Below, in pieces: positions 1-64,000 of a stretch of DNA of 64,000 bases. Every line of letters starts with the position of its first letter. The first letter of the stretch is position 1. Location: IMG/VR virus record IMGVR_UViG_3300008111_000002, positions 124,001 to 188,000 of that record, one strand, 5' to 3'. The position numbers were made by a program, and so were the translations under genes. The stretch is from a virus. Below the pieces are notes generated by a model. That model made no database searches. It was not told where the DNA came from and worked only from the letters and a program-made list of their open reading frames with translations.

Positions 1-4
1 GTTA

Positions 5-187
5 ATGACAGATACATCTAGTACTACAGCATACTTTATTAAAGAAACAATTATTCCACCGTTTCAAACGTTAAGAGCAATCAATGGTGGAGAAAAATTA
101 ATTTTAATGAGCGATAACGAAATGAAAGTTGTCAGTACAAAACCAGATTCTGTTGACGTTGTTGTAAGTTACGTAGAAATTACATAA
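5..187 (+). CDS. Small hypothetical protein, possibly 5'-truncated
   Basis: This encodes 60 residues from an ATG at position 5. The frame is still open to the window edge (the preceding codon is TTA), so the real start may lie upstream and the protein may be longer. I do not recognise it. It is beta-rich (a run of alternating hydrophobics near VDVVVSYVEI at the C-terminus) and has no cysteine or membrane segment. It lies 12 nt before another small gene and upstream of the fibre genes, so a virion or fibre-accessory role is inferred from position only. Confidence 0.55.
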   Translation: MTDTSSTTAYFIKETIIPPFQTLRAINGGEKLILMSDNEMKVVSTKPDSVDVVVSYVEIT

Positions 188-199
188 GGAATTATAAAA

Positions 200-574
200 A
201 TGAGTCAAACATATTACGTTGGCGCACCAGATCTAGGCTCAATGCTTGGTGAAGGTAATATTAGATATTTTTACGGACTTCGTCGCGATGCAGAAGGTAA
301 CATTTTTTTAAGTAAAGTTGACCAGGTCTTGGGAGACGATATAGTTCCTATTAATGTTGCCGGACCGTTTGACGAAAATTTTAATGATTTTGAATTTGGT
401 GTTGATTTTTTTGATGGTACATTAGAAGATAAAACAAAACCATACCCAAATTTATATTTTGATCAATATAAGTGGGACGAGCGTAACATTTATTATTATA
501 TCAATGAGAATGGTGAACTAGTAGCACGTATCAATAAAAAATACGATTATAGTTTAGTAGATGTTGGACAATAA
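200..574 (+). CDS. Hypothetical protein upstream of fibre genes
   Basis: A 124-residue protein starting at ATG 200, preceded by an AAGGA-like ribosome-binding site in TAAGGAATTATAAAAATG. It is rich in Asp, Tyr and Phe (for example DENFNDFEFGVDFF around residues 60-73), acidic, and without membrane segments. I do not recognise the family. Its place directly before a 1114-residue fibre, in the same direction and ahead of a late promoter box, suggests a late virion protein or fibre/baseplate accessory. No functional motif supports anything more specific. Confidence 0.7.
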   Translation: MSQTYYVGAPDLGSMLGEGNIRYFYGLRRDAEGNIFLSKVDQVLGDDIVPINVAGPFDENFNDFEFGVDFFDGTLEDKTKPYPNLYFDQYKWDERNIYYYINENGELVARINKKYDYSLVDVGQ

Positions 575-577
575 ATA
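570..577 (+). promoter_or_regulatory. T4-type late promoter box
   Basis: AATAAATA differs at one position from the T4 late consensus TATAAATA. It lies 21 nt before the fibre start codon, leaving room for a normal leader with a GAGG ribosome-binding site (ACGAGGATTAACC). Confidence 0.55.
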
Positions 578-598
578 TAAAATTAACGAGGATTAACC

Positions 599-3500
599 AT
601 GGCAGAGTTTAAATTAGGTAGATTGCGTTTTGTATGGAAGAATACATGGACAACATCTACTGCATATGTTAAAGACGATATTGTAAGATATGGTGGCAAG
701 GCTTATGTGTGCGTATCAAGTCACACATCATCTGCAACCGTAGCAGGGGGCTTTTATAGCGATTTATCCACTAGATGGCAGTTAATGAATGACGGTATTC
801 AGTGGGCACAAGCGTGGGCGACCAGTACATATTATAAAGTTGCCGACGTAGTCAAGTACGGAGGCCGCGCTTATATTTGTATTACTGGTCACACTTCTGC
901 TGCTACCGCTGCACTGGGACTAGAACAAAACTCTGCCAACTGGGAAGTTTTAGTAGACGGTATTGCATTTGGCGGTGCATGGTCTTCTGCTGTAAGATAT
1001 AAAGTTAACGATGTTGTTAGTTATGGCGGACAGTTATACATCTGTAATTTACATCACACTAGTACATCAACATTTGATGTAGCTAAGTTCACATTATTTG
1101 CGTCTGGTCTACAATTTGAAGGAGCATATGCTGGAGGCACTTCATATCAACCAGGTGACGTTGTAACATACGGTTCAAACTCATATGTAGCAGTACAGAC
1201 CACATTAGGGAATTTGCCAACTGATCCAGTATACTGGACTGCAATCACAACCGGTGTTCAATTTAGAGGTGCTTACGCAGGAGGGACTGCATATAGAAAA
1301 GGTGATATTGTTAGTTTTGGAGCACATACGTTCGTTGCCAAACAAGATACCACAGGCAATGCTCCAAGTAATGCAACTTTCTGGGATACGCTTAATACTG
1401 GCTCTAAATTTAGCGGCACTTATGCCGGCGGAACAACTTATAATATTGGGGAAGTTGTTCAATACGGCGGATACCAATATATTGCAAAACAAACCACTAC
1501 AGGAAATCTTCCAACTAATGCAACCTATTGGGATGTACTAGTTAAAGGTTATACTTACGTTGGTACTTACAGTACTGCCGGTACTTATAAACCAGGTGAA
1601 TTAGTTGATTATGGTGGTAGTATCTATGCAGCCAAAGTTGATGTAGCAATTAATCAAGAACCATCAGATAATACCAAATGGGATTTATTTGCCAAAGGAT
1701 TCCAGTTTAGAGGAATATGGACAGGAGCTCCAGCACATCCGTATGTTCCAGGAGATTTAGTAAAATACGGCGGACATGTATATGTTAATATTTTAACAGC
1801 AACAAACCAAGTTCCGACAAATGCCACATATTGGACAAAATTTGTCGACGGTTTATCGTTTGTGGGAAATTACGCAAACGCTACAGCTTACAAACCAGGC
1901 GAAGCTGTTAGATACGGTGGTCGTGTTTATCTTTGTATCCTAGCGCACACATCAGATAACGCAACCAATATTGAACCACCAAATGCTACATACTGGGAAC
2001 TATTAAGTTCTGGTATGAAATGGATGGGCACTTGGAGTGCCGGCACTGAATATGATTTAGATGATGTTGTTTCATACTTACAGAGTTCGTATATTTCTAT
2101 TGTTAGTGATAATATTGGAAACGATCCAGTTTCGTCGCCCGGTTCGTGGCAGCTAGTTGCTCAAACAGGTGACTTAGGTCCTGTTTTAACAACCACGGGC
2201 GATACTTATTTTAGAAACTCGGCTGGCTCAGTAGCAAGATTACCAATTGGTACTAATGGTCAAATTTTGGTAGCCAGTGCAGCTGGAATTCCTGGATACG
2301 AAAATAATAATCAAACAGCAAATGTCTATTATGTCACTCCCGAAGGTAGTAATAGTAATAACGGCAGAACACTGAATCGTGCATTTGCATCTATTAGATA
2401 TGCCTGCACACAAGTCACTGGACCCGCAACAATTTATGTTAAGAGCGGAACTTATACAGAACAACTACCTATTGTAGTACCGGCTAGCGTTTCAATCGTT
2501 GGCGACGGTGTAAGAACTACTACTGTAACAGCAGCCGCAGGAACTAGTACAGACGGATCAACATTGAACAGTAGAACAACTATGTTCTTAATGAGTAATG
2601 CTTCGATGGTAAAAGATCTAAATTGTACAGGCATGAACGGGTTTGCAATAAGTGGCGGAACACCAACTAGTATTGAAGCAGCGACTAGAGGCGGTGTATT
2701 CTTTGCACTAAATCCTGACAGTCCTGTAACTACTAAGAGTCCATATATTCAGGATGTTACTACATTTTCTACCGCAGGCATTGGTGCGTTAATTGACGGC
2801 GGAGTTCATAATACCGGCAATAAATCAATGGTCCTAAGTAACTTTACATGTATCAACGATGGGGGTGTTGGAGTCTGGACCAGACATGCAGCTAAAGCAG
2901 AACTAGTTTCTGTGTTCACTTATTATTGTGTGTTTGGATATGCTTCATCAGACGGTGGTCAAATTCGTGCATTAAACGGTAATAATAGTTACGGAACTTA
3001 TGGATCAGCATCAGAAGGATTTGATACATTTGAAACTCCGGTGACTGGTGTATTGCATGGCGGACTAATTACATATCAAAGTATCGTTGGCGGTTCGTTT
3101 AGTCCAGGGCAGACAATTACTGGTAGTGTATCAGGAGCCACTGGAACGGTATTGAGTTCGCAAGAGGGTGTTAGCAGAATTTATTATAAAGCAGTATCTA
3201 ATACATTCCAAGCAGGCGAAACTGTTTCAAATGGTTCTGGAGTAAGCGCAGTTATTGCCACCGGCGGTGTAACAGGACAGAAAGGATTTGTATTAGCATT
3301 ATCTGGATTTAGTTCTGAACCTAGACCAGGTGGCAGTATTACAATTGCCGGCGATTCTCAACCATATATTATTCAAACGGTTGCTGATTATTCAGCAGGT
3401 GGTAGTGGTTATAAACCTGCAGGTTATGCGTTGGTAATTTTAACAACAGAAAAATTAACAGCAAGCGCAGATACTACCGCAGTTACTCTAAGATACAGAT

Positions 3501-3943
3501 TTAGTACAGTCAGACTAACAGGTCACGACTTTTTAAGTGTTGGTACCGGTGGCATTAGTACTACTAATTACCCAGGTGTTCCTTCACAAGCAGCATCACA
3601 AGTAAATGAAGTTATTGAAACATATCCGGGTCGTGTTTATTATGTTACAACAGACCAAGATGGTAATTTCAGAGTTGGTGAATACTTTAAAGTCGATCAA
3701 GCAACTGGTAAAGCAACGTTAAATGCAAGTGCATTCGATCTAAGCGGTTTGACCAGTTTAAGATTAGGTAGTATTGGAGCTCAGTTAGGTGAATTGGTTA
3801 ACGAATTTTCATCAGACACCACACTAAGCGGAAATTCAAATTCAGCAGTTCCAACAGAGGCAGCAGTTAAATCGTATGTTGATACAAACAATACGCAAAC
3901 AAACGTTAACTCGATCGCTTACGCCATTGCGTTAGGCGGATAA
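599..3943 (+). CDS. Tail fibre/adhesin with ten carbohydrate-binding-like repeats
   Basis: An 1114-residue virion adhesin. Residues about 9-515 hold ten tandem repeats of roughly 48-55 residues with the pattern W/F-x-G-x-(Y/W)-x(5)-Y-x(2)-G-D/E-(V/I)-V-x-Y-G-G-x-x-Y followed by a Trp. This resembles the small chitin/cellulose-binding fold (CBM5/12-like) known from phage fibres. From about residue 575 (NVYYVTPEGSNSNNGRTLNR) comes a pectin-lyase-like beta-helix start (DUF1565-like: repeated short strands with ASIRYAC and TIYVKSGTY). The C-terminus is helical (EAAVKSYVDTNN) and ends AIALGG, as does the 355-residue fibre downstream. The start ATG at 599 follows GAGG. It is probably a trimeric receptor-binding fibre; the ligand cannot be read from sequence. 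Confidence 0.85.
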   Translation: MAEFKLGRLRFVWKNTWTTSTAYVKDDIVRYGGKAYVCVSSHTSSATVAGGFYSDLSTRWQLMNDGIQWAQAWATSTYYKVADVVKYGGRAYICITGHTSAATAALGLEQNSANWEVLVDGIAFGGAWSSAVRYKVNDVVSYGGQLYICNLHHTSTSTFDVAKFTLFASGLQFEGAYAGGTSYQPGDVVTYGSNSYVAVQTTLGNLPTDPVYWTAITTGVQFRGAYAGGTAYRKGDIVSFGAHTFVAKQDTTGNAPSNATFWDTLNTGSKFSGTYAGGTTYNIGEVVQYGGYQYIAKQTTTGNLPTNATYWDVLVKGYTYVGTYSTAGTYKPGELVDYGGSIYAAKVDVAINQEPSDNTKWDLFAKGFQFRGIWTGAPAHPYVPGDLVKYGGHVYVNILTATNQVPTNATYWTKFVDGLSFVGNYANATAYKPGEAVRYGGRVYLCILAHTSDNATNIEPPNATYWELLSSGMKWMGTWSAGTEYDLDDVVSYLQSSYISIVSDNIGNDPVSSPGSWQLVAQTGDLGPVLTTTGDTYFRNSAGSVARLPIGTNGQILVASAAGIPGYENNNQTANVYYVTPEGSNSNNGRTLNRAFASIRYACTQVTGPATIYVKSGTYTEQLPIVVPASVSIVGDGVRTTTVTAAAGTSTDGSTLNSRTTMFLMSNASMVKDLNCTGMNGFAISGGTPTSIEAATRGGVFFALNPDSPVTTKSPYIQDVTTFSTAGIGALIDGGVHNTGNKSMVLSNFTCINDGGVGVWTRHAAKAELVSVFTYYCVFGYASSDGGQIRALNGNNSYGTYGSASEGFDTFETPVTGVLHGGLITYQSIVGGSFSPGQTITGSVSGATGTVLSSQEGVSRIYYKAVSNTFQAGETVSNGSGVSAVIATGGVTGQKGFVLALSGFSSEPRPGGSITIAGDSQPYIIQTVADYSAGGSGYKPAGYALVILTTEKLTASADTTAVTLRYRFSTVRLTGHDFLSVGTGGISTTNYPGVPSQAASQVNEVIETYPGRVYYVTTDQDGNFRVGEYFKVDQATGKATLNASAFDLSGLTSLRLGSIGAQLGELVNEFSSDTTLSGNSNSAVPTEAAVKSYVDTNNTQTNVNSIAYAIALGG

Positions 3944-3946
3944 ATA
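3939..3946 (+). promoter_or_regulatory. T4-type late promoter box
   Basis: GATAAATA overlaps the stop codon of the upstream fibre gene and lies 19 nt before the next start. The intervening leader carries AAGGATAG as a ribosome-binding site. Confidence 0.6.
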
Positions 3947-3965
3947 TTAAAAAGGATAGAAATAA

Positions 3966-6900
3966 ATGGCTAAGACACTAGTTTTCAATTATACATTTAC
4001 ACCGGGATCAGATTCTATCACGGTCGATGGTAACGTTTCACCTAAAAGGGTGTTGTTAATCACAAACGTTACAAAAAACATTATTTTGTTTAACTTTGCT
4101 GATACTACAAAGAAAATTATCAGTGCAACTTATAGTACTGCAAACGATACAACTACGTTTGTTTTACAATACGATTGTGCAGCAATGCTTGCTGGTGATA
4201 ATCTACAGATTTTCATTGAACAAGATTTCAACGAAATAGAACCAAGCCCGACATTTACAGATCCTGTATCTAAGATGCGTGTTTCACAACCAAACACACT
4301 TATTGATACGGACTTTGAATACGGTTTGCAATCTACCAAGTGGGAAACCGTAGAGCGCATGAATGAAGTTCCAGCGTTCCATAGCATTTTAGGTGATACT
4401 CCGTTAACAAACATTGTTGGCATCACAACCAGTGGTACAAGAATTGTAACAGTAACAACCAGTGTTGCACACGGTATTGTTACTGGTATTCCTATTGATG
4501 TAAGAGGAGTAGGTTCTCCGTCTGCTGAAGGTACATTTGTAGTTAAAAGAACTACAGATTTAACATTCACTTACGAAGCTCGTGCTGTTCAACCAGGTAA
4601 TGTTGCCGTTCCGGCTAGTATTTTTACTCCATATGTAACAATTACATTGGGTAGATTCTATGTAGGATCGCAAGTAGATTTAGATAATTCTGTTGCAAAC
4701 ACCACAGGTATGTTAGTTACTAACGGTTCTAATCCTAGTACCTTAACAGCCTACACTGAACAAAGACATGGCTTTCCAGCAAACAGTACATTCTATTTGG
4801 TAAACAGTCTTGCTAATTTAAAATTAGATTTTAATCCAGTTTCTTTAACTACAGGAACAGGCGAAGTTGACGATCGTATAACTTTAGCAGGAACAAACGC
4901 TGTGTTTACAGCCACTACTAGTACAACAACACTGACCGTTACAGTATTGACCAGTGGAGTGTTAACTATTGGATCTGTTATTACTGGTGGAACATTTACT
5001 CCGGGCTGTATCATTACTGCATTCGGTACTGGAGTAGGCGGTACTGGTACGTATACAATCAGTCAATCAAATACCAACGGTAGTGCGGTATCATATACAG
5101 CAACCAGTTACGGAACTGGCTATTTTAATCCAACTGAGCCATTCCACACCGGTTCAATCAGAAGAAATATTACTCAGCTTGATATTAACATTTCAACAGG
5201 CGTAATTACTATGGCTAAACACGGTCTAGTAACTGGAGACATGGTGGCTTATGTTGGTGTTAGCCCAGCTGGAGTGTTGCCTCAGGTCAATGCTAATGCA
5301 TCTACATGGTTCAACTATGCTGGTGGTCAAATACCACAATACGGTACTGCGGTAAGTGCTACATTGGGCAAATTTATGTTTGTTAATGTAACAGGACCAG
5401 ATACTTTCAAGTTATACATGAACCCAAAAGATGCATATGCCGATACAAGTCAATTAGTTTTTAACGGTATTGGATCAGGTACTCATACATTTGCATTGTT
5501 TAGACGCGGTACTGATGTAATTCCTAATATTGCTTCTATTGAATCAGTTAATGCAACTTCAGTTTATATTGTTACATTAACAGCTGGAAATACATGTCAA
5601 GGACTTAATATTTTTCCTAAACAGCAAATTACAGTTAGCGGGGCAGATGTTGCAGCATTAAACGGTGTATTTAGAGTTATCTCTACCAGTTTTGATAGAA
5701 ATGGCACTACTTTTAGAATGCAGGGACCAACCAATGCAGCTGGTGTTGATATCAATGCAACTGCCAGTCAAGTTTACACTGTATTAAATTCTGGTGGCAA
5801 TGGTACAACCAGTTTTAACAGATATGATGCTGTAACAGGATTCGGTATTAGAGCACAACTACATGAAGATCCGCTTTGGAATAGACATCGTGCGTCTATT
5901 GACGATTGGAGATCTAAAACTGGTAAATGGTTTACTCTGCAACACTGCGGTATTACTGCCAATAGCGATGCAATCTACATTAAAAATCACGGTTTAGAAA
6001 CTGGTGAGCCAGTAATTTTTCAAAACTATGGGCAAGCCAATAGTGGTGGAACTAACGTTCCTACAGGTGATGCAATCTATTTTGTCAATAGAGTAGACGC
6101 TGACTCATTTGAACTATTTTGGGGTGAAAACGTTTCAGTAGCAACAGGACCTTACGCCAGTGCAACTTCTGGTAGTAAACTTGACTTTAGTGCATTGACC
6201 ACAATTGCAGGCGGTTTTATGTGTATTCAGCCAGGATTTACTGTAAACACATTTACTGCAACAGCAACAGGTGGAAGCGGAGCAGCACGTGATCGTGTTG
6301 TCTGTCAATATCAAACTGTGCCAGCAAATATCTACGAAGGACAGAAAATTATTCTAAAATTAGGTGCTGGACCAAGTGCCGCGCCAACTGGCGTGACTAC
6401 CAGTGCCAATACTTTTGGTGCTTTTCAATATTACTATGTAAGAAATGTATGGACTGGTGACGGTGTTGTAGAATTTTCTATTAGCTTAACTCCTACAGGC
6501 TCACCAGTTGACTTTAGTGGCGGTACAATTACCTCTGGTGTCGGTGGCACAGGTGTTACGGGTGGCGGAAGATTTTTCTGCTGCGCAATTGATGAAAATC
6601 CATTTAGCAACAGCTTCTTCCTAGCAAATCACGGCGGAGTACAGACAAATCAACGTGTTGGAAATCTTTCAGGATCCACTGATTTAGTTACAGGAATTGC
6701 ATCACAGGGTGTATATCCTACTGGCCCAGATTATCCTGGTCCACTATTTGACACAGTAACTGATGCAACTGGTGCTAACTGGCCAAGAATTCGTACATAT
6801 CTAACACAGCCTACACAGGTTATTCCTGGATTGACCAGCGGTAGTCAGTACTACATGGTTCCAATCACCAATGATATCTTTAAGGTTCATCTGTTATCGG

Positions 6901-9900
6901 CTGCGTTACCAACAGGTAACCCAACAGTACAGTTAAGCGGAATTGTTCAAACAACTAATGCTTGTACACCAATGGCATTTACTGCACCATTTGTTCAAAA
7001 CATTTACGCCAACAGATTTGTAGTACCTATTCAAGATCAGGTGTTTGTTGATGGTGCTGTTATTCGTTATAAAAATAACGGCGGACTTGATTTAGGTAGC
7101 GGCCTGTCTGGATACCCTGGTCTTGTTAACAACACACAATATATTGTTAGAAATGTTAATAATACTATTCTATGGAATATATCTGGAACATTAAGTGCTG
7201 CAACTGCTGTTGCAACTAGTTTGACAATTACTACCAACACTGGATTAGCAATAGGTGACACTATTAAAGTAGGTACCGAGTTTATTTTAATTACTAACAT
7301 TTCAGGTACTACACTAACAGTTACCAGAGCACAACGAGCAACAACTGCTGCTGCTATTGTAGAAGGAGCATTAGTTGAAAAACTATACGGAAGTTTCCAA
7401 CTATTTGAAACAGAAGCTGGACGTAGTAGACAACTTACAGCCGGTGCCGGTGATGCTACCAACGATTGGTGGACTGTTACTACTCATAACTTAAAAGCAG
7501 GTGAAACTGTAACTGTTGCTGCAACCACAGGCGGTGTTGCTACAGGTGTTAGCGCAGGTAACGGTGTAGTTTATTTTGCAATTATCTTTAATGCGAATAC
7601 ATTTGGATTAGCATTGACACCGGCATTGGCTTATGCAGGATTCCCAATTGATATTACAACTGCAGGTACTAACTGGACATTTATACATTTCTATAATGCT
7701 GTTCCTATCCAAGGTTTAGCCAGCAGTGCTATTGACCATACTTTTGAAGATGTATCGTCTACTGGAACTTTAGATGGCGGTTATACTGCTACCAGCGTTG
7801 GAAATAATACTATTGCTTTACCGATAGGTACTACAGTTTCAAATAGAATATTCTACTTTGAACCTGCAGATTATCTACAAATGGAAACCGGTGAATTCCA
7901 AATTACAAATCATGGATTTAATACTGGTACCAAAGTAACCTACTCAAAAGGAGCATTAGCCAACGCTATTGGTGAAGGTACAGTTCCTCCAACAGGTAAC
8001 AACACTTATAATAGTCTAATCAATAATACTGCATATTATGTAATTAGAACCGGTTTAGACAGTTTCCAATTAGCAACTACCAAAGCAAATGCATTGGCAG
8101 GAATTGCTATTACTAGATTTGCAAGTTTAGGAAGTGCCGGAGCCCATACATTTACTACAGATCAGGTATTTGGCGAAAGCTTATCGGGTGGACTAGCAAC
8201 AATTGTAGCCAGAGATTTAATTGTTAACGGTAGCTCAGCAGCTACAGTGTTAGCTTCATCGGATCGTATTAATTTTACTTCACACGGTTTAGTAACTGGT
8301 GACAGAGTAATTTATAGAGTATGGGCCGGTGGTCGTGTAATTAACGGTCTGGTTGATGGACGCCAGTATTTTGTTAATAATACTGCATCTGGTGCACCTA
8401 GGGGCGGTGGTGGCGCATCAGCGGCCAACAACTTCTCTCTACACAACACTTGGGTTGGTGCGTATACCAATACAGACTTAGTTGATCTTGTTGGTGTAGG
8501 ATTGGGAACTGTTCACCAGTTTAAAGTATCGAATCCGACTCTAAGAGGAACAATTTATAGAGGCGAGTGGAACGCCAGTGATACTTATGTATACGGTGAC
8601 GTTGTTTTATATAACAACACATACTTTATGAGTTTGACTAGTGCCAACACTGGCGCCAGCCAAGTTCCTGTATCACTAACCACTAACTTGGATAATTTAA
8701 GTTGGTTAAGAGTGCCTACATTACCATCATACAGTACTAGATTCCTAGTAAGTTATAGAGGCGGCAATACTGTTAAGGTAAGTAATCAAATTCCAAAACG
8801 TACAATTTATTTTAACGCAAACACTGCACCAAGTGTTGCCAATGATACAATTACAATCACCGCTCACAGATTATTAACAGGTGACGCAGTGCGTTATGAA
8901 ATTGATGCAATTGGCGGAAATCATGCAGGAACAACTCCAGCTGTTGGTACTCAAAGTCAAGTAATTAACACTGCTGGCGCTACTTCGTATCAAACACCAA
9001 TTGGCGGATTAGTAGCTAATAGAATTTACTATGTTAACAGACAAGACGCTAATAATATTACTCTGCACAACACCTACGCTGAAGCTATCGAAGGCGGTAG
9101 TGGTGGTGGCGCAGTTGCTACACAAACAGCAGTAAATATTACAGCAGTAGCTCCAACAGGTAACGCTGCTCATAGATTTGCAGTTATTGAAAACGTAACC
9201 TATGAAATGAATGTATTGTCTGTAGTAAACGATCAAGAAATGATTGTAACTGATCCGTTTACTGCTAGACAAATTCAATTTAATCCACAGGGCAGTTTTG
9301 TTGGTGTGGCTAGCTTGCAAATTGATGTTGTTAATCTTGACACTGATGAAATTTATCTACCAGACCATAATTTATATACTGGTACAAAAGTGGTTTATAC
9401 CTTTGGTTTACCTAACAGTGGTACTGTAATGGCTGGATTAACTGATGGTACTTCCTATTATGTAATTAGAAAAACCAAGGATATCATTCAATTAGCAACC
9501 AACGAAGATAATGCATTGAGAATGATACCAGTTGATATTACAACTCGTGGTACTGGTTTCCAACATTACTTGATTGCATCAACAGTACTAGGTTCTAGCT
9601 ATATTAGATATGACAATACTGGTGCACTGACAACTAATGCACCAACAGGTACGATATTCTTTACTGGTCAACAGGGAAGTAACGTTAGAAACGGTGTGTT
9701 ATTAGCATTACCAATTATTCAGGAAACTGAATTATATGTACGTCCAGATTGTACTAATGTACATAGACCATTTGATGGCGGTGTTGAGATTAATGCATCA
9801 ACTAGTCCAAACGTAAGTATTGTACGTCAGACACGCAAGTATTTCCGCTATCAATCTGGTAAAGGGCTACAATATTCTACAGGTGTTAACTTTAGTCCAA

Positions 9901-11384
9901 GTATTGACGTAAATCGTATCACACACGACGGTACAACTTATGCAACAGTTAAAACACGTAGACCGCATAAATTAGTTGCAACTAATAGAATCAAAATTGA
10001 ACAGGTTGTTGTTGGTTCTGGATCAGCAACTCCGTATACAACTCCAGCAGGCGGACTTGGATATTTTACAGTATTTGATGTAGTTGATGATTTCACTTTC
10101 CGTTATGCTACAAACGGTGTTCCTGGTGATCTTACACCGGGCGGATTTCCAAATCTGTTTGTAACTGAATGGTCGGATGCTCTAGTTCGTGCTGGTATGT
10201 TTGATGATCAGAACGGTCTATTCTACGAATATAACGGACAAGCGTTAGGTTGTGTACGTAGAAGTGCAACTGGACAACTTGGAGGAACTGCTGCAATTAA
10301 TAATAGAGGTAGATTAGTCACAGGTTCCGATACTAATTTCACTAAGCAGTTAGCAGCCGGTGATGTTATTGTAATTAGAGGACAGACTATGAAAGTAGTA
10401 GTTGTAGTCAGTAACACTGAATTACATGTTACACCAAGATACAGAGGAGTGACAGTATCTGGAGCAGTTATTACCAAAGTTGTTGATACCAAGGTTAATC
10501 AAAGTAGTTGGAGTCTTGATAAATGCGATGGTACTGGACCTAGCGGTTTTGTACTTGACGTTAATCGTATGCAAATGGCCTACATTGATTATTCATGGTA
10601 CGGTGCAGGTAAAGTACGTTTTGGATTTAAAGGTCCGGACGGAAAAGTAATTTATGTTCATGAGTTTATTCATAATAATAGAGAAGTAGAAGCATATATG
10701 AGATCTGGTAATTTACCTGCTCGTTACGAGATTAAGAATGGTGCTGCACCAACTTACGCACCAAGCTTATATCACTGGGGTGCTTCGGTAATTATGGATG
10801 GAACATTTGAAGATGATAAGGCATACTTGTTTACTCTTGCAACAGGTTCTGGTGGTAGCGATACTATTAGCATTCCTGCAAACACTAGTGGTACAACTAT
10901 TACTCCAATTTTAAGTCTACGTCTAGCACCAAGTGTTGACAGCAGTATTGTAGGCGCATTGGGTGATCGAGATATTATCAACCGTATGAGTATTACATTA
11001 CAACAGGTAGGTATTGTTGTACAAAATACCAATAGTAGACCTGCTTCAGTAAGATTGATTCTAAACGGTGCATTATCACAACAGGCATATTTTGCTAACT
11101 TTGGTACACCGTCATTAACTCAAGTGATTAAACATACTGGACAAGCAACTGATAGTATTGTGGGCGGAGTTACAATTTATGAATTCCGTGCAACTGCATC
11201 AACTGCTGGAAACGTCACAGTTCAAGATTTGAATGAACTAGTTGATCTAGGAAATTCTGTACTTGGTGGTGACTATGTATTCCCGAACGGTCCTGATGTG
11301 TTAAGTGTTTGTATGGTTCCAACAGATACTTCGGCAGTTACATCAGTTACTGCGCGAATTACTTGGAAAGAATCACAGGCCTAA
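3966..11384 (+). CDS. Giant virion adhesin / tail fibre protein (2472 residues)
   Basis: One of the two largest genes in the window. It is almost entirely beta-strand, with many copies of a short motif of the type (I/F)xxHGLxTGDxVxY (for example around nt 5215-5250, 5985-6015, 7905-7935, 8280-8310 and 9365-9395), each followed by a variable loop and FxL. One CBM-like repeat (YRGEWNASDTYVYGDVVLY) is embedded near nt 8556-8615. A module near residue 113 (TDFEYGLQSTKWE) and a long C-terminal module (HRPFDGGVEI, KYFRYQSGKG, DKCDGTGPSGF, YSWYGAGKV, EAYMRSGNLP, HWGASVIMDGTF) recur in the 1918-residue protein at 12538, so the two are paralogues. The gene ends just before a strong terminator. It is most likely a long tail fibre or whisker-type adhesin; no enzymatic motif was seen. 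Confidence 0.8.
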   Translation: MAKTLVFNYTFTPGSDSITVDGNVSPKRVLLITNVTKNIILFNFADTTKKIISATYSTANDTTTFVLQYDCAAMLAGDNLQIFIEQDFNEIEPSPTFTDPVSKMRVSQPNTLIDTDFEYGLQSTKWETVERMNEVPAFHSILGDTPLTNIVGITTSGTRIVTVTTSVAHGIVTGIPIDVRGVGSPSAEGTFVVKRTTDLTFTYEARAVQPGNVAVPASIFTPYVTITLGRFYVGSQVDLDNSVANTTGMLVTNGSNPSTLTAYTEQRHGFPANSTFYLVNSLANLKLDFNPVSLTTGTGEVDDRITLAGTNAVFTATTSTTTLTVTVLTSGVLTIGSVITGGTFTPGCIITAFGTGVGGTGTYTISQSNTNGSAVSYTATSYGTGYFNPTEPFHTGSIRRNITQLDINISTGVITMAKHGLVTGDMVAYVGVSPAGVLPQVNANASTWFNYAGGQIPQYGTAVSATLGKFMFVNVTGPDTFKLYMNPKDAYADTSQLVFNGIGSGTHTFALFRRGTDVIPNIASIESVNATSVYIVTLTAGNTCQGLNIFPKQQITVSGADVAALNGVFRVISTSFDRNGTTFRMQGPTNAAGVDINATASQVYTVLNSGGNGTTSFNRYDAVTGFGIRAQLHEDPLWNRHRASIDDWRSKTGKWFTLQHCGITANSDAIYIKNHGLETGEPVIFQNYGQANSGGTNVPTGDAIYFVNRVDADSFELFWGENVSVATGPYASATSGSKLDFSALTTIAGGFMCIQPGFTVNTFTATATGGSGAARDRVVCQYQTVPANIYEGQKIILKLGAGPSAAPTGVTTSANTFGAFQYYYVRNVWTGDGVVEFSISLTPTGSPVDFSGGTITSGVGGTGVTGGGRFFCCAIDENPFSNSFFLANHGGVQTNQRVGNLSGSTDLVTGIASQGVYPTGPDYPGPLFDTVTDATGANWPRIRTYLTQPTQVIPGLTSGSQYYMVPITNDIFKVHLLSAALPTGNPTVQLSGIVQTTNACTPMAFTAPFVQNIYANRFVVPIQDQVFVDGAVIRYKNNGGLDLGSGLSGYPGLVNNTQYIVRNVNNTILWNISGTLSAATAVATSLTITTNTGLAIGDTIKVGTEFILITNISGTTLTVTRAQRATTAAAIVEGALVEKLYGSFQLFETEAGRSRQLTAGAGDATNDWWTVTTHNLKAGETVTVAATTGGVATGVSAGNGVVYFAIIFNANTFGLALTPALAYAGFPIDITTAGTNWTFIHFYNAVPIQGLASSAIDHTFEDVSSTGTLDGGYTATSVGNNTIALPIGTTVSNRIFYFEPADYLQMETGEFQITNHGFNTGTKVTYSKGALANAIGEGTVPPTGNNTYNSLINNTAYYVIRTGLDSFQLATTKANALAGIAITRFASLGSAGAHTFTTDQVFGESLSGGLATIVARDLIVNGSSAATVLASSDRINFTSHGLVTGDRVIYRVWAGGRVINGLVDGRQYFVNNTASGAPRGGGGASAANNFSLHNTWVGAYTNTDLVDLVGVGLGTVHQFKVSNPTLRGTIYRGEWNASDTYVYGDVVLYNNTYFMSLTSANTGASQVPVSLTTNLDNLSWLRVPTLPSYSTRFLVSYRGGNTVKVSNQIPKRTIYFNANTAPSVANDTITITAHRLLTGDAVRYEIDAIGGNHAGTTPAVGTQSQVINTAGATSYQTPIGGLVANRIYYVNRQDANNITLHNTYAEAIEGGSGGGAVATQTAVNITAVAPTGNAAHRFAVIENVTYEMNVLSVVNDQEMIVTDPFTARQIQFNPQGSFVGVASLQIDVVNLDTDEIYLPDHNLYTGTKVVYTFGLPNSGTVMAGLTDGTSYYVIRKTKDIIQLATNEDNALRMIPVDITTRGTGFQHYLIASTVLGSSYIRYDNTGALTTNAPTGTIFFTGQQGSNVRNGVLLALPIIQETELYVRPDCTNVHRPFDGGVEINASTSPNVSIVRQTRKYFRYQSGKGLQYSTGVNFSPSIDVNRITHDGTTYATVKTRRPHKLVATNRIKIEQVVVGSGSATPYTTPAGGLGYFTVFDVVDDFTFRYATNGVPGDLTPGGFPNLFVTEWSDALVRAGMFDDQNGLFYEYNGQALGCVRRSATGQLGGTAAINNRGRLVTGSDTNFTKQLAAGDVIVIRGQTMKVVVVVSNTELHVTPRYRGVTVSGAVITKVVDTKVNQSSWSLDKCDGTGPSGFVLDVNRMQMAYIDYSWYGAGKVRFGFKGPDGKVIYVHEFIHNNREVEAYMRSGNLPARYEIKNGAAPTYAPSLYHWGASVIMDGTFEDDKAYLFTLATGSGGSDTISIPANTSGTTITPILSLRLAPSVDSSIVGALGDRDIINRMSITLQQVGIVVQNTNSRPASVRLILNGALSQQAYFANFGTPSLTQVIKHTGQATDSIVGGVTIYEFRATASTAGNVTVQDLNELVDLGNSVLGGDYVFPNGPDVLSVCMVPTDTSAVTSVTARITWKESQA

Positions 11385-11386
11385 TC

Positions 11387-11419
11387 AACAAAAACCCCAC
11401 TTAGGTGGGGTTTTTTGTT
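11387..11419 (+). terminator. Rho-independent terminator after the giant adhesin gene
   Basis: The stem AAAACCCCAC / GTGGGGTTTT closes a TTAG loop and runs into TTTTTT, immediately after the stop of the 2472-residue gene. It separates the first fibre module from the second. Confidence 0.92.
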
Positions 11420-11432
11420 ACCTTTTGATTAT

Positions 11433-11440
11433 GATAAATA
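11433..11440 (+). promoter_or_regulatory. T4-type late promoter box
   Basis: GATAAATA directly follows the terminator and restarts transcription for the second fibre module. The leader has AAGGTGGG as ribosome-binding site before the ATG at 11459. Confidence 0.65.
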
Positions 11441-11458
11441 ATAAAAAGGTGGGATAAC

Positions 11459-12526
11459 ATGCCAACACGTGAGATACTTGCTGCTCGATTAAGATTACTT
11501 CCTGTTAGTTTAAAAACTTTTAGGGAAGGATTTCGCGGCGAAATTACCTATGACTATGATTCAAAAACTTTAAGATTATACGACGGCGAAACTCGTGGAG
11601 GTTTTGAGTTATTACGGTCAGATCTTTCAAATCTTGGTGGTGCAACAACTAATGTAACCTTGGGTACAATTACGGCAGTTACGTCGTTGGTTGGAAATTT
11701 AGATGTAAGAAGCAACGAAAAAATTGAATTTAAAAATTCAAGTAGTCAAAATGCAGGTAGTTTAAGTTTTGACGGCACCGACTTTTTATTACATAGTACA
11801 GTTAATGCTACATCAATTAAACTTCAAAATTCATCAGGTAGTGGACTTGTACAAATAACAGAATCTGGATCGATTGTTATTAACGCCGATCAACGAGTTA
11901 GCATTGAAGGATTTTATTTTCAAAATAATCAAATTGGCGCATCAGATTCTACAACATTAGAAATAAACAGTCCTATTAGATTAAATTACGATCAAACAAA
12001 TAAAGGTAATATTTTATCTTTTACAAACAACACACTACAAATTGGTTCTAATACTAACAGATTTAATAAAATATGGATAGGTAGTGGCGGTGTTGACATT
12101 GAAACTAATATTTTAACAAAGACATCTAGTGGAAAAATTAAACCATCTGCTGGTTTTGAAACTGATGTTGCATTTGATGCCAGCGGCGGAATTAACATGA
12201 GACAATCTGGTTATAATGGAACCTCAGTAACTGGACAAACTTCTTTAGTCATTTCAACTGATGCATTTGCTAAAGGAGCAGGTCAATTAGTTTTAACAAC
12301 CACAAATGTATTAGATAATGATAGAAGATATGTGTTAGTACCGGCAGTAAATAATCAATATGCGTTAGGTAATCCAAGTTATAGATTTAAGGCTGGTTAT
12401 GTATCAGAAATTGTATTTAATGATGGTACAACACAAACAACTGCACCAGAAACTAATACGCTAGTGGCAACAAAAGTTTATGCAAATAGAAAAGCAACTG
12501 CATTAGCAATTGCATTAGGTGGTTAA
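11459..12526 (+). CDS. Short tail fibre-type protein ending in AIALGG
   Basis: A 355-residue beta-rich fibre-type protein. The N-terminus (about residues 1-60, with FREGFRGEITYDYDSKTLRLYDG) looks like the attachment-type domain found at the start of many marine phage fibres (LPSSLKTFRxGxxGEIxYD.. style). The middle is Asn/Ser/Thr-rich short strands (KIEFKNSSSQNAGSLSFDG), and the end has FNDGTTQTTA and helical VYANRKATALAIALGG. The last residues match the C-terminus of the ten-repeat fibre at 599-3943. It lies 11 nt ahead of the second giant adhesin, mirroring the order of the first pair. Confidence 0.78.
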   Translation: MPTREILAARLRLLPVSLKTFREGFRGEITYDYDSKTLRLYDGETRGGFELLRSDLSNLGGATTNVTLGTITAVTSLVGNLDVRSNEKIEFKNSSSQNAGSLSFDGTDFLLHSTVNATSIKLQNSSGSGLVQITESGSIVINADQRVSIEGFYFQNNQIGASDSTTLEINSPIRLNYDQTNKGNILSFTNNTLQIGSNTNRFNKIWIGSGGVDIETNILTKTSSGKIKPSAGFETDVAFDASGGINMRQSGYNGTSVTGQTSLVISTDAFAKGAGQLVLTTTNVLDNDRRYVLVPAVNNQYALGNPSYRFKAGYVSEIVFNDGTTQTTAPETNTLVATKVYANRKATALAIALGG

Positions 12527-12537
12527 AGAGAAAAAAT

Positions 12538-15500
12538 ATGGCAAAAATTCAACTTAGAGAATACAGTTTTAAACCAGGTCTTTCGTATCTTAGTAATGCA
12601 AGACCAAATGCATATGATTTGCTTCTTGCAAATAAAACTTATTTAAAAAAGGAAGCAACGGCATACATCAATGCACAGGTTACTGCAAACATTGCTCCAT
12701 TTGTTGGGTATGTTTTTAATTCTGAAAAATGTGAAAGGGATGTAGGATATATCATCGATGCATATTTGTTTGATTTAAGATATGGCGGAAATGAAGAAAC
12801 TCGTCGTGTATCTTCTAAATATTGGGTAAATGATGTTCCGCAAATTGACGGCGATAGACAGGTAGAAATTCAAACACATATATTTTTAAGAGGTATAATT
12901 AACACATATATTCTTACTAATACCGCAGCACCATCGTATCAGGCAGTGGTATCGCAGGCTATTATTCCCGGAAAAATAACTGAGAATGGAACTACCGCGA
13001 GAGTAACCGAGCTTGTTGGAATTTTAACCAATGTAATTGAAAATGGATTAGGTGCCTTGCCAACAGAAGTTACCGGAGTTGGTAGACTTAAATTTCCTAA
13101 AAAATATGAACAAAATCAAATTCTTTTAATTACCAATACAACTAAAAACGAAATTATATATGATTTTAGTGACCCTACTGCAGGTGCTGTAAGAGAATTT
13201 ATTCGAGACGAAACTGACATATTTCCGAGATTGTTAGAATGGGCACAGGGTTATACACAATTAACTTTATATTACAATACCAGTACACATGCATCTACAG
13301 ATTCTATTCAAATTTTTGTTGATGAAAACGAATTAAGAACTAGACCGTATCAATTTGGTACTGATGCAATGGAGCGACAAAGAATGGCTGCTCCGCAGGC
13401 CATGCTTGATGCTGACTTTGAATACGGATTGCAGCCTACTAAATGGCAAGCCATTTCGACAACTAGAGGATATCCATCGACATACGAAATTCCGGGTAGT
13501 GATATTCTAGTTGTTTCAGTAACAACTGATGCATCATCTACTACAAATAGTATTGGCCCTAGTATAATTACAGTAAATTGTGTTAGTCCTCATTTTTTAA
13601 CAGCAGGAACACCAATTAGTATTAAAGCGTTAGCTAGCTCGGTAACTGGATTTAGTCGTGCTGAAGGAACCTTTTTAGTTAATACTACTCCAACAGCAAC
13701 ATCCTTTACCTATTTTAGTAAATCAAGAGTTGGCTCAATCTCTGGAGAAGTATTATCTACATCCTATACACAGTTGCGTGTTTCTGGATTTTATACTGGA
13801 GCAAATATTGGTGGCCCGACATTCTCTGTAGCTTCTCAAGGTAATAGCGGTAGTTTTATTACAAATTTAGATTATGTTGCAGGAGAAAATACTCTTGCCT
13901 TCACTGGGACAGCCCCACAAGTCGGTGATCCGTTAACTAGCAACTCAGCTCAATTTCAAGCAACATCAAGCGCAACAACAATATTTGCGTCTTCTCTAGT
14001 AAGTGGAAGAATAGCAGTTGGACAAAGATTAACTGGCGGTTCATTGCCTGTTGGAACTAGAATTACTGAACAACAGTATGGCGGAAATAATGATTTTGTA
14101 GTTCAAAGAACTGCAACCGGTACCAGTGGCCAGAGCACAATTGTAGTTAACTCTGCTGCTCAAATTGTTATAGGACAATTAATATCTGGCAACAATACAA
14201 CTATTGCTGGACTTCAACCAGGTACTTTTGTAAACAATATTGCTGGCACAACAATTACTCTTAGTAAAGCGTTAACAGGTAATATCAATACAACAGTGTC
14301 ATTTTATACCCCAGGCGGTATTGGCGCTTATACTACCAGTGTATCCACAAGCCTTGTTATAAGTACCCTAGTTAACGCATCTGCTTATAATGTAGGTACG
14401 CAGGTATCTGCGATAAGAGGATCTGGCGGAGTAGTTGTGACTGCGTTTGCTACACAAAACGTTGAAGTTGGAGCTACCTCTTTTACATTATTAGATGCTA
14501 ATGGAGTTTTGCCAGGACATCTTATCAATAATGGTTCAAATAGAGCGATGGAAGTTAGCTCAGTGGGCGGGAACACTGTAAGTTTTCTTTCAGGAAGAAC
14601 TACAAGATTAGTTGGATCTGATGCAAGTTATACGAATTTAGCAGGAACTTCTATAGCCAGCGATGGCGCCGGCGCAATTTCAAGATTTACAGTTAATGCA
14701 CAAAATCAATACGAATTTGCAACAGCCATTTACGAAGGCGAAAATTATGTACAAAATGATTTGTGCAAAATTAGTGGAGATACCCTAGAAGTTTACGCTA
14801 GCACAAGATTTTTGTCTAGATTTAATATTCCAGAAGGTAGGACAGCTCAAGATTCTATAGATTTTGAAAACTTATATAATGGAACTACTCCATCTACAAG
14901 TGGTGTAGGCCTATCTTACAGTCAGAAAAAATTTGGTAGAACATCAGCTCAAACAGCAAGGATTGTTGGCGGTATGATACAATACGCTGCCAGTAATGAT
15001 TATAATACGTTTGGGAATTTTAGTTTTGAAACATTCATTTATATCCAAACTATTAGCGGCTCAGGCGCAAATTATATTGTTGATCGTAGAAACACTTCTA
15101 CTGACAATACTTGGTGGATCTATGTTGATGGCACCACTGGCAATTTAGTTTTTGGCAATAGTCTTAACAGTATTACAATAACAGGCACAACCGATGTAAG
15201 AACGTTATTAAACCAATGGATCCACATTGCAGTTAATAGATTAAGTGACGAAATAAAACTATGGCTTAATGGGGTACAAGAAGGTCCTACAGCAAATGAT
15301 ACTACAAACTATCAAGGAAATACTCAATTGACATTAGGTGGTACATTTGATATTAGTAGCACTAGCGGAATTAATGCATTTTTTGACGAAACTAGATTAA
15401 GAAATGTGTCAACTTATTCTGACCCATTTACTCCGACGTCGAATCCGTTTCCAGCAGATGCTGTAGGAGCTACTCCTGCTAATGATATAACATTTAGAGT

Positions 15501-18294
15501 AGCTACAATTACATCTGGTGGCGGAATTTTAAGTGCCAGTAATATTACCGGTACACTACCGGCTGGACAATCGTTCTCGACAGGATTTATTGCTAGAGGA
15601 ACGGCAGTTGTACAAACGCCTATAGGTAATGGTGCTTCATTTAACGTGAATAGAGTTTCTGGTTCATACACAGGAATAACACTTAGCCAATCTGGGACAG
15701 GATATTTGGTAGGAAATTTAATAAGAATTCCGGAGAATTTGTTAGACGGGGAAGGAAACCAAAGTAGAAATTTAATCTTATCAGTGACTCAAATTGCTGC
15801 AGGTGGCGGTATTATATCAGTTTCGACTATCTCTGGAACTGCAAGATCAACTGGCGACCCTGTTCAATTCTTGTCTAGTATTGATATAAGTGACGGGCTA
15901 TCCGGTCCATTATTAAATGGAACTACAACAACATATAGTGCTATTGCAAAAATATTGGTAACATTTCCAAGCGGGCATGGATTAACTCCCGGATCATCAA
16001 TATCGGTAGCTATTGGTTCCGGCGGTTCTAATCATGCACTGGCTTCGGGACCTTTCTTTGTTGAAGATGTTCCGACTAAAAATACTTTAAGATATACCGT
16101 AAGATCTGCAGGACTTATTGGTACATCGCCGGGTATAACTGGATTGATCTATCCAAGAACTGATGCATTCTTCCTACATAGACCATTCGATGGAGGTGTG
16201 TTATTAAGCACAGGCACCCCAAGTCATGGTGCTCAAGCAGTACGTATGAGTAAAAAATATATTCGTTACCAGTCTGGTAAAGGTGCAATGTATACTACAG
16301 GTGCTCTTTTTGCACCTAGCTACGATATTAGAGGAATTGTTGCAGACGGAACTGCCGTAAACAGTTTAATAACAATCACCATCGATGATAACGATCACGG
16401 ATTACAAATTAAATCCGATGTAAGAATTAGTGGTGCCATAACTGTTGGATATAACGGTGACTACGAGGTTGTTGAAATCCTTGACGAACGAGTATTTAGA
16501 GTAAGAGCACAAACTCAATTAGGTAATGTAGTTGCTGAAATTGGTGCTCAGTGTCAAATGGCTCATACGGGTTGGCACGGAGCCTATGTAAGAGCTGGCG
16601 CTTTTGATGATCAAAATGGTATTTTCTTTGAATTTAATGGCGATGAAATGGCTTTGGTTAAAAGATCTAGTACTTTTCAATTAGCAGGTACTGTATCAAT
16701 GAATGTTGATTCAAATTTAGTTACCGGAAGTAACACAAGATTTAGGGATCAACTACAAGAAGGCGATAGGATTATTATTAGAGGAATGACACACTTAGTT
16801 AGTGATGTAATAAGTCAAACTTCGATGACTGTTAACCCTGACTTCAGAGGAGTTGTTAACGTAACAAATGCTAAAGTGTGTTTAATTCAAGATTATAGAA
16901 TTCCGCAATCAGAATGGAACCTTGATAAGTGTGACGGTTCAGGTCCAAGTGGTTATATCCTCGATGTAACTAAAATGCAGATGATCGGTATGCAGTACTC
17001 GTGGTACGGTGCTGGATTTATCGACTGGATGTTTAGGGGACCTAACGGTGATTATGTATTTGCACACAGATTAAAAGGAAATAACCTAAATACCGAAGCT
17101 TACATGAGAACTGGTAACTTACCTGTACGATATGAGGTGTTAAATGAGGGCGGTAGATCTAAATTAGCAGCTACAATAACATCATCTAGCACAAACCTTA
17201 CACTAAAAGATGCACAATTTTTTCCCGAGGTTGGCACAGTATATTGTGAAAATGAACTGATCAGCTATACTTCTAAGTCTGGAAATGTATTGGGAGGGTT
17301 GACTAGAGGAACATCTTATGTAAACTTTTCAGCCGGTGCTCAGCGTACATTTACTGCCGGGGCAGCAGCAGGTCATGATGCCAATGTCGGTGTAGTATTA
17401 GTTTCGTCAACAGCTAGTCCTTTAATTAGTCACTGGGGTAGTGCGTATATCATGGACGGTCGTTTTGATACAGATCGCGGATATATCTTTAACTATCAGA
17501 TCACAAATCTTGCAGTTACAAATTTAAAAACCACAGCGTTTGCAATTAGACTTGCACCCAGTGTATCAAATGCTATCACAGGAGATTTAGGAGAACGCGA
17601 GTTATTAAACAGAGCACAATTATTACTTAACTCTCTAGAAGTTGTTGGTGGTAATCCAGCATCATCGGATTCTTTTATTATTGAGGGTGTGTTAAATCCA
17701 TTAAACTATCCGTCATTGGCAGCTGATATTACATGGTTTGGTCTAACTTCAACAGCGCAAGGCGGTCAACCATCATTTGCACAAATTGCCAATGGTTCGT
17801 CAATTACGTTTGCTGGATTTGCTCCAGTGGCAGCAACTCCGACTACTGGTTTTAATACCACTCCTAAAGCTAGATTAAGATCAGCTATTTTTACTAGTAG
17901 TCAAGTAGCCGATGTAAGATTAGGATTTGTAGTTTCTGCAACTGGCGGTGTTCAGTCTGGTACTGTGGTAGAAAGAATCCAAACAGATTCTCCAGGAGCT
18001 GGCCAAACTACAATTACAATTTCCAAAGACGTCACTGCGGCTGTGTCTGGAAGTGTAACATTTACTTCACCAACATACGCACAACCGGGTGAACAGGTAT
18101 TTGCGTTTGCTTCTCCACAGGGCGTTCGCGAAGTGTTAGATCTTAGTGAACTAAAAGAATTGACTTCTACTGCAATTGGCGGAAGAGGTACATTCCCTAA
18201 CGGCCCAGACGTATTGGCAATTAACATTTATTCAACTGGTACTGCTGCTGTTACTGCTAACTTAATTTTACGTTGGGGTGAAGCGCAAGCTTAA
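12538..18294 (+). CDS. Giant virion adhesin with LamG-like domain (1918 residues)
   Basis: A paralogue of the 2472-residue adhesin. The N-terminal part (to about residue 200: AYINAQVTANIAPFVGYVFN, CERDVGYIIDAYLFDLRYGG) is absent from the other copy. Then comes the shared module DADFEYGLQPTKWQ near residue 297. Residues about 780-930 form a LamG/concanavalin-like domain (SFETFIYIQTISG, WWIYVDGTTGNLVFG, WIHIAVNRLSDEIKLWLNG), typical of sugar binding. The shared C-terminal modules follow (HRPFDGGVLL, KYIRYQSGKG, DKCDGSGPSGY, YSWYGAGFI, EAYMRTGNLP, HWGSAYIMDGRF). Its stop shares the TTAA tetranucleotide with the convergent small gene. It is inferred to be a host-recognition fibre. Confidence 0.8.
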   Translation: MAKIQLREYSFKPGLSYLSNARPNAYDLLLANKTYLKKEATAYINAQVTANIAPFVGYVFNSEKCERDVGYIIDAYLFDLRYGGNEETRRVSSKYWVNDVPQIDGDRQVEIQTHIFLRGIINTYILTNTAAPSYQAVVSQAIIPGKITENGTTARVTELVGILTNVIENGLGALPTEVTGVGRLKFPKKYEQNQILLITNTTKNEIIYDFSDPTAGAVREFIRDETDIFPRLLEWAQGYTQLTLYYNTSTHASTDSIQIFVDENELRTRPYQFGTDAMERQRMAAPQAMLDADFEYGLQPTKWQAISTTRGYPSTYEIPGSDILVVSVTTDASSTTNSIGPSIITVNCVSPHFLTAGTPISIKALASSVTGFSRAEGTFLVNTTPTATSFTYFSKSRVGSISGEVLSTSYTQLRVSGFYTGANIGGPTFSVASQGNSGSFITNLDYVAGENTLAFTGTAPQVGDPLTSNSAQFQATSSATTIFASSLVSGRIAVGQRLTGGSLPVGTRITEQQYGGNNDFVVQRTATGTSGQSTIVVNSAAQIVIGQLISGNNTTIAGLQPGTFVNNIAGTTITLSKALTGNINTTVSFYTPGGIGAYTTSVSTSLVISTLVNASAYNVGTQVSAIRGSGGVVVTAFATQNVEVGATSFTLLDANGVLPGHLINNGSNRAMEVSSVGGNTVSFLSGRTTRLVGSDASYTNLAGTSIASDGAGAISRFTVNAQNQYEFATAIYEGENYVQNDLCKISGDTLEVYASTRFLSRFNIPEGRTAQDSIDFENLYNGTTPSTSGVGLSYSQKKFGRTSAQTARIVGGMIQYAASNDYNTFGNFSFETFIYIQTISGSGANYIVDRRNTSTDNTWWIYVDGTTGNLVFGNSLNSITITGTTDVRTLLNQWIHIAVNRLSDEIKLWLNGVQEGPTANDTTNYQGNTQLTLGGTFDISSTSGINAFFDETRLRNVSTYSDPFTPTSNPFPADAVGATPANDITFRVATITSGGGILSASNITGTLPAGQSFSTGFIARGTAVVQTPIGNGASFNVNRVSGSYTGITLSQSGTGYLVGNLIRIPENLLDGEGNQSRNLILSVTQIAAGGGIISVSTISGTARSTGDPVQFLSSIDISDGLSGPLLNGTTTTYSAIAKILVTFPSGHGLTPGSSISVAIGSGGSNHALASGPFFVEDVPTKNTLRYTVRSAGLIGTSPGITGLIYPRTDAFFLHRPFDGGVLLSTGTPSHGAQAVRMSKKYIRYQSGKGAMYTTGALFAPSYDIRGIVADGTAVNSLITITIDDNDHGLQIKSDVRISGAITVGYNGDYEVVEILDERVFRVRAQTQLGNVVAEIGAQCQMAHTGWHGAYVRAGAFDDQNGIFFEFNGDEMALVKRSSTFQLAGTVSMNVDSNLVTGSNTRFRDQLQEGDRIIIRGMTHLVSDVISQTSMTVNPDFRGVVNVTNAKVCLIQDYRIPQSEWNLDKCDGSGPSGYILDVTKMQMIGMQYSWYGAGFIDWMFRGPNGDYVFAHRLKGNNLNTEAYMRTGNLPVRYEVLNEGGRSKLAATITSSSTNLTLKDAQFFPEVGTVYCENELISYTSKSGNVLGGLTRGTSYVNFSAGAQRTFTAGAAAGHDANVGVVLVSSTASPLISHWGSAYIMDGRFDTDRGYIFNYQITNLAVTNLKTTAFAIRLAPSVSNAITGDLGERELLNRAQLLLNSLEVVGGNPASSDSFIIEGVLNPLNYPSLAADITWFGLTSTAQGGQPSFAQIANGSSITFAGFAPVAATPTTGFNTTPKARLRSAIFTSSQVADVRLGFVVSATGGVQSGTVVERIQTDSPGAGQTTITISKDVTAAVSGSVTFTSPTYAQPGEQVFAFASPQGVREVLDLSELKELTSTAIGGRGTFPNGPDVLAINIYSTGTAAVTANLILRWGEAQA

Positions 18295-18551
18295 GAAGCA
18301 AGGCGCTCTAGCTGTTGTCTAAGTTCGTGTAATTTAGAAGAGTCCTGTCGTTGAGATGACAGGACTTTTTTTATGTCATCAAACACAATATTTTCAATCT
18401 TAGTATCAATTCTGTTCACAAGGTTTTTGTAATCTCTTAAAAGAGATTGTGCAATAACACGCTCTTGTGCGTCGATAATATTATCAATATATGTTTGATA
18501 TCTAATAATATCAGCATGATACGAATGTAATTCACTGATTTTTAAACTCAT
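18291..18551 (-). CDS. Small coiled-coil hypothetical protein
   Basis: An 86-residue, fully helical, charged protein with heptad-like spacing (HSYHADIIRYQTYIDNII, IDTKIENIVFDDIKKVL, HELRQQLERL). The ATG overlaps the 3' end of the preceding Nudix-fold gene by 20 nt, so it is translated from the same minus-strand transcript as gp14 and gp15. The 3' half of the gene contains a hairpin with a T-tract that acts on the opposite strand. I do not recognise a function; a small virion-assembly or chaperone role is possible but unsupported. Confidence 0.7.
   Translation of the reverse strand: MSLKISELHSYHADIIRYQTYIDNIIDAQERVIAQSLLRDYKNLVNRIDTKIENIVFDDIKKVLSSQRQDSSKLHELRQQLERLAS
18342..18372 (+). terminator. 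Terminator for the fibre operon, embedded in an antisense gene
   Basis: The 8-bp stem GTCCTGTC / GACAGGAC has an 8-nt loop and is followed by seven T residues on the plus strand. It lies 48 nt past the stop of the 1918-residue adhesin, inside the coding region of the convergent 86-residue gene. Confidence 0.85.
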
Positions 18552-18933
18552 AGTCTTGACTCATAATTAATACTGTATCTATTTTTGTTCTAATTAAAGG
18601 ATTAGTAATAGTTAATTTTAAACCCGTGTGTAAATTTTTTGGAATATCTTCTAAACTAGACCAGCACATTGTTTGAACCTCTGTAGTCAAAAATTCTTCT
18701 TCAACTAAACATATGTAAGTTCCGTATTCAAATCCTTTATCTTCACTGAGATACAGTTCGATTGGTAATAGTTTTCCTTGCGATTTTTTATATCGTTCTA
18801 TTAATTCTTGACCACTTTCAAAAATATTTTTACTTTTTTCAAAAGTAGGTACAGTCCATTTTAAATTTTCATGGATTAATAAAAATCTTTTAGTTGATGT
18901 ACAAAGAAATAAAATACCTGCACGTTTTTGCAT
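18532..18933 (-). CDS. Nudix-fold-like protein lacking the Nudix box
   Basis: The frame opens further upstream with a TTG at 18993, but the ATG at 18933 is preferred: it lies just beyond the gp15 stop and gives a 133-residue protein. The start (MQKRAGILFLCTSTKRFLLI) and the end (FLTTEVQTMCWSSLEDIPK, LHTGLKLTI) look like the first strands and last helix of phage Nudix hydrolases that sit near neck genes in marine T4-like phages. The catalytic Nudix box (G-x5-E-x7-REUXEE) is missing: the expected region reads FESGQELIERYKKSQGK. It is therefore probably a non-catalytic relative or a binding protein. The fold assignment is an inference from pattern. Confidence 0.6.
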   Translation of the reverse strand: MQKRAGILFLCTSTKRFLLIHENLKWTVPTFEKSKNIFESGQELIERYKKSQGKLLPIELYLSEDKGFEYGTYICLVEEEFLTTEVQTMCWSSLEDIPKNLHTGLKLTITNPLIRTKIDTVLIMSQDYEFKNQ

Positions 18934-18943
18934 CAAGTACTTA

Positions 18944-20389
18944 TTAGAGATCCATTCTAAAACGCCAGTAACCTGAACGATATTCTCCCTCAAAACTTTT
19001 GAGCCATTGAGTTCCGTCCCAGCGATATTGAATACCAGTTTTTAAATTTTGAGTATAAACTGGTAACGTATTGTTTACATTGCTAGCATCAAACACTATT
19101 TGCCATCCTGTACCGGTGTATTCAATAATATCATTAGCACCTGCTTGGAATTGTTCCCATGCAAATACGCCTGTTTTTATTTGACCAGTTGTCGGATTGT
19201 TGTCTTGTTCACCGTCATATGTTTTATTTTCTGTAGTTATATCATCTAGTATTAGATATCTGTTTCCAGCCGCAACTGTATTGGCTTTAGGATTAAACTT
19301 AATTGGATCAATAATAGCATCAATTGTTGTTCGTCCGCTAATAATAGTATTTGAGGGTTTTTCATCAATTGTAATTAATAGATATGTCGAATCAACTTCG
19401 TTGACTACAAAAGATCCTCTAATTTCAAATCCGTTAGGTTGTAAGAAATATATTTGACTAATACCAGGACGATATCCTTCATATTGTTCAAGAATAGTAT
19501 TCCAATCTATTCGTTTGCCTAGTTTTGTTGGAGAACCGTTTTCTAATGTTTGAACAGCTTCTCCTGGACTTAGTACACTTAAATTATAATCGTTAGCTTG
19601 ACCGTTATTGCTTTTTAGTAATAACACACCAAAATTACCCGGAGTGTTTACATATTTTAATGGTGGAGTTCCGTTATAAACAAGATCATTGATATTTCCT
19701 ACATCGCCTTGGGTATTAAAAATATTCATAATGATATTCTTAACAACTCCAAGACGCTTGACCTTAGCCGGTGGAGTAATATAAATGGGCATTTCGCATT
19801 CTATCGTACATACATCAATTTCTGATTCCGTACCCTGAGGAATTGTTCTTGAACTAAATGTTAAATTTTTTAAATCAACAACACTTAAACTAGTCCAATC
19901 AATATAGTTATCTGTAGTTTGAATTTCTAAACTAGGGTTAAACAGAACCAATATCTGTTCTATTAATTGCAATTTTTGATCAGTATTACTGGTCCAAATA
20001 TCAGCCTTCATTGTAAGTTTGAAAGGAGTAGGCATTAGTCTTTCAACAGTATAGCCACCACCTTGCCCACCTTGATAGATAGGTTCACCAAAATTATCAA
20101 ATTGATTATAGGTGCGTTCTCTAATGTTTAGTTTACTAACAAAACTAGCATCTGATATTCTAGTGGTGTCTAATTCTAAACCACTGATATAGCAACTAAT
20201 TCTAGGAACTGTTGGTAATTTATTTTCACTATTTTCTTTAATAATAGCAGCTACTGATCTTGATAAATCACCGTACATCACAGGAACATGGCGAAGATCA
20301 CCGTCGCCGGCTTGATATTTAAAACCGATGAAGATTCGCATAAACTGTGTTACGTATCTTCTTATTTGTCCATCATAGAAAAAATCCAT
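18944..20389 (-). CDS. 15: Proximal tail sheath stabilisation protein (gp15-like)
   Basis: A 481-residue protein whose first half matches T4 gp15, which caps the sheath/tube and joins tail to neck. The N-terminus MDFFYDGQIRRYVTQFMRIF parallels the gp15 opening (aromatic-YNSSFRRYATLM..), followed by RHVPVMYGD, LPTVPRISCYISGLELD, PTPFKLTMKADIWTSN and QLIEQILVLFNP in the gp15 order. T4 gp15 is about 272 residues; here a C-terminal extension of about 200 residues ends with a Trp/Tyr-rich module (TGIQYRWDGTQWL). The start ATG overlaps the gp14 stop (TAATG). It is co-transcribed with gp14 and opposite in direction to gp13. Confidence 0.85.
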   Translation of the reverse strand: MDFFYDGQIRRYVTQFMRIFIGFKYQAGDGDLRHVPVMYGDLSRSVAAIIKENSENKLPTVPRISCYISGLELDTTRISDASFVSKLNIRERTYNQFDNFGEPIYQGGQGGGYTVERLMPTPFKLTMKADIWTSNTDQKLQLIEQILVLFNPSLEIQTTDNYIDWTSLSVVDLKNLTFSSRTIPQGTESEIDVCTIECEMPIYITPPAKVKRLGVVKNIIMNIFNTQGDVGNINDLVYNGTPPLKYVNTPGNFGVLLLKSNNGQANDYNLSVLSPGEAVQTLENGSPTKLGKRIDWNTILEQYEGYRPGISQIYFLQPNGFEIRGSFVVNEVDSTYLLITIDEKPSNTIISGRTTIDAIIDPIKFNPKANTVAAGNRYLILDDITTENKTYDGEQDNNPTTGQIKTGVFAWEQFQAGANDIIEYTGTGWQIVFDASNVNNTLPVYTQNLKTGIQYRWDGTQWLKSFEGEYRSGYWRFRMDL

Positions 20390-21591
20390 TAGTTATCTGC
20401 CTTTGGTCGTAGTGCTTTACTTAAGCTTTGTTTTTCATCAACGGTTTTTCCATTGATATTATCAGTGTTTGTATTATTAATAAAACTGGCTTTTTGTGTA
20501 TTTCTAACATTATAACCTTCAAAACGATCTCCGGATTGTGTATCTGTAGGTCCAATATTGCTCATTGTTGTTCTAGCCACGTCTTCAACTCTCACCCAAT
20601 ATTTTCCATTATATCTAAATAATCTCTTAGGAGTGTAATCTGTTCTAAGATGATATTGACCCTCTTGTGCATTAACTGGAAATGCTAAACCGCTGGTAAA
20701 TGGGGAACCGTTGGGCGCGGAATCCTGACCTAATAGATAACCGTCATATCCTAATCTATCAGCAGTCTGTAATACCATACTGATATCAATTTGACTGTTT
20801 GAAGCCGCAACCTGAGCGGTATCAACAGTTACTAATTCTGGTTTACCTTCTTCGTTTACTTGAACAGTATAAAATGCACTGGTATTGTAACCACTCAGCG
20901 GCGCATCAGCTTCTGCTTGATCTAATACTGCCTGAGTAATTTGCATTTCTCGTTCGTAGGTACTCATAACATCTCGCAGTGTTTGATTTGTACCTTCGCC
21001 CGCAACGCCATCTAAAATATCTTTAAATTCTTGACTATCGACTAGAGGTTTGCACTTAGCACGATATAAATGCGGATACCATGTTGCACTAAACCCTTCT
21101 GCTGCACGAGTAACATCTTCTATAACGTAAAATCTTTTCAATGCAAAATTTAAATCGTTTAATGCAAAATCATCTTTTAAATGAGGAAGTTCTATAACAT
21201 CCCCACTGATTAATTTTCTACCAATTTTTTCAACAGTATCATTTATATGAAAAGTTATAAAAATTGTATCATTTTGTAAAAACAATCCAAATTGACTTAG
21301 ATTAAAATCTAAATCCTGTATGTTATAAACACCACGTAAAATATAAACATCTGGATCATATTTGCGATCTCTATTTTCTAAAAATAGCAGATCTTGTATT
21401 TGTGTTTCGGCTGGACTTCCCTGATATTCTGGGGTGGTAGGAGTATTTTCCAGCGCAGATGTTGATTTTGGTCCTACGTATTTGTGTATTAAAACGTCAG
21501 TACCGCCCACCTGGAACATTTCCCAAATATTTTTATCTATAAATTTGTAATCGTTGCCTTTTTCAGGACGATAAAGTGAAAGTCTTGGCAT
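20389..21591 (-). CDS. 14: Neck protein (gp14-like)
   Basis: A 400-residue head-tail connector protein. The open frame reaches a TTG at 21651, but the ATG at 21591 (MPRLSLYRPEKG) avoids overlap with divergent gp13 and has a late promoter box in front. Residues about 85-200 follow T4 gp14: RDRKYDPDVYILRGVYN, FGLFLQNDTIFITFHIND, GDVIELPHLKDDFALND, LKRFYVIEDVTRAAEGF, ATWYPHLYRAKCKPL. T4 gp14 is 256 residues; the extra C-terminal part holds a Trp/Tyr-rich module (KRLFRYNGKYWVRVED) that also occurs in gp15 and gp18. It acts with gp13 and gp15 to close the filled head and attach the tail. Confidence 0.83.
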   Translation of the reverse strand: MPRLSLYRPEKGNDYKFIDKNIWEMFQVGGTDVLIHKYVGPKSTSALENTPTTPEYQGSPAETQIQDLLFLENRDRKYDPDVYILRGVYNIQDLDFNLSQFGLFLQNDTIFITFHINDTVEKIGRKLISGDVIELPHLKDDFALNDLNFALKRFYVIEDVTRAAEGFSATWYPHLYRAKCKPLVDSQEFKDILDGVAGEGTNQTLRDVMSTYEREMQITQAVLDQAEADAPLSGYNTSAFYTVQVNEEGKPELVTVDTAQVAASNSQIDISMVLQTADRLGYDGYLLGQDSAPNGSPFTSGLAFPVNAQEGQYHLRTDYTPKRLFRYNGKYWVRVEDVARTTMSNIGPTDTQSGDRFEGYNVRNTQKASFINNTNTDNINGKTVDEKQSLSKALRPKADN

Positions 21592-21598
21592 AGTACTA

Positions 21599-21606
21599 TA
21601 TTTACC
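21599..21606 (-). promoter_or_regulatory. Late promoter box for gp14 (minus strand)
   Basis: On the minus strand this reads GGTAAATA, 7 nt before the gp14 ATG. It is back-to-back with the plus-strand box for gp13 at 21613, so one 40-bp gap drives both neck genes. Confidence 0.5.
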
Positions 21607-21612
21607 GCTACC

Positions 21613-21620
21613 GATAAATA
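21613..21620 (+). promoter_or_regulatory. Late promoter box 4 nt before the gp13 start
   Basis: GATAAATA is followed by CTGT and then the ATG of gp13, with no Shine-Dalgarno sequence in the gap or just upstream. By T4 spacing, transcription would begin at or next to the start codon. Confidence 0.6.
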
Positions 21621-21624
21621 CTGT

Positions 21625-22383
21625 ATGAGCCAAATTAATCCTGAAAGACAAGCTGTTTACGACTACTGCAAAGCCATGCTGGGCGATGGCATGATCGACG
21701 TAGAACTAGATCCTATACATTACGAAACAGCATTAAACAGAGCCCTAGCAACTTTTCGCCAACGTAGCGACAATGCTGTAGAAGAAAGTATGATATTTTT
21801 AACTACAGAAATTGATCAAAACGAATATATATTACCCAAAGAAATACAACAAGTTCGTCAAATATTTAGACGATCGGTTGGTTCTAGATCGGGTGGCGGC
21901 GGGGGTGGCACTGTATTTGAACCGTTCAATTTAGCCTATACAAATACATACTTGTTATCATCTACTAATATGGGCGGACTAGCTACCTATGAACTGTTTG
22001 CTGGGTATCAAGAAATGGTCGGAAGAATGTTTGGTGCATTTATGAACTTTCATTGGATTCCTCAAAGTAGAAAACTAGTATTACAACAACGACCTAGAAA
22101 TAACGAAGAGCTTATGCTTTGGTGTTATAATACTAGGCCCGATAGTTCAATAATCAACGATACCTATGCTAGTCAGTGGATTAAAGATTATAGTTTGGCT
22201 AACTGTAAAATGATACTAGGTCAAGCCAGAGAAAAATTTGCACAAATTGCCGGCCCAGCTGGCGGAACTAGTCTTAATGGCACTACATTAAAAACAGAAG
22301 CTCAGACTGAAATGGATAAACTAGTTGATGATTTGATGAAATTAGTTCCTGGCGGTCACGGCTATACATTTATTATTGGTTGA
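21625..22383 (+). CDS. 13: Neck protein (gp13-like)
   Basis: A 252-residue protein matching T4 gp13, which with gp14 forms the neck collar below the portal. Shared landmarks are the N-terminal YDYCKAMLGDGMIDVELDP (T4: [20 protein letters not shown]), the Gly-rich stretch at about residue 90, LATYELFAGYQEMVGRMFG, the aromatic FHWIPQSRKLVLQQRP, QWIKDYSLANCKMILGQAR and a C-terminal Gly-Gly loop. It is divergent from gp14 with a 33-bp gap holding two late boxes. T4 gp13 is 309 residues, so this copy is slightly shorter. A late box immediately precedes the ATG and no ribosome-binding site is visible. Confidence 0.88.
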   Translation: MSQINPERQAVYDYCKAMLGDGMIDVELDPIHYETALNRALATFRQRSDNAVEESMIFLTTEIDQNEYILPKEIQQVRQIFRRSVGSRSGGGGGGTVFEPFNLAYTNTYLLSSTNMGGLATYELFAGYQEMVGRMFGAFMNFHWIPQSRKLVLQQRPRNNEELMLWCYNTRPDSSIINDTYASQWIKDYSLANCKMILGQAREKFAQIAGPAGGTSLNGTTLKTEAQTEMDKLVDDLMKLVPGGHGYTFIIG

Positions 22384-22428
22384 TTTTTTACTCTAGATAA
22401 ATTATAATACTCTAGTCTAGGAGATATT

Positions 22429-23127
22429 ATGATTATAGGAATCTGCGGTTTTATTGGCAGCGGTAAAGATACTGTTGCAGACTATCTAGTAAACTTTCAT
22501 GGCTTTAGACGAGAAAGTTTTGCATCTACACTAAAAGACGCAGTATCCTCGGTATTCGGCTGGGACCGTACGTTATTGGAAGGGCGTACAAAAGCCGCTC
22601 GTGAATGGCGAGAACAGGTAGATCCTTGGTGGTCAGAACGCCTTAACATACCCACACTCACTCCTCGCTGGGTACTACAGTATTGGGGCACAGAAGTATG
22701 CCGTAAAGGCTTCCACGATGATATTTGGATTGCAAGTTTAGAAAATAAACTTAGAAACTCTAAAGATTCGGTGGTAATTTCAGATTGTCGTTTTCCTAAT
22801 GAAATTAAATCTATACGAGATGCCGGTGGTATTATTGTATGGGTAAAACGTGGCGCATTACCTGAATGGTACGAATGGGCATTGAATGCAAATCGGGGCG
22901 AGACAGGTAATATGTCTTGGGCAACCAGCAAGCATAATTTAGAAAAAGCGAGAATTCATGCTAGTGAAACTGCTTGGGTCGGTACTAAGTTTGATCACGA
23001 ATTGGATAATGATTCTACTATTGATGAATTATATAGTAAAATTAGAAATCTGGTACAAGATCCCCCTGACGCCAACGAACGCCCTCTTTATGTAGGACTC
23101 TCTGACAGTTTGCACATACAGTCTTAA
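22429..23127 (+). CDS. 1: Deoxynucleoside monophosphate kinase (gp1-like)
   Basis: A 232-residue P-loop kinase that phosphorylates dNMPs to dNDPs for phage DNA synthesis. The Walker A motif GFIGSGKD is at residues 7-14. The LID/NMP-binding part contains FGWDRTLLEGRTKAAREWRE and the conserved PRWVLQYWGTEVCRKGFHDD (residues about 80-100), then VISDCRFPNEI as in T4-like dNMP kinases. The ATG follows a strong AGGAG. The last 86 nt overlap, antisense, the end of an HNH gene. T4 gp1 is 241 residues. A GATAAATT element about 25 nt upstream may serve as a weak late box. Confidence 0.88.
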   Translation: MIIGICGFIGSGKDTVADYLVNFHGFRRESFASTLKDAVSSVFGWDRTLLEGRTKAAREWREQVDPWWSERLNIPTLTPRWVLQYWGTEVCRKGFHDDIWIASLENKLRNSKDSVVISDCRFPNEIKSIRDAGGIIVWVKRGALPEWYEWALNANRGETGNMSWATSKHNLEKARIHASETAWVGTKFDHELDNDSTIDELYSKIRNLVQDPPDANERPLYVGLSDSLHIQS

Positions 23128-23374
23128 GATTATTTGGCCGACAATTGTTTAAATTTTCGTCTATATGATAAACATCAAACTGTTCTGGATGTTTACTGGT
23201 GTAACCACATTTATCACACTTGGATAATTTTTTATATCCCGCTCTATACCATTTTGGTATAACATCATCATTGCCGTAAAGACAGGTTTCACACTTACTT
23301 CTATAGTAAGTTTTACCATTTTTATGGTAATTAACTGCTGCGGGCCGTAAACCACACTTACATAAGGGTCTCAT
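23042..23374 (-). CDS. HNH-type endonuclease-like zinc protein
   Basis: A 110-residue basic protein with three CxxC-type knuckles: CKCG near residue 5, CETC and CDKCG in the middle, and CANC at the end. These frame an HNH-like core: FDVYHIDENLNNCRPNNLKTVCANC gives the His-x-Asp, Asn and C-terminal zinc-ligand pattern of small phage HNH nucleases. It could be a homing-type or recombination/packaging-associated nuclease. It sits antisense between the dNMP kinase and gp18 and overlaps the kinase 3' end by 86 nt. A late box lies 5 nt before its ATG, so it is probably expressed late. The catalytic His (in YHID) is a prediction. Confidence 0.75.
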   Translation of the reverse strand: MRPLCKCGLRPAAVNYHKNGKTYYRSKCETCLYGNDDVIPKWYRAGYKKLSKCDKCGYTSKHPEQFDVYHIDENLNNCRPNNLKTVCANCQRVLHKEGVRWRQGDLVPDF

Positions 23375-23379
23375 AAAAA

Positions 23380-23387
23380 TATTTACC
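23380..23387 (-). promoter_or_regulatory. Late promoter box 5 nt before the HNH gene
   Basis: On the minus strand it reads GGTAAATA, then TTTTT, then ATG. This is another member of the box-N4/5-ATG arrangement found at several genes in the window. Confidence 0.5.
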
Positions 23388-23438
23388 CTTTTTGGCCCCT
23401 TTTCTTCTGGTTGTAAGCTACCGTTTTTTCAAAATGGC

Positions 23439-23446
23439 AATAAATA
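23439..23446 (+). promoter_or_regulatory. Late promoter box of the sheath/tube operon
   Basis: AATAAATA lies 33 nt before the gp18 start; the leader carries the ribosome-binding site GGGAG. This is the expected position for the main tail operon promoter. Confidence 0.6.
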
Positions 23447-23479
23447 TATTAGAGTATTTAATACCGGGAGATTTATCAG

Positions 23480-26400
23480 ATGGCAACATTAAATTCACCA
23501 GGCGCATCAGTAACCGTCATTGACGAAAGTTTCTATACGCCAGCAGAGCCAGGTACAGTTCCACTAATAGTAGTGGCTACCGGACAGAATAAAACAAATG
23601 GCGCAGGCACAGGCACAGCCGTAGCGACCACAAAAGCAAATGCAGGTAAAGCATTTAAAATTACCAGTCAAAGAGACTTAGTTGATAACTATGGGGTTCC
23701 TTTCTTTGAAAAAACAGTAAGTGGAACACCAGTACATGGATCTGAAAGAAACGAATACGGTCTTTTATCAGCGTACAGCTTATTAGGTGTATCCAATGCT
23801 GCTTTTATTGTAAGAGCAGACATTGATTTAACTCAGCTTGCTGGAAGCACAACAGCCCCGGGAGCGAACCCTGACAATGGTGACTGGTGGTTAGATACTG
23901 CCAACACCGCATGGGGTATTTTTGAATGGAATGGAAACGCAGCCAGCACAACAGGCGGTCAGAAATTTGCATCAAAGACTCCAATTGTGTTAACATCAGA
24001 TGATAACGTTAATCTTGAAAATAGTGGTTCATATGGTCGTGCTCCAAAATCAAGTGTTGGAGTTCCGGGCGACTATGCTGTAGTTGCAGAAATGAATGAG
24101 ACCTACACTGTTGATAAAGAATCTGTAAAGATTTTTTATAAGAGAGATACCACTTTATTAGGTGGCGATGCTTGGGTACTAGTTGGTTCTACTGCATGGG
24201 CTGCTAGTCATGCTACAGTAAAAAGTACAGTAACAAGCCCATCAATTACAGCTGGACAAACATTTTTAATTAACGGTGTAACTGTAACAGCTACTGGCAC
24301 TGATGCAACATCTTTAGTAACAGCAATTAATGCACTTAACATCAACGGCGTAACCGCAGCAAAAAGCTTTGATAGAGTATATCTATACACAGATGCTACT
24401 AACGACGATAATGTTGGCGATTCTGCTAGATCAAATGCAATTATTATTGCCAGTGGCGGCGGAAATTCTGGAACAATCTTAACAGACGTTGGACTTACTG
24501 CTGGTACCTACTACGGTCCACAGTTACAAATGAGTCCACATACACAGGTTCCTGAATTTAGATCAGACGACACAAATCCACGACCAAGCGGTAGTGTATG
24601 GATCAAAACAACAGAACCAAATATTGGATCTCGTTGGAGATTAAAACAATGGAGCAGCGGTACAAGTCTATGGACTGCTAAAGAATCTCCATTATATGCA
24701 ACAACACATGCAGCTATTTTTAATTTAGATAGAACAGGCGGTGGCACAAATATTCCGGTCGATACAGCATTTATTCAATATAATTCAACAGAAGATTTTG
24801 GATACGATAACACTCCACAGACAGCAACTTTCCGTGTATGGAAAAGAAAAGTTGCTGGACAAACTAGAGTAGTATCTGCTCCTGTTGCAGCAAATACATT
24901 TATAGCTGGAACAAATACTTTTACTATTCGAGAAATGGTAAAAGGTCAGTTAGCTCTTGACACAGCAAAAACTGTAACATTTACAGCAACCGCGGGTGCT
25001 TCTGATTCTGACAGAATCGCTACTGCAATTAATGCTTTAGGATTAACACAGGTTGAAGCAAGTGTAACCAGTGCAAATGAAGTTGTAATTGTCCACAAAA
25101 CAGGTGGAGATATTAGATTCACCGACGGAACGAATGTTCCATTGGGTAAAATCTTTACAGCATTTAACCAATCGGCATTAACAGGTACAGCTAATTTATA
25201 TTCTTTAGTTGGTATTGGTACCGGTGGTACTTTCTTAGCAAGTAACTGGTTACCATTGTTTAACGCATCGAATGATTTTAAATCTAAGAGATCTGCGCCG
25301 TTAAACGAGCCAGCTGACGGACAACTATGGTTTAATCCTAGTTTCAGCGATGTAGACATTATGACACATAACGGTACATCATGGAAAGGTTACAAAACAG
25401 TATTTCCAAATACTGACCCAGCAGGTCCAATTGTTGCAGCTTCAAAACCAACAACACAAAGTGACGGCACTGCATTAGTAGACAATGATTTATGGATTAG
25501 TACAGCAGATGCTGAAAACTTCCCAACTATCTACAGATATAATAATAATACTAAGGAATGGGTATTAGTAGATAAAACTGATGATCAATCAGAAGAGGGT
25601 GTTGTGTTTGCTGATGCACGTTACGGTTCAAGCGGTGCTACAGGAAACGTAGCAGCAAGTATTGTGACATTGTTAACAAATGATTTTGTTGATCCAGATG
25701 CTCCAGATCCAGCAAACTATCCAAGAAGTATTTTGTTATACAACACAAGACGTAGCAGTGGCAACGTTAAAAAATACAGAAATAATTATATCGATACAAC
25801 TAAAGACAACACACGTTATCTAGGTCAATCTATGGCTGCTTACGCAACTGATCGTTGGGTAACTGCAAGTGGTAATCAAGAAGACGGTAGTGGAACTTTT
25901 GGACGCATTGCTCAGCGTCAAGTAGTTGTACAGGCACTTAAAGCTGCTGTCGATACAAGTCAAGAAATTCGCGACGAAGAGCGTCGTAACTTTAATTTAA
26001 TTGCTTGTCCGGGGTATCCTGAGCTATTAAGCAATCTAGTTAATTTAAATCTTGATCGCGGTGTAACATCATTTGTTCTTGGGGATAGTCCACTAAGACT
26101 AACAGCAGATTCAACTAGTTTAACCAACTGGGGAACTAATGCTAACGGTGCATTAGACAACGGTGATAAGGGACTAGTAAGCTACGATGAATACAGTGCA
26201 GTTTGGTATCCAAACGGATTCACTACAGATCTAAGCGGTGTGAACGCAGTGGTACCAGCAAGTCACATGATGTTACGTACAATTGCTTTAAGTGATCAAG
26301 TAAGTTATCCATGGTTTGCACCAGCTGGTACAAGACGTGGCGGTATTACAAATGCAACAGCAGTTGGTTATATTGATAGATCAACTGGAGAATTCCAACA

Positions 26401-26836
26401 AGTAGCATTAAACGAAGGACAGCGAGATACATTATATGATATTAAAGTAAATCCAATCGCGTTCTTTAACGGCGTTGGGCATGTTGCATATGGTCAAAAA
26501 ACTCGTGCAAGAAATGCAAGTGCATTAGATAGAATTAATGTAGCACGTTTAGTAGTTTACCTACGTAGTCAATTAAGTAAATTGGCTCGCCCGTACGTGT
26601 TTGAACCAAACGATAAAATTACTCGTGATGAAATCAAACAAGCATGTGACAGTCTATTACTTGAACTAGTAGGTTTAAGAGCAATCTATGACTTCGCAGT
26701 TGTGTGTGATGAATCTAATAACACTCCAACTAGAATTGATAGAAATGAGCTTTATGTAGATATTGCAATCGAACCAGTGAAGGCCATTGAGTTTATCTAC
26801 ATTCCATTACGTATCAAAAATACAGGGGAGATTTAA
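23480..26836 (+). CDS. 18: Tail sheath protein (gp18-like), enlarged
   Basis: An 1118-residue contractile sheath subunit. The N-terminus (SPGASVTVIDESFYTPAEPG) and C-terminus (FNGVGHVAYGQKTRA, RINVARLVVYLRSQLSKL, ARPYVFEPND, IEFIYIPLRI) are typical of T4 gp18. T4 gp18 has 659 residues; the extra length lies in the middle, where four Trp-rich modules occur (about residues 127-153 DNGDWWLD; 363-400 SGSVWIKTT; 610-640 DGQLWFNPS; 667-700 DNDLWISTA, each ending in a x-W) together with Ig-like segments rich in Thr and Ala. These probably form surface-exposed domains on the sheath. It is followed 3 nt later by the tube gene. Confidence 0.93.
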   Translation: MATLNSPGASVTVIDESFYTPAEPGTVPLIVVATGQNKTNGAGTGTAVATTKANAGKAFKITSQRDLVDNYGVPFFEKTVSGTPVHGSERNEYGLLSAYSLLGVSNAAFIVRADIDLTQLAGSTTAPGANPDNGDWWLDTANTAWGIFEWNGNAASTTGGQKFASKTPIVLTSDDNVNLENSGSYGRAPKSSVGVPGDYAVVAEMNETYTVDKESVKIFYKRDTTLLGGDAWVLVGSTAWAASHATVKSTVTSPSITAGQTFLINGVTVTATGTDATSLVTAINALNINGVTAAKSFDRVYLYTDATNDDNVGDSARSNAIIIASGGGNSGTILTDVGLTAGTYYGPQLQMSPHTQVPEFRSDDTNPRPSGSVWIKTTEPNIGSRWRLKQWSSGTSLWTAKESPLYATTHAAIFNLDRTGGGTNIPVDTAFIQYNSTEDFGYDNTPQTATFRVWKRKVAGQTRVVSAPVAANTFIAGTNTFTIREMVKGQLALDTAKTVTFTATAGASDSDRIATAINALGLTQVEASVTSANEVVIVHKTGGDIRFTDGTNVPLGKIFTAFNQSALTGTANLYSLVGIGTGGTFLASNWLPLFNASNDFKSKRSAPLNEPADGQLWFNPSFSDVDIMTHNGTSWKGYKTVFPNTDPAGPIVAASKPTTQSDGTALVDNDLWISTADAENFPTIYRYNNNTKEWVLVDKTDDQSEEGVVFADARYGSSGATGNVAASIVTLLTNDFVDPDAPDPANYPRSILLYNTRRSSGNVKKYRNNYIDTTKDNTRYLGQSMAAYATDRWVTASGNQEDGSGTFGRIAQRQVVVQALKAAVDTSQEIRDEERRNFNLIACPGYPELLSNLVNLNLDRGVTSFVLGDSPLRLTADSTSLTNWGTNANGALDNGDKGLVSYDEYSAVWYPNGFTTDLSGVNAVVPASHMMLRTIALSDQVSYPWFAPAGTRRGGITNATAVGYIDRSTGEFQQVALNEGQRDTLYDIKVNPIAFFNGVGHVAYGQKTRARNASALDRINVARLVVYLRSQLSKLARPYVFEPNDKITRDEIKQACDSLLLELVGLRAIYDFAVVCDESNNTPTRIDRNELYVDIAIEPVKAIEFIYIPLRIKNTGEI

Positions 26837-26839
26837 TAA

Positions 26840-27493
26840 ATGGCAATTACCTCATTAAACAAATACACAGTACCGTTAGCTAGTAATCAATCTAGCTCTA
26901 CGCAAGGTCTGTTAATGCCAAAACTCAAGTATCGCTTTAGAGTGATACTACAAGGATTTGGTGCAACTGGTTCTATTTCAACAGAACTGACCAAGCAGGT
27001 AATGGACATTACCAGACCAAAAGTTAGTTTTGAAGAAATGGAAATTCCTGTATACAATTCTAAAGTTTATCTAGCAGGAAAGTATACTTGGGAAACAATG
27101 ACATTAACTTTAAGAGATGATGCTAGTGGCAACGTTCAACGTCTAGTTGGCGAGCAAATTCAGAAACAATTTGACTTTATGGAGCAAGCCGCAGCACGTT
27201 CTGGTATTGACTATAAGTTTACAACTAAGATTGAAATCTTAGATGGCGGCAATGGTGCAAGTGCTCCAACTACTTTAGAAACTTTTGAAGTATACGGTTG
27301 CTTTATTCAAAACGCAGATTACGGCGAGATGAATTACGGAACTAACGAACCTGCAACAGTAGCATTAACTATTAGATTTGATAATGCCGTACAATACAAA
27401 GGCGGTCAGATCGACGGTATTGGTCGTGCAATTGGTCAGCGTGTTGCTGCTGGCGCTGGAAGTACTGGCGGTGGTTCAGCAACAGTTGGTTAA
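26840..27493 (+). CDS. 19: Tail tube protein (gp19-like)
   Basis: A 217-residue inner tube subunit. It has the gp19 layout: LKYRFRVILQGFG near residue 30, TKQVMDITRPKVSFEEMEIPVYNSKVYLAGKYTWE (the conserved patch around residues 52-86, with the W-x-x-M/I strand), LVGEQIQKQFDFMEQAAARSG and a terminal WGxx-like strand YGCFIQNADYGEMNYG. T4 gp19 is 163 residues; this copy has a Gly-rich C-terminal tail (residues about 195-217). The ATG lies 3 nt after the sheath stop, so the genes are translationally linked, and a terminator follows. Confidence 0.92.
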   Translation: MAITSLNKYTVPLASNQSSSTQGLLMPKLKYRFRVILQGFGATGSISTELTKQVMDITRPKVSFEEMEIPVYNSKVYLAGKYTWETMTLTLRDDASGNVQRLVGEQIQKQFDFMEQAAARSGIDYKFTTKIEILDGGNGASAPTTLETFEVYGCFIQNADYGEMNYGTNEPATVALTIRFDNAVQYKGGQIDGIGRAIGQRVAAGAGSTGGGSATVG

Positions 27494-27512
27494 TTAAGAC
27501 TGTAGCAATAAT

Positions 27513-27543
27513 AAAAAGCCCAGAGCAACTTCTGGGCTTTTTT
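27513..27543 (+). terminator. Rho-independent terminator after the tube gene
   Basis: The stem AAAAAGCCCAGA / TCTGGGCTTTTT, with a short GCAACT-type loop and a final T run, ends the gp18-gp19 operon. Confidence 0.93.
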
Positions 27544-27547
27544 ATTC

Positions 27548-27555
27548 AATAAATA
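27548..27555 (+). promoter_or_regulatory. Late promoter box 5 nt before the next start codon
   Basis: AATAAATA directly follows the terminator; the gap AATGT separates it from the ATG at 27561. There is no Shine-Dalgarno sequence between the terminator T-tract and the ATG. Confidence 0.6.
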
Positions 27556-27560
27556 AATGT

Positions 27561-28688
27561 ATGGCAAATAAATTCACACGTTTCTTAAATGGTATTGTTA
27601 ACGGAGCAACAAATCCAAAAGGCAACATGGCCAACTGGAGGCATGCTACTCGAATCTTTGTTGATAATAACTATGCATTGGCGCCAAGAACAAAATTCAT
27701 GTTCTTTGTGCAATTTAATATTAGTAATGAAGCAGTTGGCGCGACCTCATTTAATGAAAGACACAGCGGAGAAGTAGGTCTATTAGTAAAAACTGCAGAT
27801 TTACCAAAATATGCTTTTGATCAAGTTATTAAAAATCAATATAATAGAAAAAAGATTTTATATAAACAAATTAACTATGAACCTATAACTATTACTCTTC
27901 ACGATGATAATACTGGTGTTGTTAATGCTATGTGGGCATTATATTACGGAACCCATATTGCTGATAGATTAGCACCGACTGCTGCATATACCACTGATCA
28001 TTATCGTCCTGCTGCTCAAGACATGGAGAATTATAATTATGGAATGGATAATCGATATTTTTCTCCCTTTTTTAATAGTATTTCAATTTATACAATGAGT
28101 CGTCGAAGATACAACGGATATACATTAATTAATCCAAGAATTACAAATTGGTCGCACGGCAATCTTTCCTATGCAGAAAGTGGAACTGCAGAAAGTCAAA
28201 TGACTCTTTCATATGAAGCTGTTCAATATAGTTCTGGTCAAGTATTTCAAGATGTTCCAGATGGTTTTGCCAAAGGTGCATACTATGACTTGGTACCTAG
28301 TCCGTTAAGTGTTGCTGGCGGTGGCGTCAGTAATTTGTTTGGCGATGGCGGAGTTTTATCAGGAATGGAATCAGTATTTGGAGATGTATCAAAAGGCAAT
28401 ATTTTTACTAAAAAAGGCGGATTTTTAAATACCGCTATTGCCGCAATTAATACTGCAAAAAATCTAAGTAATTTGACTAAAGAAGGTTTAGCAGCAGAAT
28501 TTGCAAATATTTTATCATCACCCGGAGGATTTGATGCTGCCGTTAATACCGTAGGAGGTATTGTTGGAACAGTATTTCCTAAAAATGCCGGAACCAGTCC
28601 ATCAAATAACGACGGAGTAGCATCGCCAAGAACCATTGCAACTGCTGCATTTACCGGAGCTCCTGTGACATCACCATCAGGAGAATAA
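27561..28688 (+). CDS. Tail-tube-fold structural protein (gp19/gp54-type candidate)
   Basis: A 375-residue protein. Residues about 38-230 have the layout of tail-tube-like proteins: PRTKFMFFVQFNI (first strand), VGLLVKTADLPKYAFDQVI (the T-x-L-P loop typical of tube and tube-initiator proteins), YEPITITLHDDNTGVVNAMW and ESQMTLSYEAVQY. The C-terminal third is Gly/Ser/Ala-rich with predicted helices (LNTAIAAINTAKNLSNL). By position next to gp19 and ahead of gp4 it may be a tube initiator/terminator such as gp54, but sequence alone does not fix which. The ATG has no ribosome-binding site and sits 5 nt after a late box. Confidence 0.68.
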   Translation: MANKFTRFLNGIVNGATNPKGNMANWRHATRIFVDNNYALAPRTKFMFFVQFNISNEAVGATSFNERHSGEVGLLVKTADLPKYAFDQVIKNQYNRKKILYKQINYEPITITLHDDNTGVVNAMWALYYGTHIADRLAPTAAYTTDHYRPAAQDMENYNYGMDNRYFSPFFNSISIYTMSRRRYNGYTLINPRITNWSHGNLSYAESGTAESQMTLSYEAVQYSSGQVFQDVPDGFAKGAYYDLVPSPLSVAGGGVSNLFGDGGVLSGMESVFGDVSKGNIFTKKGGFLNTAIAAINTAKNLSNLTKEGLAAEFANILSSPGGFDAAVNTVGGIVGTVFPKNAGTSPSNNDGVASPRTIATAAFTGAPVTSPSGE

Positions 28689-28689
28689 T

Positions 28690-29058
28690 ATGCCAACTAA
28701 TTTACCACCAAGACAATATACAGATACTGGTCAAGCAACAAAATTATTTTTTGATAGTTATGGAAGAGCACCTTTAGAATTCAATGCCAACGAAGTTGGA
28801 GCAGCGCAGGCATTTTTTGAAGAAAAAGGATTTGATATCGATGCCGCCGCGTTAACATCGGCTGTTCTTTTAAAACAGGCTAAGATTGATAATGTAAATG
28901 TATTTGAAATATTAGATACATTAAAAGGATTGAACAATCTTCAGTTAAGTTCAATTGTTGCAGAAATTATTAATAATAATAGACCAGCAACATCCACTCT
29001 AGGTTATAGAGCAGTAAAAGTAACTAACGACTCTGTTAATAGAAATATAATACCATAA
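28690..29058 (+). CDS. Small hypothetical protein of the tail/packaging block
   Basis: A 122-residue protein that starts 1 nt after the preceding stop and ends 1 nt before gp4, so it is a member of a tight late operon. The N-terminus (PPRQYTDTGQATKLFFDSYG) is Pro/Tyr-rich and the middle is helical (VGAAQAFFEEKGF, AVLLKQAKI, LDTLKGL). No family is recognised. It could be a minor virion or assembly protein; only the context supports that. Confidence 0.7.
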   Translation: MPTNLPPRQYTDTGQATKLFFDSYGRAPLEFNANEVGAAQAFFEEKGFDIDAAALTSAVLLKQAKIDNVNVFEILDTLKGLNNLQLSSIVAEIINNNRPATSTLGYRAVKVTNDSVNRNIIP

Positions 29059-29059
29059 T

Positions 29060-29503
29060 ATGTCGTCAAGATTTGCTCAAGGTAAATTTGAAATGAAAAA
29101 TCCCGACAAATACATCGGGAAGAAAACTCCGCTAGCTCGTAGTAGTTGGGAATTTGTTTTTATGAAAATGTTAGATGAACATCCCGGAGTTGAACATTGG
29201 GCTAGTGAAAGTATACAAATACCTTATAGAGATCCATTAACTGGAAAATATACAATATATGTTCCGGATTTTTTTGTTCAGTATACTGATAAAAGTGGAA
29301 AAAAACATGCAGAAGTGGTAGAAGTAAAACCCCAGAGTCAAACACTAAGAGAACACACTGGTAAGAGTCAATATAATCAAGCGCAATATGTTAAAAACTT
29401 AGCCAAGTGGGAAGCTGCCGTTGCTTGGTGTAAACAAAAAGGTATCAAGTTTAGAGTAGTAAACGAAGGCGATATTTTCCATCAGGGTAAAAAACGTAGA
29501 TAA
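29060..29503 (+). CDS. 4: Head completion protein (gp4/gp50-like)
   Basis: A 147-residue protein matching T4 gp4, which acts on packaged heads before tail joining. Diagnostic parts are KYIGKKTPLARSSWEFVFMK (T4: KYRGDPKKITYRSNWE), VEHWASESIQIPY, YVPDFFVQYTDKSGKKHAEVVEVKP and AAVAWCKQKGIKFRVVNE. The pattern E...PDF...VEVKP resembles a TnsA/restriction-type nuclease core (E near residue 31, D near 75, E-x-K near 93-95). The family is known to carry such a fold, so it may trim or process DNA ends. Length is as in T4 (150). Confidence 0.88.
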   Translation: MSSRFAQGKFEMKNPDKYIGKKTPLARSSWEFVFMKMLDEHPGVEHWASESIQIPYRDPLTGKYTIYVPDFFVQYTDKSGKKHAEVVEVKPQSQTLREHTGKSQYNQAQYVKNLAKWEAAVAWCKQKGIKFRVVNEGDIFHQGKKRR

Positions 29504-29511
29504 GTATTGAT

Positions 29512-29988
29512 ATGACTAAAAAACTTGAAGACCTTTTTAACTTACCTGAAAAAAAAGATGAAAAATATGTTTCATCAGTACCTGCCGAACACGAGCAGGT
29601 AAAAGATTTAGATCGTAGCTATAAAGAAGTTGAAGAAATAACCAAATCATTACCTGAAATTAAAGAATTAGAAAATCTTGATGAAAAAGAATTAGACGAT
29701 CTAGCTCAAAAAGCTGAACAAGCATATGATGATTTAATGGATTTGGGCATGAATGTAGAAGTGCGATATGCTAGTAGAATTTTTGAAGTTGCTAGTAGTA
29801 TGTTAGGACACGCAATTACTGCTAAATCTAATAAAGTTGAAAAGAAATTAAAAGCTATTGATTTACAGCTTAAAAAGTACAAAATAGACAAAGATACGCC
29901 AAGTTCAGAAAACGATGTATTAAATGGACAAGGATTTATTATTACAGATAGAAATGAGCTGATGAAAAAACTCAGCCAAAAGGAATAA
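29512..29988 (+). CDS. 16: Terminase small subunit (gp16-like)
   Basis: A 158-residue, helical, charged protein. The layout fits T4 gp16: an acidic N-terminal stretch, a central helix pair (DLAQKAEQAYDDLMDLGMN and EVRYASRIFEVASSMLGHAIT, with a coiled-coil-like KSNKVEKKLKAIDLQLKKY), then a short C-terminal strand-helix VLNGQGFIITDRNELMKKL that parallels the end of T4 gp16 (NATVFMGSPTDLMDEI). It regulates gp17 and recognises DNA during packaging. Unlike in T4, two other genes separate it from gp17. The start may be driven by a GATAAGTA element 5 nt upstream. Confidence 0.75.
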   Translation: MTKKLEDLFNLPEKKDEKYVSSVPAEHEQVKDLDRSYKEVEEITKSLPEIKELENLDEKELDDLAQKAEQAYDDLMDLGMNVEVRYASRIFEVASSMLGHAITAKSNKVEKKLKAIDLQLKKYKIDKDTPSSENDVLNGQGFIITDRNELMKKLSQKE

Positions 29989-29991
29989 ATA
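29984..29991 (+). promoter_or_regulatory. Late promoter box 5 nt before the next start codon
   Basis: AATAAATA overlaps the gp16 stop codon and is followed by TACGT and the ATG at 29997. An AAAGGA lies about 12 nt upstream of the ATG and could act as a distant ribosome-binding site in read-through transcripts. Confidence 0.5.
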
Positions 29992-29996
29992 TACGT

Positions 29997-30572
29997 ATGA
30001 AAACTTTTAAAGAATATCTAGCTGAAAGCAAAAAAATGTGGTCCTTTAGGATCAAAGTTGCGGGTGAGCTGCCCGAGGGCTTTCAGTCAACAGTTAAAGA
30101 TCGTCTCCAAAAATTTGGATGCACACGATTTGATAAAACAGCTCAAACTCCAATACAGAAAAATGCTATTGATTTTCCGCAATTGGAAAACATAGAAGTT
30201 TCGATGTTTGAAGTTGAAACAGCATATCCTGTTACACCTCCAGAAATTGCAAGCATTATTAAATCATGTGATTTGATCAAAGAAGAATATGTGTTGGTGA
30301 GATACACTACTGAAGAATTGGAACAAACAGTTGCTGGCGATGAATCTGGTAAATCTTTGTTAACAGACCCGTCATATAGCGAAGTTGCTAAGATTAAACA
30401 TAAAGATTATTTTGGTGATGATTTTAATAAATCATTCTTAAAAGATTTAGAGAAAACAGCTAAAGCACGTAAAAAAGAATTGGGACATGACAAAGGTAAA
30501 CCTGATGTTCTAGGATCAGCTCCCAAAGCTAAAGAAGATAAAGCCGGTGCTAAAAGCGCCGTGGGGAGTTAA
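29997..30572 (+). CDS. Hypothetical protein with capsid-targeting-like N-terminus
   Basis: A 191-residue protein. The first eleven residues, MKTFKEYLAES, closely resemble the capsid-targeting sequence of T4 internal proteins (MKTYQEFIAEA), which directs them into the prohead and is cut by the gp21 protease after the Glu. The next part (residues about 14-100) alternates strands and helices (WSFRIKVAGEL, TVKDRLQKFG, IEVSMFEVETAYPV, PPEIASIIKS, EEYVLVRYTTEELE) like a ferredoxin-type domain. The C-terminal third is Lys/Ala-rich (TAKARKKELGHDKGK), as expected for a DNA-bound internal protein. The internal head protein role is an inference. The gene lies in the packaging block between gp16 and gp17. 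Confidence 0.75.
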   Translation: MKTFKEYLAESKKMWSFRIKVAGELPEGFQSTVKDRLQKFGCTRFDKTAQTPIQKNAIDFPQLENIEVSMFEVETAYPVTPPEIASIIKSCDLIKEEYVLVRYTTEELEQTVAGDESGKSLLTDPSYSEVAKIKHKDYFGDDFNKSFLKDLEKTAKARKKELGHDKGKPDVLGSAPKAKEDKAGAKSAVGS

Positions 30573-30573
30573 T

Positions 30574-31269
30574 ATGAACTTTAATGAATTATATAGAAAA
30601 ATTGCAGATTTAGATAAACCGGTTGGCGAGGAGTGCGGAATGCCATCAGCAATGCCAAGTACACCTCCGGCAAACGAACCACCTCCTAGTATGAGCGTAA
30701 ATTTAAATGCTCAGGGAATGGATAATATTTCAAATCTAATGAAATTAATTTCTAAGGTCAATCCAGATGTAGCTGGACCAAAAGTAGATGCTATGGTTGC
30801 TCCTCTACAAATTAATAAACCGGATGCAATGAATAATGCAGAGTTAGATGACATTGATACCGATGATAACAAATTAGATATTGATGTCGACGGTGATAGT
30901 CAGCCAGACATTGCTCTTAAGAAGGGCGAAGCTTATAGTAACCAACCTAATGAACAATATGCAGACATAGACGACATTACAGTTAATGCAGGTGGCGGAA
31001 TGAATGGTCCAAAACATCCAAAAGATCTACGTGTAAAAGATCCATCACCTTACGAAAATGAAGCATACGAAAACGAGCCAGATGAAAAATATGATGATCA
31101 TTTAAGAATCATTAAACATCTAGCAGGTGGTATGAACAAAGAAAAAACAATGGTTAAGCACAGTTACAAACAAGGCGATAATCCAATGGCTATGCCAGAG
31201 AGCGAAGATCCTTTAGCAGCTATTAAAAATGATCTACGTGCTCGTTTACAAGAATATAAGAATCAGTAA
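30574..31269 (+). CDS. Acidic hypothetical protein before the terminase gene
   Basis: A 231-residue protein. An in-frame GTG lies 27 nt upstream, but the ATG at 30574 has GGGGAG just before it and overlaps the previous stop region only minimally. The N-terminal helix (MNFNELYRKIADLDKPV) is followed by a Pro/Met-rich low-complexity linker (residues about 24-40), then a very acidic middle (DDIDTDDNKLDIDVDGDSQPD) and a C-terminal helix (AIKNDLRARLQEYKN). The segment HLRIIKHLAGGM resembles the IK-x-L-(A/S)-G-M motifs in the 830-residue protein downstream. Function unknown; the composition suits a head-internal or scaffold-type protein. Confidence 0.72.
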   Translation: MNFNELYRKIADLDKPVGEECGMPSAMPSTPPANEPPPSMSVNLNAQGMDNISNLMKLISKVNPDVAGPKVDAMVAPLQINKPDAMNNAELDDIDTDDNKLDIDVDGDSQPDIALKKGEAYSNQPNEQYADIDDITVNAGGGMNGPKHPKDLRVKDPSPYENEAYENEPDEKYDDHLRIIKHLAGGMNKEKTMVKHSYKQGDNPMAMPESEDPLAAIKNDLRARLQEYKNQ

Positions 31270-31283
31270 TAAGGATTGACCCC

Positions 31284-32873
31284 ATGAGCAAAAGTCTCGA
31301 CGGGGTCTTAATCAAAAAGGCCCACAAACCTCAGCGTTACACTCTAGAAGAAATTAAACATCTAGAAGCATGTATGGATCCTATAACTGGTCCATTATAC
31401 TTCTGTAAAACCTTCTTAAAAATTCAACATCCTGTTCGTGGTGCTATTGATTTTGTACCCTACGAATATCAAGAAAGATTAATAGACGCATATCATAATA
31501 ACAAGCAGTGTATTGCTATGCTACCCCGCCAGATGGGTAAAACAACCTGTGCCACAGGTTACTTATTATGGTATACAATGTTTGTCCCAGAAGCACAGGT
31601 ACTGATCGCTGCTCACAAGTACGAAGGTGCGCAGGACATTATGAACCGTTATCGTTATGGTTACGAAAACTTGCCAGACTTTATCCGTGCTGGTGTGTAT
31701 TCATATAATAGAAATACAATTGAATATGATAACGGTGCTCGTATACAAGCAACAACAACTACAGAAAATACCGGCCGTGGTAAATCTCTTTCGTTAATTT
31801 ACTGTGATGAGTTTGCGTTTGTACAACCTCCTGAAAAAGCTAAAGAGTTTTGGACTGCACTATCGCCAACATTGTCAACAGGCGGTAAGTGTATTATTAC
31901 ATCAACACCAAACTCAGACGAAGATCAGTTTGCGTTAATTTGGACAGAAGCTAACAAAAAGTTTGACGAATTTGGAAATGAACAAAAGCTAGGAACTAAT
32001 GGTTTTTACAGCTACTTTGCACACTGGAACGAACACCCGGATCGCGATGACGATTGGGCAAGAGTAGAACGTGCAAAAATTGGTGACGAACGTTTTCGTA
32101 GAGAATTTGATTGCGAATTCTTAATCTTTGACGAAACATTAATCAACGCAGTACGTCTTGCAGAAATGAAAGGTGTTGATCCTATTATGACAATGGGTCA
32201 AACACGTTGGTATAAAGATATTAATCCAAATGCTACCTATCTAGTTGCTCTTGATCCTAGCCTAGGAACTGGTGGTGACTATGGTGCTATACAGGTATTT
32301 GAAATGCCCAGCATGGAACAGGTAGCAGAATGGCGCCATAATTTAACTCCTATTCAGCAACAGGTTAAACACCTTAGAGAAATTTGCAAATATATTCACG
32401 ATCGTGGTGAGGAAAAAGGCGGAGTTCCGCAGCTATACTTTAGTGTTGAAAACAATACATTGGGCGAAGCTGCTCTAATAGTTATTAGAGATATTGGTGA
32501 AGAAAACTTTCATGGATTGTTTTTATCAGAACCTATGCGTAAAGGACATGTACGCAAGTTTCGCAAGGGATTTAATACCACACACAAAACAAAAATTACA
32601 GCGTGTAGTCAACTTAAACACATGATTGAAACACAGCAAATGAAGTTAAATTCTAAACCTCTAATTTCAGAGTTAAAAACGTTTGTTGCACACGGTGTAG
32701 GGTTTGGCGCTAAAACCGGAGAACACGACGATTTAGTATCTTCAACTTTATTATGTGTGCGTATGGCCGGAGTTTTAGCTGACTGGGATCCACAAATTTA
32801 CGAAAAAATGACTGAAAAAATTTCGGAAGAACAAATGCCCATGCCATTTTATATGAGCACGGGCATATTCTAA
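31284..32873 (+). CDS. 17: Terminase large subunit, packaging ATPase/nuclease (gp17)
   Basis: A 529-residue motor protein that translocates DNA into the prohead and cuts the concatemer. The ATPase has Walker A LPRQMGKTT at about residues 80-88, Walker B LIYCDEFAFV at about 171-180 (with the catalytic Glu) and coupling motif ITSTPN near 208. The RNase H-like nuclease domain starts with ALDPSLGTGGDYG near residue 322, with further acidic positions in YFSVENNTLGE and HDDLVSS. T4 gp17 is 610 residues; the N-terminus is shorter here. The ATG follows AAGGATTG. A second late box after its stop starts the next gene. Confidence 0.95.
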   Translation: MSKSLDGVLIKKAHKPQRYTLEEIKHLEACMDPITGPLYFCKTFLKIQHPVRGAIDFVPYEYQERLIDAYHNNKQCIAMLPRQMGKTTCATGYLLWYTMFVPEAQVLIAAHKYEGAQDIMNRYRYGYENLPDFIRAGVYSYNRNTIEYDNGARIQATTTTENTGRGKSLSLIYCDEFAFVQPPEKAKEFWTALSPTLSTGGKCIITSTPNSDEDQFALIWTEANKKFDEFGNEQKLGTNGFYSYFAHWNEHPDRDDDWARVERAKIGDERFRREFDCEFLIFDETLINAVRLAEMKGVDPIMTMGQTRWYKDINPNATYLVALDPSLGTGGDYGAIQVFEMPSMEQVAEWRHNLTPIQQQVKHLREICKYIHDRGEEKGGVPQLYFSVENNTLGEAALIVIRDIGEENFHGLFLSEPMRKGHVRKFRKGFNTTHKTKITACSQLKHMIETQQMKLNSKPLISELKTFVAHGVGFGAKTGEHDDLVSSTLLCVRMAGVLADWDPQIYEKMTEKISEEQMPMPFYMSTGIF

Positions 32874-32877
32874 ATTA

Positions 32878-32885
32878 ACTAAATA
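32878..32885 (+). promoter_or_regulatory. Late promoter-like box 4 nt before the next start codon
   Basis: ACTAAATA is followed by TAAT and then the ATG at 32890. No ribosome-binding site is seen upstream. The first two bases differ from the T4 consensus. Confidence 0.45.
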
Positions 32886-32889
32886 TAAT

Positions 32890-35382
32890 ATGGACTCAAT
32901 GAAAAGCATTGCTACAGATTTATTTTATAAAATTCGCAGCCGTTTTACGGGTTTAAAACTTGGCGAAAGTATGGGCGCCATTACAATTAATCCCGAAGAA
33001 GCTGTGTTTTTTGATTTTGATTACATTGTTGATGAACAGGCATTAGGTCATGTCAGCATTAGTTTAGCTGAACCAAGATCAATGAAAGTATACTTTAGCA
33101 ATGGTATTACAGAAAATATGGATATCGTACAAAAAGAAAAATGGTACGATTTTTTAAGAGAATTAAGACAATTTGCAAAGCGTAGATTACTAACCTTTGA
33201 TACTAGAGACGTTGCTAAAGACAATCTAGATCAAAGAGATTTTGCATTTTTAAGTCAATACAATCAAACAAAGACCGTCGGAGAATCAATTATGAGTGAA
33301 AGCAGCCTGTATGGCTCGAGAACAATTAGCTATCAAAACTTAATGGATACAAAGTTAATCATTAAACATAGTAAACCTATTCAAGATGAGCAAGTTGGTT
33401 CGAGAGCAAGAAACATTTCAGCATTATTTGTTGAAAATCAAGACGGTGAAAGATTTAAATATCCGTTCATCCATTTAGCAGGTGCTCGTGCTATGCAACG
33501 TCATGTGGCTAACGGCGGAGTGCCGTACGATGAAATTGGCAAGCATATTGTAGGAATGAGTGAGCAAATTGCTCAACTTAAAGGCTTTGGAAACTATGTA
33601 GTAAGAAACGATCTTTTAAATTCTGATACAAATTCAATTTACGAAAAAAGCTCAGATGCATTAAACAGGCTACGCGAAGAACTTTCAAAATTATCAAAGC
33701 AAGCATTTTACGAACAATTTAAAACAAATTTTCAATTACAAGATTCATTAGAAGTGCCGCAGGATGTTATAGAAGATTTTACAGAAAAATTCACTGTCAA
33801 AAATTTCAAAGAGGACATTAAGTCTGTGTTTCCAATTTTATACAGACTTATGAAGGAAGAGTCCAAAATAGGCTATGACGACATAGTTGCTATGACAGGT
33901 AATGAAGAACTAGAAATAGAAGAAGATTTTGATTCGAATCTACTTGATCCGTTTGCCAAGTTTGAAAGTTGGGTAGCGTATCTTGGTGAAGACAGTGGAA
34001 TCTTAAGTCAAGATCCAGATGAGAAAAAAATTGCAATCAATGAACTTAACGAACTAACAACACAACATTTTCCTGCAGGCGAAAAGGGGTTAAATGCAAT
34101 TAAAAGTTTAGAAGGCATAATCGAAGATCCAAGACTATTTGCACAAATTAAAGAGGCAGCAGAACAAGACCCCGATACTTGTGTCAGGGGTCTTGTTAAA
34201 AATTGGTTAGAAGAAAATGCTCCAGATATACTAGAAGAATTAGACTTTGGCGATTTTCAAGACGAAGAGGACGTAGAAGATCCAATGCAATATGCTAACG
34301 ATGCAGCAGATGCAGATGCTGTAGCATATGGACAACGTGAAGATATTACTGCCGAAGCATCTAGTTCGGGAGATTACGAATTAGAAGTAAAAACACAAGT
34401 TTTCTTTGAAAGAGATGAAAACGGTAAGGCTGTAATTTCTAAAATTATGTTAGGAGATACAGATATTACTGCAATTACTTCTCCAGAAGAAACCGCAGAT
34501 TATATTGAAGACGGTGAAGAAAGTCCAGTAGAAGGTATCGAATATATCAATGTTGATATTGATTATAGTGTTCACGGTGAATATCTACCTGCTACTTGGG
34601 GATATCATGGCGGATCTCCTGCAGAATATCCAGAAGTTGAAATTAATGAAATCACAGCGTTTGGTAATGGCAAATCAATAAAGATTGATTTTAATGATCT
34701 TGATGGCGATAATCAAAATTATCTACAAGAAAAAGCTGAAGAAGAAGCTTCAGAAAATGGTTCCGATGACGGCGACTATGATGATTACGATCGCTACGAA
34801 TCCGTTGAAACATCAAAAGGACTAGAAGAAAAACAATCAAATGTAAACGAATTAGCACAATTCATTTATTCATTTTATGACAAAGAGTCAGGCACATTCC
34901 CTAAAGGCCCAGAAGGCGTCTGTACTATGGTAGGCAAGAAGTTTGGTGAGCAAGCAGAAAGTCTAGCAAGACGTTTAGTAGAAAAATTAGCACCGCAGCA
35001 ACAGTCATCGGTAAATCCAGATTTAGATCGAATTAAAGAATTATCAGGAATGCACCAACAAGAAGCGGCAGTTGTCGAAGGAAGTGTACATGGCTGGAAC
35101 GTCGCTAAATGGTATGCAAAAACTGGCGACCAGCTAAAACTTACCAAGTGGTTGCGTAAAGAAGCAGGGTTAGATAAAAATGCACCTGTATATTTTGACG
35201 ATGCTGATTTAGTATATATTGATCAAACTATTGTTCCTGAAGCTTTAGTTAACCCTAAGTTAAAGATGCAAGATCTTTTAGATGCAGTCAAACAAGCAGC
35301 CCAATCTCCGAACGAACAAGAATCGATCGAAAATGCTACTCCTGAATTAGAAAGTATCAAAAGATTAGCAGGCATGCGATAA
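32890..35382 (+). CDS. Large hypothetical protein (830 residues) after the terminase gene
   Basis: I do not recognise this protein. The N-terminal 250 residues are mixed alpha/beta (FFDFDYIVDEQALGHVSISL, MKVYFSNGITENMD, YDFLRELRQFAKRRLLTFD); the middle is helical and acidic; residues about 500-620 form a beta-rich acidic domain (YELEVKTQVFFERDENG, YINVDIDYSVHGEYLP). The C-terminal 180 residues contain two copies of a short motif, DRIKELSGM and ESIKRLAGM, the latter at the very end. No signal or membrane segment is seen. The place between gp17 and the gp32 block, behind a late-type box, suggests a virion, internal or packaging-associated protein, but this is inference. Confidence 0.75.
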   Translation: MDSMKSIATDLFYKIRSRFTGLKLGESMGAITINPEEAVFFDFDYIVDEQALGHVSISLAEPRSMKVYFSNGITENMDIVQKEKWYDFLRELRQFAKRRLLTFDTRDVAKDNLDQRDFAFLSQYNQTKTVGESIMSESSLYGSRTISYQNLMDTKLIIKHSKPIQDEQVGSRARNISALFVENQDGERFKYPFIHLAGARAMQRHVANGGVPYDEIGKHIVGMSEQIAQLKGFGNYVVRNDLLNSDTNSIYEKSSDALNRLREELSKLSKQAFYEQFKTNFQLQDSLEVPQDVIEDFTEKFTVKNFKEDIKSVFPILYRLMKEESKIGYDDIVAMTGNEELEIEEDFDSNLLDPFAKFESWVAYLGEDSGILSQDPDEKKIAINELNELTTQHFPAGEKGLNAIKSLEGIIEDPRLFAQIKEAAEQDPDTCVRGLVKNWLEENAPDILEELDFGDFQDEEDVEDPMQYANDAADADAVAYGQREDITAEASSSGDYELEVKTQVFFERDENGKAVISKIMLGDTDITAITSPEETADYIEDGEESPVEGIEYINVDIDYSVHGEYLPATWGYHGGSPAEYPEVEINEITAFGNGKSIKIDFNDLDGDNQNYLQEKAEEEASENGSDDGDYDDYDRYESVETSKGLEEKQSNVNELAQFIYSFYDKESGTFPKGPEGVCTMVGKKFGEQAESLARRLVEKLAPQQQSSVNPDLDRIKELSGMHQQEAAVVEGSVHGWNVAKWYAKTGDQLKLTKWLRKEAGLDKNAPVYFDDADLVYIDQTIVPEALVNPKLKMQDLLDAVKQAAQSPNEQESIENATPELESIKRLAGMR
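34163..34197 (+). repeat. 11-bp perfect inverted repeat within the 830-residue gene
   Basis: AACAAGACCCC and GGGGTCTTGTT are separated by 13 nt inside the coding region. No T-tract follows on either strand, so it is not a canonical terminator. It could form a stable mRNA hairpin. Confidence 0.7.
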
Positions 35383-35400
35383 TATCATTTCCGCCTAGTT

Positions 35401-35427
35401 AAGGACTCTCCGGAGTCCTTTTCTTTT
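35401..35427 (+). terminator. Rho-independent terminator upstream of gp32
   Basis: The 8-bp stem AAGGACTC / GAGTCCTT with a TCCG loop is followed by TTCTTTT. It separates the packaging-side genes from the gp32 transcription unit. Confidence 0.88.
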
Positions 35428-35459
35428 GGCAAAATTAATCAAAAAAACGTTGTTTTTTA

Positions 35460-35488
35460 TTGACATTGCTAAATAAAAAACGCATAAT
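35460..35488 (+). promoter_or_regulatory. Sigma70-like promoter of gp32
   Basis: A perfect TTGACA (35460-35465) and CATAAT (35483-35488) are separated by exactly 17 bp. This is the clearest host-type promoter in the window and fits early/middle expression of gp32. The leader of about 50 nt ends in AGGAGG; it contains GTGC..GCAT complementarity that could fold, but I cannot show a T4-type autoregulatory pseudoknot. Confidence 0.82.
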
Positions 35489-35543
35489 ATATATTGTGCG
35501 TAAGGCATACATTTTAAGGCAAAATAATAGGAGGCAAATTAAA

Positions 35544-36527
35544 ATGGCATCATTAGCAGAAATTCGTGCAAAACTTCAAGAAGCACAAAACAAATCTTCA
35601 GGAAACTCCACCGGCGGTGGCGACAACGCAATTTATCCACATTGGAACATGCAAGAAGGCAAGGAAGCAGTAGTTCGCTTACTTCCAGACGGCGACAGCT
35701 CAAATACTTTCTTTTGGGTTGAACGTGCTATGATCAAATTAGAGTTCGCTGGTATCAAAGGCGAAACTGATAATAAGAAAATTCAAGTACAAGTACCTTG
35801 CGTGGAGATGTACGGTCCAAATGAAACATGCCCAATTCTTTCAGAAGTACGTGGCTGGTTTAAGGACAAGAGTCTAGAAGAAATGGGTCGTAAGTACTGG
35901 AAAAAACGTTCATACATTTTCCAAGGCTTCGTTGTTGAAGATCCACTTAAAGAAGATAGTGTACCAGAAAATCCAATCCGTAGATTTATTATTGGTCCTC
36001 AAATTTATCAAATCATCCGCAACGGCTTGATTGATCCAGAAATCAATGAAACACCTACAGATTATCTACGTGGGTTAGATTTCCGTATTGCTAAAACCAG
36101 TAAAGGCGGCTTTGCTGATTATTCTACTAGTAAGTATAGCCGTAGAGAACGTGCTCTTAGCGATGCAGAAAAAGCAGCAATTGATCAATATGGATTGTTT
36201 GATCTTAAGAGCTTCTTACCTAAGAAGCCAGGTGAGGTCGAACTCAAAGTAATCAAAGAAATGTTTGAAGCAAGTGTTAACGGCGAAGCATATGATCCAA
36301 CTCGTTGGAGTCAATATTACAAGCCAGCTGGCATTGGCAGTGCTACTGGAGATCCAGTGGCTAAAGCAGTCAAACCTGCTTCAACAGAAGAAAGCTACGA
36401 AGAAGAACCAGCACCAGTAGCACCAGTTAAGGGTGTTAACGTAGCTGATGCTGCAAATTCTTCAGCAGAAGGTAACAGTCGTGCGCAAGATATTCTTGCC
36501 ATGATTCGTAACCGTCAAAAGCAATAA
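35544..36527 (+). CDS. 32: Single-stranded DNA-binding protein (gp32)
   Basis: A 327-residue ssDNA-binding protein that coats replication and recombination intermediates. The frame extends upstream, but the ATG at 35544 follows a perfect AGGAGG, and the longer frame would start within the -35 element. Parts in order: a basic N-terminal segment for cooperativity (LAEIRAKLQEAQNK), the OB-fold core (KEAVVRLLPDG, CVEMYGPNETCPI, KRSYIFQGFVVEDPL, FRIAKTSKGGFADYSTSKYS) and an acidic C-terminal tail near residues 285-300. The T4 zinc site (H64, C77, C87, C90) is only partly kept: C-x9-C remains, but the third Cys is replaced by Leu and the His is not evident. Confidence 0.92.
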   Translation: MASLAEIRAKLQEAQNKSSGNSTGGGDNAIYPHWNMQEGKEAVVRLLPDGDSSNTFFWVERAMIKLEFAGIKGETDNKKIQVQVPCVEMYGPNETCPILSEVRGWFKDKSLEEMGRKYWKKRSYIFQGFVVEDPLKEDSVPENPIRRFIIGPQIYQIIRNGLIDPEINETPTDYLRGLDFRIAKTSKGGFADYSTSKYSRRERALSDAEKAAIDQYGLFDLKSFLPKKPGEVELKVIKEMFEASVNGEAYDPTRWSQYYKPAGIGSATGDPVAKAVKPASTEESYEEEPAPVAPVKGVNVADAANSSAEGNSRAQDILAMIRNRQKQ

Positions 36528-36539
36528 TAATAAAATAAC

Positions 36540-36568
36540 GAGTATGGGTTCACGCCCATACTCTCTTT
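36540..36568 (+). terminator. Hairpin after gp32, weak terminator or attenuator
   Basis: The 9-bp stem GAGTATGGG / CCCATACTC with a TTCACG loop has only TCTTT behind it. It may partly terminate or protect gp32 mRNA ends while allowing read-through to uvsX. Confidence 0.7.
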
Positions 36569-36586
36569 GATTACAGGAAAACAATA

Positions 36587-36775
36587 ATGGCAAAAATAAA
36601 TTTATCTAAAGTTGGCGAAAGTATCACATTCTATCGCTACGATAACGGTTTTATGATTGAAATCAGTGGCCGTAACAAAAAAGAAGAGTGGAAAACTCAA
36701 AAGATTTTGTGTAATACAGAGGACGAGTTATTGGCACTAATTAAAGAAATAAACAGCTTGGAGTTAGATCAATAA
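36587..36775 (+). CDS. Small hypothetical protein between gp32 and uvsX
   Basis: A 62-residue protein with an open beta-sheet start (GESITFYRYDNGFMIEISG) and a C-terminal helix (EDELLALIKEINSLE). The ATG follows AGGAAAAC, and the stop overlaps the uvsX start (TAATG), so the two are translationally coupled. I do not recognise it. A recombination-accessory role is possible from location only. Confidence 0.75.
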   Translation: MAKINLSKVGESITFYRYDNGFMIEISGRNKKEEWKTQKILCNTEDELLALIKEINSLELDQ

Positions 36776-37854
36776 TGGCAAAAGCATTTGATATTTCAAA
36801 ATTTAGAAAATCAATTACTAAATCAATTGAAGGGCTTAGTATTGGTTTTAATGATCCCACAGATTGGATCTCAACAGGTAATTATGCTTTAAATTATCTA
36901 ATCAGCGGAGATTTTCATAAAGGTGTTCCGTTAGGTAAAGTTACAGTATTTGCAGGTGAAAGTGGCGCTGGCAAATCTTATATTTGTTCGGGCAATCTTA
37001 TCAAGGCAGCACAAGCACAAGGCATCTATCCAATCTTAATTGATTCAGAAAATGCTCTTGATGAAGATTGGCTAAAAGCACTTGGCGTGGATACTTCAGA
37101 AGATAAACTTCTTAAACTCAATATGGCAATGATCGATGATGTAGCAAAGACTATTACAGAATTTGTTGCAGAGTATAAAGCAATGCCAGAAGAAACTCGT
37201 CCTAAAGTTTTGTTTGTGCTTGATTCACTTGGTATGTTGCTAACTCCCACTGATGTAAATCAGTTTGAAGCAGGTGACCTTAAAGGTGACATGGGTCGTA
37301 AGCCTAAAGCACTAACAGCACTTGTTCGTAACTGTGTCAATATGTTTGGTTCATTAAACATTGGCCTTGTAGCAACTAATCACACATACGCAAGTCAAGA
37401 TATGTTTGATCCAGATGATAAAATTTCTGGTGGTCAGGGTTTTATCTATGCAAGTTCAATTGTAGTAGCAATGCGTAAATTGAAACTTAAAGAAGATGAT
37501 GACGGCAACAAGATTTCGGAAGTTCGTGGAATTCGTGCTGCCTGCAAAGTAATGAAAACACGTTACGCAAAGCCTTTTGAATCAGTACAAGTGAAAATTC
37601 CTTATGAAACAGGTATGAATCCCTATAGTGGAATGGTAGACCTGGCAGAAGAAAAAGGTCTTCTAAAGAAAGAAGGTAACAGTCTTGTATATGTAACTAG
37701 CGACGGTGAAATTATCAAACAATTCCGCAAAGCGTGGGAACGCAACGAAAACAATGGTCTTGATAAAATCATGGCAGACGTTTCTAAAAACGGCGAAAAT
37801 GTCTCATCTGAGATAATTAATAATGTTGAATTAGAAACGGAGACATCTCAATGA
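36775..37854 (+). CDS. uvsX: RecA-like recombinase UvsX
   Basis: A 359-residue strand-exchange ATPase that works with UvsY and gp32 in recombination-dependent replication and repair. It carries Walker A GESGAGKS at about residues 62-69, Walker B VLFVLDSLGML near 145, the loop region FEAGDLKGDMGRKPKALTAL and GLVATNHTY, and ISGGQGFIYASS, all standard for the phage RecA family. Length is close to T4 UvsX (391). The start overlaps the preceding stop and the end overlaps the next gene by 4 nt (ATGA). Confidence 0.95.
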   Translation: MAKAFDISKFRKSITKSIEGLSIGFNDPTDWISTGNYALNYLISGDFHKGVPLGKVTVFAGESGAGKSYICSGNLIKAAQAQGIYPILIDSENALDEDWLKALGVDTSEDKLLKLNMAMIDDVAKTITEFVAEYKAMPEETRPKVLFVLDSLGMLLTPTDVNQFEAGDLKGDMGRKPKALTALVRNCVNMFGSLNIGLVATNHTYASQDMFDPDDKISGGQGFIYASSIVVAMRKLKLKEDDDGNKISEVRGIRAACKVMKTRYAKPFESVQVKIPYETGMNPYSGMVDLAEEKGLLKKEGNSLVYVTSDGEIIKQFRKAWERNENNGLDKIMADVSKNGENVSSEIINNVELETETSQ

Positions 37855-38090
37855 AAGAAGACCTAATTGCCGATCTATGGAATGTGATTGTTGAGCACTT
37901 ACCAGAAAAATCTAAAAGTATTGTTGCAACAGATTTTGTTAATACTTTATTAGATTATGGTATTAAGGATAGTACTATTGAATCTTTATTAGGAGTAGAT
38001 CCCCATCTTGATCAAGCAATTGAATATGCAATTGACGGTGAAGAAATTGAGGATTCTGAAGAAGAAGATTATTACGAAGATGAGGATTAA
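37851..38090 (+). CDS. Small acidic hypothetical protein between uvsX and uvsY
   Basis: A 79-residue protein, helical for the first 60 residues (DLIADLWNVIVEHL, DFVNTLLDYGI, TIESLLGVDPHLDQAIEYAI), with a strongly acidic C-terminal tail (EDSEEEDYYEDED). It overlaps uvsX by 4 nt and uvsY by 1 nt, so it is co-translated with both. A DNA-mimic or protein-binding tail is suggested by composition only. Confidence 0.78.
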   Translation: MKEDLIADLWNVIVEHLPEKSKSIVATDFVNTLLDYGIKDSTIESLLGVDPHLDQAIEYAIDGEEIEDSEEEDYYEDED

Positions 38091-38545
38091 TGAACTGGTA
38101 CGAAGCAGTTTCTAAAGATATCAGTAATATTCCGGATGCAGTGGCATTTTTTGAAAAAGAATTGTTAGATGCAAAACTGGAATGTAAAATCTTTGGCAAT
38201 ATAGAAAAAAATAGTGCTGCAATGCCCGGTGTGGTAGAGAATCGTTTTAATCAATTACAGGAAATTGAAGGTATCCTCGAATATCTTAATATTGAATTAA
38301 GACGACTAAAAAGTCAACACTTTCGTAAATATCTTGAAAGCTATCAACGATCGTTGAGCAGTAGAGACTGTGAAAAGTTTGTAGACGGTGAGGCAGACGT
38401 TGTAGACTTTGAAAAAATTATTAACGATTTTGCATTGTTACGTAACAAATGGCTTGGTATTATTAAAGCACTTGATCAAAAGCAGTGGCACTTGACTAAT
38501 ATTATTAAGTTGCGTGTAGCTGGGTTAGAGGATGCCACCTTGTGA
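38090..38545 (+). CDS. uvsY: Recombination mediator UvsY
   Basis: A 151-residue, all-helical protein that loads UvsX onto gp32-covered ssDNA. It follows the T4 UvsY layout: a helical ENRFNQLQEIEGILEYLNIE, LRRLKSQHFRKYLES (parallel to ARLDYYSGR in T4), then FVDGEADVVDFEKIINDFAL and KWLGIIKALDQKQWHLTNIIKLRVAGLED (parallel to YWGILLDFCSGALDAIKSRGFAIKHIQDMRAFEAG). Length is near T4 UvsY (137). The position after uvsX supports the call. The 3' end overlaps a convergent glycan gene by 21 nt. Confidence 0.82.
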   Translation: MNWYEAVSKDISNIPDAVAFFEKELLDAKLECKIFGNIEKNSAAMPGVVENRFNQLQEIEGILEYLNIELRRLKSQHFRKYLESYQRSLSSRDCEKFVDGEADVVDFEKIINDFALLRNKWLGIIKALDQKQWHLTNIIKLRVAGLEDATL

Positions 38546-39388
38546 ATTGTTAAACAATTCATCATGTGGAACTTCGTATGGATGGCCCTGATAAAACAGG
38601 GCTTTTTCTTGAGCACTACCGTCGTACCATTCGTCTAAATTATATTGACACCATGCAATGTGTTCATGCCACACATCTCTGTTAACTGGTTCTAACGGAT
38701 CTCTCCAATTGTCTAATGTTCTTTCACATGCTATCCAAGTTGGACACGGGCCTAGACTAATAACTTTTTTTCCGTACCAAAATGCTTCAGCAGTAATTGC
38801 AGAACTATAACTGACAACTAAATCTGCCCATTCAAAATCGCCGTCGATTCCAAACACGCCTTTAAATCCAACACTAGGATTTCCGTAATGTTGTACTCCC
38901 TTTTTACCAACCTTGTATCTAATTTTTACATTTGCACCCCGTGATTCAAAAAATGTTTTTAATTTTTCAGACCATTGTGTAATATCAAATCCTGTGAAAA
39001 TTCCTTGACTTTTTTTACTTGGAGCGATCAATACGTTTTTAATTTCTTTAACTTTCCAAGGCTGTTTTTCTAATCTAGTAGTGTTCCATCGAGAATAGGG
39101 AATTGATTTTAATTTAGTTGGTGCAAAAGAATTTATACTCACCCTGGCTGCTACTCTATGTTTTGAAACCCAAGATCCAAGATAAGGACGATTAATTGCT
39201 ATATAGGGATTTTTTGCCGTCATCCATGGCCCAATAAATCCTATAGGATTAGCGGGCACTATTAATGGTATTCCTGGATCAGCAGTTGTTATATCATGTA
39301 TATGAATTAATCTGCCGGTAAAACGTTCCCAACCTTTAATAAAAGGTTCGTCAAATTCATTAACGAGTATTTGATATTTTAATGCCAT
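38525..39388 (-). CDS. KpsS/capsule-synthesis-like glycosyltransferase
   Basis: A 287-residue protein counted from the ATG at 39388 (MALKYQILVNEF). A second in-frame ATG at 39415 overlaps a late box, so the shorter form is preferred. The C-terminal half has the capsule-synthesis pattern: ADLVVSYSSAITAEAFWYGKKVISLGP (the S-S..E-A...G-K/I-P loop), preceded by DITQWSEKLKTFFESRGANVKIRYK. It is related to the proteins at 40836, 42312 and 48178. The family includes Kdo/hexose transferases acting on lipid-linked polysaccharide. The acceptor here is unknown. Confidence 0.65.
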   Translation of the reverse strand: MALKYQILVNEFDEPFIKGWERFTGRLIHIHDITTADPGIPLIVPANPIGFIGPWMTAKNPYIAINRPYLGSWVSKHRVAARVSINSFAPTKLKSIPYSRWNTTRLEKQPWKVKEIKNVLIAPSKKSQGIFTGFDITQWSEKLKTFFESRGANVKIRYKVGKKGVQHYGNPSVGFKGVFGIDGDFEWADLVVSYSSAITAEAFWYGKKVISLGPCPTWIACERTLDNWRDPLEPVNRDVWHEHIAWCQYNLDEWYDGSAQEKALFYQGHPYEVPHDELFNNSQGGIL

Positions 39389-39405
39389 TTTTGTCCGCTC
39401 TTTAA

Positions 39406-39413
39406 TATTTACC
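39406..39413 (-). promoter_or_regulatory. Late promoter box for the minus-strand glycan gene
   Basis: On the minus strand it reads GGTAAATA, 17 nt before the ATG at 39388. It is divergent from the plus-strand box at 39426. Confidence 0.5.
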
Positions 39414-39425
39414 ATTAACTGCTCT

Positions 39426-39433
39426 GATAAATA
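39426..39433 (+). promoter_or_regulatory. Late promoter box 5 nt before the nucleotidyltransferase-cupin gene
   Basis: GATAAATA is followed by TCAGC and then ATG. The box sits inside a small inverted repeat (CTGAT..ATCAG). No Shine-Dalgarno sequence is present. Confidence 0.55.
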
Positions 39434-39438
39434 TCAGC

Positions 39439-40131
39439 ATGAAAAACATTGTTTTAATTACTGGTGGTTTTGATCCAATACACTCCGGACACATATCATA
39501 TATCAACGCGGCAAGAGAGCTCGGCGATTCGTTAATTGTTGGAGTTAATTCTGACGAATGGCTACGTCGAAAGAAAGGGCAGAAGTTTATGCCTTGGGAA
39601 GAACGTGCAAGCATTGTAGCTAACTTATACAGTGTTAGTCGAGTGATAAATTTTGACGATAGCGATAATAGTGCTAAAGATGCTATCCGAAAAGTTAGAG
39701 CAATACATCCTAATGCTAATATTATCTTCGCCAACGGCGGAGATCGAACCAAAGAAAATATTCCAGAAATGGATCTACTTAAAGAAATGTTACACCTAGA
39801 ATTTGTATTTGGTGTCGGTGGAGTAGATAAAAAAAATTCTAGCAGTTGGATTTTACAAGAATGGAAAGCTCCCAAAACTGAACGCCCTTGGGGTTATTAT
39901 CGTGTACTACACGAAAATGGCAAGGAAGTTAAAGTTAAAGAATTAACTGTGGAACCAGGACAATGCCTTAGTATGCAACGTCATCAAAACAGAGCAGAAC
40001 ATTGGTTTATTGCAGAAGGTACTGCAGAAATCTACACAATTAATAGAAGCACAGATCAAGAATTAGTTGGAATTTTTCATAAACATCAAAGTTTACATAT
40101 TAAAAAAGACGAATGGCATCAAGGACTGTAA
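39439..40131 (+). CDS. Nucleotidyltransferase-cupin fusion (RfaE2/TagD-like plus sugar isomerase-type cupin)
   Basis: A 230-residue two-domain protein. Residues 1-135 are a cytidylyl/adenylyltransferase: GGFDPIHSGHISYINAAREL contains the HxGH motif (HSGH), VGVNSDEWLRRKKG and MPWEERASIVANL follow, and FANGGDRTKENIPE is the nucleotide-binding end. Known relatives activate heptose-phosphate or glycerol-phosphate. Residues about 145-230 are a mannose-6-phosphate-isomerase-type cupin (ERPWGYYRVLHE, VEPGQCLSMQRHQNRAEHW, IAEGTAEI). The cupin ends right after EWHQGL, whereas the usual family continues with another strand; no alternative frame restores it. The likely role is sugar-nucleotide synthesis for surface glycans. 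Confidence 0.8.
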   Translation: MKNIVLITGGFDPIHSGHISYINAARELGDSLIVGVNSDEWLRRKKGQKFMPWEERASIVANLYSVSRVINFDDSDNSAKDAIRKVRAIHPNANIIFANGGDRTKENIPEMDLLKEMLHLEFVFGVGGVDKKNSSSWILQEWKAPKTERPWGYYRVLHENGKEVKVKELTVEPGQCLSMQRHQNRAEHWFIAEGTAEIYTINRSTDQELVGIFHKHQSLHIKKDEWHQGL

Positions 40132-40152
40132 CGAAAGTGATATAGAAAGAAA

Positions 40153-40839
40153 ATGAAAGATATAATTCCAGTTTTTATTGGTTACGATCCAAGAGAAGCA
40201 ATCGCATATCATACATGTGTTAATAGTATTATTCGTAATTCGTCAAAGCCTGTAAGTATTGTTCCGGTGGCATTAAATTTATTTAAAGATTATTCTGAAA
40301 CACATACTGATGGTAGTAATCATTTTATCTATACTAGATTTTTAGTTCCCTGGTTAATGGGTTGGGCTGGCCATGCAATATTCATCGATGGTGACATGAT
40401 TGTACGTGGTGACATTGCCGAATTATGGGAAATGAGACAAATGTCCTACGATGTAATGGTTGTTAAACACGATTACAAAACAAAAATGCCTGTAAAATAT
40501 TTAGGAGCAAAAAATGAAGACTATCCTCGAAAAAATTGGTCTAGTGTTATTCTGTGGAATTGTAATTCTTTTCCTAACCGGAAACTTACTCCCGAGTTTG
40601 TCCAACAATCCACCGGCAGTTTCCTCCACCGCTTCTCGTGGTTAGATGACGAACGTATAGGAGAATTACCTAAAGAGTGGAATTGGTTACCTGACGAATA
40701 CGGTCCAAATCCAGATGCAAAGTTATTGCATTATACGTTAGGAACACCCTGCTTTCATGAGTTTGCTGGTACGCCAATGGGCAATGAATGGCATAAAGAA
40801 CGAATTCTAACTGAATACTGCCAACAAAGAGATATATGA
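40153..40839 (+). CDS. Glycosyltransferase, GT8-like
   Basis: A 228-residue GT-A-type transferase. It opens with IPVFIGYDPREAIAYHTCVNSI, has the metal/nucleotide-binding motif HAIFIDGDMIVRGDI (D-x-D near residues 78-80), then SVILWNCNSF and LHYTLGTPCFHEF, the His-containing end found in GT8-like enzymes. It is shorter than typical cellular GT8 enzymes. The gene lies between the nucleotidyltransferase-cupin fusion and a KpsS-like gene; its stop overlaps the next start by 4 nt (ATGA). Donor and acceptor are unknown. Confidence 0.82.
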   Translation: MKDIIPVFIGYDPREAIAYHTCVNSIIRNSSKPVSIVPVALNLFKDYSETHTDGSNHFIYTRFLVPWLMGWAGHAIFIDGDMIVRGDIAELWEMRQMSYDVMVVKHDYKTKMPVKYLGAKNEDYPRKNWSSVILWNCNSFPNRKLTPEFVQQSTGSFLHRFSWLDDERIGELPKEWNWLPDEYGPNPDAKLLHYTLGTPCFHEFAGTPMGNEWHKERILTEYCQQRDI

Positions 40840-41636
40840 GTTGGATTTTTTTAAACAACACTAAAAAATCTCAATATATAGAAATCTTTGCTAAAGGTTG
40901 CGGCAGTGAAGTAACTTCCTATGAAGATTTTGTATACGAAAACAATACTAACCCGTTAGTAATTCGCGGTATACTTAAAGATAAATTAATTAAACGTTGC
41001 TGGGAAGATCAACGCACGTTTTATTATTTCGATACTGGGTATATTGGTAATGACGTATATAATAAAAACCCAAGTGGTTATAAATTTTGGCATAGAATAG
41101 TAAAAAATAATTTACAACACAGTGAAATTATTTCCAGGCCCGATGATCGTTGGCGTCGATTAGGGAAAGAAATAAAACCCTGGAAGACTCCTGGTAAAAG
41201 AATAATTATAGCTGCTCCTGACGAGAAACCTTGCAAGTTTTATGGAATAAATCTAGATCAATGGTTAGAAAATGTTATTAGTATGTTAAAACAATATACC
41301 GATAGACCTATTGTTATTAGACAACGACCTGCAGATAGAATAGATCGAAAACAAAATATTCCATTAACTCAAGAGTTAGAAAATGATGCATTTGCATTGA
41401 TAACATTCAATAGTGTTGCAGCAACAGAAGCAATTTTAAACGGGATTCCGGCATTTACATTAGCACCTGCTAATGCTGCAAGTCCTGTAAGTTTACAAGA
41501 CTTAACCAAGATAGAAACCCCGTATTACCCTGATAAGGATAAATTATATTCATGGGTATGCCACATGGCTTATGGTCAATTTCATACTGATGAATTAAGA
41601 AACGGTACTGCTAAAAGAATTTTGGAAGAAACATGA
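40836..41636 (+). CDS. KpsS-like glycosyltransferase paralogue
   Basis: A 266-residue protein. Its C-terminal half has INLDQWLENVISMLKQYTDRPIVIRQRP and LITFNSVAATEAILNGIPAFTL, then DLTKIETPYYPDKDKLYSWV. The core (TDRPIVIR-x-x-P, then N-S-x(3)-E/G-A-x(3)-G-I-P) is shared with the proteins at 42312 and 48178 and more weakly with 38525. This is the layout of the capsule-synthesis/Kdo-transferase group. The start overlaps the preceding stop (ATGA), and the end overlaps the next start. The sugar is unknown. Confidence 0.68.
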   Translation: MSWIFLNNTKKSQYIEIFAKGCGSEVTSYEDFVYENNTNPLVIRGILKDKLIKRCWEDQRTFYYFDTGYIGNDVYNKNPSGYKFWHRIVKNNLQHSEIISRPDDRWRRLGKEIKPWKTPGKRIIIAAPDEKPCKFYGINLDQWLENVISMLKQYTDRPIVIRQRPADRIDRKQNIPLTQELENDAFALITFNSVAATEAILNGIPAFTLAPANAASPVSLQDLTKIETPYYPDKDKLYSWVCHMAYGQFHTDELRNGTAKRILEET

Positions 41637-42337
41637 AATTACATTTTATTACAAGTATATCAAAAACGTACTGGAACGATACTGCAAGATATTGCATTCC
41701 AACTTGGAAATTACCGGGTAAGACAACCATATACATCGATCAACACGACGGAGATTTAGATTGGATAGTTGAAGTTCCCTTTCACAAAGAATTACTAAGT
41801 GTTCCAGAATTATCAAACAAAGAAGTAGGTAGATCTAAGGTAAGAAAATTTTGGGGCAAGTCGTGGGCGCAAATAGATGCAATCAGAAATAGGGGCGTAG
41901 ATGAAAGAATAATCTGGATTGATTCAGATGTTGAACAAATTGCAGATGTTGGAGAGGAAGATTTTAATTTTAATTTTTCAGAACCATTTGCAATGATGAA
42001 TTCTGGTGATAACGAAGATTGTTGGGAAACTGGTTTAGTAATTTTTAATCAACAATACGGCAAATTAAATGTTGCGACTCGTTTATATGAAAAAGTATGG
42101 CGTGATGAGGAACAATTATTTGGTTTATTTAGACCATATGATGCACACGTATTAGGTTATGTTGCAGAAGAGAGAACCTTTTTAAATTTATGTAATCAAC
42201 CTTGTAAAAATATTGATGCGTTATCTAATTCTAGATTTAGTAAATTTTTTAAACATTGGATTAATAAAGATAATAAAAAACTGTTGCAAGATCTAAAAAC
42301 AACACAACCAAGTGAAAACAGTAGCGATATATCATAA
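41633..42337 (+). CDS. Glycosyltransferase-like protein with DxD motif
   Basis: A 234-residue GT-A-fold-like protein. It opens MKLHFITSISKTYWNDTARY, with the probable donor-binding motif RIIWIDSDVEQI (D-S-D near residues 97-99) and a following acceptor-side loop (MMNSGDNEDCWETGLVIFN). The last residues are Lys/Asn-rich and overlap the next gene by 26 nt. It belongs to the run of transferases in the glycan island. No specific sugar can be assigned. Confidence 0.7.
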   Translation: MKLHFITSISKTYWNDTARYCIPTWKLPGKTTIYIDQHDGDLDWIVEVPFHKELLSVPELSNKEVGRSKVRKFWGKSWAQIDAIRNRGVDERIIWIDSDVEQIADVGEEDFNFNFSEPFAMMNSGDNEDCWETGLVIFNQQYGKLNVATRLYEKVWRDEEQLFGLFRPYDAHVLGYVAEERTFLNLCNQPCKNIDALSNSRFSKFFKHWINKDNKKLLQDLKTTQPSENSSDIS

Positions 42338-43244
42338 ATCAGTTCCTAACGGAAAAAATTTAGAGAAGATACAACTTTTACAAAATTTTTCTCAAGGAGT
42401 TCGTGCAGCAGGTGATACTGTACTTGATGTAGATCACTATAGTGTAGTTGCGGCCGATGTTGGAGTAATACAAGGATGGATATCTGGAAAACCAGATGCG
42501 CAACACACCATATTAAGAAATAATGTAATAACTCAACAAAAATTTCTTAATAGATTTGTTGTATGTGCTGATAGTAATTTATTTCTTTATGCTAATACAG
42601 ATAATCCATTGCATTATCTAAGATATAGTTTTAATGACGTTTTTCCTAATCAAGGAATATATTGTGATACAGAAATAGATCCTATAAGATGGATTAAAAT
42701 CTCACAAAATCTTAATATACATCTTAAACCATATAGAGCATACGGCGATCATATTTTAATACTATTACAACGCAACGGTGGTTGGAGTATGTCTGGATAT
42801 GATGTACAAGATTGGGCTATATCTGTTATTGATACTATACGATCTTTTACAGATAGACCCATAGTAATTAGAGCACACCCTGGAGATAAAGCAGCTAGAA
42901 CTTATCTTAATCCAGACAGTCCGCATTGCAGAATTAAATTTTCTAAACGTGTAAGATTAAGTAATAATACTAGACTAACTGATGATTTAGTAAATTGTTG
43001 GGCTGCTGTAAATTATAATTCAAGTCCAGCAGTCGGTGCAGCAATTGAAGGAATTCCAATTTTTGTAACTGATCCTATTAGAAGTCAAAGTGCGGAAATT
43101 GCTAATAGAGATTTATCACAAATTGAAAACCCAATGTTACCAGATAGGCAAAAGTGGGTTGAAAGATTATCAATGTTTCATTGGAATTTTAACGAATTAA
43201 GATCTGGTGAATGCTGGTCGCATATGAGAAAATTTATTTCATAA
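42312..43244 (+). CDS. KpsS-like glycosyltransferase paralogue, GTG start
   Basis: A 310-residue protein starting with GTG at 42312 (MKTVAIYHKSVPNG), overlapping the preceding gene by 26 nt; no closer ATG gives this N-terminus. The C-terminal half has the family core: YDVQDWAISVIDTIRSFTDRPIVIRAHP (the His-Pro form common in capsule transferases) and AAVNYNSSPAVGAAIEGIPIFV, then DLSQIENPMLPDRQKWV. It is the longest of the four paralogues. The 3' end overlaps the convergent reductase gene by 11 nt. Confidence 0.7.
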   Translation: MKTVAIYHKSVPNGKNLEKIQLLQNFSQGVRAAGDTVLDVDHYSVVAADVGVIQGWISGKPDAQHTILRNNVITQQKFLNRFVVCADSNLFLYANTDNPLHYLRYSFNDVFPNQGIYCDTEIDPIRWIKISQNLNIHLKPYRAYGDHILILLQRNGGWSMSGYDVQDWAISVIDTIRSFTDRPIVIRAHPGDKAARTYLNPDSPHCRIKFSKRVRLSNNTRLTDDLVNCWAAVNYNSSPAVGAAIEGIPIFVTDPIRSQSAEIANRDLSQIENPMLPDRQKWVERLSMFHWNFNELRSGECWSHMRKFIS

Positions 43245-44058
43245 ATTCTTTTAACTCAGCTAATTGAATATCATAATTATTAACATTAAAACTAAAATCA
43301 GATCTAGTATTAATTAAAATTTTATTAACTGGTTTAGGTCCCTGGGTTCTAATTATTGTTTTATTTAAATTAAAGACCGAGTTTATTTTACATAATAAAT
43401 CATATTTGTTAATTTTAACATTGTTATCAACTAAATGGTATATTCCCGTTATTGTCGGATTTTGAATATACTGATCAATACATTTTGCTAATTGAAGAGT
43501 AGTAATACCATTCCACCAAGCATTATCCCATCCTTGTAATTCTTCATTAATATTGTTGTAGATAAAATTAAACAATCCTGTACCGTTCTTTTTTAATTCA
43601 GGACCAATTATACTCATTCTAAATGTAATATCTTTAGAATTGTTAATTTCACCAAAGGATTTTGATTTACCATATGAATTGGTTTCTGTATGTAAATCTG
43701 TCTCTATGTAGTTTCCTTGTTTGCCGTCAAACACGCAATCAGTTGACAAATGAATTAATTTTGTTTTAGAATCTTTAATTTCGTTTTCAATGCAATGGGG
43801 AAGCCAGGAATTAATAATTGCTGCTCTATCCGGACGATCAATGCTATCCTTGACTAACAGTCCTATGCAGTTAATTATGAAATCAAAATCGTTTTTGGAT
43901 TCATTAAAAAAAGATTTAGTAATTACAGTGTTTTCAATATCTAGTCCATAATCGGCATTATTTCTAGCTAAAGTTTGAACAGTATATCCTTGAGATGTAA
44001 GATATTTTTTAATAACATGACCCGCCATGCCATTAGAGCCAACTATTAAAACTTTCAT
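43234..44058 (-). CDS. RmlD-like sugar-nucleotide reductase
   Basis: A 274-residue short-chain dehydrogenase of the dTDP-4-dehydrorhamnose reductase type. It has the nucleotide-binding GSNGMAGHVIKKYL (residues 7-20), DFDFIINCIGLL, HLSTDCVFDGKQGNYIE and the catalytic Y-x3-K in NSYGKSKSFGE. The gene directly follows a UDP-GlcNAc 4,6-dehydratase-like gene with a 4-nt overlap. This pair suggests synthesis of a 6-deoxy amino sugar (L-QuiNAc/L-RhaNAc or L-FucNAc-type, as in WbvB/WbvR or CapE/CapF pairs) rather than rhamnose, but the substrate is inferred. Confidence 0.85.
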   Translation of the reverse strand: MKVLIVGSNGMAGHVIKKYLTSQGYTVQTLARNNADYGLDIENTVITKSFFNESKNDFDFIINCIGLLVKDSIDRPDRAAIINSWLPHCIENEIKDSKTKLIHLSTDCVFDGKQGNYIETDLHTETNSYGKSKSFGEINNSKDITFRMSIIGPELKKNGTGLFNFIYNNINEELQGWDNAWWNGITTLQLAKCIDQYIQNPTITGIYHLVDNNVKINKYDLLCKINSVFNLNKTIIRTQGPKPVNKILINTRSDFSFNVNNYDIQLAELKEFMK

Positions 44059-45035
44059 ATAAATTTACCTTTCTCAAGCATATCTTTTATTTGATCTTTG
44101 TCCATTATCTTTGTTTTAGAAGAAAATTCAGGATATGGAAAATTTTTATGATCTTGGTATCTAGTTGCTAATGCTTGATTATAACCTGCAGGTAGTGTAA
44201 CAAAGTAATGTTCATCATAACAGTATGTTAATTGAGATTCGTGATGTGATATTAACATTTCGTCTAATTTTTCGCCAGGTCTCATTCCAGTTTCAATTAC
44301 CTGAACTTTTCCATATACATCCATTAATACTTCTGCAAGATCTTTAATATAACAAGATGGCATATTCATAACGAATGTTTCACCACCTATGCTATCAATA
44401 GATGCTTTAAACAATAAAAATATAGCCTCTTCTAATGTTAAAAAGAATCTAGTCATTTTCATGTCTGTTATTGTTAACGGCCCACCAGATTTTATTTGTT
44501 CAATAAAATAAGGAATAACCGATCCGCTGGATCCCATTACGTTACCGCCTCTAATACAAACAAATTTTGTATAATCGTTAAGATCATTTGCTTGGATTAT
44601 AATTTTTTCGCCAACAGCTTTTGTCATTCCGTAAAGATTAATAGGTTCGACTGCTTTATCTGAACTTACATCAATTACTTTCTTTACACGATTTTCAATG
44701 GCAGCATTGACTATATTAGTAGTACCGTTGATATTTGTTTTAATTGTTTCCTGAACATTTTCTTCACACACGGGCACATGTTTTAATGCAGCAAGATGGA
44801 AAATGTAATCAACTCCTTTAGTTGCTTGTCTTACTGTATCATAGTCTCTAACATCTCCTATTACAAATTTTAACTTAGGATTGTTAAATTTTCTTTTCAT
44901 CAATACTTGTTGTAATTCTCCACGAGAAAAACAAATAATTTCTGCAACTTCGTACTTTTTAAGAAGTAAACTGATTAAAGTCTGCCCCCACGATCCTGTT
45001 GCCCCACTAACAAAAATTCTAGTTCCGTTAAACAT
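44055..45035 (-). CDS. UDP-GlcNAc 4,6-dehydratase-like (CapE/PseB family)
   Basis: A 326-residue short-chain dehydrogenase. The N-terminus has the Rossmann motif FVSGATGSWGQTLISLLL. Family markers are VIGDVRDYDTVRQA, FHLAALKHVPVCEENV, DVSSDKAVEPINLYGMTKAVGEK (with Y-x3-K), RGGNVMGSSGSVIPYFIEQI and GMRPGEKLDEMLIS, all typical of UDP-N-acetylglucosamine 4,6-dehydratases of the CapE/PseB/FlaA1 soluble type. It makes a 4-keto-6-deoxy sugar nucleotide, which the adjacent RmlD-like enzyme could reduce. It overlaps the methyltransferase gene upstream by 8 nt. Confidence 0.9.
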   Translation of the reverse strand: MFNGTRIFVSGATGSWGQTLISLLLKKYEVAEIICFSRGELQQVLMKRKFNNPKLKFVIGDVRDYDTVRQATKGVDYIFHLAALKHVPVCEENVQETIKTNINGTTNIVNAAIENRVKKVIDVSSDKAVEPINLYGMTKAVGEKIIIQANDLNDYTKFVCIRGGNVMGSSGSVIPYFIEQIKSGGPLTITDMKMTRFFLTLEEAIFLLFKASIDSIGGETFVMNMPSCYIKDLAEVLMDVYGKVQVIETGMRPGEKLDEMLISHHESQLTYCYDEHYFVTLPAGYNQALATRYQDHKNFPYPEFSSKTKIMDKDQIKDMLEKGKFI

Positions 45036-45588
45036 TATTGTTCCTTAAAATTTCAATCATTTCGCTGTCATTGTATAGTTTTATAGTATTAATAAATTCT
45101 TTAAATTCGTAATATGATATATTTTGATATTCGAGTGGGGGATTTATTTTAGCCGCCGGTATACGAATAAATGTAAGACCGAAATTGTTATTCATAGTGT
45201 ATATTTCAAAATTAGTTTCTTTTATAAAATACATTAGTAATCTAAAAGAATCAGAACAAAATTTTGACGAGGTATGTTTTAGCGATGGAGGAACCATGTC
45301 ATGCATAATAACCCATTTATTAGCATGGTTAACTGAATTATTAAAATCTTTGAGAACATATTCGTAATCATGATTTGCATCAATAAAAATAATATCAAAC
45401 TTTTTTGAATTATCTATACTAGAAAAATATTCATCAGTTGTACCGGTAAACAATGCATTGCCGTTAATATCAACTGAAAATTTTTCTTTACAGTTTATAG
45501 ATCGAAAGTTTTCATTTCTAAAAACACCAAGCTCTAAATAGGTATATTTTTCTATTTCTGGAATGTTATTAATTATTGAACAAGACAC
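45028..45588 (-). CDS. SAM-dependent methyltransferase-like (Methyltransf_24 type), GTG start
   Basis: A 186-residue class I methyltransferase-like protein. KYTYLELGVFRNENF is a motif I variant (E-L-G-V), KFDIIFIDANHDYEYVLKDF is the motif after strand 4, and WVIMHDMVPPS follows. This order occurs in small methyltransferases linked to glycan and capsule clusters. The start is GTG at 45588 behind a good AAGGAG, overlapping the previous stop (TAGTG); no ATG in the right place exists. It could O- or N-methylate a sugar. Confidence 0.75.
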   Translation of the reverse strand: MSCSIINNIPEIEKYTYLELGVFRNENFRSINCKEKFSVDINGNALFTGTTDEYFSSIDNSKKFDIIFIDANHDYEYVLKDFNNSVNHANKWVIMHDMVPPSLKHTSSKFCSDSFRLLMYFIKETNFEIYTMNNNFGLTFIRIPAAKINPPLEYQNISYYEFKEFINTIKLYNDSEMIEILRNNNV

Positions 45589-46256
45589 TATTTTGCTCCT
45601 TTAGTTTGGATCCAACCTCTAGCCTTAGATGGTTGTATAACAGAATGAGAAAAATCTAAAAATGTGTCATTGGTAACTGTACCCAAATCATATAAATGAG
45701 AATAATTTTCTTCTGCAATTTTTCTTTTAATAAATGATGCTGATCGTTTTGCTTGCGGATGCCATTCTGGATGAGATTGATCTACCCATTTTGCCCAAAA
45801 ATGTGGTCTTGATAGATCGTAATTCCAACTCGAATGAGACTTGTTATATACTGCTTCTTCGGTAATATACATCGATATATTTGCTTCCTTCATTCTTATA
45901 TAAAAATCATCATCTTCATAACCGCCACCGACATATCTTTCATCTAACATACCAACTCTACGAAATAATTCTTTTTTAAATCCAAAAAATCCAAAGCGAT
46001 AAAGTGCAACTAGCCCGTACCCTTGCTTAATAAGTTCTACAATTTTTTGTATTTGTTCTTGAGTTGGACGAACCTTATCACTAAGCACAATTACTATTTC
46101 AGATGGACATTGAGATATACAACTATTAACTAATTTTGAAAACGAAGGATACCCTGTACCATCAAAATAATTAATTTCTTCTGGGGCTGCGCCGGTCTGT
46201 ATTTCTGGATATATCCAAGGTTTGTTAGATATTACATAACAGTTATAATCTTTCAT
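45588..46256 (-). CDS. GT2-type glycosyltransferase (truncated form)
   Basis: A 222-residue protein with the C-terminal half of a GT2/galactosyltransferase-type domain: RRVGMLDERYVGGGYEDDDFYIRM (the G-Y-E-D-D-D motif) and YITEEAVYNKSHSSW. The N-terminal part is short (CYVISNKPWIYPE, IVIVLSDKVRPTQEQI), so the donor-binding half is reduced compared with cellular GT2 enzymes. The start overlaps the GT25-like gene (ATGA), and its stop overlaps the methyltransferase start. It belongs to a minus-strand run of glycan genes. Confidence 0.72.
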   Translation of the reverse strand: MKDYNCYVISNKPWIYPEIQTGAAPEEINYFDGTGYPSFSKLVNSCISQCPSEIVIVLSDKVRPTQEQIQKIVELIKQGYGLVALYRFGFFGFKKELFRRVGMLDERYVGGGYEDDDFYIRMKEANISMYITEEAVYNKSHSSWNYDLSRPHFWAKWVDQSHPEWHPQAKRSASFIKRKIAEENYSHLYDLGTVTNDTFLDFSHSVIQPSKARGWIQTKGAK

Positions 46257-46933
46257 TGATAGTTATCCCAAAATGTTGTTCTTGTTAAACTCTTTTTTCC
46301 ATCTTTTTTAATCAATGCAATTCCCATAACATGACTATGAATTTCAATAATTACATGATGTTGATTTATAGCATTGTCTGCTGGAAGATAGGTATTTTTA
46401 TATGTATCCACAAGTTTTTTTGCTGCATGTGGCTTTAATGCATATCCACAACATCCCGGCATTGAACTTTGAAAATATGGTTCTGCTTTTGGATCTCCTT
46501 GTGGATCTTCAAGATACTGCCGATACTTTTCAGTCTTAGTTGGATGCCCTAATGCTAAAACTAGTACGTCTGTCCAATCAATTGGAATAAATGGTCTTCT
46601 TAAAACAATATCATCTTCCCATATAATAATTGGTTCATTTAATTCTACACATTTTTGCCATAGTCTATAATGACTATAAAAGCATCCTTTAACACCAGGG
46701 GAACTTCCTTTTAAATTAGGAACAGCATCGGGATCAATTTCAATATCTGGACCTTTAATGCCAAACGGATGCCAAGTTCTATGTTCAAGTTCCATCATTT
46801 TCACAGCATCGGTGCCATATGTTCCTTCAAACAACTCAACAGGCATATTGTATTCTTCTAATTGTTTTTGTAGGGTTAGTGCTGTTTCAAAAGATGATTG
46901 TATTTTAGAAAGACAAATGATAAAACTTTTCAT
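46253..46933 (-). CDS. GT25-like glycosyltransferase (LPS type)
   Basis: A 226-residue transferase. The ATG at 46933 (MKSFIICLSKIQ) is preferred over an in-frame TTG six nt upstream because it has AGAGGAT in front and overlaps the previous stop as ATGA. GT25 marks are GVKGCFYSHYRLWQKCVE, EPIIIWEDDIVLRRPF (with E-D-D), PGCCGYALKPHAAKKLVD and PADNAINQH. Relatives add galactose or other sugars to LPS. It ends with a short basic tail. Confidence 0.82.
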   Translation of the reverse strand: MKSFIICLSKIQSSFETALTLQKQLEEYNMPVELFEGTYGTDAVKMMELEHRTWHPFGIKGPDIEIDPDAVPNLKGSSPGVKGCFYSHYRLWQKCVELNEPIIIWEDDIVLRRPFIPIDWTDVLVLALGHPTKTEKYRQYLEDPQGDPKAEPYFQSSMPGCCGYALKPHAAKKLVDTYKNTYLPADNAINQHHVIIEIHSHVMGIALIKKDGKKSLTRTTFWDNYQ

Positions 46934-47739
46934 TTCCAATAATCCTCTTTTCTTTTAATTCTTAGATCTTTTTGATGACTGCGGCCATACTGTTTTCTTT
47001 CGCCTTTGAGGTGATCTAAGTATCCACCCCATTCGCAGTTTATTAACGGGTGACCTTCTCCTGTAATAACACCTTGACTCCAGTTGTGCTGTATTAAAAA
47101 AGGAAATCTTTTACGTACATCATCAAATACATAACTGTCATGCCATTCATCTAAGTTAAAGATTCCCGCTTCGGCTTTGTCATACATCCATTGAAATTGA
47201 TTTAAAAAATTTCTAGTCATTTCAGAACGTAAATTAAGAGAATATAAACCACATTCTGAAAATTTGTTGTCTCTACCTAGGTAACACAGATCTTTATCGA
47301 TTGGTATTAGACGCTGTATCTCACTTAGACTAATCGGACTATGACAAACCATATCTGCGTCCATCCATATTAACACATCTGCATCACAATTTTTAGCACA
47401 ATGGAAGATAGTATAAACTTTATGAGCAAATCTTATTGCATCCCATTTGAAAGGTTTATGACTGTCTTTTCTAGCAGCCAATCTTGGAAAACTTGAGATG
47501 TCTCCACTGGCATGGGGAACATTTTTCCAACGTTCTTTGAAGGCTGTGAGTTCAGGAACACCGGTATCGAGATCAATTAATTCAACATTAGCGCCTTGCG
47601 GTACATATGGGTTAACTCTTTCGGGATACAGGTATAACTTTACTTCTTTTGGCCAATTGATCAAAAAAGATTCGATCATTTTTTTAGCATAAGACTTATA
47701 ACCATCTTCATTAAATGTTGTAACTACTGCATATTTCAT
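46930..47739 (-). CDS. Glycosyltransferase-like protein with DxD motif
   Basis: A 269-residue protein from the ATG at 47739 (MKYAVVTTFNEDGYKSYAK); an upstream TTG in frame is less likely. It carries VLIWMDADMVCHSPI (D-A-D near residues 122-124), then LCYLGRDNKFSECGLYSLNL and DEWHDSYVFDDV, which resemble GT-A transferases of phage glycan clusters. The start shares the TAATG overlap with the preceding gene. The C-terminus is basic. The acceptor is unknown. Confidence 0.75.
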   Translation of the reverse strand: MKYAVVTTFNEDGYKSYAKKMIESFLINWPKEVKLYLYPERVNPYVPQGANVELIDLDTGVPELTAFKERWKNVPHASGDISSFPRLAARKDSHKPFKWDAIRFAHKVYTIFHCAKNCDADVLIWMDADMVCHSPISLSEIQRLIPIDKDLCYLGRDNKFSECGLYSLNLRSEMTRNFLNQFQWMYDKAEAGIFNLDEWHDSYVFDDVRKRFPFLIQHNWSQGVITGEGHPLINCEWGGYLDHLKGERKQYGRSHQKDLRIKRKEDYWK

Positions 47740-48137
47740 TAGTTTGCCTTTTTCCAAAAATTTATACTTTTATGATTACCCAAACTTTCATAATTATATT
47801 GCCAAAGATGTTTTAAGATCTTTTTACCCACCGGTTCACCATGTATTAAAATGATTCCTGCTCTATTAAGGCTGGCAACTGGTGTGAAATTACCAATCTC
47901 CCATAGACATGGCTCATCCACTACTAGTAAATTAAATTCTGGTAATGTTTTTATATCAGTAAAGTTTAGTCTTGGTATTAAATTTTTACTTTTAATCTCT
48001 GGTCGTTGAGTGTCATAGACAAACACCGTGTTGAATCCTTCAAGAAGATCTGGAATATTAATAAAATTACTACCTAATACCACAGCGGTATCACGTTTTG
48101 TAATAATTGGTTCTATACGTTTTAAAAATTTACTCAT
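47739..48137 (-). CDS. Hypothetical protein opening the minus-strand glycan run
   Basis: A 132-residue protein with alternating strands and helices (TAVVLGSNFINIPDLL, NTVFVYDTQRP, EFNLLVVDEPCLWEI, AGIILIHGEPVGKKIL), like a small Rossmann-type domain. No SAM or nucleotide motif is clear. It is the first gene of the minus-strand block that ends at 43234, and its promoter region is shared with the divergent KpsS-like gene at 48178. A methyltransferase-like or transferase-accessory role cannot be confirmed. Confidence 0.65.
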   Translation of the reverse strand: MSKFLKRIEPIITKRDTAVVLGSNFINIPDLLEGFNTVFVYDTQRPEIKSKNLIPRLNFTDIKTLPEFNLLVVDEPCLWEIGNFTPVASLNRAGIILIHGEPVGKKILKHLWQYNYESLGNHKSINFWKKAN

Positions 48138-48161
48138 TACGACAAGAATTAAATACTCTGT

Positions 48162-48169
48162 TATTTATT
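48162..48169 (-). promoter_or_regulatory. Late promoter box for the minus-strand glycan run
   Basis: On the minus strand it reads AATAAATA, 24 nt before the ATG at 48137. It could drive all seven minus-strand genes down to 43234. Confidence 0.5.
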
Positions 48170-48177
48170 TTTAAAAA

Positions 48178-49011
48178 ATGCGCATAAAATTATATCGTGA
48201 AAATGGTGCTCTTGGCAGTAACGTGGTTTTTGACGCTTTAGAACAAGGTTTTAAACGTCTTGGACATCAAATTGTTGACAGCAACGAGGACATTCCGGTG
48301 ATATGGAGTGTACTTTGGTTCGGCCGTATGCAGCCCAATCAACAAATTTACAATTTTTTTAAAAATAAAAATAAACCGGTAATGATAGTCGAAGTCGGTT
48401 CACTGAAAAGGGGAATTTCATGGAAACTTTCATTGGAAAATATCAACGGTGACGGAAAATTTAATCAAGAAAATCATTTACAAAAAAATAGACAAAAAGT
48501 TTTAGGTGTTGAGTTAAAAGATTTTCAAACAAACAGAAAACCCTCAATCCTATTATTGGGTCAACATGATCGCAGCCTCCAATGGGAAGGACTGCCATCA
48601 GTTAGTGACTGGATTTTTCAAAAAATTTCAGAAATTAGAAAATTTACCGATCGTACAATTGTAGTAAGACCACATCCACGTTGTCGTATTAATTATTTTT
48701 CAATACCAAATGTTGTTATCGAAACAACAAATCCAATACCTAACACATATTCTGAATTTGATATTAATTTTTCTCATCACTGCGTAATAAATCATAATAG
48801 TGGTACCACAGTACAGGCAGCAATTAATGGAGTTCCATTAATTTGTGATCCTAGTGCATTAGCACATCCGGTATCCTGTCAACTTAACGAAATAGAGACG
48901 CCATACCTCAAAGATAGAACACAGTGGTTTGAATACATTCTTCATACAGAATGGTTGTTGGACGAATTCATCCAGGGAACTCCACAAGAAAGGTTGATTT
49001 CATCGATGTGA
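48178..49011 (+). CDS. KpsS-like glycosyltransferase paralogue
   Basis: A 277-residue protein. Its C-terminal core KISEIRKFTDRTIVVRPHPRC, CVINHNSGTTVQAAINGVPLIC and QLNEIETPYLKDRTQWF matches the proteins at 40836 and 42312. The N-terminus (MRIKLYRENGALGSNVVFDALEQGFKR) looks like a small nucleotide-sugar or acceptor-binding half (VIWSVLWFGRM). It is the last gene of the glycan island on the plus strand, 17 nt before the gene that precedes uvsW. Confidence 0.7.
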   Translation: MRIKLYRENGALGSNVVFDALEQGFKRLGHQIVDSNEDIPVIWSVLWFGRMQPNQQIYNFFKNKNKPVMIVEVGSLKRGISWKLSLENINGDGKFNQENHLQKNRQKVLGVELKDFQTNRKPSILLLGQHDRSLQWEGLPSVSDWIFQKISEIRKFTDRTIVVRPHPRCRINYFSIPNVVIETTNPIPNTYSEFDINFSHHCVINHNSGTTVQAAINGVPLICDPSALAHPVSCQLNEIETPYLKDRTQWFEYILHTEWLLDEFIQGTPQERLISSM

Positions 49012-49028
49012 GATGCTATTATTTTAGC

Positions 49029-50228
49029 ATGACCATCATCAGATATGTTGAAGACGTATTCATTGAATTTGCTCATGCAGTTGACCTGCGGCAAGTTTCT
49101 GTTCAGCCCCAGGACATACCAGCCATTAATAGTTTTCAGAATGTAATTCTCACAGGCAAACCGTTAACTAGAGCGCAATCTTCGTTTGTGTTGAAAATTT
49201 TAACCAAATACAAAATTGGCTCAAAGATGGTCGGTATTGACTACCACGACTCAATTGACAATCCCACATGGCGCCATCCGTTTAGAGTTATTGACAACAG
49301 TCGAAGTGTATCTGTAGAGCAGGACGAAGATGGTGGTTTACAAATTTTGATGAAATTTCCATATCAAATTAAAGAACCATTTGAAAAGGAATTACCTAAT
49401 TTAAAATCAATGTGGGATTCTACGTTAATGTCTAGAGTTATTAAACTAAAAGATGCTAACGTAATTGCCATTAGAGAATTCTGTGAAAAATACGAATTTG
49501 TGTTAGATCAAAGTTTCGTCGATTTGTGCGATTCAGTGGAAGAAATCTGGAATCAAGAAGAAAATTTTCTTCCACACTCTGTTGTCAAAAATAAGTTTGT
49601 AACATTGATTAATGCTAATGAAGATGCAAAAGAATATTTTGAAATCAATAAAACAGACAGTTTAGAAGAAAACATGTTCCTAGCAAAGAGCATGAATTTT
49701 TGCCTAAAATTGGAAGAAAAAAATCCAACGTTAATTCAAAAAATTGCCACTGCTCACGACAATTACTTTTATACCAACGACATTAAAAATGTGTTTGAAA
49801 TTTTAAAATCATTACCAACTGCAAAAGTAGCAGTGCTTGTTGATCGTACCTCCGAGACTCTAAACTTTGTTAAAAATTTTGTAAATTTTGCAGAAAATAC
49901 AAATTTTCCAAAAAACAATATTCGTGTATGTTTTAGGCTAAGTGCCGAAGAGGATAAAGATTTAAAATTTAATCAATGGATCAAAGAAAATCAAATGAAT
50001 GGTCCTGTGGACTCTGGAAGAATTTATATTTTTCGTCATAAGCCCGCAAAGTGGTTGTTTGCAGGAAAAGAAAATGTTAAAATTATAGTTACAAACAGTT
50101 TATTTACAAACACTAATATGAGCATTAGTCATTGGATGGACTCACACCCGTGTGTGATTTTTGTTGGAGAACAAAAACCTGCAATGAGAGCATTGTCAAC
50201 TAAGGAAAAAAAGATTGTCAACTTGTAA
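49029..50228 (+). CDS. Hypothetical protein preceding uvsW
   Basis: A 399-residue protein from the ATG at 49029; the longer frame would overlap the previous gene heavily. The start segment (ITGKPLTRAQ-like: VILTGKPLTRAQSSFVLKILTKYK) resembles short helices found ahead of helicase domains in some phages, but the rest is not recognised. It is mixed alpha/beta with a possible ATP-free Rossmann-like part (AKVAVLVDRTSETLNFV, VKIIVTNSLFTNTNMS, PCVIFVGEQKPAM). The 3' end overlaps the uvsW start by 14 nt, so it is probably a UvsW partner or a nucleic-acid protein. This is inference from neighbourhood. Confidence 0.7.
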   Translation: MTIIRYVEDVFIEFAHAVDLRQVSVQPQDIPAINSFQNVILTGKPLTRAQSSFVLKILTKYKIGSKMVGIDYHDSIDNPTWRHPFRVIDNSRSVSVEQDEDGGLQILMKFPYQIKEPFEKELPNLKSMWDSTLMSRVIKLKDANVIAIREFCEKYEFVLDQSFVDLCDSVEEIWNQEENFLPHSVVKNKFVTLINANEDAKEYFEINKTDSLEENMFLAKSMNFCLKLEEKNPTLIQKIATAHDNYFYTNDIKNVFEILKSLPTAKVAVLVDRTSETLNFVKNFVNFAENTNFPKNNIRVCFRLSAEEDKDLKFNQWIKENQMNGPVDSGRIYIFRHKPAKWLFAGKENVKIIVTNSLFTNTNMSISHWMDSHPCVIFVGEQKPAMRALSTKEKKIVNL

Positions 50229-51669
50229 GTTAATAATAAAAGACGAAGTCAACATAAAAATAGAAGGACTTGCTGTTGAAACTCGTAGAAAGATTGTCAA
50301 CAAATTAAAATTTGATCTTCCCTACGCTCGTCACATGCCTGCTTATAAATTAGGGCGGTGGGACGGAACAAAAACTTACTTTGGCATAGGCGGCAATGGG
50401 TATCTTGCACACCTAGATGTTATTCTTCCTATTATTGAAGAAAGCGGCTACGAGATTGAAGTAGACGACTTACGATTACATAAACAAATTTCTTTTGAAA
50501 GAGTCAACAAAAATTACTGGGCTGACAAAGGCAAGACCTGGCCCAAAGGTCATCCATCTGCGGGTCAACCTATTGTATTACGTGATTATCAATACGATGT
50601 TGTTAATAAATTTTTAGAAAATCCTCAGGCATTACAGGAAGTAGCAACTGGTGCAGGTAAGACTATTACCACTGCTACACTCAGTCATCTTTGTGAGCCC
50701 TATGGTCGTACAATGGTCATTGTTCCTAACAAGTCGTTAGTTGTTCAGACTGAAGAAGATTATAAAAATCTAGGACTTGATGTTGGTGTGTACTTTGGTG
50801 ATCGTAAAGAATTAGGAAAGACTCATACTATCTGTACATGGCAAAGTTTAAATGTATTAGACAAAAATAGTTATGATGAAGACGTTCTTTCTTTAGCGGA
50901 ATTTACTGAAGGAGTAGCAGCAATTATTGTCGACGAAGTTCATCAAGCCAAAGCAGACGTATTAACTAAACTATTAACACAAAATTTTAAAAACTGTGCT
51001 ATTAGATGGGGACTAACTGGAACTATTCCTAAAGAAGCATGGGAGTTCCAAGGCATCTTAGCCAGCATCGGGCCAGTAATTAATCAAGTGTCGGCACACG
51101 ATTTGCAAGAAAAGGGTGTGTTGGCAAATTTGCAAATTAATGTTTTACAAACAACCGATGTTCAAGTATTTAGAAGTTTTCAAGAAGAATATAGCTTTTT
51201 AGTTACTGATGCAACTAGACTAACGTGGATGGCAAATAAAATTAAAGAATTAGCACTAACAGGTAATACGCTGGTATTAATTAATAGGATTGACACAGGC
51301 AATCAACTAATTGAAAGAATACCCGAAGCGGTCTTTGTCAGTGGCGGTATGAAACTAAACGACAGGAAAGAAGAATATGATGAGATTAAGACAGCTGATA
51401 ACAAGATTATTGTGGCGACTTATGGTGTGGCCGCTGTGGGTATTAATATTCCAAGGATTTTTAATTTGGTTCTTATTGAGCCCGGAAAGAGCTTTGTCCG
51501 CGTTATACAAAGTATTGGGCGAGGCATTAGAAGAGCGGAAGACAAAGACTTTGTCCAAATTTGGGACATCACGAGCACCTGCAAGTACGCCAAGCGGCAT
51601 CTTACGGAAAGGAAGAAATATTACAAAGAGGCCAAATACCCCTTTACATTAACCAAGGTAACATTATGA
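50215..51669 (+). CDS. uvsW: DNA helicase UvsW, TTG start
   Basis: A 484-residue superfamily 2 helicase that regresses forks and unwinds R-loops and D-loops. Motifs: ATGAGKT (I) at about residues 144-150, VPNKSLVVQTEEDYKNLG (Ia), VDEVHQAK (II, DEVH) near 239, LTGTIPK (III), and QSIGRGIRR (VI) near 440. The N-terminal domain (CKLIIKDEVNIKIEG, RHMPAYKLGRWDGTK) matches T4 UvsW (FRYGNWDGRIRLL). The start is TTG at 50215, overlapping the previous gene; no ATG precedes the conserved N-terminus, and the first internal ATG would remove it. Confidence 0.92.
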   Translation: MSTCKLIIKDEVNIKIEGLAVETRRKIVNKLKFDLPYARHMPAYKLGRWDGTKTYFGIGGNGYLAHLDVILPIIEESGYEIEVDDLRLHKQISFERVNKNYWADKGKTWPKGHPSAGQPIVLRDYQYDVVNKFLENPQALQEVATGAGKTITTATLSHLCEPYGRTMVIVPNKSLVVQTEEDYKNLGLDVGVYFGDRKELGKTHTICTWQSLNVLDKNSYDEDVLSLAEFTEGVAAIIVDEVHQAKADVLTKLLTQNFKNCAIRWGLTGTIPKEAWEFQGILASIGPVINQVSAHDLQEKGVLANLQINVLQTTDVQVFRSFQEEYSFLVTDATRLTWMANKIKELALTGNTLVLINRIDTGNQLIERIPEAVFVSGGMKLNDRKEEYDEIKTADNKIIVATYGVAAVGINIPRIFNLVLIEPGKSFVRVIQSIGRGIRRAEDKDFVQIWDITSTCKYAKRHLTERKKYYKEAKYPFTLTKVTL

Positions 51670-52172
51670 GAATTTTAACATTAAACAACACGGCCTTTGA
51701 TTTAAATGATCTGCCGGAAGAAGTAGAAGACGATGCTAGATTTAGCGTACTAGATAATAGCAATCCTTATGAACCAGATTTTTATTTTATGCCTCTTATT
51801 TTCTTAGAGTCATTTAACAGTCCAGCAATTCTATTACGCATAGGAGAGCACGAAATACAAATGCCATTAGATTGGTGCATGGTAGTTGGAGATAAAGACT
51901 GTGGGCAAGACCCAGAAGTATTACCACTGACCAGTATTAATGAACGAGGATTTGATGCATTAATCTTTAATCCTATTAAAGGATTTAAAATTGAATACAA
52001 GCCCATTGAAATTGTTAATATCTTTCAAGATGTTAGATGGTATTTTCCTAAAATGAAAAATGGACAATTACTAACAGTACCAATTAGTGATGATCATAAT
52101 CCACCTTGCGCATTTTTTGTCAAAGAAGTCAGTCGTCAAAGCGAAATTATTCAATTAGATAAAATTTTATAA
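51666..52172 (+). CDS. Conserved-type hypothetical protein after uvsW
   Basis: A 168-residue protein from the ATG at 51666, whose ATGA overlap with the uvsW stop makes this start secure; the frame is open further back within uvsW but that is a shadow. It is beta-rich: DDARFSVLDNSNPYEPDFYFMPLIFLESF, EHEIQMPLDWCMVVGD, FDALIFNPIKGFK and KMKNGQLLTVPIS. It resembles a hypothetical protein found beside uvsW in other marine T4-like phages (from memory, not checked). No known enzyme motif. Confidence 0.78.
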   Translation: MRILTLNNTAFDLNDLPEEVEDDARFSVLDNSNPYEPDFYFMPLIFLESFNSPAILLRIGEHEIQMPLDWCMVVGDKDCGQDPEVLPLTSINERGFDALIFNPIKGFKIEYKPIEIVNIFQDVRWYFPKMKNGQLLTVPISDDHNPPCAFFVKEVSRQSEIIQLDKIL

Positions 52173-52399
52173 TGCCTATACCGTTTATGGACAACGAAAA
52201 CTTTAAACGTAGATGTATTGGTTGGAAATTAAAGTACAGTTTATGGCCACGACGCTGTCATTATACAAATAAAATATTATGGTTTACAATGGCCTATCAC
52301 GGTGTTGGAATGATCTGTGGTCCCGGAGAACCTGTATTTGAAGATAGATGGTGCGAACGAAAAGAGTATCTTTTTTTAAAGATTAAAGGAACAATATGA
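52172..52399 (+). CDS. Small conserved-type hypothetical protein
   Basis: A 75-residue protein rich in Trp, Arg and Cys (KRRCIGWKLKYSLWPRRCH, ILWFTMAYHGVGMICGPGEP, DRWCERKEYLFLKIKGT). It starts in a TAATG overlap with the previous gene and its end overlaps the cupin gene by 4 nt. Three cysteines are widely spaced and do not form a clear zinc motif. Function unknown. Confidence 0.75.
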   Translation: MPIPFMDNENFKRRCIGWKLKYSLWPRRCHYTNKILWFTMAYHGVGMICGPGEPVFEDRWCERKEYLFLKIKGTI

Positions 52400-52752
52400 A
52401 AGCAGGTAAAATATGGGGAGTAACAAAATTACTCGAAGCTAACGGTGTATTAGAATTTCATCGCATTGAAGCTAACGCCGGTGGGGTGTGTTCGAAGCAC
52501 AAGCACAAATATAAATGGAATGGTTTCTTTGTTGAAAAAGGCAAAATGATCATCCGAGTGTGGAAAAACAACTACGACTTAATTGATGAGACACTACTAG
52601 AGGCAGGGCAATATACTAAGGTTGCTCCCGGTGAATATCATCAATTTGAAGCTGTAGAAGACACCGTAGCTTTTGAATTATATTGGGCAGAATTTGATCA
52701 TGATGATATCGAAAGAGAAACTATAGGATACAAAAATCATGGGACAACTTAA
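52396..52752 (+). CDS. Single-domain cupin protein
   Basis: A 118-residue cupin. The first cupin motif is visible in GGVCSKHKHKYKWNGFFVEKG (H-x-H near residues 34-36 and a Glu before KGKMII), and the second in PGEYHQFEAVEDTV (His near residue 79). A single beta-barrel of this size may bind a metal and a small ligand such as a sugar or amino acid. The start overlaps the preceding stop by 4 nt; the end overlaps the next gene by 14 nt. It might modify or bind a sugar from the glycan pathways, but this is unproved. Confidence 0.82.
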   Translation: MKAGKIWGVTKLLEANGVLEFHRIEANAGGVCSKHKHKYKWNGFFVEKGKMIIRVWKNNYDLIDETLLEAGQYTKVAPGEYHQFEAVEDTVAFELYWAEFDHDDIERETIGYKNHGTT

Positions 52753-52993
52753 ACCTGGAGCAACTTATGTTTATGAATCACCGGATGGGGGAGAAACTGT
52801 CTATGCTAGAGAAATGGGTAGTACAGAGCGCCGTCTTATTGGCAAAAGTTACAAAGCAGTTCTTAAAGAAGAACTAAACAGCGAAGTTGAACTGTTCAAA
52901 AAAATTCACATGGCTGCAAAGAATGATCCTGTCTTGAAAGAAGCTGTAGAACGTGTTAAACTATTGTATCACTTAGGTAAAAAAGATGAGTAA
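52739..52993 (+). CDS. Small hypothetical protein
   Basis: An 84-residue protein. The first 30 residues form a beta-hairpin (GATYVYESPDGGETVYAREMGS), the rest a charged helix (AVLKEELNSEVELFKKIHMAA, EAVERVKLLYHLG). It overlaps both neighbours (14 and 8 nt), which is the usual packing of this operon. No family recognised. Confidence 0.75.
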   Translation: MGQLKPGATYVYESPDGGETVYAREMGSTERRLIGKSYKAVLKEELNSEVELFKKIHMAAKNDPVLKEAVERVKLLYHLGKKDE

Positions 52994-53462
52994 ATTAGAC
53001 CTATTCAAAGATATCATTCCAGCTGTTGATTCTGGCATTAAAGATCTTTGGGACGCTTTAGAAGAGGATCAACAGAAAGAATTAAAAAAACTTTTGTTTG
53101 TTCTTGGACGCTGGATCAGCAGCCCAGTCTCTAGTGATCCGGATGTTCAAGCTCACTATATTTTAACTGTTAACGAATATTATAATAAAAATTATTATAA
53201 GTTTTATAACCATCCTAAACTGTTATGGTTACTGTTAACTATGTGTGCTAATCCTAAAGGAAAAGTTGTTAGAAGAGAATATATAAAGTTATCTAGAAAG
53301 GCAGAAGGTTCTAGTAAAAAACATAAATTTTTATTAGATAGATATCCTAGCGCCAAGTTAGATGACGTTGAACTATTGGCTAAAATTTTAACTGACGACG
53401 AAGTTAAACAAATTGCCAAAGACATGGGACTTGATAATAAACAAATCAAAGAACTTCTATAA
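52986..53462 (+). CDS. Clamp-loader small-subunit candidate (gp62-like)
   Basis: A 158-residue, helical protein. It has the general layout of gp62-type proteins: an amphipathic N-terminal helix, LGRWISSPVSSDPDVQAHYIL, NEYYNKNYYKFYNHPKLLWLLLTMC, then a basic stretch KVVRREYIKLSRKAEGSSKKHKF and a C-terminal helix pair (LLAKILTDDEVKQIAKDMG). T4 gp62 (187 residues) is poorly conserved, so the match is weak. gp44 and gp45 are not in the window. A different helical replication accessory is an alternative. Confidence 0.55.
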   Translation: MSKLDLFKDIIPAVDSGIKDLWDALEEDQQKELKKLLFVLGRWISSPVSSDPDVQAHYILTVNEYYNKNYYKFYNHPKLLWLLLTMCANPKGKVVRREYIKLSRKAEGSSKKHKFLLDRYPSAKLDDVELLAKILTDDEVKQIAKDMGLDNKQIKELL

Positions 53463-54133
53463 TGTTTGTTTGTGAATACTGTAAAAAAGAATTTGTCAAA
53501 GAAAAGACTCTGTTTGTTCATGTATGTGAACAGAAGCGTAGACACTTGAACAAAGGAGAAAAACATGTACAGGCTGGGTTTATGGCCTATACCAAGTTCT
53601 ATGAGGTAGCACAAAAAAATACTAAAAAAACTTTTGAAGACTTTGTAGAAAGCCCTTACTACACAGCATTTGTAAAGTTTGGCAGTTTTTTCGTTAACAC
53701 AAATCCAATTTATCCAGAACGATTTATAGAATTTGTAATACGCAGTAATACAAAATTAGATGCGTGGTGTAGTGATAATTTATATGACATATACATTGCT
53801 GAGTTAATCAAACAAGAACCAGCAGATGGTTCTATACAAAGAACTATACAAACAATGATGGACTGGGCTGATAAAAATAACTCAACTTGGGAACACTATT
53901 TTTTGTATGTGAATTTAAACAGACTAACACATGATATAAAAGAAGGATTAATCAGTCCGTGGATGTTGTTAAATATTCAATCAGGAAAAGACGCACTGCA
54001 AAAAATGAATGATGAACAGTTGGAAATTATCAGTACTATAATTGATCCACAATTTTGGAAACGTAAATTTAAAAACTATCCTGCAGATGTTGAACTAATT
54101 AAAGATGTTATCAAAGAAGCGAAAATATTATAA
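53462..54133 (+). CDS. Zinc-finger protein, possible gp59-like helicase loader
   Basis: A 223-residue protein. The N-terminal 25 residues hold a C2H2-type finger (CEYCKKEFVKEKTLFVHVC). The remaining 190 residues are helical: FYEVAQKNTKKTFEDFVES, FIEFVIRSNTKLDAWCSDN and LYVNLNRLTHDIKEGLISPWMLLN, with the pattern (L-x-x-G-x-I-S-x-x-x-L-L) that recalls the C-terminal domain of T4 gp59. gp59 loads gp41 on forks; T4 gp59 (217 residues) lacks such a finger. I therefore give gp59 only as a candidate. The start overlaps the previous stop by 1 nt. Confidence 0.5.
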   Translation: MFVCEYCKKEFVKEKTLFVHVCEQKRRHLNKGEKHVQAGFMAYTKFYEVAQKNTKKTFEDFVESPYYTAFVKFGSFFVNTNPIYPERFIEFVIRSNTKLDAWCSDNLYDIYIAELIKQEPADGSIQRTIQTMMDWADKNNSTWEHYFLYVNLNRLTHDIKEGLISPWMLLNIQSGKDALQKMNDEQLEIISTIIDPQFWKRKFKNYPADVELIKDVIKEAKIL

Positions 54134-54360
54134 TGCCTAAGAAAAAACAAGAACCGGAAGTAGTAGAACAAGATCTAGCAGAAAACGAAGAACCTCTTTC
54201 TAGAGATGATTTAGATATCGAAGTTGCTGTTGGTAGCGAGGAACCTGTTGTATATGTAAAGTTCAGCGGCTTTGAGGACATTGAAGATGCTGAAGAATAT
54301 GCAGAGTTTCTTGCAGAAACTTTACCACTATTGTTATTTGAGTCAACAAGGTTACAGTAA
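54133..54360 (+). CDS. Small acidic protein, position of gp33
   Basis: A 75-residue, strongly acidic protein with a charged start (PKKKQEPEVVEQDLAENEEP) and a strand-helix end (VVYVKFSGFEDIEDAEEYAEFLAETLPLLLFES). In T4 gp33 (late transcription co-activator, acidic, ending in a hydrophobic clamp-binding motif TLDFLL) follows gp59, which would match this spot if the upstream gene is gp59-like. The C-terminal hydrophobic run is only loosely similar, so the identity is open. Confidence 0.6.
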   Translation: MPKKKQEPEVVEQDLAENEEPLSRDDLDIEVAVGSEEPVVYVKFSGFEDIEDAEEYAEFLAETLPLLLFESTRLQ

Positions 54361-54938
54361 TGCCAGATATTGATATTGACTTTGCAGATAGAACAAAAGC
54401 ATTGGCTTTGTTCAAACATCACAGAGCCAGCAGAGTAGAAGATAACAAATTAGTAGTTCATAACACAGGTGTTTATTTTCATCCTGTGCCAATTGATGCA
54501 AGAACTAATCTTTCGTCAATACCATATGATCAAGCAGAAGAACAAGGATTTTTTAAAATTGATTTTCTCAATGTAGGAATCTATAAAAATATCAAAGATG
54601 AAAATCATCTTAAGACTTTAATGGAGACTGAACCACTATGGGATTTACTGTTACAGGACGACTTCGTGAACTTATTGTTCCATGTGAATGGGCATGGGTC
54701 TATTCTAAGAGAGATGGAACCAAAATCTATAGAAGAATTGGCAGCAGTACTGGCAATGATAAGACCCGCGAAACGTTATCTGATTGGGAAGCCATGGACT
54801 ACGGTGATGAACGAGATCTGGACGAAACCAGAGAATGACGAATACTACTTTAAAAAGAGTCATGCTACTGCGTATGCTCTTTCAATTATAGTTCAAATGA
54901 ATCAAATTTGTGAAAGTATTAGTTACGGTTATAGTTAA
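54360..54938 (+). CDS. Miniature DNA polymerase III alpha (DnaE)-like protein
   Basis: A 192-residue protein carrying, in the right order, several signature segments of the DnaE palm/fingers region compressed to less than a fifth of the cellular protein: MPDIDIDFADR (DnaE PDFDVDF, which holds a catalytic Asp), HNTGVYFHP (HAGGVV), EQGFFKIDFLNVGIYKNI (GLVKFDFLGLRTLTII), a LLQDDFVNLLFHVNGHGS segment (DnaE ..TTAVFQLESRGM), SIEELAAVLAMIRPAK (FEDMIALVALFRPGP) and FKKSHATAYALSIIVQ (FNKSHSAAYALVSYQT). The PHP domain, the D-x-D motif (E. coli D401/D403) and the C-terminal domains are absent. It starts in a TAATG overlap. The similarity is from memory of DnaE; activity is unlikely without the other two Asp residues, so a replisome- or nucleotide-binding role is plausible. 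Confidence 0.72.
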   Translation: MPDIDIDFADRTKALALFKHHRASRVEDNKLVVHNTGVYFHPVPIDARTNLSSIPYDQAEEQGFFKIDFLNVGIYKNIKDENHLKTLMETEPLWDLLLQDDFVNLLFHVNGHGSILREMEPKSIEELAAVLAMIRPAKRYLIGKPWTTVMNEIWTKPENDEYYFKKSHATAYALSIIVQMNQICESISYGYS

Positions 54939-55306
54939 CCAGCTTTTCTAATTAATACTATGCTTCTACGTTTAATTCTTTTGGTGATAATTTGATTTAG
55001 ACTTACGCAAGGCCCAAGCATTAATTTAACATCTTTGGTACTGAAATTTCTAATAGCGTATCTAAAAGGTTGTATTTCTTTAGCTAGAAAAATACTAATA
55101 GGAATTTGTCTATTTGATTCCCACCACCAAGCTTCCCCTAGTTCTAAAAATCTAGTTTTTTCTTCTTCGCTTTTTAAAGAAGTGTAATCATACATGCTAG
55201 TGATACTAGAGTCTTGATTAATAATAATGCCCACATATTCTTTGTCAACGTAGTTTATAACACTTATAAATGGGAAGTTTTGTTGTAAGTTTTCTGTTAT
55301 TCTCAT
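54935..55306 (-). CDS. Conserved-type hypothetical protein, antisense to the operon
   Basis: A 123-residue basic protein. Its C-terminal part (IPISIFLAKEIQPFRYAIRNF, KDVKLMLGPCVSLNQI, KRIKRRSIVLIRK) resembles a small protein family I have seen in marine T4-like phages, but I cannot name it. The convergent end shares a TTAA with the DnaE-like gene, and the opposite strand just upstream carries a late box for the next gene. Confidence 0.72.
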   Translation of the reverse strand: MRITENLQQNFPFISVINYVDKEYVGIIINQDSSITSMYDYTSLKSEEEKTRFLELGEAWWWESNRQIPISIFLAKEIQPFRYAIRNFSTKDVKLMLGPCVSLNQIITKRIKRRSIVLIRKAG

Positions 55307-55307
55307 A

Positions 55308-55315
55308 GGTAAATA
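55308..55315 (+). promoter_or_regulatory. Late promoter-like box
   Basis: GGTAAATA, 21 nt before the ATG at 55337, with AAAGGA as ribosome-binding site. It marks a late gene placed inside the replication block. Confidence 0.5.
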
Positions 55316-55336
55316 TTATTAATCAAAGGACCAATA

Positions 55337-56092
55337 ATGCAATTTAATCCAAGTTATTTATACGCAAACAAAGTGGACGTTTTCAGCGATCTTGGCTCCT
55401 GGCAAACTGAGAGGTATCGCAAAGTGTATCAACGCACCCTAAAAATTTATCGCGGAGTCGATAATCCTATAGATTTTCAAGTTCGCAACTCTGATCAAAA
55501 ACCCCAATCCATTGCTGGACAAACTGTGGTATTTAATCTTTTTGCTTATGAGTCGCAAGAACTTATTATGTCCAGAGATTGTACAGTTGTAGATGCTGTT
55601 AAAGGTAAAGTATCTGTAACTATCAGTGAAGGAGAAGCATTAACGCTAACTCCTGGATTTTATACATTTTCTTTATATACTCTATCCAATGGTATTAAAA
55701 AACCATTGTACGGAGACAGCCAATTTGGCGCACTGGGTAGATTAGAATTAATTGGTAACGTGTATGGTAATGTTATACCTACAGATATCATAACAACTTT
55801 TAATACAGAAAGTACGTATAAAGTCAGCAGCATCATTGATGCCAAACCGCATTTGAATAATAATTCTGCACTGCATACTTTTGCGTTCTATGGAACTGCA
55901 TATAGTGGTAGTGTAGTAATTCAAGCAAGCATGGACGAAAATACCACTACTGGAAATTGGATTGATCTAGCAACAATTCCATTAACCAATTCTTCAATAT
56001 CATATAAAAATATAGAAGGCGTTTGGAGTTGGTTTAGAATCAAGCATACTCAAACTGCTGGAACACTTGACAAAGTATTGTATAGATATTAA
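55337..56092 (+). CDS. Virion structural/fibre-type protein with Ig-like N-terminal domain
   Basis: A 251-residue, beta-rich protein. Residues about 30-130 look like the Ig-like N-terminal domain of phage baseplate/fibre proteins (BppU type): FQVRNSDQKPQSIAGQTVVFNLFA, VDAVKGKVSVTISEGEALTL, PGFYTFSLYTLSNG. The second half has another beta-sandwich (GSVVIQASMDENTTTGNWIDL, YKNIEGVWSWFRIKHTQ). It follows a late box and a normal ribosome-binding site, so it is probably a late virion protein located within replication genes. The attachment partner is unknown. Confidence 0.72.
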   Translation: MQFNPSYLYANKVDVFSDLGSWQTERYRKVYQRTLKIYRGVDNPIDFQVRNSDQKPQSIAGQTVVFNLFAYESQELIMSRDCTVVDAVKGKVSVTISEGEALTLTPGFYTFSLYTLSNGIKKPLYGDSQFGALGRLELIGNVYGNVIPTDIITTFNTESTYKVSSIIDAKPHLNNNSALHTFAFYGTAYSGSVVIQASMDENTTTGNWIDLATIPLTNSSISYKNIEGVWSWFRIKHTQTAGTLDKVLYRY

Positions 56093-56101
56093 AATGTATC
56101 T

Positions 56102-57118
56102 ATGACTCTGGTCTTAGATACCCTACGTACATTACTGCCATATAAAAGAAAGCAAACACCAAGTGGTTGGATTAGCTTTAATGCTCCCTGTTGTCATCAT
56201 CGTGGTCACAAATCAGATGATAGACTAAGAGGCGGAGTCACATTTAATGAAGGTTTTGTATATCACTGTTTTAACTGTGGATTTTCTACAGGTTGGCAAC
56301 CAGGTCGTCCAATATCTTTTAAATTACGAGAATTATGTAGTTGGTTGGGTGCGTCAGATGATACTATAAAACGATTAATATTTGAAGCTTTAAAAACCGA
56401 ACGACCAGATTATGTAAATCAACATTACACCCCTCCAGTTGAATTTACCAAAAAAGAATTACCAGAAGGTAGTTTGCCGTTAATAGAATGGATGCAGGAA
56501 AAATTAGATGTAGAAACTGAACAAAAAATATTGTTAGTGATACAATATCTTATTGATCGTGGATTTAATCCGTTGGCAGAAAACTTTTATTGGTCACCGT
56601 TAGCGGGTTATGACAATAGAGTTATAATTCCGTTTTTGTATCATGGTCAAACTGTAGGTAGTACTGCAAGACGCATTACACCTGGAAAGCCAAAGTATCT
56701 TTCAGATCAGCATCCAAACTTTGTATTCAATATGGATGCACAGGCTAATGATAGAAAATATGTAATTGTCTGCGAAGGTCCATTTGATGCACTGGCAATT
56801 GGCGGTGTTGCACTTCTCACAAACGAAATTTCTGAACAACATGCTAGGATAATTAATAGTCTATCCCGTCAAGTTATTTTCGTTCCAGATCAAGATAAAG
56901 CAGGTATAGCAGGTATCGATAAAGCTAGAGAATTGGGTTGGAGCGTAGCATTCCCTAATTGGAATAGCAGTATCAAAGATTGTGCCGATGCAGTGAAAGA
57001 ATACGGAAAAATGTTTACTATTGTTGATATTATAAAGACATCAGTTAGTGGTAATATAAAAATTAATTTGATGAAAAATCAAATGATTAAAAGGATTAAA
57101 AATGTTCAGACTAATTGA
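56102..57118 (+). CDS. 61: DNA primase (gp61-like)
   Basis: A 338-residue primase that makes RNA primers for the lagging strand together with gp41. The N-terminal zinc ribbon has CCHHRGHKSDD (residues about 29-39) and YHCFNCGF (about 57-64). The TOPRIM core has VIVCEGPFDAL at about residues 221-230 (catalytic Glu) and VIFVPDQDKAGIAG near 258-270 (D-x-D). It ends with a Lys/Ile-rich tail, where the next small gene begins in another frame. Length equals T4 gp61 (342). The downstream genes are a 30-codon gene, the carbamoyltransferase and gp41. Confidence 0.92.
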   Translation: MTLVLDTLRTLLPYKRKQTPSGWISFNAPCCHHRGHKSDDRLRGGVTFNEGFVYHCFNCGFSTGWQPGRPISFKLRELCSWLGASDDTIKRLIFEALKTERPDYVNQHYTPPVEFTKKELPEGSLPLIEWMQEKLDVETEQKILLVIQYLIDRGFNPLAENFYWSPLAGYDNRVIIPFLYHGQTVGSTARRITPGKPKYLSDQHPNFVFNMDAQANDRKYVIVCEGPFDALAIGGVALLTNEISEQHARIINSLSRQVIFVPDQDKAGIAGIDKARELGWSVAFPNWNSSIKDCADAVKEYGKMFTIVDIIKTSVSGNIKINLMKNQMIKRIKNVQTN

Positions 57119-57194
57119 AAAAATAAAAGAATACATTAAAAGAAAACGTAGATTAAAAGAACTACGTAAAAGAGATCCGTTTATCTATAAATGA
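57102..57194 (+). CDS. Tiny basic protein (30 residues) between primase and carbamoyltransferase
   Basis: A 30-codon gene in a different frame from the primase end. It starts with ATG at 57102 behind AAGGATTAAAA, and its TGA overlaps the ATG of the carbamoyltransferase (ATGA), the standard coupling in this operon. The product is a single basic amphipathic helix (MFRLIEKIKEYIKRKRR) ending in ELRKRDPFIYK. The unusual ending looks conserved in my memory of other marine T4-like phages. It could bind RNA, DNA or membrane. Its place in the replication operon is the only functional clue. Confidence 0.7.
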   Translation: MFRLIEKIKEYIKRKRRLKELRKRDPFIYK

Positions 57195-58660
57195 TTACTT
57201 GGGGGATTTCGGCTAACAGTCACAATGCTGCACTTGCAGTATTTGATGAAGATCATTTAATATTTGCCAGTGAATCGGAAAGATTTAGCAAAATTAAAAA
57301 TGATCCGCATCTACATCACGATTTAATTGACTACGCAAAAACTATTGCGGGCGAACCTGATCTAGTATGTTGGTATGAAAAGCCGTGGCTGAAAACCATG
57401 CGTCAAATATTTGCAGGACAAGATTTTGAATACAATAGTGTTAAAAAATATTTGTCTAGGTACAGCATTAATGCCCCTATAAAAACATTTAGACATCATC
57501 ACAGTCATGCAGCAGCAGGTTATTATACCAGTACATTTAAAGATGCATGTGTTATTGTTATTGATGCAATTGGAGAATTTGAAACTTTATCAATTTGGAA
57601 AGGTCAAGGTAAGAATTTAACAAAAGTATATTCACTTTCTTATCCTGACAGCATTGGTTTATTTTACTCTGCAATGACACAACGATGTGGTTTAAAACCC
57701 AATGAAGAAGAGTACATTCTTATGGGCATGGCCGCATATGGTGACTATTCAGTGTTATTGAGAGACGTAACAAAAGATTTTATACATTTTCCAACTGATT
57801 ATAAACATCCTGTGTTGTTTAAACAAAATTTACATAGAGGATGCAACTGGTGGAAACCTGAACTACAATCTCCTAAGCAGTTATTTGATATTGCAGCCGC
57901 AACACAGAAGATGTATGAAATTTGTTTTGTTAGAATTTTACAGTTCGCACAACAACTTGTTGAAAGTGAAAATTTAGTGTTAATGGGAGGCTGTGCTTTA
58001 AATTGCTCAGCTAATTCAAAAATCTTTGATTACTTTAATGATGCATGGATCATGCCTGCACCAGGGGATAGCGGATCAGCCATTGGTGCAGTGTTAGCAC
58101 ACAAAGGAACACGTATTAAATGGACAGGACCGTATTTAGGTTACGATATTAGTCCACGAAAATTAAACAGAGAAATTGTTGAATACTTACAGATAAACAA
58201 AATATGTGGAGTAGCTAGAGGCCCTGCAGAATTTGGTCCACGTGCATTGGGCAATAGGAGCTTACTGGCAGATCCCAGGGATCCTAGTATAAAAGATCGT
58301 GTAAACGAAATAAAGAAAAGAGAAACATTTAGACCATTTGCGCCTGCTATATTAGAAGAACATGCCAACAGGTATTTTGTAATGCCTACAAAGAAAAGTC
58401 CATATATGCAATACACTGCATATTGTCTACAACCAAATTTATTTCCTTCTATTGTTCACAAAGACGGAACCAGTAGAGTTCAAACAGTTGGTCCTAATGA
58501 TAATCCTAAATTTAGAGAACTGTTAGAAATGTGGTATGCTAAAACAGGATGCCCTATGTTGTTGAATACCAGTTTGAATATAAAAGGCGAACCTATAGTA
58601 AACGACCTAGCAGATTCAATGACTTGGGCCAGTACCTATGGTTTACCTGTTTTTAATTAG
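57191..58660 (+). CDS. Carbamoyltransferase (NodU/CmcH family)
   Basis: A 489-residue carbamoyltransferase. The kinase-like N-terminal domain opens WGISANSHNAALAVFDEDHL and has RHHHSHAAAGYYTS near residue 100 (H-x3-H-A-type motif), VIDAIGEFETLSIW and LMGMAAYGDY. The YrdC-like C-terminal part has EFGPRALGNRSLLADPRD and ETFRPFAPAILEEH. Cellular members carbamoylate sugars or antibiotics; in marine T4-like phages such genes sit next to the replisome and may modify nucleotides or DNA. It lies between the 30-codon gene and gp41. Confidence 0.9.
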   Translation: MITWGISANSHNAALAVFDEDHLIFASESERFSKIKNDPHLHHDLIDYAKTIAGEPDLVCWYEKPWLKTMRQIFAGQDFEYNSVKKYLSRYSINAPIKTFRHHHSHAAAGYYTSTFKDACVIVIDAIGEFETLSIWKGQGKNLTKVYSLSYPDSIGLFYSAMTQRCGLKPNEEEYILMGMAAYGDYSVLLRDVTKDFIHFPTDYKHPVLFKQNLHRGCNWWKPELQSPKQLFDIAAATQKMYEICFVRILQFAQQLVESENLVLMGGCALNCSANSKIFDYFNDAWIMPAPGDSGSAIGAVLAHKGTRIKWTGPYLGYDISPRKLNREIVEYLQINKICGVARGPAEFGPRALGNRSLLADPRDPSIKDRVNEIKKRETFRPFAPAILEEHANRYFVMPTKKSPYMQYTAYCLQPNLFPSIVHKDGTSRVQTVGPNDNPKFRELLEMWYAKTGCPMLLNTSLNIKGEPIVNDLADSMTWASTYGLPVFN

Positions 58661-58677
58661 AATGTATAATAATAACT

Positions 58678-60102
58678 ATGATTGACAATTACAGTCCCGA
58701 AACACAAAAAATATTCTTAGAAATGATGATGGCTGATGCTGAATCTTATTTCAGATGTCAAAGCATCTTTGATCACAGTCTATTTGATCGACGTTATCAA
58801 GAATCTGCCGAATTTATTAAAGTATACGTTGATCAATATCGAGCAATGCCAGAATATAACATGGTCAATGCTGCCTGTAACACAGATTTTAAAAAGCCAG
58901 ACAGCGTTAAAGAAGGCCATGTAGATTGGCTATTGGATAGTTTTGAAAAATTTGTAAGACACAAAAGTATTGAACGTGCAATCATTAATTCTGCAGATCT
59001 ATTAGACAAAGGCGATTATGGATCTGTTGAAACTATGATTAAAGAAGCAGTACAGATTGGTCTTGCTAAAGATATGGGCACTGACTACTTTGCAGATCCT
59101 AAATCACGATTAATGGGATTAAAAGATAAAAACGGACAAATATCTACTGGCTGGAAAAATCTTGATAATAGATTGTTTGGCGGTATGAATCGTGGCGAGC
59201 TTAATATTTTTGCTGGTGGTAGTGGTGCAGGTAAATCATTATTTCTTGCAAACCTTGGTCTTAATTGGGCAATGGCTGGATTAAATGTTGTCTATGTAAC
59301 ATTAGAACTTAGTGAAGCATTAGTTAGTATGCGTATTGACAGTATGCTAACAGGAATTCCAACAAAAGAAATTTTTAAAGATATTGAAAACGTTGAAACC
59401 AAAGTTAAACTGATTGGAAAGAAGGCAGGTGCATATCAGATCAAATATGTACCAAGTGGTAAAAATGTTAACGATCTAAGAGCGTATATTAAAGAATTTG
59501 AAATTAAAACAGAACGTAAGGTTGATGTTATCTTAGTTGACTACTTAGACTTACTAATGCCAATCAGCAGAAAGATTAGTCCTGCAGATTTGTTCATCAA
59601 AGACAAATATGTTTCTGAAGAACTGCGTAACTTTGCAGTTGAACGTAAAGCTATTCTAGTCACAGCCGCACAGTTGAATCGAGGTGCTGTAGAAGAAGTA
59701 GAATATGATCACAGTCATATCTCAGGAGGACTTAGTAAGATTCAAACTGCAGATAATGTGTTTGGTATTTTTACATCACGTGCTATGAGAGAGCGAGGAC
59801 GTTATCAATTACAATTAATGAAAACTAGATCATCAAGCGGTGTAGGAATGAAAGTAGATCTAGAATTTAATTTAGAAAGTCTAAGGATCAGCGATCTACC
59901 CGAAGATGAACAAGAATCCAGTGGAGGTATGCGTCCTACTTCTGGAATATTAGATGACATAAAACGCAAAGCCACAGTAAAGGCCCATCAAGAGGACTCT
60001 GAACCAAATCCATTCCAAGGTGCTGCTGTACCTAAAGTAAGAGCCAATGTTGAGAGCACGAAACTGCGGGATCTGCTGAACAATATTGGTAATGAAGAAT
60101 AG
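58678..60102 (+). CDS. 41: Replicative DNA helicase (gp41)
   Basis: A 474-residue DnaB-family hexameric helicase. Walker A GGSGAGKS lies at about residues 180-187 after MNRGELNIFA; then YVTLELSEALVSMRID (H1a/H2 area), VDVILVDYLDLLMP (Walker B near 285), ILVTAAQLNRGA (H3 with Gln) and a terminal QLQLMKTRSSSGVG arginine-finger region. T4 gp41 has 475 residues. The ATG follows TATAATAATAACT with little ribosome-binding sequence. The last 11 nt overlap the next gene start (60092). Confidence 0.94.
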   Translation: MIDNYSPETQKIFLEMMMADAESYFRCQSIFDHSLFDRRYQESAEFIKVYVDQYRAMPEYNMVNAACNTDFKKPDSVKEGHVDWLLDSFEKFVRHKSIERAIINSADLLDKGDYGSVETMIKEAVQIGLAKDMGTDYFADPKSRLMGLKDKNGQISTGWKNLDNRLFGGMNRGELNIFAGGSGAGKSLFLANLGLNWAMAGLNVVYVTLELSEALVSMRIDSMLTGIPTKEIFKDIENVETKVKLIGKKAGAYQIKYVPSGKNVNDLRAYIKEFEIKTERKVDVILVDYLDLLMPISRKISPADLFIKDKYVSEELRNFAVERKAILVTAAQLNRGAVEEVEYDHSHISGGLSKIQTADNVFGIFTSRAMRERGRYQLQLMKTRSSSGVGMKVDLEFNLESLRISDLPEDEQESSGGMRPTSGILDDIKRKATVKAHQEDSEPNPFQGAAVPKVRANVESTKLRDLLNNIGNEE

Positions 60103-60331
60103 AAGAGTAAAACTTTGTGATTGGACCCAAAGTCGTAGTATCGATACTGTTGATTTAAATTGGGTTAGAATAAGACAACTAATAGGATCGCCTAAAGTAG
60201 ATTGGTTGTTAGATCAACCGCAAACTAAATGTCAATTAGTAGTTGATAAACTCAACGAAAATATATCCTTAGTAGCTGAATTTTACGATGATGCTACATT
60301 AGTGCTTTACCATTTAACTTGGGCTAAATAA
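60092..60331 (+). CDS. Small hypothetical protein after gp41
   Basis: A 79-residue protein from the ATG at 60092 that overlaps the helicase stop; an in-frame TTG six nt upstream is less likely. It contains RRVKLCDWTQSRSID, a helix WVRIRQLIGSPKVDWLL and a C-terminal sheet (CQLVVDKLNENISLVAEFYDDATLVLYHL). I do not recognise it. Overlap with gp41 suggests translation from the same message. Confidence 0.7.
   Translation: MKNRRVKLCDWTQSRSIDTVDLNWVRIRQLIGSPKVDWLLDQPQTKCQLVVDKLNENISLVAEFYDDATLVLYHLTWAK
60323..60330 (+). promoter_or_regulatory. Late promoter-like box 4 nt before the next start codon
   Basis: GCTAAATA overlaps the previous stop and is followed by ATGG and then the ATG at 60335. There is no ribosome-binding site between the two genes. 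Confidence 0.45.
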
Positions 60332-60334
60332 TGG

Positions 60335-60679
60335 ATGCGAGCAAAAGAGTTTATTTTTGAAAGAGAATTTTCTAAAAGAAAAAGTGCTACTCTAAGTACT
60401 ACTTACGAGTATCCTTCTATGCCCAGTGCCGATGCCTATAGAATTTATAGATTTGGTATGGCTATGGCAAATCATACTATGGCCAATAAAGAAGGACCTA
60501 CTGGTAATCATGCTGTTATTGTTGCTTATACCGATGGTGACGATGAGATTATCAAAGGTGCTGAAAAAACTACCGGACATAAAGGAAATCTAGCTGCGGA
60601 TCGTGGAAGTCACGAACCAACAGATACCAACAACGTAAGTCCGGTATCTAAACTAAAACGTAACAAATACGGAGTTTAA
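60335..60679 (+). CDS. Hypothetical protein with internal-protein-like N-terminus
   Basis: A 114-residue protein beginning MRAKEFIFEREF, similar in kind to the internal-protein leaders MKTFKEYLAES (29997) and T4 MKTYQEFIAEA: Met, basic residues, EF and hydrophobic residues before a Glu. The rest is Ser/Thr/Asn-rich with a beta-hairpin (NHAVIVAYTDGDDEII) and a basic end (VSKLKRNKYG). Function unknown; it may be packaged in the head. The late-type box at its start supports late expression. Confidence 0.65.
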   Translation: MRAKEFIFEREFSKRKSATLSTTYEYPSMPSADAYRIYRFGMAMANHTMANKEGPTGNHAVIVAYTDGDDEIIKGAEKTTGHKGNLAADRGSHEPTDTNNVSPVSKLKRNKYGV

Positions 60680-60680
60680 T

Positions 60681-61394
60681 ATGTGGTTACGTGAGTTTGA
60701 TTCTTCTAATAAAATTGTTACTGTTAACAAACGATTAAATCCTAAAATTTGGAATGATAGTGAACTTAATTCTGAAGTAACTAAAAAGCTATTAGAAATT
60801 GCTCGTGCATTTGAAGAATTTATTGGTATTGATCTTGATGTAATTGATTATACTATTACAGGATCTAATGCCAATTATACTTGGACTGAATACAGTGATT
60901 TGGACCTACATCTTATCATTCCGGGTACGCCCTCGGAAGAACAACGTGAACTTTTCAATGCTAAGAAAGCTCTTTGGGGCGAGCAACACAACATCACAAT
61001 AAAAGGGTTACCTGTAGAATGCTACGTACAGGGCCAAGACGAACCTCATCACAGCACAGGCGTGTATAGCATTGCTCAAAATCAATGGTTGGTTGAGCCA
61101 AAGAAAGTCAAACCAAAAGTAGATGATGCTGCTGTTGAGGCCAAAAAAGATGCAGTCATGCATGATATCGAAACAGCTATGTTAAGCAAAGATCTCAACA
61201 AGCTACGTATAGTTAAAGAGAAAATTACCAAGATGCGTAAAGCAGGACTTGAACGTGCTGGCGAATGGTCAGTGGAAAACTTGGTATTTAAAATTCTACG
61301 TAATCTAGGCCTTATTGATCAAATCACAGAAAAGATTCGTGAACTAGAAGATCAAGAACTCAGCCTGGAACAACAAACAAATATTCTAAACTAA
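60681..61394 (+). CDS. Pol-beta-type nucleotidyltransferase domain protein
   Basis: A 237-residue protein. Residues about 40-125 form a minimal nucleotidyltransferase fold: ITGSNANYTWTEYSDLDLHL has the G-S and D-x-D signature (Asp near residues 73 and 75), and GLPVECYVQG may provide the third acidic residue (VE near 112). The N-terminus MWLREF and the C-terminal helical half (residues about 150-237: HDIETAMLSKDLNKLRIVKEK, LIDQITEKIRELEDQEL) are not part of that fold. Members of this superfamily add nucleotides to RNA, proteins or small molecules. The substrate is unknown. It starts 1 nt after the preceding stop. Confidence 0.78.
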   Translation: MWLREFDSSNKIVTVNKRLNPKIWNDSELNSEVTKKLLEIARAFEEFIGIDLDVIDYTITGSNANYTWTEYSDLDLHLIIPGTPSEEQRELFNAKKALWGEQHNITIKGLPVECYVQGQDEPHHSTGVYSIAQNQWLVEPKKVKPKVDDAAVEAKKDAVMHDIETAMLSKDLNKLRIVKEKITKMRKAGLERAGEWSVENLVFKILRNLGLIDQITEKIRELEDQELSLEQQTNILN

Positions 61395-61397
61395 ATA
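61390..61397 (+). promoter_or_regulatory. Late promoter-like box
   Basis: ACTAAATA overlaps the previous stop, 55 nt before the ATG at 61453. The leader ends in a good AAGGAG. Confidence 0.35.
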
Positions 61398-61452
61398 TTT
61401 CTGCGTGTGAGGCGATCTGAGCTAGGCCTAAATCAACTTTAAGGAGATTTAG

Positions 61453-62316
61453 ATGGCCAGAGGCAAAAAGCAAGAACAGGCAGCAACCCCTGAAAAGTCC
61501 GAAATGGACATGATTAAAGAGTTGCAGGATGAACTACGCTTTCTAAGAGAACAGCGTACAGCCAAATCTGCTGATCCAGAGCAGGTGGCTAAACAACAAG
61601 ATCTTATTGCTAAGAATACTCGTAGAGCCTGGGACTCAGAAGCTCTAGTGCAGTTCAATGTGGCTCAAGTTCAAGTAGCTCGTAGTATTGTTGAAGAAAA
61701 CGTTACAGATGCCATGCAAAGTTACACTATTAATGCAGGCGGTAATCGTGAACTGATCATGCGTACTACAGACGATGTTTATCGCAATCGTATGATGATG
61801 TTGACACAATTACAACCTGCAACACCTATGCAGGCGTTATTCCAAGATTCAATGATTACCAAAACTAAGCTAGAATATCTGCATCATCGTAATCATGTTA
61901 ATCAAGAAATGGTTACTATTATTCAAGAAATGGCCGCAGCTATTCGTGCAATTGGGGATGTGTCAGAGCGGTTCTATGCTATCAATGAATATATGGTTGA
62001 GCACTGTGACGAAGTCAGCGATGAAAATGCATTATGGTTTGATGGTGAATTACAGAACATGATGCAGTCAGCCACACAAGATGGTAACAGTCAGCGTGTA
62101 GAATTATCAGAAACAGAAACTGATATCCTTCTAAAAGCAGCAGAACTAAACCGTTTAGAAATTCGTGCTCTAGCAGGATTGGCTGATAGTTTAGGTGAAC
62201 ACCTACAAGAATGTCAGGATCACGGTAATGAACTACGTGATGAAGTTATTAACTTGCGTGAAAAAGTTGACGGTACACAAAAACGTATCGCTAATCGTAT
62301 TGCACCTTCAAAATGA
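61453..62316 (+). CDS. Hypothetical coiled-coil protein
   Basis: A 287-residue, fully helical, charged protein with an N-terminal helix (MDMIKELQDELRFLREQR), a central Met/Thr-rich part (RNRMMMLTQLQPATPMQALFQ), a second long helix (VNQEMVTIIQEMAAAIRAI) and a C-terminal coiled coil (ELRDEVINLREKVDGTQKR). The phrase RLEIRALAGLADS resembles the IK-x-L-A-G motifs of the 830-residue protein but may be chance. AAGGAG precedes the ATG. Function unknown; scaffold or internal assembly are possibilities. Confidence 0.75.
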   Translation: MARGKKQEQAATPEKSEMDMIKELQDELRFLREQRTAKSADPEQVAKQQDLIAKNTRRAWDSEALVQFNVAQVQVARSIVEENVTDAMQSYTINAGGNRELIMRTTDDVYRNRMMMLTQLQPATPMQALFQDSMITKTKLEYLHHRNHVNQEMVTIIQEMAAAIRAIGDVSERFYAINEYMVEHCDEVSDENALWFDGELQNMMQSATQDGNSQRVELSETETDILLKAAELNRLEIRALAGLADSLGEHLQECQDHGNELRDEVINLREKVDGTQKRIANRIAPSK

Positions 62317-62513
62317 TATTTCCAGACAAGCCTAGGCCTCCGTGGCAGTACGCCAAACCTAAGTCGACTACGGGCAAGGTCCCAGTGATCCTGCCTGTAG
62401 AAAAACCTAAAAAAGAACCTAAGCCTGCGGGGTATTATCGTGAACGTATTGAATTTGCTGCAATTGTTATTGGCATGTATTTTTGGATACAATATTGGAT
62501 TCAGTATCAATAG
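62313..62513 (+). CDS. Small C-terminally anchored membrane protein
   Basis: A 66-residue protein with a Pro/Lys-rich N-terminal half (PDKPRPPWQYAKPKS, PVEKPKKEPKP) and one hydrophobic segment at the end (FAAIVIGMYFWIQYWI, residues about 48-64). The start overlaps the previous stop (ATGA). A C-terminal membrane anchor suggests an envelope-acting small protein such as a spanin or holin partner, but no specific motif is seen. Confidence 0.7.
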   Translation: MIFPDKPRPPWQYAKPKSTTGKVPVILPVEKPKKEPKPAGYYRERIEFAAIVIGMYFWIQYWIQYQ

Positions 62514-62737
62514 TATTTGATCGTTTGACACCTGACTTGGTGTTGCCTTTTAGACGTTGGAGTCGTATTAGACGTATAAGAAATGCACTAAGAGGAATTC
62601 AAAGGTGTCATCCGGCGATCAAATTTAAAACTATACGCAAGGATAATATTATTACTGTAGAATTTGAAACTGGGTCGATGTTGACCCAGTTTGCACTTTT
62701 GTGGCGAGCTGATTTGCCCGCTTGGCGTAGACTTTAG
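62483..62737 (+). CDS. Small basic hypothetical protein, start uncertain
   Basis: Up to 84 residues. No ATG is available near the conserved part; TTG codons occur at 62483 and 62495. The body (SRIRRIRNALRGIQRCHPAIK, FKTIRKDNIITVEFETGS) is basic and ends LLWRADLPAWRRL. It overlaps the preceding gene by about 30 nt from the first TTG and ends inside the shared TTAG stop region of the BI-1-like gene. Function unknown. Confidence 0.6.
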   Translation: MDTILDSVSIVFDRLTPDLVLPFRRWSRIRRIRNALRGIQRCHPAIKFKTIRKDNIITVEFETGSMLTQFALLWRADLPAWRRL

Positions 62738-63420
62738 TCGTTACGTTGACCAAATAGCTGTAGAAGGCTAAGAAAGATATTGATAAAGTTCAAGTACAGA
62801 CTTAGTGCGCCCCATACTTCCATCTTACCGTCATTTTCATAGCTGATCATCTGGCGAATGTTCTGTGTGTCGTAGGCAGTTAGTCCTAGAAAGATCACAA
62901 TGGCAATTGCCGAAATCACCATCTGCATTACCGAGCTGCCAATAAAAATGTTAATAATGCTGGCAATGACAATGGCAATCAAACCCACAAACATAAACTG
63001 ACCCATACTGGTCAAATCACGTTTGGTAAAATAACCATAACCACTCATAACACCAAACAACACTGCTGCGGCCATGAATGCTGACACAATTGACCCCATG
63101 TTATAGACCACAAAGATCGTGGCAAAACTCAGACCCATGATGGCAGCAAAACCATGTAGGAAAATCTGTAGGGTACTTTTGCTCATACGCTCGTAGGCAA
63201 AGCCTGCGGCCAAAATAGCTACCAGCGGAGCAAACATCACTAGCCATTTTAAGGGTGTGCCAAACAGCAGAGCCATCAATGCAGGACTGCCAGCTACCAG
63301 AGCACTGACAATCATACTGGTCAACACAGCCAATCCCATGTGACCATAGACTCGACCCATGGCTGAATTGATTTCTCTAGCGGAACGGTAGATTCCCGTA
63401 CCTAGTGTAGCGTCAAACAT
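62734..63420 (-). CDS. Bax-inhibitor-1/YccA-like membrane protein
   Basis: A 228-residue polytopic protein with about seven transmembrane segments (for example MGLAVLTSMIVSALVAGSPA, WLVMFAPLVAILAAGFA, AIMGLSFATIFVVYNMGSI, FVGLIAIVIASIINIFIG, MVISAIAIVIFLGLTAYDT). The TAYDTQNIR motif near residue 183 and the acidic END/ME residues after it are typical of the UPF0005/BI-1 family; bacterial YccA is known to act on the FtsH protease. It could protect or modulate the host membrane or phage lysis timing. The ATG has AAGGAG and overlapping early and late promoter elements upstream. Confidence 0.9.
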   Translation of the reverse strand: MFDATLGTGIYRSAREINSAMGRVYGHMGLAVLTSMIVSALVAGSPALMALLFGTPLKWLVMFAPLVAILAAGFAYERMSKSTLQIFLHGFAAIMGLSFATIFVVYNMGSIVSAFMAAAVLFGVMSGYGYFTKRDLTSMGQFMFVGLIAIVIASIINIFIGSSVMQMVISAIAIVIFLGLTAYDTQNIRQMISYENDGKMEVWGALSLYLNFINIFLSLLQLFGQRND

Positions 63421-63450
63421 AAAAAGACTCCTTGAAGTTAATGTAAGTAT

Positions 63451-63479
63451 AGTTTAGCAGAAATATTTATAGTTGTCAA
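63451..63479 (-). promoter_or_regulatory. Overlapping early (sigma70-like) and late promoters for the BI-1-like gene
   Basis: On the minus strand TTGACA (63474-63479) and TAAACT (63451-63456) are 17 bp apart. Between them lies TATAAATA (63464-63471), an exact match to the T4 late consensus. The gene could thus be read both early and late. Confidence 0.65.
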
Positions 63480-63499
63480 TTGCAGATCAGGCAATTTTC

Positions 63500-63527
63500 T
63501 TGTAAAATTATTAAATACGCATATAAC
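63500..63527 (+). promoter_or_regulatory. Possible sigma70-like promoter for the GNAT-like gene
   Basis: TTGTAA and TATAAC are separated by 16 bp just upstream of the ATG at 63541, with AAAGG as ribosome-binding site. The match is moderate. Confidence 0.4.
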
Positions 63528-63540
63528 CAAAGGTAACATC

Positions 63541-63978
63541 ATGTTAAGCATCATTACACAAATCACAGAAGAAATACAGGAACTGATCAAGGACGATCCA
63601 GTTCGTCCGGAAATTCCTCTAGAGCAGCGCATCAATCAACAGAGTAAAATCTACGTGTTAAAAGACGACGGTACCGGTAAGGCCAGTGCTGTGGTATGTG
63701 TGAAATTTTTACCCAAAATCCCCGAATCAGTTGATGAACTGTTGAACACCATGAATGGCAGTTCTACCGCAGTGTTCTATACCATTTGGTCATATGCACA
63801 GGGTGCCGGACGAACATTGATAGAACAAGCTCAAGCAGAAATCAAACAGCACAATCCCGAAGTAACTACCTTTGTGACCCTAAGCCCCAAAACAGAAATG
63901 GCCCGCAAATTCCACCACAAAAACGGTGCCACTACCTACAGAGAAAATGCTGACTCAGTTAACTATCTTTACAAATAA
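63541..63978 (+). CDS. GNAT-like acetyltransferase-type protein, function unknown
   Basis: A 145-residue protein. The second half has a GNAT-like progression: TAVFYTIWSYAQGAGRTLIEQA (strand, Gly-rich loop and helix, in the position of the acetyl-CoA loop), TTFVTLSPKTEMARKFHHKNGA (strand and helix with the N-G-A turn) and a final ENADSVNYLY strand. The classic R/Q-x-x-G-x-G/A loop is present only as QGAGRTLI. The N-terminal 35 residues are helical and acidic. The substrate is unknown. Its gene is divergent from the BI-1-like gene across a 120-bp promoter-bearing gap. Confidence 0.62.
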   Translation: MLSIITQITEEIQELIKDDPVRPEIPLEQRINQQSKIYVLKDDGTGKASAVVCVKFLPKIPESVDELLNTMNGSSTAVFYTIWSYAQGAGRTLIEQAQAEIKQHNPEVTTFVTLSPKTEMARKFHHKNGATTYRENADSVNYLYK

Positions 63979-64000
63979 CTAGACTGTGTTCGGGCCACTG

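Follow-up and report, generated by a model that had tools for sequence, protein, structure and literature searches.

A 192-residue viral protein as the probable C-terminal half of a split, minimal DNA polymerase III alpha

We find that a short viral protein carries the complete catalytic aspartate triad of DNA polymerase III (Pol III) alpha, and that the triphosphate-binding loop of the same polymerase is encoded by a second, distant gene of the same record. The most probable reading, to which we give roughly 0.65, is that a minimal Pol III alpha made of two chains has this protein as its C-terminal half (the C-half), which binds metal and template, and that the C-half assembles with its partner (the N-half) as a small polymerase. 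The DNA analysed, called the window here, is a stretch of 64,000 nucleotides that covers positions 124001-188000 of a 209,836-base viral record, on which the C-half gene occupies 178360-178938. The gene and its principal sites are located as follows, in window coordinates.

54360-54938, plus strand: probable C-half of a split minimal Pol III alpha, 192 aa, with an ATG start (phrog_11778; AlphaFold model)
54366-54374, plus strand: codons D3-I4-D5, where D3 and D5 are the counterparts of the metal ligands D401 and D403 of E. coli DnaE (motif position)
54459-54473, plus strand: HNTGV (H34-V38), counterpart of E. coli H511-V515 in KHAGGVV (motif position)
54561-54563, plus strand: codon of D68, in KIDFL, counterpart of the third metal ligand, E. 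coli DnaE D555 (motif position)
54762-54767, plus strand: R135-P136, start of the counterpart of E. coli RPGPL (639-643) in the fingers (motif position)
54858-54863, plus strand: S167-H168, counterparts of E. coli S759-H760 (motif position)

The chain thus comprises a metal-binding palm, the third catalytic Asp, shortened fingers and a steric-gate helix. A sequence-only reading of the window had pointed to this plus-strand frame of 192 codons and quoted six DnaE-like segments from it; the frame is present, and all six segments are found in it, in order. It had also anticipated a profile match to DnaE, and this expectation is borne out in part. The match to phrog_11778, named 'DNA polymerase', spans almost the entire protein (E = 9.1e-70), and phrog_405, the phage Pol III alpha family, is matched with an E-value of 1.4e-7. 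The curated family cut-offs are not reached by the C-half: two NCBIfam Pol III alpha models match at E = 8.4e-5 and 2.3e-4, both far under their cut-offs, and Pfam DNA_pol3_finger scores 15.5 bits against a cut-off of 22. Among 60 members of the C-half family, TIGR00594 is matched at E = 0.01 or better by 42 and DNA_pol3_finger at E = 0.01 by just 8, the window protein not being one of them; an unrelated arginine succinyltransferase model is likewise matched by 8 of the 60 at E = 0.01 or better. When PDB sequences are compared with the single C-half sequence, Pol III appears at E = 0.17, and with a profile of the 60 sequences a tRNA hydroxylase ranks first (E = 0.0088) and Pol III next (E = 0.013). 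Taken by itself, sequence would therefore be a weak argument for the C-half as a Pol III.

The predicted structure speaks more directly to the fold. The AlphaFold model of the C-half (pLDDT 91, pTM 0.76) superposes on the palm and fingers of DnaE, as the sequence-only reading had proposed: its residues 1-190 align with residues 400-784 of E. coli DnaE (2hnh; Z 8.7, 187 residues) and with residues 461-841 of 3e0d (Z 9.6, 188 residues, 3.6 Å), and the model aligns with residues 971-1299 of G. kaustophilus PolC (3f2b; Z 9.3). The 14 best PDB entries are all DNA polymerases, with Z-scores from 6.1 to 9.6, and the next entry, an unrelated one, scores 3.5. Twelve of these 14 are named Pol III alpha or PolC; the remaining two, 9qrn and 9qpc, have no more than 'DNA polymerase' as their titles, and their alignments follow PolC numbering. 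Foldseek alone returns one match with E below 0.001, the polymerase rows having TM-scores of 0.39-0.52. Because the phrog_405 match and the structure matches agree, we conclude that the C-half is a relative of Pol III rather than a chance resemblance, that its similarity to Pol III alpha exceeds chance and that its DnaE-like signal is real.

The active site is more complete than had been supposed. The catalytic triad of C-family polymerases consists of E. coli D401, D403 and D555 (PMC3919608, PMC8485763). D401 and D403 correspond to the PDIDIDF segment of the C-half, whose E. coli counterpart is PDFDVDF at 400-406, and D555 corresponds to KIDFL; consequently, the triad is complete as D3, D5 and D68, and the earlier statement that the other catalytic Asp pair is absent does not hold. 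H168 aligns with E. coli H760, the proposed steric gate of Pol III (PMC8485763). The C-half D7 is the counterpart of E. coli D405, a position that is Asp across all DnaE groups and Asn in PolC (PMC3919608), and so the protein is DnaE-like there.

We compared these positions across 110 distinct C-half sequences, derived from the window and 138 complete C-halves of other records and trimmed at the DxDxD pattern before residues were counted; the loci left out of the 142 available were three cut by a contig end and L235, whose C-half is intact with DxDxD present. D3, D5, I6, D7, H34, G37, P44 and K66 are invariant in 110 of 110, as are D68, W94, I134, R135, P136, K138 and H168, among relatives that range down to 38% identity; S167 is conserved in 70 of the 110. 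The 80 nearest C-halves were picked partly with a pattern containing MPDIDIDF, and loci like those of PA5oct and RaK2 partly by DVDIDVAD and DIDIDVKD. Since these patterns cover the motif, DxDxD in pattern-picked loci is not independent evidence. D68 and H168 are covered by no search pattern, and DxDxD is kept in all 16 named phages, which were found by tblastn with no pattern.

The GRGS triphosphate loop of Pol III has no counterpart in the C-half. When the window's own record was searched with Pfam DNA_pol3_alpha, a single match came up (11591-11845, E = 1.7e-12), inside the following gene.

11387-11854 of the 209,836-base record, outside the window: N-half, 155 aa (Pfam DNA_pol3_alpha)

The N-half passes the Pfam cut-off (45.7 against 23.9 bits) and matches phrog_11127, 'DNA polymerase', at E = 3.2e-39. 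It contains a GVGRGSS loop, and in the Pol-beta-like fold a loop of this type holds the triphosphate of the incoming dNTP. GxGRGSS is found in 78 of 78 distinct N-halves, a set that was itself retained by that motif (one of 100 loci, L192, was left out). The C-terminal end of the protein reads ...GVGRGSSVASYVLYLIGVHKVDSVKYNLPIEEFFKEI. Residues 58-155 of its model (pLDDT 85.7) align with E. coli DnaE from 278 or 279 to 395 at Z-scores of 9.6-10.8 and with M. tuberculosis DnaE 307-415 (7pu7, Z 10.3; 5lew, same range, Z 11.9). The next unrelated entry scores 2.4, and the alignments cover residues 58-155 without 1-57. Foldseek alone gives no N-half match below 0.001, yet DNA polymerases occupy the top 16 rows. 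By eye, a GroES-like co-chaperonin and a MazG-like protein lie downstream of the N-half gene (L002:1995-2387 and 2384-2755).

The two halves fit together as consecutive parts of one polymerase. On phrog_405, a profile of 1190 positions, the N-half matches at 366-431 and the C-half at 579-678. The N-half ends at about E. coli residue 395 and the C-half begins at 400, which places a single break in the bacterial chain, after the GRGS loop and ahead of the first Asp pair. Judging from the two models, almost nothing is lost at this seam. The losses lie elsewhere. The interval from PDxDxDF to the HxGGV-type motif, which we take to be the thumb region with boundaries from the E. coli structure, is 79 residues shorter in the C-half than in E. 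coli, and the interval in the fingers from RP to the steric gate is 88 residues shorter. The C-half model ends near E. coli 784 and thus has no HhH, clamp-binding, OB or C-terminal parts. Nothing in it precedes E. coli residue 400, so this chain has neither the PHP domain nor the triphosphate loop; a model spanning E. coli 400-784 confirms the earlier remark that the frame lacks PHP and C-terminal domains. DnaE is described as a single chain of PHP, palm, thumb and fingers, (HhH)2 and a clamp-binding motif (PMC3919608). The record does not have that single-chain architecture: it has two genes, an N-half that starts at about E. coli 279 and a C-half that runs to 784.

We then consider how widely the halves occur and how often they occur together. 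By tblastn, the C-half is found in 64 phage records, all below 60% identity, including RaK2, 121Q/PBECO4, CBB, PA5oct, Atu_ph07, Phosso, SCTP-2, Munch and relatives; among the 60 of these 64 records that were listed, 57 are 284-490 kb long and three are 86-110 kb. One relative, Sharanji, has MG1655 as its listed host. Among the matches listed (60 for each half, out of 64 C-half and 108 N-half records, many of them near-duplicates), 59 of the 60 C-half records are shared by eye, PP728206 (109.5 kb) being the single listed C-half record outside the listed N-half records. The N-half, the C-half and a family B polymerase are each present in 16 of 16 named jumbo phages, which were chosen from the C-half tblastn matches. 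The window's record likewise has a family B polymerase, as an 891-aa frame with the motifs DINSLYPS and YGDTDS intact, and the coexistence with such a polymerase that had been suggested for this virus is thereby confirmed. An RNase_T (DnaQ-type) exonuclease, sought in the same record, was not found.

Long metagenomic records show exceptions to the pairing. The N-half is present in 10 of 14 such records chosen for their C-half, and the C-half in three of four chosen for their N-half, so that one half is lacking in five of the 18. Repeated searches did not find the N-half in G001, G002, G003 and G008, nor the C-half in G010. The family B polymerase was also not found in G001, G003 and G008, and these three may therefore be fragments. 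G002 (locus L025, 280,019 bases) has a C-half and a family B polymerase with no detectable N-half; either it is incomplete, or in its lineage the C-half has another partner. G010 (locus L133, 202,272 bases) has an N-half and a family B polymerase with no detectable C-half.

The two genes are not neighbors. They lie 166 kb apart on the window's record as laid out, and, in record coordinates, 14-15 kb apart in XacN1 and RAS14 and more than 180 kb apart in Atu_ph07 and Phosso. No N-half was found in the 1-5 kb flanks of the 142 C-loci, and no C-half in the 1.5-3 kb flanks of the 100 N-loci; such non-adjacency is unusual for obligate partners. A natural fusion of the halves was sought and not found; all 80 nearest C-halves begin with MPDI and have at most 54 open codons upstream. 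A mirror tree of the halves gave r = 0.93 over 20 genomes without Atu_ph07, with none of 2000 permutations as high, and shows common descent only, because it has no control gene.

The C-half is under purifying selection. Its median dN/dS is 0.089 and its maximum 0.17 over 103 pairs that are 80-97% identical with dS below 2, calculated from the 72 of 80 sequences that have equal length. Length is uniform as well, at 188-193 aa in the 80 nearest relatives, and a scan of viral contigs yielded at least 547 related stretches among its candidates.

Replication genes lie close to the C-half in the window.

54935-55306, minus strand: convergent small gene, phrog_11637 (function unknown; E = 9.3e-37), a syntenic neighbor by position and strand, not a part of the polymerase
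56102-57118, plus strand: Toprim primase, phrog_47, context of the replication neighborhood
58678-60102, plus strand: DnaB-like replicative helicase, phrog_19, context

Gene order around the C-half is similar in distant phages. In position and strand only, a reverse-strand gene follows the C-half directly on its 3′ side in 14 of 16 fetched phage regions and stands one gene further away in the other two; an annotated primase gene lies within the stretch in 10 of the 16, much as in the window. Two genes upstream of the C-half, at 53462-54133 on the plus strand, is a phrog_11058 protein (E = 8.3e-63) with a possible N-terminal C2H2 zinc finger that is sub-threshold in Pfam, and a Nol-like carbamoyltransferase (phrog_1601, E = 6.5e-101; 57191-58660, plus strand) stands between the primase and DnaB helicase genes. 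Farther away, the tail sheath protein of 1118 aa (23480-26836, plus strand) extends about 200 residues beyond its 915-position PHROG profile, and the frame at 39439-40131 (plus strand) matches nucleotidyl/cytidylyltransferase-type families at its N-terminus and, weakly, cysteine dioxygenase at its C-terminus.

A split minimal DNA polymerase III has been described before, in group 2.2 jumbo phages, by Iyer et al. in 2021 (PMC7824862). Their split enzyme is itself a published inference, consisting of an N-terminal NTP-binding protein and a C-terminal Mg- and template-binding protein. Both their enzyme and the present pair comprise two standalone proteins, encoded by distant genes, with a family B polymerase alongside; compared with the available part of that paper's description, the pair shows no essential difference. 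Atu_ph07, which the available text names as group 2.2, carries both halves. The window's C-half is thus a further case of an already published split Pol III. Beyond what the accessible portion of PMC7824862 describes, the present analysis adds the position of the seam (395/400), the complete Asp triad with its steric gate, an inventory of the lost parts and a co-occurrence count with its exceptions. Among the literature matches listed, as far as their text was available, PMC7824862 is the only description of a split Pol III and an experimental study of one does not appear; nothing on it was found in the available parts of PMC3622015, PMC11348598, PMC11646218 and PMC12619734.

Single alpha genes had been noticed earlier. 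A truncated 172-aa Pol III alpha was noted in phage CBB in 2017 (PMC5259590) and a Pol III alpha subunit in Atu_ph07 in 2018 (PMC6102473), the named genes being CBB_328 and gp316, respectively; in the text available, each of these papers names a single alpha gene, whereas the window's record has a pair. KU574722, the CBB deposit, gives the name 'DNA polymerase III alpha' to the N-half and annotates the C-half region as hypothetical or as a putative membrane protein; CBB_328 is therefore probably the N-half. Elsewhere, phrog_11778 and phrog_11127 are both named 'DNA polymerase' in PHROGs v4, and the Phosso orthologue of the C-half appears in GenBank as 'DnaE-like DNA polymerase III alpha'. Other reports in this area, as far as their available text goes, concern a MIJ3 family B polymerase that is split and carries an intein, which is a different thing (PMC6892783), a marine jumbo cluster of which 51.9% has the PF07733 domain (PMC9123017) and a count of two DNA polymerases in phAPEC6 (PMC7247149).

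The phage pair shares with bacterial DnaE the Asp triad, the GRGS loop (in the partner), the HxGGV-type motif, the RP of the fingers, the steric-gate His and the palm fold; unlike bacterial DnaE, it has two chains, no PHP domain and nothing past E. coli 784. With phrog_405, the full-length Pol III alpha of phages such as the group 3.2 jumbo phages, it has in common that both halves match consecutive parts of a single model. The group 3.2 enzyme has an N-terminal PHP domain and resembles the host enzyme, according to the available text of PMC7824862, in contrast to the split pair without PHP.

How such a pair would work can be proposed in outline; we infer its physical assembly, its polymerase activity and its role throughout. 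The N-half would supply the GVGRGSS loop to hold the triphosphate of the incoming dNTP, and the C-half would bring the fingers Arg-Pro, the Asp triad that coordinates two metal ions, and H168, the steric-gate His, which would select deoxyribose. In bacteria the chain runs uninterrupted through the palm; there the two halves may associate non-covalently and thereby reconstitute a single active site. Because the assembled enzyme is without thumb, clamp-binding, OB and PHP regions, it should be distributive and weakly processive, and its likeliest job would therefore be short-patch synthesis beside the family B replicase: gap filling, lesion bypass or the finishing of lagging-strand pieces. A more specific version of this proposal, which we offer tentatively and think somewhat more apt to be wrong than right, is that the two chains (192 + 155 aa) form a thumb-less, clamp-less polymerase of about 350 residues, a dedicated second polymerase with an active site only once the products of the unlinked genes meet. 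An active site built from two proteins would then have its activity switched by assembly.

The rival readings can be weighed against the same observations. The halves might assemble as a nucleotidyltransferase, adding to ends or another acceptor, rather than as a templated DNA polymerase. The core that is kept is the Pol-beta-like nucleotidyltransferase fold, and the thumb interval has lost 79 residues and the fingers 88; nevertheless, the invariant steric-gate His and fingers Arg-Pro point to dNTP selection on a template, and the C-half gene is close to primase and helicase genes, which leaves this reading rather unlikely. Slightly less likely again is a non-catalytic regulator or decoy that binds a host or phage replication fork. 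It would accommodate the loss of large polymerase parts and the availability of a family B polymerase, with intact motifs, for genome replication, but a decoy would have no need of metal ligands, and D3, D5, K66, D68 and H168 are invariant in 110 of 110 sequences; further, the N-half with its triphosphate loop is kept in 16 of 16 named phages and 10 of 14 long metagenomic records. It is because only catalysis is known to call for these invariant residues that we consider a regulator unlikely. The suggestion in the sequence-only reading that the protein is a catalytically stripped relic, decoy or regulator is accordingly at odds with an active site that is invariant in 110 of 110, a dN/dS of 0.089 and an N-half in the same record.

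Degeneration and coincidence fare worse. That the C-half is a decaying fragment of a host-derived DnaE, heading for loss, could be argued from its 192 aa against the 1160 aa of E. coli DnaE and from the records that lack one half; however, a length held to 188-193 aa in the 80 nearest relatives, the low median dN/dS (0.089), the at least 547 related viral stretches and the similar gene order in distant phages make this very improbable. Chance resemblance of motifs, with no relationship to DnaE, would account for the weak PDB sequence matches, headed by an unrelated protein, and for the Pfam score under its cut-off, but hardly for the phrog_405 match at 1.4e-7, the 14 best structures that are all DNA polymerases and well separated from the next, or the coincidence of the active-site residues with those of DnaE; we give it almost no credence. 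The homology to the palm and fingers of DnaE that the sequence-only reading had put forward is upheld by both the phrog_405 match and the predicted fold that superposes on them.

On the preferred reading, a split minimal Pol III alpha, one genome keeps a complete family B polymerase together with a minimal family C active site, two enzymes with unrelated palm folds. It can now be stated which residues should be mutated and which proteins should be expressed together. If the more specific, tentative version is true, the pair would be the smallest core able to run Pol III chemistry. Iyer et al. suggested, in the available text, that minimal Pol III resembles the ancestral form (PMC7824862). If the halves do work, they would set the minimum of protein with which Pol III catalysis can proceed, and the origin of family C polymerases could be approached in a simple system.
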